Shown here in pieces: positions 1 to 28,475 of a stretch of 28,475 nucleotides of DNA (the first letter of the stretch is position 1; every line of letters starts with the position of its first letter). Position numbers and translations under genes: made by a program. Source of the DNA: a virus. A model generated the notes under the pieces. It made no database searches, had not been told where the DNA came from, and worked only from the letters and a program-made list of their open reading frames with translations. The stretch lies in the IMG/VR virus record IMGVR_UViG_3300011115_000610, positions 1 to 28,475 of that record. One strand, written 5' to 3'.

Positions 1-78
1 CTATTGTAATTTGTCAAGTGGGGAGCAAGTTTGGATTCCAGCCCCCCAAAGGAATATGAACGGTCAAACCGTGCAATC

Positions 79-98
79 AACAGGGGTTGCCCCCCGTT
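79..98 (-). terminator. GC-rich hairpin with GCAA loop after the basic micro-ORFs
   Basis: Read on the minus strand, AACGGGGG pairs with CCCCTGTT (one G-T wobble), closed by a GCAA tetraloop, a GNRA-type loop. It lies 2 bases past the stop of the 12-residue basic peptide. There is no run of T after it, so it could be a transcript 3' stabiliser or a weak pause site rather than a full intrinsic terminator. A second 5-bp hairpin (60-72, ACGGT/ACCGT) follows it. Confidence 0.5.
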
Positions 99-100
99 AA

Positions 101-139
101 TTACTTGCGGCTCTTACGACCTTTACGTGCTTTACGCAT
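101..139 (-). CDS. 12-residue Lys/Arg-rich micropeptide
   Basis: An ATG at 139 preceded by GGAG at 6 bases opens a 12-codon frame, MRKARKGRKSRK, where nine residues are Lys or Arg. A longer reading from a GTG (31 residues) is possible but its extra part looks non-coding. The peptide resembles the end of the 17-residue peptide encoded just upstream (218-271), sharing an arginine/lysine-GRKS core. If translated, it would be a nucleic-acid-binding or charge-neutralising peptide, perhaps packaged with DNA. I know no named family. The call rests on the Shine-Dalgarno site, the composition and the tandem arrangement only. Confidence 0.4.
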   Translation of the reverse strand: MRKARKGRKSRK

Positions 140-196
140 AGTCTTCTCCAAAGTTGAAGGCAGCGACCTTTTGAGTAGGGAAGGAAGCCACACCCT

Positions 197-213
197 TTTC
201 CCTTTCGGGGAAA
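197..213 (-). other. Small hairpin between the two basic micro-ORFs
   Basis: TTTCCC (197-202) pairs with GGGAAA (208-213) around a 5-base loop. It sits just after the stop of the 17-residue peptide and before the Shine-Dalgarno site of the 12-residue one. No T-tract follows on the minus strand. It may separate or stabilise the two tiny reading frames on the mRNA. Confidence 0.35.
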
Positions 214-217
214 CCGT

Positions 218-271
218 TTAGCGACAAGACTTACGACCGCGCTTTGATTTTTGACCGTATGCGTTTTTCAT
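218..271 (-). CDS. 17-residue Lys/Arg-rich micropeptide
   Basis: The ATG at 271 follows AAGGACA at about 5 bases, a fair ribosome site, and is 9 bases past the stop of the 58-residue gene. The product is MKNAYGQKSKRGRKSCR, with seven basic residues in 17 and one Cys near the end. It is similar in its C-terminal half to the 12-residue peptide at 101-139, which suggests duplication of a tiny basic gene. Overlapping alternative: an ATG four bases upstream opens a 14-residue frame, also basic. Function unknown; DNA or RNA binding is inferred only from charge. Confidence 0.4.
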   Translation of the reverse strand: MKNAYGQKSKRGRKSCR

Positions 272-280
272 ACATTGTCC

Positions 281-457
281 TTATGTTCGTTTGATTGCTC
301 TCATCGAGCGCTGTGCTTGTACCGCAGGGTTAACTCTAACATCAACATTCTTGTACTGCAACTTGCCACCAGCGCCAGATTTCTCTGCGCGTCCTAGTTC
401 ACCCGTAGTCACACGGGGTTGGTCTGCTTTTGGAGTTAGTTGCTGTGAAGTTGCCAT
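281..457 (-). CDS. Small hypothetical phage protein (58 aa) downstream of portal
   Basis: ATG at 457 overlaps the portal stop as TAATG, the same junction used across this operon, so it is probably translated by re-initiation after the portal. The 58-residue product is hydrophilic and basic, with a Gly-rich middle (KSGAGGKLQYK) and a basic end (RSMRAIKRT). No membrane segment, Cys or domain is recognised. Position next to the portal and ahead of the presumed scaffold/capsid genes outside the window suggests a head-related or nucleic-acid-contacting role, but this is inference. Confidence 0.75.
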   Translation of the reverse strand: MATSQQLTPKADQPRVTTGELGRAEKSGAGGKLQYKNVDVRVNPAVQAQRSMRAIKRT

Positions 458-2082
458 TACATTGCCTTCAAATCAGGTTTGCCTTTAGGGGGCGCTTCTT
501 GCTGTTGAGGTTGACTAGCGGCTGCTTGCTCTTTCTTCTTCAACTTGTCTTTGAGCAATTGTTTCATTGGAGGCTCTAGCAAGTCAAGCAAGGATTCTGT
601 GTCGATAGCTTTGGCTTTAAACAAATTAAATGCCAACTGGCGCAAATCTTCTGTGAAGATTGGCGAGTTAGAGTGGGCATCTACCTTGACCACATAGTCT
701 TTGGTGAATTGTTCTGGGATAAATGGATGACCTTCTTCGTCTTTGAAGTGGGTCTTGTCATACGCTTGCATCAGTTTTAGGTATAGCGTAGCCACTTTTT
801 CTAGCGAATCTTCCACAATCAGGGCGCGTTTCTTGGCTCTGCTAGACCCTAAACGGGCTAATTGGGATGCGTGACCAGAGGAACGAACACCAGATTCGCC
901 CTTTCCTTGCAATACAGAAGAGATACCAGAGGCTTCTGAGAACATTGCGTCCACTTCATGTATCACCTCAAAGAGAGATGAAGGCATATCAGGGGCTAAT
1001 CGTTCAGCCTTTGCATTAGGCATATCGCTTGCCAGTAGTCCACCAGCACGATTCAGAGCAAAGTTCTTCTCATCCAAGATGCCAGTAAAGCCTGTGAGGG
1101 CTGTTGGCGGGTTAACTTGCTTAGAGAGTAAGTCAAGAATCTCAGTCATGCGGTTATTGCGTAACTGTTGGAGGAATATTAAGCGTTGTACCTCGGACTG
1201 TCCCCAGTAATAGTCATACTGAGGGTTCGGGCATATTTGAACAAAGGGCAATTCACCCTTGAGGAACATAGATGCACCGGGTCTGTCGTAGATGAAGATG
1301 TCAGGGTCAGCCATCGTGACGCATTGATAGTCTTCAGTCTCGTCATTCCATACCCATAGCTCGTGCATCTTGACTGTCTCTTCAGCCACACGCGCTTTGT
1401 AGCGGTTCATGCCTGAGAGGTCTAGGTTGACTTGTCCATAGATAGTGGGGTTTGACTGCGACATGATGATGCGGTCAACGCCTTCGGGCAAGTCTTCAGT
1501 CTTGGTGTGTACGCTAGTGGTGATGCGCTTGACAATTGACTCGCGCTTTGGATGGGAATACAGCCGGTTGTAAAGCTCAGACTTGGTAATGTAGTAAGTT
1601 TGAACGAGGGCTTCTTGCCGGTCTGTATAGGGTGTGTCTTCTCTGAGTACACCAATACTGGCGGGTTCTACCATGTACGGGTGTATGCCGTTGTTGTAGA
1701 CCAGTTTGATGAAGGTCGAGTTAAAGACAAGTGACCAAGTAAGTGCTGAACTAAACACTTGGTCTGCATTGGAGTTAAGCCACTCGTCATTGAGCGCAAG
1801 CGTCAGGCGAGGGACTTTAATTTGTTCTTGGTCTGGGACAGAAGCCCCGACATTGATTGAGAACCGAGTCGTTTCTGCTGAGTAGAGGAACGATGTTAGT
1901 TGGTCAATGTGGGGATAGATTTTGTTGAAGATGGTCGGAGACTCATCAGGACCAGAACCAAAGAGAAAGAAAGAACGCAGAGAGGCGTAATCACCTTTGC
2001 GCTCTTGCAAGGACACCATGCACTTTTCAATCAAGTCACGGTAGAACTGTTCTCTAAGAAGTTCGTTGGATGGTATCCGCAT
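457..2082 (-). CDS. Portal protein
   Basis: The 541-residue product has the look of a podovirus-type portal: a hydrophilic helical N-terminus, a mixed core (around residues 240-330, with Trp/Asp-rich stretches such as ELWVWNDETEDY and QYDYYWGQSEVQR), a long helical region with SGHASQLARLGSSRAKKRALIVE, and a Gln/Lys/Pro-rich disordered tail. Portals form the dodecameric ring at the capsid vertex through which the terminase pumps DNA. Start: ATG overlapping the upstream zinc-ribbon gene stop as TAATG. It sits after terminase in the usual packaging order. The length fits the family (about 500-600). Confidence 0.88.
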   Translation of the reverse strand: MRIPSNELLREQFYRDLIEKCMVSLQERKGDYASLRSFFLFGSGPDESPTIFNKIYPHIDQLTSFLYSAETTRFSINVGASVPDQEQIKVPRLTLALNDEWLNSNADQVFSSALTWSLVFNSTFIKLVYNNGIHPYMVEPASIGVLREDTPYTDRQEALVQTYYITKSELYNRLYSHPKRESIVKRITTSVHTKTEDLPEGVDRIIMSQSNPTIYGQVNLDLSGMNRYKARVAEETVKMHELWVWNDETEDYQCVTMADPDIFIYDRPGASMFLKGELPFVQICPNPQYDYYWGQSEVQRLIFLQQLRNNRMTEILDLLSKQVNPPTALTGFTGILDEKNFALNRAGGLLASDMPNAKAERLAPDMPSSLFEVIHEVDAMFSEASGISSVLQGKGESGVRSSGHASQLARLGSSRAKKRALIVEDSLEKVATLYLKLMQAYDKTHFKDEEGHPFIPEQFTKDYVVKVDAHSNSPIFTEDLRQLAFNLFKAKAIDTESLLDLLEPPMKQLLKDKLKKKEQAAASQPQQQEAPPKGKPDLKAM

Positions 2083-2579
2083 TATTTCTTCAGACTTAGG
2101 TTTTCATGGTCGGCAGTATAACTAGCCATCTTAGGTCCAGTCAAATTTCCCACATCTCTAGGCAAAATGGATACCGCTTCATCACGAACTGGTCTAACCG
2201 CATTGCCTTTGAGCAGATTGCCCATACTGTAACGGCTGTCTCCACCCCAGATAGCAGCGTCACCCGGTCTTGGCTCTCTTGGACGTTCTGCGGCAATCTT
2301 AGCTTCTTTCTCAAGCTGGCGCTTAGAAGTTTTGTTCTTACGAGTAAAGAACCCGGCTTGATTCTCGCCTTCGCGGGTGGACTTGACATCAGTCATATCA
2401 AACTCCATCGCGAGTTGTTTGATGTTTTTGTCGTTCTTCTTGGTCGTGTCCGAGATAAGCCCCGGAGCTTGCAAGAAGACAACATAGACATCTTCAGAGC
2501 AACTCTTCATTGGGCATTTAGCCTCAAAGCTCTCAAAGTATCCGTGTTTGTTGCATTTATAGTCTTTTAGCACAGCCAT
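2082..2579 (-). CDS. Zinc-ribbon phage protein between terminase and portal
   Basis: A 165-residue protein beginning with a probable zinc knuckle: C9-x2-H12 and C22-x4-C27. After about residue 70 it is charged and basic (KNKTSKRQLEKEAKIAAERPREPRPG) and looks helical then disordered. ATG at 2579 has AAGGGGAT upstream at about 6 bases. It lies between the HTH protein and portal and is coupled to portal by TAATG. A comparable protein is often seen near packaging genes of environmental podoviruses, with no known function. A role in DNA packaging or head assembly is inferred from position. Confidence 0.8.
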   Translation of the reverse strand: MAVLKDYKCNKHGYFESFEAKCPMKSCSEDVYVVFLQAPGLISDTTKKNDKNIKQLAMEFDMTDVKSTREGENQAGFFTRKNKTSKRQLEKEAKIAAERPREPRPGDAAIWGGDSRYSMGNLLKGNAVRPVRDEAVSILPRDVGNLTGPKMASYTADHENLSLKK

Positions 2580-2581
2580 AG

Positions 2582-2980
2582 TTATCCCCTTTCAAGTGCT
2601 TCATCTAAGGTCTGACCTGAGTAATCACCGCGATTGCTCACCCCTACCTTAATCTTTATTTCCCCATTGACTAGGTGTAAACCCGTTGTACGGGCTAGTC
2701 GGGGCTTTGGTTCGCGTCTGTATTCAACGAACCGTGTCTTGTCTCTGTTTTGCATGACCGCTACTTCGCCTTTTAGCCATGATTGATAGCCTTTGTTGAC
2801 CCGTATCTGGATGTACTCGGTCAGAGGGTGTGTGCGGAAAAAGAAGACATCAAGCAAATGTTCCTTGTTGACCCCACACAGCTCGGCAAAGAGCTTGACA
2901 GATATGCCTCTGTTTTGGTCTTTGATAAAGCGTTTAATCACTCTGAGGAGTTCACGCTTGGGTAAGACATTACTGACCAT
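2582..2980 (-). CDS. Helix-turn-helix protein after terminase
   Basis: I place the start at ATG 2980, overlapping the terminase stop by 11 bases; a longer frame to 3070 would overlap terminase much more. The 132-residue product has a probable HTH at residues about 24-45 (GISVKLFAELCGVNKEHLLD, where AELCGVNKE has the turn pattern), followed by an arginine-rich middle and a short C-terminal part with GEIKIKVGVSNRG. It could be a DNA-binding partner of the terminase (small-terminase-like) or a regulator. No small terminase is otherwise visible. The order TerL before this gene is unusual for terS, so I leave it as an HTH protein. Confidence 0.7.
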   Translation of the reverse strand: MVSNVLPKRELLRVIKRFIKDQNRGISVKLFAELCGVNKEHLLDVFFFRTHPLTEYIQIRVNKGYQSWLKGEVAVMQNRDKTRFVEYRREPKPRLARTTGLHLVNGEIKIKVGVSNRGDYSGQTLDEALERG

Positions 2981-4730
2981 ATACGCCAATCCTCTTGAGG
3001 TAGTCAGAAACATTGCGCCCAACAGCCACCTCTTCAGGGGTCTTGTCTTCAATGGCGCGCGAGACTGCACGGCTAATTCTCATAGCGGTCAAGCGAGGCT
3101 GGAGTTGCTCGGCATAGGCAGCAGCCGCCAGAGCAGAGGCGATGACTCTATCGTCCTTGTTGCGACCAGAGGCAGCGATACCTCCTCCCTCACGGGTAAT
3201 GGTCTTCATCTCTTCTAGGGTGTCCATGTCGTAGACCGCCATCATTCCGCGCTCAAAGTAATCCTTCATGTAGGTCATCATGCGTTCTTTGGTCTGGGTA
3301 GTTGTTAGCCAGCCAATAGAGTTGGACATTCCACCCATCGTGTCGTTGCGTCTCCAGATGTAGTTGGACATTGAACCGTAGACATCCATCAGTTGCCGAC
3401 CAATCTCGCCAGCCATAGCAGCCGCTTGGCGTTTCAAGTTCTTGAGTTCATTGATGACCGCTTGCCCTGGTCCATTGACTTCCAGGTTAAGCGTTGAGTT
3501 TTTGTATGCGCCAGCAAGGTGGGCAATCACCCAAGCAAACTGGTAGGTGTTGAGTTCAGATGTTGCAAAGGCAGCTACTTGCTCCATGCCGTCCGAGTAG
3601 CAACGATAGACTTGAATACAGAAGCGGTCAGCCCAGTCACTTGACCCATAAGCAGGGTCAGCACCAATGACGTAGTAGGCGGTGTCTACAGGCTCTTCCC
3701 AGACCTTTAGCGTAGCCAAGCGCTCAGTTGACTTGACTACTTGGGTATCTTGGAAGTTTGCGCCAAAGACATAGCGGTAGTTATCAAAGGAGAGCTTCTT
3801 AGAAATCTTGGCTGCATCTGTGCAACGTGCAATAGAGAAGAAGCTAGTGCCAGTCATCACAAAGGCATAGTCCTCAGTCGGTGGGAACTCTTGGTACATC
3901 AAGGATTCGTCTTTGATACCTTCGAGCATCTTCCAACGCCACCAAGCCATTTGTCTTGAGTTGACTTCAAAGTTGTAGAGCTTCTTGATGTCTCTAGTCC
4001 ACTCTTTCTCTTCGGTGGTAAGTTTGCCGTCCCAATAGACTTTGTAGATGTCTGAGTCTGGGTCAGCAGAGTAGAACTCATTGCGCCACCATCCACAGAA
4101 AATTGCCTTCTGGGTTCTAGCCCGTTTAGCCGTGACATACATCTCATGGAACATATTGAAGCCACGGGCAGTAGATTCAAAAATGTAGAGTCTCTCAGGG
4201 TTAGTCTCAGCAAGAGAGGCTAGTAGGGAAGCCAGACCTTCCTCGTCACCCCAAGAAGATGTTTCTGTGCCGTGAAGAAATGTGATGCCTTTACCGCGTC
4301 CGAGAGAACCCTTGGCTCTAAGTCCCGCGACTTGGTAGAAGATGCGACTTCTGTTTTTGAGGGACAGAGAGTTTCTGTTGTGGGCAAGCATGGGGATTTT
4401 GTACTCTTTGGGGAGTCCATCCATGTATGCACCGAGAGTTCCTCTGAACATATCTCGGTTTTCTTCGGTGTCTGTAACAAGTGTGCCTCCAAGACCAGCG
4501 TTAGTGAAATGCCAATAAAGGTCAAGGGCTAGGCTTATTGTGGTAATCCCTAACTGTCTACCCTTCAAAATAACAAAGAAGTGAACCCCGTTAGCCAAGC
4601 CAGAGTTAATCTCTTCCATGACATAGGTCTGTGTTCCAAGGAGATGGTCCATGTTTCTAAGACCTTGCTCCTTAGTCTCAATTTTAAGTTGAGCGCAGAA
4701 CTTGTAGAACTGCTGAAGGTTAAATTTCAT
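2970..4730 (-). CDS. terL: Terminase large subunit
   Basis: A 586-residue packaging motor ATPase/nuclease. Visible motifs: a Walker A variant K-GRQLGITT (residues about 56-64), a following beta strand ending TDTEENRD, the ATPase block around FLHGTETSSWGDEE, and an RNase H-like nuclease with VIGADPAYG in strand 1 and a late acidic pair DDRVIASALAA near residue 540. It cuts concatemers and drives DNA through the portal. Start: ATG 4730 overlaps the upstream glycosyltransferase stop as ATGA; a TTG four codons earlier is less likely. Length is normal for terL. Confidence 0.93.
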   Translation of the reverse strand: MKFNLQQFYKFCAQLKIETKEQGLRNMDHLLGTQTYVMEEINSGLANGVHFFVILKGRQLGITTISLALDLYWHFTNAGLGGTLVTDTEENRDMFRGTLGAYMDGLPKEYKIPMLAHNRNSLSLKNRSRIFYQVAGLRAKGSLGRGKGITFLHGTETSSWGDEEGLASLLASLAETNPERLYIFESTARGFNMFHEMYVTAKRARTQKAIFCGWWRNEFYSADPDSDIYKVYWDGKLTTEEKEWTRDIKKLYNFEVNSRQMAWWRWKMLEGIKDESLMYQEFPPTEDYAFVMTGTSFFSIARCTDAAKISKKLSFDNYRYVFGANFQDTQVVKSTERLATLKVWEEPVDTAYYVIGADPAYGSSDWADRFCIQVYRCYSDGMEQVAAFATSELNTYQFAWVIAHLAGAYKNSTLNLEVNGPGQAVINELKNLKRQAAAMAGEIGRQLMDVYGSMSNYIWRRNDTMGGMSNSIGWLTTTQTKERMMTYMKDYFERGMMAVYDMDTLEEMKTITREGGGIAASGRNKDDRVIASALAAAAYAEQLQPRLTAMRISRAVSRAIEDKTPEEVAVGRNVSDYLKRIGVYGQ

Positions 4731-5449
4731 TGGGTAACCCAAGGCAGTTTGCCGTTGTACTTCTCAAGCATGAGTTTGTTACCGTGTTCAAAGAACGCTT
4801 TGTTAGATGATGTCTCATTGCCACCAAGACGAAAACAGTTGGTGTGTTGACCAGAGGAAGCAAAGTTCGGATAGAACCGCTTGGCAGCGTCATAGAACAC
4901 CCTATCTGGACCAAACCCTCTGTGGTTGTAGGCGTTGGCTAAGTTGCAATAAGCCGGTGTTCTCATGGCTATTGAGCCAGTAGGGGCAAACCCTACTCCT
5001 GTGTTGTATGAAGGGTGAAGTTCTCCAAGACATTCACACACATCGTCAAACAAGAAGTTGGCATCCCTGTCGTAGACCGACATCAGGCTATATGCCCAGT
5101 CTTTGCCATCATTGATGATGCTCATTAAAGTCTCGACATGGTTAGGCTTGAACCAATCATCGTCTGGCAACATGAACAACACATCCTCGTTGACCAGATA
5201 TGGCGCAGCAGCAAAGAGTCTTCTGCCCTCTAGTCCAAGTCCTCCGATACGCCCGTCCCAATAAGACAAGGAGCGTTTGTCAGAGCAGTAGCGTTTACGC
5301 AAAACAAGGTAGTCGTTAAAAGACACGATAGCGTCTGTGACGATATGGTGCATGGCAACTGGGTAGGTTTGTGCCTCAATACTCTCAACGCACTTTTCTA
5401 GCTCCTCTCTTCCAGAGGTTACCGTCACTACTGCGGCTGTTAATGTCAT
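4727..5449 (-). CDS. Family 2-type glycosyltransferase
   Basis: A 240-residue GT-A fold transferase. The N-terminus is the nucleotide-sugar binding strand/loop (AAVVTVTSGREELEKCVESI), and MLPDDDWF (DDD at 96-98) is the metal-binding DxD motif. The later GFGPDRVFYDAAKRFY fits the acceptor region. It would move a sugar from a nucleotide donor to an unknown acceptor: phage DNA bases, a capsid protein or host envelope. It lies directly before terL (ATGA overlap), an uncommon position that puts it in the late operon and makes virion or DNA modification at packaging time plausible. ATG 5449 has AGGGGATA upstream. Confidence 0.8.
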   Translation of the reverse strand: MTLTAAVVTVTSGREELEKCVESIEAQTYPVAMHHIVTDAIVSFNDYLVLRKRYCSDKRSLSYWDGRIGGLGLEGRRLFAAAPYLVNEDVLFMLPDDDWFKPNHVETLMSIINDGKDWAYSLMSVYDRDANFLFDDVCECLGELHPSYNTGVGFAPTGSIAMRTPAYCNLANAYNHRGFGPDRVFYDAAKRFYPNFASSGQHTNCFRLGGNETSSNKAFFEHGNKLMLEKYNGKLPWVTQ

Positions 5450-5675
5450 TTGTATCCCCTAGTTCCCAATGAATGATGTCCCCGGCAGCCGACTTGTTCC
5501 TTGCAACATTAAGTAGCTCCTTCACAGTTATGGGCGAATACTGCGATTTCCACCTATCGACTAAAGCAATCTTGCTCTTCTTAGTCTTGCAAGCCAAGGC
5601 AGCCTTAATCTCCCCTTGAAGCCACCTTCTACTCTCCAATAACTGCTGTTCAATGGATAGGTTCGTATTGCTCAA
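5385..5675 (-). CDS. Hypothetical protein, 96 aa
   Basis: The only good initiator in this frame is TTG at 5675, inside the end of the preceding gene; its ribosome site is weak. The protein is helical and basic: a glutamine/leucine-rich start (SIEQQLLESRRWLQGEI), a lysine-rich middle and ITVKELLNVARNKSAAGD, which has a faint HTH look. The last 21 residues are read through the start of the glycosyltransferase in another frame, an unusually long 65-base overlap. No family recognised. Position just ahead of the GT and terL leaves open a small-terminase role, not supported by any specific motif. Confidence 0.55.
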   Translation of the reverse strand: MSNTNLSIEQQLLESRRWLQGEIKAALACKTKKSKIALVDRWKSQYSPITVKELLNVARNKSAAGDIIHWELGDTNDINSRSSDGNLWKRGARKVR

Positions 5676-5865
5676 GTTGCGCCCGTACCTTCTCCATCTC
5701 CTCTTGTGCCATCAGCATCAGACGAGCAGACTCAGTATGCACACGCATAAGCTCATGGAACAACTCAGCATGGCTCATGGCATACACACGCTCCATATAA
5801 GCCTTCTTCATGTCTTCCGCAGCCATAGGCATCATGGCGTTATGTCCATTCAAGAGACTCTCCAT
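5650..5865 (-). CDS. Met/Glu-rich helical small protein, 71 aa
   Basis: I choose ATG 5865, which has a very strong AAGGAAGGAG site 7 bases upstream; an ATG eight codons earlier is possible. The product is almost wholly helical, with methionine-rich segments (HNAMMPMAAEDMKKAYMER and ARLMLMAQEEMEKVRAQLE) and a probable short coiled coil at the C-terminal half. No domain recognised. It overlaps the next leftward gene (start 5675) and the preceding gene's end (5850), so it is part of the first leftward transcript. Confidence 0.65.
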   Translation of the reverse strand: MESLLNGHNAMMPMAAEDMKKAYMERVYAMSHAELFHELMRVHTESARLMLMAQEEMEKVRAQLEQYEPIH

Positions 5866-6062
5866 ACCCTCACTCCTTCCTTCTCGCATCTAGCGATGAA
5901 TTTACGTTCTAACTTCTTGCCAGTCCGGTAGTTGTTGTTACACACCACTTGTAACTTCCCACCGTCAACAAAGAAACTGTCCCCCACCTCCATCACCTTG
6001 TACGGGTATCTCCGCTTATCAGGTGGCACAGGCACATCTTTACTTACTTCCATGCTAATCAT
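5850..6062 (-). CDS. Conserved small phage protein, first gene of the leftward operon
   Basis: Several ATGs lie close together (6098, 6080, 6068, 6062, 6053); 6062 has AGGGGG at about 7 bases and gives 70 residues. The body matches a small phage family of unknown function whose hallmark is a segment like YKVMEVGDSFFVDGGK, then a basic stretch RTGKKLERKF, and an ending of the form GVRVWRV. I recognise it by pattern, not by a search. It is the first gene after the leader terminator at 6097-6126. Confidence 0.7.
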   Translation of the reverse strand: MISMEVSKDVPVPPDKRRYPYKVMEVGDSFFVDGGKLQVVCNNNYRTGKKLERKFIARCEKEGVRVWRVS

Positions 6063-6096
6063 TTGCATCCCCCTATCCATGTTGGGCAGTATAGAC

Positions 6097-6126
6097 AAAA
6101 AAAAGGGTCACCACAAGAGCGACCCT
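6097..6126 (-). terminator. Intrinsic terminator in the leader of the leftward operon
   Basis: On the minus strand AGGGTC (6126-6121) pairs with GACCCT (6109-6104), loop of 11 bases, followed at once by a run of eight T (6104-6097). This is a standard rho-independent terminator for leftward transcription. It ends about 35 bases before the first start codon of the leftward operon, leaving no room for a promoter between. It therefore either shields that operon from readthrough or acts as an attenuator/antitermination point. Confidence 0.75.
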
Positions 6127-6471
6127 AAACCCATAAAAGGAAACTGACAACTGCTGGCTAACCAGCGACTCTCTACCCTATGGGGATAGCGTCTATCTGG
6201 TTCACCAACAAAGTTCAGCATACCAGAAAACACATATTTTTTTTGGTGGAGGAAGCGAATGGGGCACGCACCTCACAGCCCTCAAACCCAATCGATAACC
6301 AGCCGCGGTGGTGGCAGCCTGGCTGCAGCCGGCACAACCAAGTCCCATACCAGATACGGTGTAGCAGCCTGTTACCGGTGTTGTGTAGCTGGTAACGCAT
6401 ACAAAACCCCATAATCCCCAGCGCGTATAGAGTAGCTATCTCTCCTGGTTTCCCTATCTTTCCTACATTGT
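6127..6471. other. Non-coding leader region with several hairpins
   Basis: I see no credible gene here. Structure is frequent: GCTGG/CCAGC with a 4-base loop at 6152-6165, CTA-CCC/GGG-TAG at about 6174-6190, a near-perfect GCAGCC/GGCTGC palindrome around 6315-6327, and GTTACC (6371-6376) with GGTAAC (6391-6396). An open minus-strand frame covering 6215-6508 reads as a Cys-rich protein of improbable composition and follows the palindromes, so I treat it as chance. On the minus strand these elements would sit in the 5' leader of the late operon. Confidence 0.5.
6217..6225 (-). promoter_or_regulatory. Possible extended -10 promoter for the leftward operon
   Basis: The minus strand reads TGGTATGCT, fitting an extended -10 (TGnTATnnT). 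No clear -35 is present 17 bases upstream, where the sequence is A-rich. A start near 6210 would give a leader of about 85 bases before the 8-T terminator. Weak evidence from one short motif. Confidence 0.25.
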
Positions 6472-6650
6472 CATTATGTAGATAATTTATTATGTTAATA
6501 CTATTCACTACCTATTATGATACTAATATATATATATAATAATATGTAGATATCATATTATGTAGATATCATATTATGTAGACATTATAGTTACTACATA
6601 ACATAATTACTTTTATAACATAATAATATTCATAAATTATCTACATAATG
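6472..6650. repeat. 19-bp perfect inverted repeat enclosing an AT-rich element
   Basis: CATTATGTAGATAATTTAT at 6472-6490 recurs as its exact reverse complement at 6632-6650. The 141 bases between are more than 80 percent A+T and contain the ATGTAGATATCATATT iterons. The same ATTATGTAGA core is used in both arms and in the iterons, so all may bind one initiator. The arrangement (arms plus iterons beside DnaA boxes) is that of a replication origin with an unwinding element. Confidence 0.8.
6544..6582. repeat. 16-bp iterons (two full, one partial)
   Basis: The unit ATGTAGATATCATATT occurs head-to-tail at 6544-6559 and 6560-6575, followed by a partial copy ATGTAGA at 6576-6582. Each unit contains the palindrome GATATC. 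The TATGTAGA core is shared with the flanking 19-bp inverted repeat. Too short and too few for a CRISPR; iterons at an origin is the natural reading. Confidence 0.75.
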
Positions 6651-6654
6651 TGCC

Positions 6655-6837
6655 TGTGGATAACTCTAATTTATCCACATTATCCACAGTATGCACCATT
6701 ATAAAGATTATATGCACTAATATAGAGTATGATGATTATGTATTGCACTATGTTAGTGCTATGATTTTTTGTAAGTTGTTGATTTATAAGGGGTTCAATA
6801 CTGGCACGGTTATAGCATACTAATATATTGTGGATAA
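6655..6837. other. Probable replication origin: four perfect DnaA boxes
   Basis: The consensus DnaA box TTATCCACA occurs at 6671-6679 and 6680-6688 directly abutting on the plus strand, and in reverse (TGTGGATAA) at 6655-6663 and 6829-6837. CTGTGGATAA and TTATCCACAG (6654-6663, 6680-6689) also form a 10-bp inverted pair. Next to them lie the AT-rich inverted repeat and iterons at 6472-6650. Four exact nonamers in 185 bases is far beyond chance. They imply host DnaA recruits the replisome here, at the divergence of the two transcription units. Confidence 0.85.
6745..6759. promoter_or_regulatory. Operator-like inverted repeat
   Basis: GCACTA and TAGTGC are separated by TGT; a half-site GCACTA also occurs near 6714. 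Six T follow five bases later (6765-6770). It could be an operator for the rightward transcript starting with the gene at 6880, or a weak terminator. Placement between DnaA boxes and the first rightward gene favours a control site. Confidence 0.4.
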
Positions 6838-6879
6838 AACACTTTCCACATTTCCTAACACTTATTAACAGGGGTTTAT

Positions 6880-7041
6880 ATGTTTTACGCTACTGGTTAT
6901 CTAGCAAGCTTGGTCCTAATGTGCCTGGCTGTTTTTGCATTGTGTACCGGTGCTATTGATGCTGCAGCCTTTATAGCTTGCATTATCTATGGCACGGTTT
7001 CCGGCTGTTACTTTGTTTACCGTGATTACAAAGGGGAATAA
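6880..7041 (+). CDS. Small double-span membrane protein, 53 aa
   Basis: ATG at 6880 follows AGGGG at 5 bases. The 53 residues form two hydrophobic spans (about 6-23, LASLVLMCLAVFAL; and 27-47, AAFIACIIYGTVSGCYFV) and end with a charged tail YRDYKGE. Five codons include Cys. It is the first gene rightward of the origin and only 3 bases before the GP88-family gene, so it is probably expressed early. No family recognised; early phage membrane peptides often alter host envelope functions, but nothing specific is visible. Confidence 0.7.
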   Translation: MFYATGYLASLVLMCLAVFALCTGAIDAAAFIACIIYGTVSGCYFVYRDYKGE

Positions 7042-7044
7042 TCC

Positions 7045-7803
7045 ATGCGTAATCCATACAAAAAGCTATTAGCTGCAGCCGGGCTGCAGTACCGTCCTAT
7101 CCTGGGTGAATCGTCCACTAAAACCGTAAAGGGTGAATCTATCGGTTACTTAACCGGTATCGTTTACTTAGTGCCGGACGATAAATTGTGTGCCCATGCC
7201 AGGTTAGCCGGTTGCATGATACCGTGCCTTAAATCAGCCGGACGTGGTGCGTTTAATAGTGTCCAAGCTGCCAGGCAAGCTAAAACACAATTTTTCTATC
7301 AGCATCAAAATGCATTTATGCTATCAATGGCGGCTGATATTTGGACGCTGCAGCGGAAAGCTGCCAAGCTTGGTTTAAAGCCGCTGGTCCGTCCTAATGG
7401 GACAAGCGATATACCGTATGAGAATATCCCAGTAATTGACGATAAAAACATTTTTCAGCTATTCCCTGAAATAATGTTTTATGACTACACCAAGCATCCA
7501 AGCCGCAACCTAGCCGGTAAAACAGCCGGGAATTATGATTTAACTTATTCTTTTTCTGGTTTAACCCCTAAGAACGTCACTATCAAGGGTTTAACTAACC
7601 CTTCAAATAACCGGGTAGCTGTAGTATTTGCCAGGCAAAACGATATCCCCAGCACGTTTAGAACCTGGGACGTTATCGACGGGGATAACACCGATGTGCG
7701 GCACATAGAACCAAAAAACGTGGTTGTCGCACTATACGCAAAGGGCAAAGCCCGGCACGATAGCAGCGGGTTCACTCAAATTAAGGGGGTTCATTATGCT
7801 TAA
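7045..7803 (+). CDS. GP88-domain phage protein (unknown function)
   Basis: A 252-residue protein recognisable as the 'gene product 88' phage family: a Cys motif with C49, C57 and C61 (LCAHARLAGCMIPCL) leading into SAGRGAF and VQAARQAKT, then RPNGTSDIPYE, FPEIMFYDYTKHP, and at the C-terminal end VIDGDNTDVRH and VALYAKGKARHDSSGF. The C-x7-C-x3-C spacing is suggestive of a metal or cluster site; that is my inference. The family has no established function. ATG 7045 lies 9 bases after AAGGGG. It is the main gene of a block with CCGG-rich base use unlike the rest of the window. Confidence 0.8.
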   Translation: MRNPYKKLLAAAGLQYRPILGESSTKTVKGESIGYLTGIVYLVPDDKLCAHARLAGCMIPCLKSAGRGAFNSVQAARQAKTQFFYQHQNAFMLSMAADIWTLQRKAAKLGLKPLVRPNGTSDIPYENIPVIDDKNIFQLFPEIMFYDYTKHPSRNLAGKTAGNYDLTYSFSGLTPKNVTIKGLTNPSNNRVAVVFARQNDIPSTFRTWDVIDGDNTDVRHIEPKNVVVALYAKGKARHDSSGFTQIKGVHYA

Positions 7804-7924
7804 GATTGTATTTAACCGGTTATTAGGCGGCTGGTTCATTGTCCGGGGTGAACATCAAACCCCTATCGGTGGACGTTTTGACAGCAAAGCTGCAGCCTTA
7901 AAACACTTAAATTCTAGGGGGTAA
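7796..7924 (+). CDS. Small hypothetical protein, 42 aa
   Basis: ATG 7796 overlaps the GP88 gene stop by 8 bases (ATGCTTAA) and has AAGGGGG at about 6 bases. The product has a compact beta-like pattern: LKIVFNRLLGGWFIVRGEHQ, then GGRFDSKAAALKHLNSRG, resembling the small phage proteins with a two-strand plus helix arrangement that read 'xWxVxxxxxxxxFxSKxxAxxxL'. No function known. Same base composition as its neighbours. Confidence 0.7.
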   Translation: MLKIVFNRLLGGWFIVRGEHQTPIGGRFDSKAAALKHLNSRG

Positions 7925-7925
7925 T

Positions 7926-8210
7926 ATGCTTAAGACAATGCGAGCTAAATACCGGGGGCGCTGCAGCATAACCGGGGCTGCTATAAACCCTGGGGATGAT
8001 ATCGTTTTTGATACGGTTTCCCGGAAAGCTTGGTTTAGTGAACCTGGGGATTGCCAGGTCCAAGCTGCAGCCGATATCTACTTAGCAGCCAGAACACGCA
8101 CAAAACCCGGTTATATCTCGGACGTTTATTCTATCGGGGGACGCGAGTATTACCGGAATAAACAGGGATTGTGCATTGATGCACCCTGTTGTGGTTGTTG
8201 CACCGGGTAG
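7926..8210 (+). CDS. Cys-rich small phage protein, 94 aa
   Basis: ATG 7926 is 1 base after the previous stop, with AGGGGG at 5 bases. The N-terminal half (KYRGRCSITGAAINPGDDIV then FDTVSRKAW) resembles small phage domains that replace a zinc knuckle by a 'CxxTGxxIxxGDxI' beta hairpin. The C-terminal end is strikingly Cys-rich (LCIDAPCCGCCTG, five Cys in 13 residues), which could bind metal. Starts with the same ATGCTTAAGA as the gene before it. Confidence 0.65.
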   Translation: MLKTMRAKYRGRCSITGAAINPGDDIVFDTVSRKAWFSEPGDCQVQAAADIYLAARTRTKPGYISDVYSIGGREYYRNKQGLCIDAPCCGCCTG

Positions 8211-8230
8211 CTTGATAGGGTAGCTTCTAG

Positions 8231-8274
8231 CCCGGCTGGTCCGGGTTACTGGCTGCAACTATTGCAGTATTTTC
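8231..8274 (+). other. Two adjacent hairpins between small genes
   Basis: CCCGG (8231-8235) pairs with CCGGG (8241-8245) with a 5-base loop. CTGCAA (8253-8258) pairs with TTGCAG (8262-8267) with a 3-base loop and is followed by TATTTTCC. The second looks like a weak terminator or an mRNA processing site before the gene at 8297. Confidence 0.4.
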
Positions 8275-8296
8275 CTAATCTATCGGAGGGTAATTT

Positions 8297-8542
8297 ATGC
8301 CAGCAAAAAACCGGACTTTAATGGTCCTAGCACGTCAACTAAAAAAAGACATTGGAACTCACGCCAAATACATCGGCACGGGTATTAGTGCGGACAAATA
8401 CTATGAACTACAGCAGCGCTCCGATGACGCTGTAGCGCTCGCAAAGTACCTGATTCACCAATTAGAAAACCGGGCAGCAGCTTTGCATTTTGCTTATGCT
8501 GTAGGGATGCCAGGGTATTTTCATCAAGCTAAACAGCTATAA
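8297..8542 (+). CDS. Hypothetical protein, 81 aa
   Basis: ATG 8297 with GGAGGG at about 7 bases. The product is mainly helical, with a basic N-terminus (MPAKNRTLMVLARQLKKDI), a central SADKYYELQQRSDDAVALAKYLIHQLENR and an aromatic C-terminal end (HFAYAVGMPGYFHQAKQL). No domain recognised. It is the last gene of the CCGG-rich block; a strong terminator begins 10 bases after its stop. Confidence 0.7.
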   Translation: MPAKNRTLMVLARQLKKDIGTHAKYIGTGISADKYYELQQRSDDAVALAKYLIHQLENRAAALHFAYAVGMPGYFHQAKQL

Positions 8543-8552
8543 CAGCCCCTAG

Positions 8553-8574
8553 AAGCCCCCTACGGGGCTTTTTT
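8553..8574 (+). terminator. Rho-independent terminator
   Basis: AAGCCCC (8553-8559) pairs perfectly with GGGGCTT (8564-8570), loop CTAC, continuing into a run of six T (8569-8574). It ends the first rightward transcript from the origin and coincides with the change in base style between this block and the next. Confidence 0.92.
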
Positions 8575-8616
8575 AGGACCGGTCCATATCAACCCATTGA
8601 CTAAGGATAAAACCCC

Positions 8617-8781
8617 ATGCAATCACGTTATATCTTCGACAAAGTAAACCAGGACATTACAGCAGCCATAGCCCGGCAAGTGGACCGCGATTCCCCCACG
8701 CGCCCCCACGCGCCTACGCATGATGACCTGGTTTGTGCTTTAATCTTTATTGTCTCAATAACCCTGTTAATCTTCTTGTGA
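8617..8781 (+). CDS. Small membrane protein with C-terminal span, 54 aa
   Basis: ATG 8617 follows AAGGA at about 9 bases. The 54-residue product starts hydrophilic (MQSRYIFDKVNQDITAAIAR), passes a PTRPHAPTHDD segment encoded by a tandem 10-bp repeat (8693-8712) and ends in a hydrophobic span of about 17 residues (VCALIFIVSITLLIFL), so it is a probable tail-anchored protein. No family recognised. Eight bases separate it from the next gene. Confidence 0.6.
   Translation: MQSRYIFDKVNQDITAAIARQVDRDSPTRPHAPTHDDLVCALIFIVSITLLIFL
8693..8712 (+). repeat. Tandem 10-bp repeat CCCCCACGCG
   Basis: Two exact adjacent copies of CCCCCACGCG, preceded by TT and followed by CCTACGCA. A degenerate cluster of the same unit recurs in the next gene at 8898-8930. 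Both clusters are in frame and encode Pro-Thr-Arg type residues. Confidence 0.8.
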
Positions 8782-8789
8782 GGTAACCA

Positions 8790-9035
8790 ATGGCGAAACT
8801 AGACAAAGCCCCCAATAACTTTCGAGGTGTCCATTCTGTGGACATAGAAGCCCATGCTATTTGCAAGGCATGGCTAACCCCCACGTTAGAGCCAATTCCC
8901 CCCACGCGCTCCCCTACGCGCCCCACGCGCCTGTTACGCGAGGGCTTCGACTATGTGCCGGCTGCCAGGACCGACATCACCCAGACCTGGAGACGGTTCG
9001 GCTGGTCACCAAAGGAGAAGCCCCAATGTCCCTAG
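8790..9035 (+). CDS. Hypothetical protein with Pro-Thr-Arg repeat, 81 aa
   Basis: ATG 8790 has GAGGT at 6 bases. The product has a short N-terminal part (MAKLDKAPNNFRGVHSVDIE), a proline/threonine/arginine repeat PPTRSPTRPTR at about residues 37-47 and a C-terminal part GFDYVPAARTDITQTWRRFGW that looks like a small helical HTH-like phage motif: 'TDITQTWRRFGWSP' resembles the 'DVRATWRRFGW' ends seen in many small phage proteins. The repeat seems an insertion between two otherwise ordinary halves. Confidence 0.6.
   Translation: MAKLDKAPNNFRGVHSVDIEAHAICKAWLTPTLEPIPPTRSPTRPTRLLREGFDYVPAARTDITQTWRRFGWSPKEKPQCP
8898..8930 (+). repeat. Degenerate CCCC(A/T)CGCG repeat cluster
   Basis: Three imperfect copies (CCCCCCACGCGCT, CCCCTACGCG, CCCCACGCGC) follow each other, again preceded by TT. 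They are related to the exact pair at 8693-8712 about 200 bases upstream. ACGCG also recurs nearby at 8936, 9063, 9168 and 9236. Confidence 0.7.
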
Positions 9036-9139
9036 AGGAAGCCCACAACCTACTAGACCGTGTACGCGAGGGGCATAACGCCCCCGTGTATCTGATTACC
9101 ATTGCCCTTATCTTGACCGGAGATTTGCCCCATGCGTGA
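9026..9139 (+). CDS. Conserved tiny phage protein, 37 aa
   Basis: ATG 9026 with AGGAG at about 8 bases, overlapping the previous gene by 10 bases. The 37 residues read as a helix EEAHNLLDRVREGH followed by a hydrophobic helix VYLITIALILTGDLP. The pattern 'LLDRVR-G---P---I--AL-LTGDLP' is familiar from many phage small proteins of unknown function. It may be a membrane peptide or a buried helix of a complex. Confidence 0.6.
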   Translation: MSLEEAHNLLDRVREGHNAPVYLITIALILTGDLPHA

Positions 9140-9371
9140 CCAAACTGATTGCCACTACCCCCATACGCGCCTATGCCTGAGAGATTGTGAGGACGGTTGC
9201 CGCGCTCGCAAGACTGTATGGCGCAAGAGAACCATACGCGAGATAGAAGACCAAGAAGCAGAGGACGAAGCCTTTAGGCGTATTCCAACAAAGCCCTACG
9301 AGTGCAAGCATTTGGGCATTTGTATGGATAGACCAGAGCATTGTCTTGATTGCCCGTCCAACAATGCCTGA
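9132..9371 (+). CDS. Cys-rich protein with two probable zinc sites, 79 aa
   Basis: ATG 9132 overlaps the previous stop by 8 bases. The first Cys cluster is C7, C15, C19, C23 (TDCHYPHTRLCLRDCEDGC), the second at the C-terminus is CKHLGICMDRPEHCLDC. Between them is a charged helix (RKTVWRKRTIREIEDQEAED). Two separate four-ligand metal sites joined by a helix are likely. No named family. Small zinc proteins of phages often bind host enzymes such as RNA polymerase, but that is only a possibility here. Confidence 0.65.
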   Translation: MRDQTDCHYPHTRLCLRDCEDGCRARKTVWRKRTIREIEDQEAEDEAFRRIPTKPYECKHLGICMDRPEHCLDCPSNNA

Positions 9372-9441
9372 CATAGAAGTAATCCTCTTTGTTGTGTTTA
9401 TTGGGCTTTGTATCTTTTTGGTACTTGTTGACAAGGACTAA
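9364..9441 (+). CDS. 25-residue single-span membrane peptide
   Basis: ATG 9364 overlaps the Cys-rich gene stop by 8 bases (ATGCCTGA) and ends 3 bases before the next start. The product is a short acidic head (MPDIE), one span of about 17 hydrophobic residues (VILFVVFIGLCIFLVLV) and a charged end DKD. It is too short for ordinary gene callers. Tight spacing on both sides and a clean membrane profile support translation. Confidence 0.55.
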   Translation: MPDIEVILFVVFIGLCIFLVLVDKD

Positions 9442-9444
9442 CCC

Positions 9445-10161
9445 ATGAAGTTCTATGTCGGTATGCATATGCCTAGCAAGGCAGACAAGATAGACAGAGC
9501 GTTTATCTCGGTCAATGTTCTTGCCAAGCGTAAGTCATCATTCCCCGTAAACGAATGGATTATGGATAGCGGTGCGTTCACAACGATTGCCAAGCATGGC
9601 TGCTACCCCGAACCCGTGAGCGTCTATGCCGAGCAGATACGCAAGTGGAAAGGCAACGGCAAACTGGTTGCAGCCGTGTCCCAAGACTATATGTGTGAAG
9701 ACCATATGCTTGCCAAAACAGGGCTTAATGTGCGCCAGCATCAATTCCTAACCATAGAGCGTTACGACCAGCTACTAGCGGAAGATACAGGGGTCTACAT
9801 CATGCCAGTACTACAAGGCTATACGCCTCAGAGTTATGTTGACCATGTGCGGATGTATGGGGACAGACTGGCTCATGGGGCTTATGTAGGGGTTGGCAGC
9901 GTTTGCAAGAGAAACGCCAGCCCAAGCAGCATTGTCCAAGTTCTAAAGGCTATCAAGAAAGAACGCCCAGACTTAAGACTTCATGGCTTTGGCATTAAGA
10001 CTACGGCTCTCAGGTGGGAAGAAGTGAGGGACAACCTCGAATCTGCTGACAGCATGGCTTGGAGTTTTGCAGCCCGTATGGAAAAAAAAACTCTAATGAC
10101 TGGCGAGAAGCCGTTAAGTTCCAAAACAAAATTAACGCCCAATCTGTCCAACTTACACTAA
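9445..10161 (+). CDS. dpdA: DpdA-type 7-deazaguanine DNA transglycosylase (frame change near 3' end)
   Basis: A 238-residue homologue of tRNA-guanine transglycosylase of the phage DpdA type, which swaps guanine in DNA for a 7-deazaguanine base. Core motifs in order: MDSGAFT (D41), VAAVSQDYMCE (D81), PVLQGYTPQ, the GVGSVCKRN phosphate-binding loop at about 149-157, HGFGIK and SADSMAWSF (D202, in the nucleophile region). Phage DpdA modification protects DNA from host restriction. After residue 212 a run of nine A occurs. The zero frame ends in an unlikely tail (MTGEKPLSSKTKLTPN), while the -1 frame, ending at 10166, continues as NSNDWREAVKFQNKINAQ, which fits the family. ATG 9445 has AAGGA upstream. 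No queC/D/E or folE-like gene is in the window. Confidence 0.82.
   Translation: MKFYVGMHMPSKADKIDRAFISVNVLAKRKSSFPVNEWIMDSGAFTTIAKHGCYPEPVSVYAEQIRKWKGNGKLVAAVSQDYMCEDHMLAKTGLNVRQHQFLTIERYDQLLAEDTGVYIMPVLQGYTPQSYVDHVRMYGDRLAHGAYVGVGSVCKRNASPSSIVQVLKAIKKERPDLRLHGFGIKTTALRWEEVRDNLESADSMAWSFAARMEKKTLMTGEKPLSSKTKLTPNLSNLH
10082..10091 (+). other. A9 run: probable -1 slippage site or indel in dpdA
   Basis: Bases 10082-10090 are nine A, read GAA AAA AAA ACT in the zero frame, so A-AAA-AAA is a slippery heptamer. A step back of one base gives AAC TCT AAT GAC TGG, opening a family-like C-terminus to a TAA at 10164-10166. The zero-frame stop is at 10159-10161. A tenth A in the real genome would have the same effect. 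Confidence 0.65.
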
Positions 10162-10215
10162 TTTAAATTTTCTGATATGATTCGCACCGTTGCCGTCGTA
10201 CGCAATATCAATCAG

Positions 10216-10286
10216 TCCACTTATGAGACTTCCCTCCCTATTATTTTTAGGGGTACGACAGGGGAGTCCCCTAAGTGGATTTTTTT
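10216..10286 (+). terminator. Long structured rho-independent terminator after dpdA
   Basis: TCCACTTA (10216-10223) pairs with TAAGTGGA (10272-10279). After a 3x3 internal loop, GACTTCCCT (10227-10235) pairs with AGGGGAGTC (10260-10268; one G-T pair). The base of the stem runs straight into seven T (10280-10286). It terminates the operon that ends with dpdA. The extended two-part stem is longer than most intrinsic terminators. Confidence 0.85.
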
Positions 10287-10546
10287 ATGCCCGTACTACG
10301 TCAACCGTACCCCTCACGATAGCAAGCACCTACATGGGTGGCGAGGGAGAGAACATAGGGCAGCGCATCACCCCGTTGATAACCCTACCGAACTGTGTGC
10401 GAGGTATCGGGCAAGACGCAAGGACATGGTGAGACAAGACTTGCATCGAATGAATCGCATCCTTATGGGGAAGCTAGTGCATACGCATGGGCTTGGGGGA
10501 GATGCTTCTCACCCTTGGGGAACTATTGTCTAAATGAAAGGGATAT
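10287..10546 (+). other. Unresolved 260-base segment, no convincing gene
   Basis: Between the dpdA terminator and the next good gene, three frames are partly open. One (stop 10533) reads through the terminator hairpin and gives a His/Arg-rich protein (DLHRMNRILMGKLVHTHGLG). Another (stop 10432) gives GGEGENIGQRITPLITLPN. Neither has a good ribosome site or a recognised domain. It may be a decayed gene with a frame change near 10430, or a promoter/leader region for the operon starting at 10547. Confidence 0.35.
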
Positions 10547-10792
10547 ATGACACAAGAAGAAGTGATTGAACTGGCTAGACAGGCTGGCTTTGAAGAACAC
10601 CAAGCAAAGTTTGATACACGCATTGAAGCCTTTGCCAAACTGATAGCAGAGAGAGAGACAAACAAGTTAAGCAAGTGGTGGAGAAGACTTGTTGCCGACA
10701 TTGTTGCTGACGTACACAAACAATATGAGAAGAAACCATTTAGAACAAGAACTATCAGAAAGGACAAACCGATTAATAAATACAATGGCTAA
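10547..10792 (+). CDS. Conserved small phage protein, 81 aa
   Basis: ATG 10547 with AAAGGG at about 7 bases. The start MTQEEVIELARQAGF is the pattern of a widespread small phage family (MTREEIIxxAREAGF...) of unknown function, followed by an acidic/basic helix RIEAFAKLIAERE. Here the C-terminal part is unusually basic and Trp-bearing (KLSKWWRRLV and KKPFRTRTIRKDK). It heads the operon leading to the recombination genes. Confidence 0.7.
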   Translation: MTQEEVIELARQAGFEEHQAKFDTRIEAFAKLIAERETNKLSKWWRRLVADIVADVHKQYEKKPFRTRTIRKDKPINKYNG

Positions 10793-10809
10793 TCCCCATA
10801 ATCTCACTC

Positions 10810-10815
10810 TATAAT
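10810..10815 (+). promoter_or_regulatory. Possible -10 box (TATAAT)
   Basis: A perfect TATAAT lies 34 bases before the ATG at 10849, in the 56-base gap between genes. No good -35 is present at 16-18 bases upstream and there is no extended -10 TG. It is the only perfect -10 noticed in the plus-strand gaps, so an activator-dependent promoter is possible. Confidence 0.35.
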
Positions 10816-10848
10816 GTAATCTCTTCCTAACCATTTAAAGGGGTATTT

Positions 10849-11076
10849 ATGAAACCATTAATCTGTGCTGACTGTAAGTGGCACATTCCATCCAAGCAAA
10901 GCAGCACCGTAGCCAACTACGACCGTTGCAAAGCCTCTGAGACTATCAACCTAGTGACTGGTGACGCTACCTACAAGTATTGCGAAACCATGCGTATAGC
11001 TGGTAACTCTTGCGACCTTGACGGCAAGCTGTTCGAGTTAAACCAAGCAGAAGAGGAGACTCCAAATGGCAACTAA
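10849..11076 (+). CDS. Five-Cys small phage protein, 75 aa
   Basis: ATG 10849 with AAAGGGG at about 6 bases. Cys at 6, 9, 27, 45 and 55, beginning ICADCKWHIPS and containing NLVTGDATYKYCETMR and CDLDGKLFE. The pattern CxxCK(W/F)..., RC, DLVTG, C..MR, C...GKLWE matches a conserved phage protein of unknown function seen near recombination/early genes. It probably binds zinc through CxxC plus two later Cys. Confidence 0.75.
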   Translation: MKPLICADCKWHIPSKQSSTVANYDRCKASETINLVTGDATYKYCETMRIAGNSCDLDGKLFELNQAEEETPNGN

Positions 11077-11377
11077 GCTACAAGACTCTCTTGTTCGCAA
11101 GATTCAAGAGAACAGAGAACTCAAAGACACCATCAAAGACTTACACGCTCAAGCAGAGAAAGACAAAGAGTTTCTCAGACAAGTGCAAGATGAATCCAGT
11201 AACCTCGAACTAGCTCTCAAGAAGTGCATCTTGTCTAAGGCTGAACTCAACGACAAGATTGAGCAGTTGCAAGACGATTTAGACAAGTATGTTGAGCTGT
11301 ACGCAAGCACCAAGATAGTAGCCCAAGCACTCGGTGAAGCAGTTTATTACCTGACTAAGGAGAAAACTCATGGCTAA
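11066..11377 (+). CDS. Coiled-coil protein, 103 aa
   Basis: ATG 11066 overlaps the previous stop by 11 bases and has GAGGAG upstream at about 8 bases. Residues about 10-78 form a strong heptad-type helix (RKIQENRELKDTIKDLHAQA ... KAELNDKIEQLQDDLDKYVE). The end (QALGEAVYYLTKEK) is a second helix. No enzymatic motif. Position directly before the YqaJ exonuclease (8-base overlap) suggests an accessory role in recombination, not proven. Confidence 0.7.
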   Translation: MATKLQDSLVRKIQENRELKDTIKDLHAQAEKDKEFLRQVQDESSNLELALKKCILSKAELNDKIEQLQDDLDKYVELYASTKIVAQALGEAVYYLTKEKTHG

Positions 11378-12275
11378 TGATAGAAACGACTTTGCACCAG
11401 AGATACGCAATAGCGCTTGGTGGTCAGGCGATAGCCGTATGGCAGCCAATGGGCGTGGTAATGATGCAGTCCTTGAGAAGCTAGGGGTTAAGGAACGCCC
11501 CGACTTGTCAGAGGTTGAAGCAGTCCAAATGGGTCATGTGATGCAACCCCTTATTGGCAGACTCGCTCAAGACAAACTTGGCATTGAATTGAAGGAAGCA
11601 GACTATGCGCTCACTCACCCTAAAGAGACATGGTTACGCAGCCATTTCGACTTCATCTCGACTGACGGGCAAACGCTTGTGGAAGTCAAGAACTACAACG
11701 CTAGCGTACGCAACAAGTTCGATAGTGAAGCCAACATCATCCCTACGGCTGATATGGCGCAACTCATCCATGAGGCGGCTTGCCACAATATCAACGACAT
11801 TGTGCTGGCTGTTTTATTCGGTGGACAAAACTTTGAAGTGTTTAAGTTCACCATCGAGGAAGCTCAGAAAGAGGAACTCATCCGCGATATGGCGAAGTTC
11901 TGGGCGCACGTTGCGTCTAAGCAGTTGCCAGAACCTGAGACTACCGAACAAGCGAAGCTAATCTACTCTGTCTCCGCACCGACAAGCATCACCGCGCCTC
12001 AGTCCCTAGAGCAGATGTGTCAAGCCTTGCAATACACCAAGGAACAGCTCTCTAAGTGGGAAGCAGAGGAAGAGAAGCTCAAGGTGGAAATACAGAAATT
12101 TATGGGGGTCAACAGCGAATTGGTAACCCTAGACGGCAGAGTCCTAGCCACTTGGAAGAGCGCCAAGGGCAGCATGAAGTTTGATGCCAAACTGTTTGAG
12201 CAGTCTATGCCAGATGTCTACAAGTCCTATGTTCGGGAAGTAGCTGGTAGCCGTAGATTCTTAGTGAAAGGGTAA
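11370..12275 (+). CDS. YqaJ/lambda-type exonuclease (viral recombinase)
   Basis: A 301-residue 5'-3' dsDNA exonuclease of the PD-(D/E)XK fold. The N-terminus NSAWWSGDSRMAANGRGND resembles the YqaJ domain's RxxxIGGSD segment; catalytic residues seen are the conserved E51/Q53 region (VEAVQMGHVMQP), D94 in HFDF and the E105-V-K107 pair (LVEVKNYN). The last 90 residues are helical (LSKWEAEEEKLKVEIQKFMG) as in other phage copies. It resects ends to give 3' single strands for RecT annealing. It is the first enzyme of the recombination set here. Confidence 0.88.
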   Translation: MANDRNDFAPEIRNSAWWSGDSRMAANGRGNDAVLEKLGVKERPDLSEVEAVQMGHVMQPLIGRLAQDKLGIELKEADYALTHPKETWLRSHFDFISTDGQTLVEVKNYNASVRNKFDSEANIIPTADMAQLIHEAACHNINDIVLAVLFGGQNFEVFKFTIEEAQKEELIRDMAKFWAHVASKQLPEPETTEQAKLIYSVSAPTSITAPQSLEQMCQALQYTKEQLSKWEAEEEKLKVEIQKFMGVNSELVTLDGRVLATWKSAKGSMKFDAKLFEQSMPDVYKSYVREVAGSRRFLVKG

Positions 12276-12277
12276 TC

Positions 12278-12460
12278 ATGTTGCTATTTAAAACAAAACG
12301 ATTAGAGCGCCTAGAGCAAGAAGTTGTCATGCTTGAAGACTTGTTTCGTAGCGCTCTTAGACGCATAGCCAATCTAGAAGAGGCTCGGTGGGGTCTGAAG
12401 GTTGACGGTACACCAAAGGCAAAGCCCGGAAGGAAGGTCAAAGATGAACGCATTTCCTAG
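12278..12460 (+). CDS. Small coiled-coil protein with basic tail, 60 aa
   Basis: ATG 12278 with AAAGGG at about 6 bases, 2 bases after the exonuclease stop. Residues 6-38 form a heptad helix (RLERLEQEVVMLEDLFRSAL then RRIANLEEA), and the end (GTPKAKPGRKVKDERIS) is basic and AT-hook-like (KPGRK). It overlaps the next gene by 17 bases. No family name known; DNA binding is inferred only from the tail. Confidence 0.65.
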   Translation: MLLFKTKRLERLEQEVVMLEDLFRSALRRIANLEEARWGLKVDGTPKAKPGRKVKDERIS

Positions 12461-12635
12461 TGGACACGACCCTAAAACTGGGGTAGCCGACAAAGGCATG
12501 AAGATGCGCGATTACTTTGCAGCCAAGGCTTTGCAAGGGATGCTTGCCGAACCATCACTCAAAGCAACTCCAGAAGAGTTTGCTCAAAGGGCTTACATGG
12601 TGGCAGATGCAATGTTGAAAGCGAGGGACTTGTGA
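12444..12635 (+). CDS. Conserved small phage protein, 63 aa
   Basis: ATG 12444 with AAGGAAGG upstream at about 8 bases. The core GMKMRDYFAAKALQGMLAEP and the later AYMVADAMLKARDL follow the pattern of a widespread phage protein (GxxMRDYFAAxALxG...AYxxADAML.AR) of unknown function, often located near recombination or nucleotide genes. The stop overlaps a GTG start as GTGA, linking it to the 28-residue frame before recT. Confidence 0.8.
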   Translation: MNAFPSGHDPKTGVADKGMKMRDYFAAKALQGMLAEPSLKATPEEFAQRAYMVADAMLKARDL

Positions 12636-12718
12636 CCACGCAAGATGTCGCAATATATGTAATGGCTGCATCCTCAGTCATAGAAACATTCCTAACTATT
12701 TTGGAGAAATTCACATGA
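12632..12718 (+). CDS. 28-residue peptide bridging to recT
   Basis: A GTG at 12632 overlaps the previous stop as GTGA, and the frame ends overlapping the recT start as ATGA, so the frame exactly fills the gap. The product is a helical, weakly hydrophobic peptide (MTTQDVAIYVMAASSVIETF then LTILEKFT). GAGGGA sits 3-8 bases upstream of the GTG. It may serve as a leader that carries ribosomes to recT or be a true micropeptide. Confidence 0.5.
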   Translation: MTTQDVAIYVMAASSVIETFLTILEKFT

Positions 12719-13566
12719 GTAACATCATCCCTGTATCAGACATGACGGTCATGGCTGACAGTATCGTCAAGTCAGGCTTCTATGGCTTTAAGACTAAAGA
12801 GCAAGTCATGGCTGTAATGCTTGTAGCCCAAGCAGAAAACAAGCACCCCGCCTCTGTCGTGCAAGAGTACGACATCATCCAAGGCAAGCCAGCTCTGAAG
12901 TCTCAAGCTATCCTCGCCCGTTTCCAACTCTCTGGTGGCTCAGTCCAATGGGATGTAGTCACGCCCAAGGCAGTCAAGGGAACATTCAAGCACCCACAAG
13001 GCGGTACTCTTACCGTTGAATGGACTATCGAAATGGCAAGGCAAGCCGGTATCTACCGCGAGGGTTCAGGATGGTCTAAGTATCCTGAAGATATGCTCAG
13101 AGCTAGGGTTATCTCTAGGGCTGTGCGTTCTATCTATCCGGCTTGTATCTTGGGACACTACGCAACAGAAGAGGTCATGGACTTTGATAGCCCTATGCCT
13201 AAACACATGGGCGTTGTAGAAGACGTTAAACAGCCCATAGAGGTCATAGAAACGCCCAAGAGTGACTACCCCATCATCAAGCCCGATGGCGAGGTATACG
13301 CCTTTTATGAGTCTCCAGAGGAATGGATTGAAGCCTACGCTGAATTGGCTGGCAAAGTCATGCAGTCAACCAGACTAAATGATGACGAGAGAACTCAGAA
13401 GATTGCTGCTTTTGCTGAAGCGAATCAGGGGATAACCGAGAAGTTCAACAGTTTTGACAAAATCAAGATTCGCGGTGAGCTTGCCAAGGTGGGAGTAAAC
13501 CAACACCCAAAGTCACCAGCGTCCCAGTTCGTAGCCGACATGGAAGCCAACGAGAAAATATTTTGA
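12715..13566 (+). CDS. recT: RecT-family single-strand annealing protein
   Basis: A 283-residue annealase. Family-like segments: YGFKTKEQVMAVMLVAQAEN and HPASVVQEYDIIQGKPALK near the N-terminus (the QEYDIIQGKPAL strand is typical), FQLSGGSVQW, then GWSKYPEDMLRARVISRAVR (the conserved W..P..ML..R..SRA.R motif), and PACILGHYATEEVMD. It anneals the 3' single strands left by the YqaJ exonuclease for phage recombination and concatemer formation. ATG 12715 has GGAG at about 8 bases and overlaps the 28-residue peptide as ATGA. The C-terminal 110 residues are family-variable. Confidence 0.88.
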   Translation: MSNIIPVSDMTVMADSIVKSGFYGFKTKEQVMAVMLVAQAENKHPASVVQEYDIIQGKPALKSQAILARFQLSGGSVQWDVVTPKAVKGTFKHPQGGTLTVEWTIEMARQAGIYREGSGWSKYPEDMLRARVISRAVRSIYPACILGHYATEEVMDFDSPMPKHMGVVEDVKQPIEVIETPKSDYPIIKPDGEVYAFYESPEEWIEAYAELAGKVMQSTRLNDDERTQKIAAFAEANQGITEKFNSFDKIKIRGELAKVGVNQHPKSPASQFVADMEANEKIF

Positions 13567-13733
13567 AGCATCTTCAGAATATAGGCTCACTAACTCCAAT
13601 GGACGCATTAAATAACTATGGCTCATTCAGGCTTGCAGCCCATATCGAATATCTTAGGAAGCAAGGACATCCAATCCTTACAACTATGGTTAAAGAGGGT
13701 GGGCGCGAGTATGCCCGATATATCTACCGTTGA
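13563..13733 (+). CDS. Small HTH protein (HTH_39-like), 56 aa
   Basis: TTG at 13563 overlaps the recT stop as TTGA; an ATG at 13599 would cut into the domain. The 56 residues contain LTPMDALNNYGSFRLAAHIE then YLRKQGHPILTTMVKEG, matching the small phage helix-turn-helix type whose core reads 'T..eAL...G..RLAArI..LR..Gh.I.t..V...G...ArY'. Such proteins occur in phage early regions and may bind DNA. It is too short for standard length cut-offs. AAAGG after its stop serves the next gene. Confidence 0.8.
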   Translation: MKHLQNIGSLTPMDALNNYGSFRLAAHIEYLRKQGHPILTTMVKEGGREYARYIYR

Positions 13734-13743
13734 AAGGAAAATC

Positions 13744-14031
13744 ATGGAAAACCAAAAGAAAGCCCCGTTCGTACCCCTAGAGATGAAAGGGCGTATGACA
13801 AAGAACACCTACAAAAAACAGGGTTCTACTGAGCCAGACTGGAAAGGCACATTCATGTACAAGGGTGAAACTATTACCTTTGGTGCATGGGAGAACGATG
13901 CTGGCTATGGACCTTACTACAACATCAAATTGAACGACCCTAACTGGAACAAACAACAGCAGCAGTACCCTAAAGAGGTAACTGACAAACCGGCTAAGTC
14001 TTATCCTAAAGATAGTGACGTTCCATTTTGA
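13744..14031 (+). CDS. SSB-like protein with acidic DSDVPF tail, 95 aa
   Basis: I choose ATG 13744, with AAAGGAAA at about 6 bases; an upstream ATG at 13618 would run through the HTH gene. The 95-residue protein has a small beta-rich core (WKGTFMYKGETITFGAW and GYGPYYNIKLND), as in the short OB-fold-like phage proteins with 'DYxGxxxxxGxxYxxxAW', then a Gln/Lys/Pro linker and an ending DSDVPF. That end mimics the DDDIPF tip by which bacterial SSB recruits partner proteins. Probably binds single-stranded DNA beside RecT. It overlaps RusA as TTGA. Confidence 0.7.
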   Translation: MENQKKAPFVPLEMKGRMTKNTYKKQGSTEPDWKGTFMYKGETITFGAWENDAGYGPYYNIKLNDPNWNKQQQQYPKEVTDKPAKSYPKDSDVPF

Positions 14032-14417
14032 CAGCTAGTTTCTCTCTCCCGTTTCCCCCTAGCGTTAACACCTATTACCGTAACTTTCGCGGTCACATGG
14101 TGATGAGCGCCAAGGGAAGGGAGTTTAGAGAAGCTGTCCAAGTCTTTGTAATTGAAAACAACATTCCTAAGTTTGGGGATAAAAAATTGAAACTAACACT
14201 AATTCTGCGTCCTAGAGACAAGAGAAAAATAGACATCGACAACCGTATCAAAGCGGTACTTGATGCACTAGAACACGCTGGAGTGTTTGACAACGACTTC
14301 CAGGTGGACCACATTGAGATGATTCGAGGAGAACAAATCAAGGGCGGTCTGCTTCATGTAGTCATAGAAGAAATGTCCCCCCGGCATCCCGAAGTCGAGT
14401 CCCTAGAGGACAGTTAG
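14028..14417 (+). CDS. rusA: RusA-type Holliday junction resolvase
   Basis: A 129-residue resolvase. SLPFPPSVNTYYRNFRGHMV is the typical start (P-P-S-x-N-x-Y-R) and KRKIDIDNRIKAVLDALEHA with VFDND carries the acidic metal residues (D69, D71, then D88 and D90). It cuts four-way junctions and clears branched DNA before packaging. Initiation is at TTG 14028, overlapping the SSB-like stop as TTGA. The last 15 residues (SPRHPEVESLEDS) extend beyond the domain. It closes the recombination cluster. Confidence 0.93.
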   Translation: MTASFSLPFPPSVNTYYRNFRGHMVMSAKGREFREAVQVFVIENNIPKFGDKKLKLTLILRPRDKRKIDIDNRIKAVLDALEHAGVFDNDFQVDHIEMIRGEQIKGGLLHVVIEEMSPRHPEVESLEDS

Positions 14418-14418
14418 G

Positions 14419-14454
14419 AACGCTACCGAGGGGCAGCGTTTCGGGTAGCCCCTC
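14419..14454 (+). promoter_or_regulatory. Three mutually exclusive hairpins between rusA and the GT gene
   Basis: AACGCT (14419-14424) can pair with AGCGTT (14435-14440); GCTACCGA (14422-14429) with TCGGGTAGC (14441-14449, one bulge); GAGGGGC (14428-14434) with GCCCCTC (14448-14454). The three overlap, so only one or an exchange between them can form. The site starts 2 bases after the rusA stop and lies 26 bases before the next ATG. No T-tract follows. A translation-control or folding-switch element is plausible. Confidence 0.45.
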
Positions 14455-14480
14455 ACCCATTCAACCTAACTAGGAAACCC

Positions 14481-15299
14481 ATGCCAAAGAAGAAACAAGT
14501 AGAAACCGTTGACATCCCATTTGTGGGAACAATGGAACTCCCACCAGAAGAGAAAAAGAAGAACCATATCTTTATTGCCACGCCTATGTATGGCGGTCAA
14601 TGCTATGGCTTCTATGTGCAGTCAGTCATGCAATTGCAGAAAATGGCTTCCGGTCAAAACATAGATGTCAGCTTCTCATTCATGTTCAATGAGTCTTTGA
14701 TAACTAGAGCGCGTAACGCAATGGCGCACAACTTCCTCAAGATGGAAGCAGCCACCCACCTACTCTTCATTGACTCAGATATTAAGTTCCAACCAGAGCA
14801 TATCTTCCCAATGCTAGAAGCCGACAAGGAAATCATTTGTGGCATCTATCCTAAGAAGGAAGTTAACTGGACTAGCGTCAAACAAGCTATGGACAACAAG
14901 GTAGATACAGACAAGCTCAAGTTCTACACAGGCGCGTTTGTGGTTAACCTTGTGGACTACTCAGGCTCGGTGACTGTGCCGATTAACCAGCCCGTAGAGA
15001 TATGGAATGGCGGTACAGGGTTTATGCTTATCAAGCGTGAGGTGTTTGAGAAGCTGAAAGACAAAGTGCCGACCTATACAAACAATGTGGTTGACCTTGC
15101 TAACACTCTCAAAGATGACATGATTAGCGAGTATTTCACGACAAGCATAGAGCGACCTACCAACATCCTTTTGTCTGAGGATTACCACTTCTGTAAGCTG
15201 GCGCGTGAACACGGCATCAAAGTCTGGGCAGCGCCTTGGGTTCAACTCGCTCACATCGGCACATACGCCTTTGAGGGTCAACTAATTCCAGCACCATGA
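14481..15299 (+). CDS. GT-A type glycosyltransferase, 272 aa
   Basis: Residues 30-37 (IFIATPMYG) are the nucleotide-sugar strand and loop; NESLITRARNAMAHNFL and HLLFIDSDIKF (DSD at 98-100) give the metal site. GGTGFMLIKREVFEKL and a late SEDYHFCKLAREHGIKVWAAP (D/H-bearing acceptor region) fit phage family-2-like transferases. The first 28 residues are a charged lead. It probably glycosylates phage DNA, virion or host envelope. It overlaps the methyltransferase as ATGA, so the two are made together. A different enzyme from the GT at 4727-5449 by sequence. Confidence 0.78.
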   Translation: MPKKKQVETVDIPFVGTMELPPEEKKKNHIFIATPMYGGQCYGFYVQSVMQLQKMASGQNIDVSFSFMFNESLITRARNAMAHNFLKMEAATHLLFIDSDIKFQPEHIFPMLEADKEIICGIYPKKEVNWTSVKQAMDNKVDTDKLKFYTGAFVVNLVDYSGSVTVPINQPVEIWNGGTGFMLIKREVFEKLKDKVPTYTNNVVDLANTLKDDMISEYFTTSIERPTNILLSEDYHFCKLAREHGIKVWAAPWVQLAHIGTYAFEGQLIPAP

Positions 15300-15871
15300 A
15301 ATTCACTCAAGATTGGTTTAGCCACAACATCCCGAACTTTGAGTTCTGCATGAGCGCTTTGGAGACAAAGCAAGACTTCCTAGAGATAGGCTGCTTTGAG
15401 GGCAGAGCAAGCGTGTGGATGCTTCAAAATGGTCTTGACCCTGACGGCAAGCTCACTTGCATAGATACATTCCAAGGTAGCGAGGAACACGCTGCTATGG
15501 GATTAAACCTGAACGAACTGCTTGATACTTTCAAACAAAATGTTGAGGAAGGCAAAGTCGCTGACCAAGTGGTTGAGAGCATCCAAGCTACTTCCTACCA
15601 AGGTCTGGCAAAAGTTATCACCCGCGGGGATGAGTTTGACTTTATCTATGTAGATGGAAGTCATACCGCACCTGATGTAATGACTGACGCTTGCATGGCA
15701 TTTGGGCTGCTTAAGAAGGGTGGAATCATGCTGTTTGATGACTACCTATGGAATCATGTGCCGGGCATCCTACACCGCCCTAAACTGGCTGTGGACTTGT
15801 TTGTAACCTTGTTTAGCGAGAAAGCAGAATTGCTAATGCTTGGTTACCAGTTAGCAGTTAGAAAGATTTAA
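15296..15871 (+). CDS. Class I SAM-dependent methyltransferase, 191 aa
   Basis: Rossmann-type motifs: DFLEIGCFEGRASVWML (motif I, residues about 27-43), LTCIDTFQGSEEH (acidic end of strand 2, D57), FDFIYVDGSHTAPDV (motif with YVDGSH, as in Methyltransf_24-like and sugar-modifying enzymes) and GGIMLFDDY. No DNA-methylase catalytic motif (DPPY or PCQ) is seen, so a sugar or small-molecule O-methyltransferase acting with the coupled glycosyltransferase is the best guess. ATG overlaps the GT stop. The stop codon shares bases with the stop of the convergent minus-strand gene. Confidence 0.8.
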   Translation: MKFTQDWFSHNIPNFEFCMSALETKQDFLEIGCFEGRASVWMLQNGLDPDGKLTCIDTFQGSEEHAAMGLNLNELLDTFKQNVEEGKVADQVVESIQATSYQGLAKVITRGDEFDFIYVDGSHTAPDVMTDACMAFGLLKKGGIMLFDDYLWNHVPGILHRPKLAVDLFVTLFSEKAELLMLGYQLAVRKI

Positions 15872-16098
15872 CGGCAACCCCACCGCTTCCTCGCTGCTTT
15901 GCCTCTCTCGCCTTTCCAGTTCTTAGAACGGGCGCAGAACGACTTGTGGCGAGGTCCTGATTTAGTTGGGGCTTTGAGCTTGCTGCCAGTCGCTCGGTTG
16001 ACCTTTGCTCGACCTTTAGCAGTCAAGCCACCGCCCTTGCTAACAGATAGCTTTTCACCGCGACCAACAGATAGATTAGGGGACTTCTTTCTAGGCAT
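15868..16098 (-). CDS. Basic DUF6321-like small protein, 76 aa
   Basis: I choose ATG 16098 (MPRKK...), overlapping the endopeptidase stop by 8 bases; longer frames to 16191 would cover the endopeptidase. The product is strongly basic with a central signature KGGGLTAKGRAKVNRATGSK followed by LKAPTKSGPRHKSFCARSKNW, a pattern of a short phage domain ('GGLTxKGRxxYNRxTGSxLKxP ... RRxSFCAR') of unknown function. It is the last gene of the late operon. Nucleic-acid binding is likely from charge but untested. Confidence 0.75.
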   Translation of the reverse strand: MPRKKSPNLSVGRGEKLSVSKGGGLTAKGRAKVNRATGSKLKAPTKSGPRHKSFCARSKNWKGERGKAARKRWGCR

Positions 16099-16519
16099 AG
16101 ACTCTAGTTCCTTGTTTGTCAATGATAAGGGATTGCTTGCGAGGAGAATCAAAAAACTTATTTGGAATAGAGATATGCGTCCAACGGTCAAACTCTCTGA
16201 TTACTTGGTCATACCCTATGCCTGACGCAATGATTGCCTTCACGACCTCATCAGGGGTCATGCCCGGCACTCTCAGGTCAGCAGCGCATCCAATACGGTG
16301 CTGGCTTGTATCCTTGCTACCAACCGCATCATTTACCGCTTTACTGCGGAAAGCAGAGTTGACCATGACCGGCTTACCGCCAAGTACATCTTTGACTTTT
16401 TCAAGGAATTCAGCCAATCTTTTAAGGTTTGCAAGCTCGGCTTCATTTGGGATATTTTCATATTCTCTATGCTCCGTAATAGTTAGCTCTTCAAGTGAGA
16501 AGTGTGGGGACAAGTTCAT
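16091..16519 (-). CDS. M15-type peptidase (endolysin)
   Basis: A 142-residue zinc peptidase of the D-Ala-D-Ala carboxypeptidase/L-Ala-D-Glu endopeptidase type. Start LSPHFSLEELTITEH is the family lead; VNSAFRSKAVND carries the conserved Arg; SQHRIGCAADLRV gives H74-x6-D81; and RWTHISI supplies the third zinc ligand H115. It cleaves peptide bonds in peptidoglycan to release progeny. No signal peptide, so export depends on the holin coded just before (ATGA overlap at 16516-16519). The length is normal. Confidence 0.92.
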   Translation of the reverse strand: MNLSPHFSLEELTITEHREYENIPNEAELANLKRLAEFLEKVKDVLGGKPVMVNSAFRSKAVNDAVGSKDTSQHRIGCAADLRVPGMTPDEVVKAIIASGIGYDQVIREFDRWTHISIPNKFFDSPRKQSLIIDKQGTRVYA

Positions 16520-16911
16520 TTCTTCACCTTGTCGGCTATCTTCTCAAAAGTACGACCACCGAAATAAAATGACATCACTACCATGCCCCAATTTCCTAGC
16601 AACTCTACATAGTTGCCCCGTGTCTCAAAATCAAACATGGAAGCAATAGCAAACCCCGTATAGGCAAACAGAAGGAATATTAGAACCATTGGGCGTATGT
16701 TCTTAGACAACCAAGAATCAGAACCCATGTCTGCATTGAGTCGCTCAGTCAGCTCATGGGCTTCAGCAACATCAGCATTGAGTTTGGCTAACTCACCGTT
16801 TTGCTGCATCTCAAGTAACTTGAGTTTGGCTTGCTCAGCTTGAGCAGGGTCAGGAAATACCTTGTCTAAGATTTTTCCACCAATGTCTAGAAGTGCGCCA
16901 ATAGGTATCAT
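16516..16911 (-). CDS. Holin, three-TM GTA type
   Basis: A 131-residue protein fitting the holin family typified by gene-transfer-agent holins: amphipathic N-terminus (MIPIGALLDIGGKILDKVFP), PDPAQAEQAKLKLLEMQ helix, then SDSWLSKNIRPMVLIFLLFAYTG (span about 73-92, with the family's W-x-x-R-P motif), and a second span GNWGMVVMSFYFGGRTFEKI (about 106-120). It opens the inner membrane for the M15 peptidase. ATG 16911 overlaps the stop of the 48-residue membrane peptide as ATGA. Confidence 0.88.
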   Translation of the reverse strand: MIPIGALLDIGGKILDKVFPDPAQAEQAKLKLLEMQQNGELAKLNADVAEAHELTERLNADMGSDSWLSKNIRPMVLIFLLFAYTGFAIASMFDFETRGNYVELLGNWGMVVMSFYFGGRTFEKIADKVKK

Positions 16912-17054
16912 TTATCTCTCCAACAAATTTCTAACTGCTTCTTGTAATACTTAGCCCTTTTGTCATGCTCACGCACAAACCATGCTGCGCCAAGAACCAC
17001 AACAACAAAGAGCAGAACAACAAGTATGCCAAAAGCCCATTTCAGTAGCCCCAT
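16908..17054 (-). CDS. 48-residue single-span membrane peptide in the lysis cassette
   Basis: ATG 17054 overlaps the preceding gene by 13 bases and its stop overlaps the holin start (ATGA). The product starts MGLLKWAFGILVVLLFVVVV, a strong span of about 20 residues, followed by a basic amphipathic tail (REHDKRAKYYKKQLEICWRDK). The layout (N-terminal anchor, charged periplasmic or cytoplasmic tail, lysis cassette) is that of a small spanin- or antiholin-like peptide, but no family signature is seen. Too short for common cut-offs. Confidence 0.7.
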   Translation of the reverse strand: MGLLKWAFGILVVLLFVVVVLGAAWFVREHDKRAKYYKKQLEICWRDK

Positions 17055-17614
17055 CGCCATTCTCGCTCCCAATTTATTAGCCACATCAAGCCAATAATTG
17101 ATAAAACAATTGTAATTTTTCCAACAATTAACGCAACATAGATATGCAACTTTTGCCTAAACAAGTGCATCCTGTAGCGCCTCTTAGCCTCGGCTTGGTC
17201 ATCCGCTATCTTTTGTAGCCGTGCTATCTCTTTTTGTTCTTTGACAATCTTGTCTCGCTCTTCTTGTATCTCAACCCACAAGTCTGGCATCCCTAGCTCA
17301 TACCTGACCATGTGTTCTAGGTCTTTGTAATACTGGCGTATCTGTCTAATCTGCAAGACGTTATCTATGGCTTGCATAGTAGCGTTCTTGGCTTTTCCCT
17401 GCTTGGCAGCCTCTATTGCCTCTTTTTGAGACTTCTCGTAGTTATCTTCTAGTTGTTGTTGCCCAAGAAAAAAGGTTGAGAGAAACCCCCCAACCTCATG
17501 TGCAATCCCAGAGACTTCCTTGCCGGTAGCCTTGATGTCTTTATAAGCGGCAACAGCAGTCTTTATGCCCTCATAGGCAAGTTTGCATCCCGCAAAGATA
17601 AGAGTAGGTTCAAT
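17042..17614 (-). CDS. Membrane-anchored coiled-coil protein with apparent ATT start, 190 aa
   Basis: The frame is open from 17614 to 17042. An in-frame TGA lies two codons before an ATT at 17614 that has AAGAGG at 6 bases. No ATG, GTG, TTG or CTG occurs for the next 79 codons, and the first ATG (17377) would lose the N-terminus. That N-terminus (EPTLIFAGCKLAYEGIKTAV) fits the start of a small phage protein family (M-D/E-P..I..A......I..A..) with a long helical middle (EIQEERDKIVKEQKEIARLQ) and a C-terminal span (YVALIVGKITIVLSIIGLMW). It probably works with the lysis or ejection functions nearby; unproven. Confidence 0.75.
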   Translation of the reverse strand: MEPTLIFAGCKLAYEGIKTAVAAYKDIKATGKEVSGIAHEVGGFLSTFFLGQQQLEDNYEKSQKEAIEAAKQGKAKNATMQAIDNVLQIRQIRQYYKDLEHMVRYELGMPDLWVEIQEERDKIVKEQKEIARLQKIADDQAEAKRRYRMHLFRQKLHIYVALIVGKITIVLSIIGLMWLINWEREWRWGY

Positions 17615-17624
17615 GGCTCACCTC

Positions 17625-17969
17625 TTAAACCGTGCCTTCACCGGGCGTTACATAAACAGCCCCCGTTCCAGTAGCCACAATTACAGAGACATACAAAGAT
17701 GCTGTGCTAGTGGCTTGTTTTGGCGCAGTAAAGATTACTGTTTGGTTGTTATGAATGACAACTCCATAAGCAGGAGTTCCAGCCGTAGGAATTACTACGT
17801 CATCTGTAGATGCTGTTCCTAGACGAACAAACACCTCGGCTGCCGTGCCATTATGGATTCTGACTTGGTTGCAAGGGCTGTCAGAAAGAATAGAAACCGT
17901 ATTAGCCGAAGTTGTTGCGTTAATACGGGTAGTCTTTCCCTGTGCCTGAAAAGGGATGTTATTAGCCAT
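17625..17969 (-). CDS. Small beta-rich virion-type protein, 114 aa (paralogue of 26330-26659)
   Basis: A Thr/Val/Ala-rich protein with an all-beta look. Its middle (NQVRIHNGTAAEVFVRLGT) and end (GAVYVTPGEGTV) match those of the protein at 26330-26659 (NQYRIINSGSVTVFLGYGT; ASVYITPGDGM), so the two are paralogues. Such small beta proteins can be capsid decoration or tail-tip pieces. ATG 17969 overlaps the upstream stop as TAATG. A single Cys is conserved in position relative to the paralogue. Confidence 0.75.
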   Translation of the reverse strand: MANNIPFQAQGKTTRINATTSANTVSILSDSPCNQVRIHNGTAAEVFVRLGTASTDDVVIPTAGTPAYGVVIHNNQTVIFTAPKQATSTASLYVSVIVATGTGAVYVTPGEGTV

Positions 17970-18205
17970 TAGTACACCTTCTTGCCGCCACCAGAAGTCG
18001 ATGAAGTCTTGGTGTTTAAAGGTCCAGTAGTGGGAAACTTGTTGCCAGACATATCAATGACTGAACGAAAGCCACCAGTCGGCAATTCACCGGGCTGCCA
18101 GCGCTGTAGTCCCGCGCTACCGTCACGGGGTAACTGTGGACGAACCGATTTAGCAACTTGTTGGTTAAGGCTGCTATCCCGTTGTTGTGGTCTGTTCTTG
18201 CTCAT
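17969..18205 (-). CDS. Disordered hypothetical protein, 78 aa
   Basis: ATG 18205 has AAGGACTT upstream at about 5 bases and the frame ends in a TAATG overlap with the next gene. The product is Gln/Arg/Pro/Gly/Ser-rich with no regular structure apparent (SKNRPQQRDSSLNQQVAKSV ... GGFRSVIDMSGNKFPTTGP) and a basic end GGGKKVY. No family known. It overlaps the end of the two-span membrane gene by 32 bases. Confidence 0.65.
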   Translation of the reverse strand: MSKNRPQQRDSSLNQQVAKSVRPQLPRDGSAGLQRWQPGELPTGGFRSVIDMSGNKFPTTGPLNTKTSSTSGGGKKVY

Positions 18206-18398
18206 TTGAAGTCCTTTCTTTGACTCTTACTAGAAGATAACTGAAAACTGTAAATATCGCTAGTGTGGTCACACGCTCCCATGTTGGATTCCACATTGTC
18301 CACCCACACATGATGCTGGTCGAAATTAGAACCAAAATCGTGATGAGCCTGTCTGTAATGACCCCTAACGCTAGGCGTACCAAAGCAATACCGTCCAT
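18174..18398 (-). CDS. Two-span membrane protein, 74 aa
   Basis: I take ATG 18398 (AAAGGGGAT at 6 bases) rather than an upstream start at 18515 that would overlap the preceding gene. Two spans are clear: about 14-33 (TDRLITILVLISTSIMCGW) and 41-57 (ERVTTLAIFTVFSYLLV), joined by a short WTMWNPTW loop, with a Thr/Gln-rich polar tail. This is holin-like topology; with the holin at 16516 it could be a second holin or antiholin. Confidence 0.7.
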   Translation of the reverse strand: MDGIALVRLALGVITDRLITILVLISTSIMCGWTMWNPTWERVTTLAIFTVFSYLLVRVKERTSNEQEQTTTTG

Positions 18399-18438
18399 GT
18401 TTATCCCCTTTGTGATTGACGAAAACCATAGTCTAACC

Positions 18439-18645
18439 CTATTCGTCTTCTTCATCAACATTAGCAAAGCCAGCACCCCACTCATCATCCGACATCTTGA
18501 GCTTGATAGCCTCAAGTTTTAGGGCGCGGTCAATCACCTTGGTCTTGTCTGTAATGCTTGCAGTTGGGTCAACCATCACCGCTTTGAGCATATCGGAAAT
18601 GGCTTGCTCTAGGTCAGGGTTTATGCCTTTTTGTTTTTTAGCCAT
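18439..18645 (-). CDS. Small helical acidic-ended protein, 68 aa
   Basis: ATG 18645 overlaps the 776-residue gene stop as TAATG. The 68 residues form helices (KGINPDLEQAISDMLKAVM; TDKTKVIDRALKLEAIKLK) and end in an acidic tail (NVDEEDE). Similar short helical proteins with 'DxxKVIDRALKLEAIK' appear in phage late regions without known function; a virion or chaperone role is inferred. 40 bases separate it from the next gene. Confidence 0.7.
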   Translation of the reverse strand: MAKKQKGINPDLEQAISDMLKAVMVDPTASITDKTKVIDRALKLEAIKLKMSDDEWGAGFANVDEEDE

Positions 18646-20975
18646 TAGTCTTCTTCCAGTAGTTCGCCACCAGCTCGACCCACAGGAGCGCCCATCAATG
18701 TTGCCGGCACAACAGCAAACAAGTTTTTTGTAAGCTTTTGCAACATTGTCATTTTTTGTTCTGGGCTAATAGTCAGGCTGCTTATGTAATCTAAATCGTC
18801 TTGCATCTGGTCTAGCTTGGCAGCAGGGACAAGGTTTGTTGTCTCTAAGCGCTGGCGTACGTTGTCTCTAAAGACATCGCCCATACTCTTGGGGCTAACG
18901 CGAGACATGACCTGGCGAACTGCCTGTTCCATGTTTGCCTTGCCAACCTCACTTCTAGCCAGGATAGGAGCAACTTCTGCCCAGCGACCAAGGTCACCAG
19001 ATAACATAAGTTTTTCAATTTCTTCATTAGGAAATTGAGAACCAAGAATAGTTTTGACGCGCTGTTCTGCTTCTTTGGTTATTTTCTCGCCAGCAGCCCG
19101 TGCTGCATCTAGGGCGCGTTCACCCTCTCGAATGGTTGCCTTTTCCATTGGAACAAGTTGTGCAGCCGCTTTCTTGCTCTTGTCAGCAATCCGCTCGGCT
19201 CTCTCTAGACCGGCAACATAGGCGCTGACCTTGGCTTTGACTTCTGGCAATTCATTGAGCCAACTCTCGTTCTTGTCAACCCAATCTTTTGCTGCCTTGG
19301 CAGTCTGCTTGCTAGATGAACCAAGCTGTCTAGCAGCGTAATCAGAAGCTTCCTTGACCACAAATGCCTTGTCATTGCCCGTCAACTCAAGCAAATCCTT
19401 CACAGATTGCTTGCTAAAGAAGTAATCTCTTGGCAGGGAAGCAGGGTCGGTGCTAAACCTGGCAGGGTCAAAACGGTCAATAGCTGTGGCTTTTTGTCCT
19501 GCTTTGGACTTAAATTTGTCAATCAGGCGAGAAGCCATTTCATAGCTAGATTGCAACGTATCGTGCGACTCACCAGCAAATTTAGACTGAATCTCGCTAA
19601 TCTTTTTGTAATACTGCTCGGCAATGTTCTTACCAATAGCGGTATAGCCTTCTACTTCTTTGCCAAATGCCACATCGCCCAAGCGTCTGCGTACATCGTC
19701 TAGCGCTTCAAATGAAGTTGGGAAAGTTTTAAATGCCGTAGGCTTTCCTGTTTCATCAAAAGCAGTAGCAACTCTGCGGGAAGAAACAGCATCGTAAATG
19801 TTTCTGTAAGCGTCAAGCACGCCCTTTTCAGTAACAGGAGCAGTCTTTTGTGTTTGTGCGGCTGCCCCAATAAGCAACTTGTCTTTCAAGTTTTGAACTA
19901 AATCTTTGTATTCTTGAGTGGCGGCAACAAGTTGACCAGCAGCCTCTTTCTGGTTAACTATGTCATCTCTAATCTTCTTTTGAGCCAGATAATCTGTGGA
20001 GCGCTTGCCGGCAATATCGCCATACAAGTTAACAATCTTGTCTCTCAAAGTCTCGCCAATGGTGGATTCATTTCTTGGTGAGCCAATGCTAGACCTGGCT
20101 TGTTTTGCTTCAGCCAAAGCCTTGTCAGAAATATCTTTTGTTCTCTCGGCAGCAGTTCCCATCTTCCCTGCTCTGCGCTCTGCCTCAGTCATAGCAGCAG
20201 CGCCTTGTCCTTGAACTTGTCTAGCCGCTTGAGCAGCCGTCTCAGTAATGTCTGTTGTGCCTGTTCTTAAAGCGTCATACAGAGCTTCTTGTGGAGCTTT
20301 ACCCTTTGGCACTTGACGAAACTCATTGACTTTTCTTTCAATCAATTCAGCAACTTTAGGTGCAACCTTAACGCCCTGAGAAGCCAAATCCTGCATGATT
20401 GCGCTTGTCATGCCCTGCGTTCCAAAAACAACGCTTCCTGCTTTAACAACTAACTTTTCAATTGCTTTTTCAAGTTCAGGAGTAACGACACCCGTAGCAA
20501 AGCCAGCAGGAATAGAAACAATTTTAGGAGCGCCAAGGACTTCTGCCGTTTGTTCAGCAGTAGAGCCAGTTCCACCAGCTATGCCCCCTCCAACGGCTCG
20601 TCTTGTCATTGGAACTTTTCCTGCCATTTGACCGGCTGTTTCTAAAAAAGTTCCCGCAGCCCTTGTTGGCACGGTAGGAATCATTTTGAGTCCTTTACCC
20701 GCGTACTTCATAACTTTAGGGGCAATAACTCCGGCAGTCGCTCCATACCCTGTTGCGCCAGCAATCTCTGACCCTGAAATATCTTCTCTCTCAGGCTCAC
20801 CAAAAAGGTACTCACCCATTTTTTCAGACATAGAACGCACTTGTTCCTTCATCTCTGGCGTTGATGGAGTAGCGCGTTGTTTAGGCGTAACAAGAGCAGC
20901 ACCGCCACCTGTTTCAGTAGCGTACTCCCGCTTCTTTTGTACGGGTTGGTCAGGAGCGTATTCTCTATCTGCCAT
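18645..20975 (-). CDS. Large helical ejection-type (internal virion) protein, 776 aa
   Basis: No enzymatic motif. The N-terminal 90 residues are disordered and Gly-rich, then a weakly hydrophobic Gly/Ala zone (SEIAGATGYGATAGVIAPKV and AVGGGIAGGTGST; about 70-160), then about 550 residues of long charged helices and heptads (AEAKQARSSIGSPRNE, QKKIRDDIVNQKEAAGQLVA, RAERIADKSKKAAAQL). This fits proteins injected with DNA by podoviruses, which form a channel across the envelope. It is the third of four adjacent large genes with TAATG coupling. A tape-measure role is the alternative, less likely with no tail-tube genes near. Confidence 0.6.
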   Translation of the reverse strand: MADREYAPDQPVQKKREYATETGGGAALVTPKQRATPSTPEMKEQVRSMSEKMGEYLFGEPEREDISGSEIAGATGYGATAGVIAPKVMKYAGKGLKMIPTVPTRAAGTFLETAGQMAGKVPMTRRAVGGGIAGGTGSTAEQTAEVLGAPKIVSIPAGFATGVVTPELEKAIEKLVVKAGSVVFGTQGMTSAIMQDLASQGVKVAPKVAELIERKVNEFRQVPKGKAPQEALYDALRTGTTDITETAAQAARQVQGQGAAAMTEAERRAGKMGTAAERTKDISDKALAEAKQARSSIGSPRNESTIGETLRDKIVNLYGDIAGKRSTDYLAQKKIRDDIVNQKEAAGQLVAATQEYKDLVQNLKDKLLIGAAAQTQKTAPVTEKGVLDAYRNIYDAVSSRRVATAFDETGKPTAFKTFPTSFEALDDVRRRLGDVAFGKEVEGYTAIGKNIAEQYYKKISEIQSKFAGESHDTLQSSYEMASRLIDKFKSKAGQKATAIDRFDPARFSTDPASLPRDYFFSKQSVKDLLELTGNDKAFVVKEASDYAARQLGSSSKQTAKAAKDWVDKNESWLNELPEVKAKVSAYVAGLERAERIADKSKKAAAQLVPMEKATIREGERALDAARAAGEKITKEAEQRVKTILGSQFPNEEIEKLMLSGDLGRWAEVAPILARSEVGKANMEQAVRQVMSRVSPKSMGDVFRDNVRQRLETTNLVPAAKLDQMQDDLDYISSLTISPEQKMTMLQKLTKNLFAVVPATLMGAPVGRAGGELLEED

Positions 20976-22690
20976 TACTTTTCCTCTCGGAACAGTCTAT
21001 TGTTCTCATACCCATACTTATATTTATTTGGTTCATAAGCGCCAAAAGCAGCTATTGTTGGACCTTCAAAGATTGCTCTATCTGAGGCTGATGTGTCTTG
21101 AGAACCGCTTTGCCCACCGCCCTGAACTACGCTTTCTAAAGGCGTTGGCTTGGCAAGACCATATTTTTGTATGTATTGAGTAAATGTAAGGTTTCGGTCT
21201 TCTTTCGCAACTTTAGGAGACTTTCCTTTACTAGCAATAGTTGCTTGAGCAACGTCTTCCAAAGTAAATGGAATTGCATTTTCAACAATTGCAAGATTCT
21301 CACGAATAAGTTGTTTTTGGTCTTCGGTGTATTTAGAACTTGCCAAAGCGCCTCTAGAAGCATCTTCAACAATTCTTCGCATCTCAGCCAGGCGGTCAAG
21401 AGCAACGTGTAATTTAGCCCCTGCTGGAATAGAAATACCAGCCTGGATGCTGTCTGTTAGTCCCGCAAGTCCTGTGGCTGCTCCACCAGTTTCTAGAGAA
21501 GCCAAGTTTCTTGCAACACCCACCATACGACCAGCCATCATCTGAGAAGTTTCAGCAGACATCTTTTGGTTTAGCACAGACAAAGGTGCAACAAACAATC
21601 CTTTGAATTCCTTTTGACCAAACACAGGAGAAGTTGTTGTAACAGGCAATTCAGAAATAGCCTTAATTGCACCGCTTACCTGAGTCATCGCGTTTGTCAT
21701 GCGCTCAATCTGACCGGCTGCAGCGCCAGCGCCTTGAGTTTTTGGAGGAGTTCCAAGCTTAATAGCACTAGCAAGTTCTTTGTTTGTTACCTCTTTTATG
21801 TCTGATGGGTCTTTAGTATTTACTGCTATAACCTTGTCACCAGATGCATAGAATTGATAATTCGGTTTAGCCTGTGATTCACGATGTCTACGCTCAACAC
21901 CAGACTCTTTAATTGCCGAATCAGCGTCTTTTGCTAAGTTTTCCAACATTTTAAAAGTTGGCACAAAACCTTGAACTCTATTTTTTTCTCTTAGCAAATC
22001 ACTTCCCATAGAAGTAATTACTTCATTTAACTTTGACTCTGCTTCTGCTCTGTTGTAAGGCAAGACTTTGTATGCTGCTTCAGCCTTCTTCATTGCATCG
22101 TCTAATTTAGATTTCCAAGAAAGCATATTCTTATCAAACTCTTGTACTTCTTTTTTCCACAAGTCAGCACGACCTTGTTGCCAGCCCTTCATCATGCCGC
22201 CCATAGCGTTCAATGATGCGGTTGCAGACATTTTTCCAGAACCGCCCATAGCCATGCCAATAACACCAATTAAGCCAAACAAAGTAGACAACGATTCAAT
22301 ATTGTCTTTTGTTGGCGCGAGTTCTGGCGCAGGATTTTTTTCTCTGAAACCTTCTACTGATTGATAAATTCCTTTGGCTCGTCCAGCTTCTTGAGACGTT
22401 ATGTCAGCTTGACCCGCAGTCTTAAATTCAGCAATTTTCTGTTCGCCTTCAGCTACTTTTTGTTTTGCTTGTGACTCTTGTTGCAGTAAATCAATCTCTT
22501 TTTGTCTAATATTTTGTAAGCTTTCTCTGCTTCCAGGCTTGCCAAACGCTTTGACATCAATTTTTTGCGTGTCAACACCTGGCACACCAGCACCCATTTG
22601 CGTCTGCAAACGATAAGGGTCAGAAGCCGGCAGGGTGTATGGCTTACTTAATTCAGCTAGTTCTGGAACGATGTCAGGTGTAGTAGCCAT
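20975..22690 (-). CDS. Ejection-type virion protein, 571 aa
   Basis: The N-terminal 150 residues are disordered then coiled (IRQKEIDLLQQESQAKQKVA). A Gly/Met-rich hydrophobic patch follows (LIGVIGMAMGGSGKMSATAS, about residues 140-160), then WQQGRADLWKKEVQEFDKNM-like helices and a second Gly/Ala stretch (GGAATGLAGLTDSIQAGISI). The ATG overlaps the upstream stop as TAATG. The mix of long helix and short membrane-active Gly/Met segments is like podoviral internal proteins that form the ejection conduit. No peptidoglycan hydrolase motif is visible. Confidence 0.55.
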   Translation of the reverse strand: MATTPDIVPELAELSKPYTLPASDPYRLQTQMGAGVPGVDTQKIDVKAFGKPGSRESLQNIRQKEIDLLQQESQAKQKVAEGEQKIAEFKTAGQADITSQEAGRAKGIYQSVEGFREKNPAPELAPTKDNIESLSTLFGLIGVIGMAMGGSGKMSATASLNAMGGMMKGWQQGRADLWKKEVQEFDKNMLSWKSKLDDAMKKAEAAYKVLPYNRAEAESKLNEVITSMGSDLLREKNRVQGFVPTFKMLENLAKDADSAIKESGVERRHRESQAKPNYQFYASGDKVIAVNTKDPSDIKEVTNKELASAIKLGTPPKTQGAGAAAGQIERMTNAMTQVSGAIKAISELPVTTTSPVFGQKEFKGLFVAPLSVLNQKMSAETSQMMAGRMVGVARNLASLETGGAATGLAGLTDSIQAGISIPAGAKLHVALDRLAEMRRIVEDASRGALASSKYTEDQKQLIRENLAIVENAIPFTLEDVAQATIASKGKSPKVAKEDRNLTFTQYIQKYGLAKPTPLESVVQGGGQSGSQDTSASDRAIFEGPTIAAFGAYEPNKYKYGYENNRLFREEK

Positions 22691-23724
22691 TAAGAAGCCC
22701 TCGTCATTGGAACACCAGCGCCAATTGCAGCCAAGTTAGTATAGAAGTTTGTACTTGCCTGGTTTAATGCTTGGTCTGCTGCTAGTCCTGTTTTAATAGC
22801 GCCCAAAGCAATATTGTCACCAATATTAGAAACTTTCAATCCAAGGTCGTATTGTTGAGCTAATAACTGCTGACGATAGGCTTCAGCCTGTGCCGCCACT
22901 TGAGCAGCGCCTACACCACCGCGAGTTTCTGCGCCCTGTGCTAGACGGGCTTGTAAGGCTTGCAATGACTGTTGCCCTGTTGGAGTTAACTCACCAGCTT
23001 GTGCTGCGCGTTGTAACTCTTGACCTTTTGCTTGGTAAGGTGCGCCAACTGCCTTTTGTTCTTGGGCTGCCGCTTGTGCTTGCTGTGCGCCTCTCTTAGC
23101 TTGAGTAGCACCATACAAACCTAGTCCACCAGCAAGTCCTAGCCGAGCCATTTGCTCCGTAGTCAAATCTCCAAAAAGTGATTTTTTCTGGGGGGCGGGA
23201 GAGATTTCTTGGGCTGTTGATGGAGCTACGGTGTCCGTCACACCATATCCCATTCTAGGAATAGCGGGTATAGAAGGACCAAATTCTGTTGATATTGGGG
23301 CTGTTAATCCTACTCCACCAGTAGGCTGAACGCCATAACTGTACCCAAATTGAGTTGCAGAAGGGGGTGCATAAAGGGGTGAAGTAGGCGCTACGGGGGC
23401 TTCTTCTGGCGCTGCTTCAGGTGCTAAAGGAGCTACAACGTCACCTTGGTAAACAGGAGAAGGTTGAGCCGCTTCTTGAGCTTGTGCAAACTCTGCTTGT
23501 GATGAAGGCATGGCTTCAAAGTCATCATAGAACTCTAGCAAGCCAGTTTCAGGGTTAGTTGTGCCAGAACCACCAGCAGCCTTGAGAATTTCGGCTTCTC
23601 TAGGGGTGATGTGAGCAAGCAATGTATCGTTTCCACGACCTTTGCTTGTCAACATAGCAGCAATAGACGCTAAGTCGCTAGTACCATTGAGGTCTGCTTT
23701 AAGCAGTTTGGCAATCTTTTTCAT
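22690..23724 (-). CDS. Ala/Gln-rich virion protein with conserved N-terminal motif, 344 aa
   Basis: Near residues 37-62 it reads LAHITPREAEILKAAGGSGT, then NPETGLLEFYDD, a motif that recurs in many environmental phage virion proteins ('LAHI.P.EA..LKA.GGSGT.NP.TGL.EF'). A Pro-rich linker (about 90-190) leads to LFGDLTTEQMARLGLAGGLG and a 130-residue Ala/Gln helix with QAQAAAQEQKAVGAPYQAK. The C-terminal end carries LAAIGAGVPMTRAS. Probably a virion ejection or scaffold-like structural protein. ATG 23724 is adjacent to the previous stop (TAAATG). Confidence 0.6.
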   Translation of the reverse strand: MKKIAKLLKADLNGTSDLASIAAMLTSKGRGNDTLLAHITPREAEILKAAGGSGTTNPETGLLEFYDDFEAMPSSQAEFAQAQEAAQPSPVYQGDVVAPLAPEAAPEEAPVAPTSPLYAPPSATQFGYSYGVQPTGGVGLTAPISTEFGPSIPAIPRMGYGVTDTVAPSTAQEISPAPQKKSLFGDLTTEQMARLGLAGGLGLYGATQAKRGAQQAQAAAQEQKAVGAPYQAKGQELQRAAQAGELTPTGQQSLQALQARLAQGAETRGGVGAAQVAAQAEAYRQQLLAQQYDLGLKVSNIGDNIALGAIKTGLAADQALNQASTNFYTNLAAIGAGVPMTRAS

Positions 23725-24447
23725 TTAACTCTCCTGACCCATGTATCTTAGAGAACTGACGTTCCACCCTGACTCTTTGTCACCCGTTTCTTTCTCACTA
23801 GACCCAAGAATAGGCGCTCCGGGGTCACCAATTCTTAGTGCTTGAGACAATGCTTGAGAACCGGGTGCTTGTCCAGCCCCAGTAGTTGTTACGCTTGTTG
23901 GTTCAGGGGCAGCCGTGCCACCGCCACCAACAGTCTGTGCGCTTCTAGTGGGTGAAGGAGCAAAGTAATCTGTCAATGTCTTGCCAATAACTGCCTTCTC
24001 TCCAGCAGCCAATGGGTCACCCTTGGTATCTCCATAAGCGACATCTAGCCCACCAGTAACCAATCCACCGACAAGAGCTTGCTTGGGAGTACCACCAGTA
24101 GCAAGTGTTGCAGCCGCAGAACCAGCGCCTCTGCTAATAGGCTTTGCGTATTCAGAAGCATCTGTGGCTTGAATACCCGTTGCAGGGGCTTCTGTTACGC
24201 CAGTTACGGGGTCAATCTCTGCGGGTGTACCACCTACGGCTTCTCCAACAGCTCCACCAACAAGACCACCAACAAGTCCTGATTCAGCGCCTTTGCCAGC
24301 ATCGCCACCTTGAATTTCAGCAGAAATTGCTCCGCTTATGCTTCCTGTGATTGCTTTGCTAAGAATAGCGCTACCAACCGATTCAAGCACGGCAGCACCA
24401 ATAGCTTCTTCAACTATGTACGAAATGATAAAAGGTACTGCTGGCAT
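23725..24447 (-). CDS. Glycine-zipper virion protein, 240 aa
   Basis: The first 75 residues alternate Gly/Ala/Ser with hydrophobics (IVEEAIGAAVLESVGSAILS and GLVGGLVGGAVGEAVGG), a glycine-zipper pattern able to pack in membranes. The rest is Pro/Thr/Gly-rich and disordered (PAEIDPVTGVTEAPATGI; GGGGTAAPEPTSVTTTGAG), with a short Trp-bearing end (SGWNVSSLRYMGQES). It fits the small membrane-inserting ejection proteins that accompany larger ones in podoviruses. It follows the 167-residue gene through a TAATG overlap. Confidence 0.55.
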   Translation of the reverse strand: MPAVPFIISYIVEEAIGAAVLESVGSAILSKAITGSISGAISAEIQGGDAGKGAESGLVGGLVGGAVGEAVGGTPAEIDPVTGVTEAPATGIQATDASEYAKPISRGAGSAAATLATGGTPKQALVGGLVTGGLDVAYGDTKGDPLAAGEKAVIGKTLTDYFAPSPTRSAQTVGGGGTAAPEPTSVTTTGAGQAPGSQALSQALRIGDPGAPILGSSEKETGDKESGWNVSSLRYMGQES

Positions 24448-24950
24448 TACAAGTCCAATTCAAATGTATAGACGGGCTTCATCTCTTTGCCCATCATCTT
24501 TTGACTTTGACCCACCTTTACAGGCAAGCCACTCTTCTTAGCAAGGTCTACAAACTCAGGTCTGTCAGAGTAAGTTGTAGCTTTCTTGATGCCTTGGTTC
24601 TTTAAAAGTTTAGCCAAACCCAAGTAGTTCTTTAGCAACTTCTGAGGTTGTTCAGCAGAGAAAGTGTGAAACTGCACAACCCCGTCACCAATCAAAGTGA
24701 CCATAAAAGCAGAGTTGCCAATCTGAATTAACTTGTTATTAGGGTCTTGGAGAGCAGTAGCCAGCTTACGCAAAAAAGTATCCATCGTTACACCGGGCGG
24801 TAACTGGTTAGCCATAGAGGTTTGAACGACTTGAAGGGCGTTCATTGTCTTGCCCTCGTCTTCTCCGCGAGACTTCTTTATGGTGTCCAACACCCCAACA
24901 TCAGGCATCTTTGACGCTAGTGGGGGCGCTGCTTGTGCTGTTGTAGCCAT
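24447..24950 (-). CDS. Mixed alpha/beta hypothetical protein, 167 aa
   Basis: A disordered Ala/Pro N-terminus (about 1-35), then a compact region with FLRKLATALQDPNNKLIQIG, FMVTLIGDGVVQFHTFSAEQ, LLKNYLGLAKLLKNQGIKKA and a C-terminal PEFVDLAKKSGLPVKVGQSQ. The run 'xxFMVxLxGDGxVxFHxF... LLKxYxxLAKxLKxxGxKxAxTY' resembles GNAT-like folds, and similar short proteins occur among phage ejection genes. No acetyl-CoA binding loop is evident, so the enzyme role is doubtful. ATG 24950 is 1 base from the previous stop. Confidence 0.6.
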   Translation of the reverse strand: MATTAQAAPPLASKMPDVGVLDTIKKSRGEDEGKTMNALQVVQTSMANQLPPGVTMDTFLRKLATALQDPNNKLIQIGNSAFMVTLIGDGVVQFHTFSAEQPQKLLKNYLGLAKLLKNQGIKKATTYSDRPEFVDLAKKSGLPVKVGQSQKMMGKEMKPVYTFELDL

Positions 24951-24951
24951 A

Positions 24952-25284
24952 TTAGAGTCCTAATGAAGAAGTAATTTGTTGATGGATATACAAGTGACTA
25001 GCCAGCCAATCGTAAAAATCTGATTCATTGTTGAAGTCCACATCCAACATATTGAATGGATTATTCAAACCCAACAAACCAGAAAAGGCTTGATGCTCAA
25101 CTTGGTGAGCAAGAAGCCAGTCATCTAGGTTATCAGTCTCAGCGTCAATCAGAGGAAAGATAGGCACACTCACCCCGTTGTCCATAAACACTTCTTGGAA
25201 CAACTTGTGCTGTAAGCCGTTCTCAAACAAAAACTCTTGCAAGGAGTCGTTATTTCCATATTCAACGGCTGATAAGGTGTCCAT
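24952..25284 (-). CDS. Triple-repeat HxxxH protein, 110 aa
   Basis: Three units of about 22 residues repeat: residues 13-34 (DSLQEFLFENGLQHKLFQEV), 51-73 (DNLDDWLLAHQVEHQAFSGL) and 88-110 (SDFYDWLASHLYIHQQITSS). Shared positions are an aromatic (F18, W56, W93) and a His eight residues later (H26, H64, H101); units 2 and 3 have H-x3-H (H60/H64; H97/H101) and end LGL. It is acidic overall. It may bind metal, or each unit may be a small helix of a structural protein. No family known to me. ATG 25284 has only a weak ribosome site. Confidence 0.7.
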   Translation of the reverse strand: MDTLSAVEYGNNDSLQEFLFENGLQHKLFQEVFMDNGVSVPIFPLIDAETDNLDDWLLAHQVEHQAFSGLLGLNNPFNMLDVDFNNESDFYDWLASHLYIHQQITSSLGL

Positions 25285-25305
25285 ATTGATAGAGTTACCC
25301 TGCCT

Positions 25306-25539
25306 TTACTTATCTGCTTTACCGTCTAAACGGTCAAAGATGCGCTCTAACACTTGGTCAATTTTATCTAGACGAGTATTTATGTCTTGCTTGGTTGCAT
25401 AGTTCTTAGCCAAGTCAACTTCAATAGCTTGCAGACTATCCTTGAGTCTCTTTACAGAGTCCCATATCTCGCGACACCACCAACCCACACCGAGTAGTAG
25501 CGCACCGCCAACAAGATTGAATATGTCTTGAAATTGCAT
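25306..25539 (-). CDS. Single-span coiled-coil protein (XhlA/holin-associated-like), 77 aa
   Basis: An N-terminal span (about 6-22, IFNLVGGALLLGVGWW) is followed by a heptad helix (VKRLKDSLQAIEVDLAKNYA, then QDINTRLDKIDQVLERIFDRL) and an acidic/basic end. This is the well-known phage layout of a membrane anchor plus soluble coiled coil (hemolysin XhlA-like or Rz-like helper of lysis, or a small structural anchor). Its place among tail-fibre genes instead of the lysis cassette leaves the role open. ATG 25539, 2 bases after the fibre gene stop. Confidence 0.75.
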   Translation of the reverse strand: MQFQDIFNLVGGALLLGVGWWCREIWDSVKRLKDSLQAIEVDLAKNYATKQDINTRLDKIDQVLERIFDRLDGKADK

Positions 25540-25541
25540 GA

Positions 25542-26327
25542 TTAGACAGCGTAGTAAGGCACTTTGACAACCGTGCCGTTAAGTTTGACTTGGATATATC
25601 CTGCTGGCACTAAAGGCAAACTGGATGTTGCAAATGTAGCGTTTGCAGTTGTTGTTGAAATAAGGTTTGCTGCTTGCACGTTTATCGTGCCACCAGTAAT
25701 AGATACATTGGCAGAAGCGAGATTAGTAAATGTTCCGGCAGCAGGAGTCGACCCGCCAATTACCATGTTGTTAATTGTTCCGGCAACATTCGGGTTTATC
25801 TCAACGCTACCAGAGCCTGTTGGATTGATATGTACATGACCCGTTCCTGTGGGGCTAATGTCTATCTGAGCATTAGTGCCGTTTAGGTTGGTCGATACAT
25901 TTAGAGAGATATTGTCTCCACCGCCACCGCCCATGCTCATTTGGGTTGAACCAGCAGAATTCTTTAATGCTAAACCGCCAGAGTTAGTCGCTTGAACAGT
26001 AGCCGTTGTTAAAGCTGTAAGCGTTGCGTTTCCACCAGTAATAGCAACAGCATTGGCGTTTTGAGTAGCCATTGTGCCAAGACCAGTAACAGAAGAGTTA
26101 GCAATAGATATTGCTACGTTTACAGCGTTTGTAATCTGACCCTGTGCATTGATGGTGACTTGGGAAACAGTAGACGCATTGCCATACGTTCCAGCAGTAA
26201 CAGTTGTGTTGGCAATAGAGATAGTTCCATTAGACGTAATAGGACCACCAGTAAGCCCTGTACCAGTTGCTATATTGGTTACCGTTCCACCACTACCACC
26301 ACCACCAGTTGCTACTGTTTTTAACAT
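25542..26327 (-). CDS. Tail fibre-like protein, 261 aa
   Basis: Built of short beta repeats rich in Gly, Thr, Asn and Ala. Early segment ATGTGLTGGPITSNGTISIA and TVSQVTINAQGQITNAVNVA are typical of tail-fibre shafts; the middle has NISLNVSTNLNGTNAQIDIS and GHVHINPTGSGSVEINP, a repeated beta pattern; the end is YIQVKLNGTVVKVPYYAV. Predicted trimeric fibre that presents a receptor-binding tip. It precedes the small paralogue gene by 2 bases. Low-complexity repeats make homology hard to weigh. Confidence 0.7.
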   Translation of the reverse strand: MLKTVATGGGGSGGTVTNIATGTGLTGGPITSNGTISIANTTVTAGTYGNASTVSQVTINAQGQITNAVNVAISIANSSVTGLGTMATQNANAVAITGGNATLTALTTATVQATNSGGLALKNSAGSTQMSMGGGGGDNISLNVSTNLNGTNAQIDISPTGTGHVHINPTGSGSVEINPNVAGTINNMVIGGSTPAAGTFTNLASANVSITGGTINVQAANLISTTTANATFATSSLPLVPAGYIQVKLNGTVVKVPYYAV

Positions 26328-26329
26328 GA

Positions 26330-26659
26330 TTACATCCCATCGCCCGGAGTGATATACACAGAAGCAGTACCGCTAGAGGTTATGCCTGTGAAATAAGCAT
26401 TTGGCACAAAAGTGAGAATCTCATCTGTACCCGCTAGTAACGGGTAAGCCAATCCTGTTGTAGTGACAACCACCGCATTGTTTCCTGCATCACTTGCGTT
26501 TGTGCCGTATCCAAGGAATACAGTCACAGAGCCAGAGTTAATGATGCGGTATTGATTGCCACCAAGCGTAGTAGACAAGCATTGAACAGCCGTTGGAGCA
26601 GCCACGTTAGCAGTAAAAGCTATCGTGTTGCCTGTTTTGGTAAAAGCATTAAGTCCCAT
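26330..26659 (-). CDS. Small beta-rich virion-type protein, 109 aa (paralogue of 17625-17969)
   Basis: I choose ATG 26659 (TAATG overlap with the 82-residue gene) over a start at 26725. The product is all-beta in look, with NQYRIINSGSVTVFLGYGT and ASVYITPGDGM shared with the protein at 17625-17969, plus one Cys (VQCLSTTLGGNQYR). It probably forms a small structural beta sandwich for virion decoration or a tail tip. Located among fibre genes, about 9 kb from its paralogue. Confidence 0.75.
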   Translation of the reverse strand: MGLNAFTKTGNTIAFTANVAAPTAVQCLSTTLGGNQYRIINSGSVTVFLGYGTNASDAGNNAVVVTTTGLAYPLLAGTDEILTFVPNAYFTGITSSGTASVYITPGDGM

Positions 26660-26907
26660 TACGCACCGTGATTTTGTGATGCTTGATAAGCCGCAATAAC
26701 TTCTTGTGTCCATGCTGTATTGCAAATAGCAACAACATTTGATGGAACACCATTTAAGTCTTGACCGGGCGTAAGGCTTGAACGATGAAAAGTTTTGCTA
26801 ATTTCAACATCATCTTTTAGGATGCGTGTTGCTTCCCGATATAGGACTATGCCGTTTTCGGTGACTGTGATTTGGTCGATGACCTTGGTTTCTGTGAATG
26901 TTGACAT
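26659..26907 (-). CDS. Fibre-region small protein, 82 aa
   Basis: The pattern KVIDQITVTENGIVLYREAT, then LKDDVEISKTFHRSSLTPGQ and WTQEVIAAYQASQ matches a short phage protein often found next to tail fibres ('.E.IVDQI.V.EDG.I.VR......DG..I...Y.R..L.PG.D......V..I....WT..VI.AY'), with no firm function. Beta hairpins then a C-terminal helix. It may cap or assemble the fibre. ATG 26907 follows AAAGGAAAAAC; 10 bases separate it from the large fibre gene. Confidence 0.7.
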   Translation of the reverse strand: MSTFTETKVIDQITVTENGIVLYREATRILKDDVEISKTFHRSSLTPGQDLNGVPSNVVAICNTAWTQEVIAAYQASQNHGA

Positions 26908-26917
26908 TGTTTTTCCT

Positions 26918-27697
26918 TTAGTCAGTTGAAATGGTAATTACAAAACTAATCCAGTTGGAAGATGCATTTGCTATTGAAACTATTTGTGTACCAGTACCCA
27001 TTGCGTAATATTCAACAGTACTTCCTGAGCAATATGGACTAGTGTTTGTAATTACAGGAAGATTTGTATATGGAACACCACCACCGCCATAAGCACCATT
27101 ACCAATATTGCCTTGTGAAAATGGCAGTCCTCCAACTGAAACTTGTCCAGCATTTGCAGTACCATTAAAATTTGCTCTACCTGATATAACAACTGACCTA
27201 CCAACTTTTGTATACCAACCGCCTTGACTGTTGTAAGTTACCCCTGTATACCCACCTACTATTGTTGGAGTCCAAGTCCCTTCCTCATAATCATCCAATG
27301 TGTTTGCTTCAGATGATGCTGATTGGGTTGCGGGGAATGTAATGCCAGAACCACTTGTAGATGGCGTAGCTGCACCAACACCAATAGTTGTTGGGAATTT
27401 TGTTCTTTGTCCCGTGTCTACTGTTATAGCAGTTGCGTTATTAGTAGAAACAACGACATTTCCACCAGAAGAGGTAATAGACACATTGGAAGTGCCGTTA
27501 GAAATAGATGTTGATGCAAGATTGCTTGTGCCACTAGCAAGAGTTACGTTGGTTAGCGTAAGGTTTCCAAGCGTAGTAGTTATATTGCCAAGATAGACAG
27601 CCGTATTGCCGAGCGTGATAGCTGTAGCAAAGTTTTGGTCTAGTTGAGACAACGGTATTGACGTTGTTACGTTTGCAAAAATATTAGGAACTGCCAT
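26918..27697 (-). CDS. Tail fibre/spike protein, 259 aa
   Basis: MAVPNIFANVTTSIPLSQLD is the common N-terminal tail-attachment lead (A-P-N-x-F-A...x-L-S-x-L-D-x-N-F). It is followed by Thr/Asn/Ser repeats (LGNTAVYLGNITTTLGNLTL), then LDDYEEGTWTPTIVGGYTG with YTKVGRSVVISGRANFNG, a typical phage fibre C-terminal domain. Gly-rich end (NIGNGAYGGGGVPYT) and CSGSTVEYYAMGTGTQIV. Probable receptor-binding adhesin, trimeric. ATG 27697 is 1 base after the upstream stop. Confidence 0.82.
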   Translation of the reverse strand: MAVPNIFANVTTSIPLSQLDQNFATAITLGNTAVYLGNITTTLGNLTLTNVTLASGTSNLASTSISNGTSNVSITSSGGNVVVSTNNATAITVDTGQRTKFPTTIGVGAATPSTSGSGITFPATQSASSEANTLDDYEEGTWTPTIVGGYTGVTYNSQGGWYTKVGRSVVISGRANFNGTANAGQVSVGGLPFSQGNIGNGAYGGGGVPYTNLPVITNTSPYCSGSTVEYYAMGTGTQIVSIANASSNWISFVITISTD

Positions 27698-27698
27698 G

Positions 27699-28475
27699 TT
27701 AGAACCTCACTCTTAATTCATGTTCGTACTCGAACCCATTGATTACAAAATTTGCGCCCGTTGATGTAACGGTCATGCCCAAATACTTACCCCATTGCTT
27801 CGCATCAGTCTTGTATAGGGTATACCCACCACCGCCATACCAAGTGATTGTCGTTGAACTGTTGTTTGTCCACGAAATTGGATTGCTTAGATTATTAAGC
27901 CAAGTGACCAATTCTCCAAGTAAGACAGGAACGCTAGAGCCTCTTTCTGAATCCACCGTAACAGTTAATTGGGCAGCGTTGGTCAAAGTAGCCTCAATGC
28001 CAACCTTCAGAGCTTGCTTAGTCCTGATTGGGTCTTTCATTGGATTTAGAGAAGTCTGCACATAGCTGCTTATAGGAGAAGTTGTATCCGAATACAAACG
28101 AACACAAGATGTCCCATCTGTCCCATAGAGATTAATCCTGCCACCCAAAGGAGCAGAAGTGATGTAAGCCAAAGTAGCGCTGGCGCTAGTAAAAAACCAC
28201 TTTTTCTCAAAAAATATGGCTTGGATATACCGACTAGAGCTAGACGTTCCTAACCCACCCGTATATTTGAAGTTAAAGGCAGCGCACAGAATGTTGTTTA
28301 ACAACACCTGACCCGCATACACAGGCGCAGTAAAGTCAATGTAAGGGAAAACCCCATCTAGGCTATCTGAAATTTTGCTTGTCGTAGAACCCACTAAGGC
28401 ATATACGCCATAGTCATTCATAAACAGAACAGACCTAAAGTAAGGATAAATAGCGTATTGCAACTTAGAGCCAAC
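27699..28475 (-). CDS. Large tail/structural protein, partial (C-terminal part)
   Basis: The reading frame is open to the right edge (reads VGSKLQYAIYPYF before any start), so this is the C-terminal 258 or so residues of a longer gene. The sequence is beta-rich with aromatic clusters (YIDFTAPVYAGQVLLNN, GLGTSSSSRYIQAIFFEKKW, SWTNNSSTTITWYGGGG) and ends VINGFEYEHELRVRF. Ending with 'I.GF.YE..LR.R' and beta-propeller-like spacing are features of podovirus nozzle/hub proteins (T7 gp12, P22 gp10 type), but I only call it structural. Confidence 0.6.
   Translation of the reverse strand, partial: VGSKLQYAIYPYFRSVLFMNDYGVYALVGSTTSKISDSLDGVFPYIDFTAPVYAGQVLLNNILCAAFNFKYTGGLGTSSSSRYIQAIFFEKKWFFTSASATLAYITSAPLGGRINLYGTDGTSCVRLYSDTTSPISSYVQTSLNPMKDPIRTKQALKVGIEATLTNAAQLTVTVDSERGSSVPVLLGELVTWLNNLSNPISWTNNSSTTITWYGGGGYTLYKTDAKQWGKYLGMTVTSTGANFVINGFEYEHELRVRF

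Follow-up and report, generated by a model that had tools for sequence, protein, structure and literature searches.

A nine-A run of conserved length that divides a phage dpdA gene between two reading frames and probably serves as a slippage site

Genes that slip on runs of nine A are already known, and the phage dpdA gene described here would add a new member to them. Thermus thermophilus dnaX undergoes transcriptional slippage on A9 (PMC1088944; PMC3711429), slippage of about 20–25% occurs in tssM genes with A11 and A9 (PMC4256274), and in a reporter test frameshifting was 40% with a 9A cassette and 10% with 7A (PMC3711429). Selection against A/T runs is evident from a length of nine in many bacterial genomes, and where homologues keep a 9A run at constant length, transcriptional slippage is very likely its role (PMC1088944). 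The phage gene resembles T. thermophilus dnaX in having nine sense-strand A late in the coding region and predicted products that share their N-terminal part; however, in dnaX it is the frame without slippage that yields the longer product, whereas in dpdA the conserved C-terminus lies in the frame reached by a putative slip. A comparable layout is found in Citrobacter rodentium tssM1 (A11): an A run lies a short way ahead of an early stop, slippage brings back a conserved C-terminus, and the two products coexist. Slippage on A or T runs likewise occurs in Yersinia pseudotuberculosis tssM3 (A9) and in Shigella spa13 and mxiE. These are bacterial secretion-system genes, whereas dpdA encodes a phage DNA-modification enzyme in which only about 25 residues would be restored. 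Similar conserved poly-A frame transitions among homologues define programmed-frameshift clusters found with GeneTack (PMC3711429); the words queuine and ribosyltransferase are absent from the main text of that study. We found no report of DpdA slippage in the papers searched on DpdA and frameshifting: one DpdA paper (PMC8651126) names frameshifting in a reference title only, the others appear unrelated from their titles, and the terms "queuine tRNA-ribosyltransferase", phage, and "programmed frameshift" were not found together. DpdA is believed to guard phage DNA against restriction. Its gene would bring a phage DNA-modification enzyme into the few genes for which conserved poly-A slippage is known.

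The stretch analyzed here in full (the window) is a virus record of 28,475 bases, and locus L001 in IMG/VR, with a length of 28,505 bases, appears to be the same contig (100% identity). The features on which the analysis turns are as follows:

9445–10161, plus strand: dpdA open reading frame in frame 0, 238 aa, with its stop TAA at 10159–10161
10082–10090, plus strand: nine-A slippery run (A9), read directly; frame 0 runs ATG GAA AAA AAA ACT
10089–10166, plus strand: −1-frame C-terminal coding segment, NSNDWREAVKFQNKINAQSVQLTLI and stop, matching the C-termini of in-frame homologues
10091–10161, plus strand: frame-0 tail after the run, ending LMTGEKPLSSKTKLTPNLSNLH and stop; no homologue, disordered in the model, not conserved
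10214–10286, plus strand: hairpin followed by T7, a likely intrinsic terminator after dpdA; MFE −33.2 kcal/mol, z −4.65

The dpdA product matched Pfam PF23859 (DpdA) at 129.5 bits (E = 1.7e-37; curated cut-off 27) and phrog_1279 at E = 1.2e-58, the family domain extending within frame 0 as far as SADSMAWSFAAR. The protein resembles TGTs, and its predicted activity is the replacement of guanine by a 7-deazaguanine in phage DNA. By analogy with TGTs, a possible catalytic nucleophile is the conserved Asp of SADSMAW. The run falls just past SADSMAW at the position of a GR motif, which is KK in the A9 clade. DpdA proteins of the phrog_1279 type from mycobacteriophages, Sinorhizobium phage phiLM21, and Rhizobium phage RHph_TM3_3_3 belong to the same family; those of rhizobial phages share the C-terminal motif ADSMAW-x-x-AAR-x-x-GR-x-x-NDW with the A9 group but, unlike it, are read in one frame and have no A run.

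An earlier note, made from the sequence of this DNA, had described a frame change in dpdA at a run of nine A, and the position proved exact. The C-terminus typical of the family, NSNDWREAVKFQNKI, is encoded in the −1 frame, which continues from EKK into NSNDWREAVKFQNKINAQSVQLTLI and reaches a TAA (10164–10166) five bases past the frame-0 stop; that a −1 step would yield a natural C-terminus ending at this distance, as the note held, is borne out by the sequence and by the homologues. An A_AAA_AAA heptamer at 10083–10089 is in register for −1 slippage, following the pattern X_XXY_YYZ. The strong terminator hairpin that the note had placed further on is also present, very stable and about 50 bases 3′ of the dpdA stop, though a simple consensus terminator scan did not include it among its listings. 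Upstream of the run, the Lys codons of the window dpdA are AAG in 11 cases versus AAA in 4. The run is the only A9 or T9 in the window, and the seven A9-dpdA stretches (the window and six others, 91,389 bases) contain seven such runs, every one at the dpdA codon. By composition, these runs are not rare: A9 or T9 occurred somewhere in 263 of 500 simulated windows, and the simulated chance of an A9 falling in dpdA was about 1.5%. The evidential weight therefore comes from conservation and not from the run alone.

Scanning IMG/VR with the frame-0 DpdA protein recovered 16 loci. Nine of these beyond the window's own contig, at 80–87% amino acid identity and from nine other metagenomes, carry a run of precisely nine A, again 637 bases from the ATG, and encode a SNDWREAVKFQNKI-like C-terminus one frame back (−1); two (L005 and L006) are the same at dpdA, so that the set, counting the window, comprises nine distinct A9 sequences on ten contigs from ten metagenomes. 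Locus L011 (80% identity) has no A run (GAAAAAGGCAACAGTAACGATTGG) and reads in one frame to the same C-terminus, its junction sequence being EKGNSNDWKDAV with the C-terminal motif in frame. A profile search across viral and genome collections extended the comparison to 74 distinct dpdA junctions: nine have A9 with the tail in the −1 frame, and 65 are continuous in one frame. Among the continuous junctions, 21 were marked "?" by the script owing to an NDW substitution only, and their printed reading runs through; another (L142) is continuous at the junction and broken further upstream. The −1 tail is the one that the homologues match; the frame-0 tail has no counterpart among them, in agreement with the earlier note's remark that this tail is unlike any DpdA end.

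The break in L142 (Microcystis phage Mwe-JY25, PP438417) is a frame change at 2085–2105, just before SADSMAW and without a slippery run, and the dpdA match in Mwe-JY07 stops at the same residue, 198. This probably reflects a sequencing indel or a genuine break and seems to have no connection with A9.

A specific DNA scan for at least six A after W-S-F-A-A-R returned 11 contigs, with A9 in ten and A10, in frame, in one (L018); a wider scan for at least six A before CNNNAAYGAYTGG gave, among the matches listed, unrelated genes besides the known ones. The A10 run lies about 90 bases from its contig end, making its length less trustworthy. L018 is a lineage of its own, differing from its nearest A9 relative (L002) at 21 of the 87 bases before the run and at 17 of the 75 after it; its gene order of dpdA, exonuclease, RecT, and SSB is the same as in the window. 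These data bear on the second explanation offered in the earlier note, that one A is missing from the assembly and the true run is ten. Homopolymers are error-prone on some platforms, but an identical length in contigs of ten separate metagenomes, together with the assembly of one relative with A10, leaves this explanation barely credible. They also bear on phase variation, in which replication slippage would toggle the run within a population, A9 encoding the short form and A10 the full-length one. DNA-modification genes are among those known to be phase-variable (PMC3711429), homopolymers are hypermutable, and L018 could represent the full-length state. However, toggling would be expected to leave a spread of lengths, whereas ten of the 11 contigs have A9 and none has A8 or A11, and A9 has persisted through extensive synonymous divergence (see below); we regard phase variation as improbable.

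Substitution patterns after the run follow the −1 frame. Variable columns of the tail, sorted by −1-frame codon position, number 8, 7, and 20 of 24 (chi-square P = 0.011), a coding pattern whose freest position would be the second if numbered in frame 0. Across five lineages, pN/pS is 0.15 upstream in frame 0, 0.25 for the tail in the −1 frame, and 1.84 for the tail in frame 0. The main A9 lineages differ from one another at 52–72% of four-fold synonymous sites (30% within the pair L003/L005 and 39% within L007/L008), pointing to an old clade, and the run is invariant. All three two-fold codons in the run end in A across the A9 lineages, while only one of 16 comparable upstream Lys, Glu, and Gln sites is A-ending throughout the seven sequences in the comparison; multiplying the frequencies gives a rough chance of about 2e-4 for three such invariant codons. 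In a tree built from frame-0 proteins, with the run and tail excluded and L018 too short to be placed, A9 maps as a single change on one branch (support 87/80), and one change is likewise obtained in 88% of bootstrap trees. This distribution fits one origin and a single clade, all nine sequences of which (9/9) have a 9A run of kept length, as in the pattern associated with transcriptional slippage (PMC1088944). The A9 stretches compared have little in common with the window except dpdA; the run thus seems to have been kept with the gene across different genome surroundings. Decay of the gene, in which an ancestor lost one base and left either a pseudogene or an enzyme working without its C-terminus, would produce the same layout from an A10 ancestor, and A10 does exist in L018. 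Yet purifying selection acts both before the run and, in the −1 frame, after it, and none of the nine A9 sequences contains a further stop or frame break before the −1 stop; decay is accordingly very unlikely. As judged from these comparisons of relatives, the frame split in dpdA is maintained by selection.

Structural models point to the same C-terminus. The model of L011 (pLDDT 90), 80% identical to the window's protein, shows a TGT-like barrel fold in which the segment restored by the −1 frame forms a helix (220–232); its top PDB match is 7ui4 (DNA preQ0 insertase DpdA), followed by TGTs, with TMq about 0.6. A sequence search of solved structures with DpdA returned weak matches only (E = 0.8). 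In the model of the window's frame-0 product, residues 206–238 fall under pLDDT 50 and the tail lies at 26–36, although this disorder may partly reflect the lack of homologues in the alignment. The frame-0 stop comes 15 codons earlier in eight of the nine A9 sequences, giving 223 aa as against 238 aa in the window. As the frame-0 tail has neither a homologue nor selection in its frame, we rejected it as the native C-terminus. That neither the tail nor its length is conserved suggests that selection acts on full-length DpdA and that slippage either limits the dose or is an accident that is tolerated.

We therefore favor, with a probability of roughly 0.8, the reading that A9 is a used slippage site whose slipped product is full-length DpdA, made beside a C-terminally altered form. 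Of the two explanations in the earlier note, slippage is upheld by the conservation of the run, the selection in the −1 frame, and the clade structure, and the missing A is not. Most likely, judging from the sequence, production of complete DpdA would require a slip on A9, by either RNA polymerase or the ribosome. Either RNA polymerase would add an extra A to the mRNA, so that translation enters the −1 frame, or the ribosome would slip back one base on A_AAA_AAA; both would yield full-length DpdA (238 aa, EKKNSNDWREAVKFQNKI). Without slippage, the product would keep everything up to SFAAR-x-EKK and lose the conserved NDWREA helix. We infer both the occurrence of slippage and the need for the full-length enzyme.

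Between the two routes, we lean toward transcriptional slippage by an added A over ribosomal −1 slippage, and both may contribute. This preference follows from the lack of a conserved downstream structure or Shine–Dalgarno-like element. Upstream, Shine–Dalgarno-like sequences differ between A9 lineages and none is conserved. Downstream folds across the lineages have z scores from −1.7 to +0.8, with only two invariant pairs in the consensus structure; the best candidate long-range stem shows no compensatory change, and Rfam gave no match. Two stems, a GGC-GAGAA-GCC hairpin in the window and GATTGGC…GCCAATC in L003 and L010, were taken as chance, since their partner registers differ by lineage without compensatory change. 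Ribosomal sites can work without a stimulator, so this absence only makes the ribosomal route less likely. Programmed ribosomal −1 frameshifting as the sole route, which overlaps with the preferred reading, is a tentative alternative: A_AAA_AAA is a known ribosomal site (PMC3711429) and stands in the correct register, and the heptamer with its flanking GAA/CAA and Asn (AAC) codons also yields A9, which counters the argument from run length; against it stands the missing set of conserved elements described above. A further counterpoint to fixed length is the A10 of L018, in which the run of a relative can be seen to vary. Against the transcriptional route, the RNA polymerase of E. coli is more prone to slip on poly(T) than on poly(A) (PMC6260861).

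That A9 fixes the proportion of two DpdA forms, each of them required, such as the full-length enzyme and a C-terminally altered partner in a mixed dimer comparable to the two-subunit TGT of eukaryotes, appears unlikely; if true, slippage would set the amount or place of phage DNA modification. Gene calling in frame 0 alone ends DpdA in the wrong frame, and its true C-terminus is then missing from the annotation. The A9 genes, the A10 relative, and the A-free L011 form a natural set with which to ask whether slippage sets enzyme dose.

The closest terminases to that of the window belong to unclassified phages from Manatee Spring, and the contig sources suggest freshwater as the habitat common to the A9 phages. 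Shortly after dpdA, window positions 10166–10290 resemble positions 3715–3860 of L011, with a short ORF start (MIR..VVRN) and a GGGG-ACGACAGGGG element, although L011 is free of the A run; the sequence after dpdA in the other aligned A9 relatives differs from both. Elsewhere in the window, a GP88-family gene (PF17338; 7045–7803) lies 5′ of dpdA. On the 3′ side, 11370–14417 contains a YqaJ-like exonuclease gene, a RecT-like gene, and a RusA gene, the exonuclease and RecT-like matches both being slightly under their curated cut-offs, and 14481–15871 contains an Anp1-like glycosyltransferase (a weak match) followed by a methyltransferase (PF13578).
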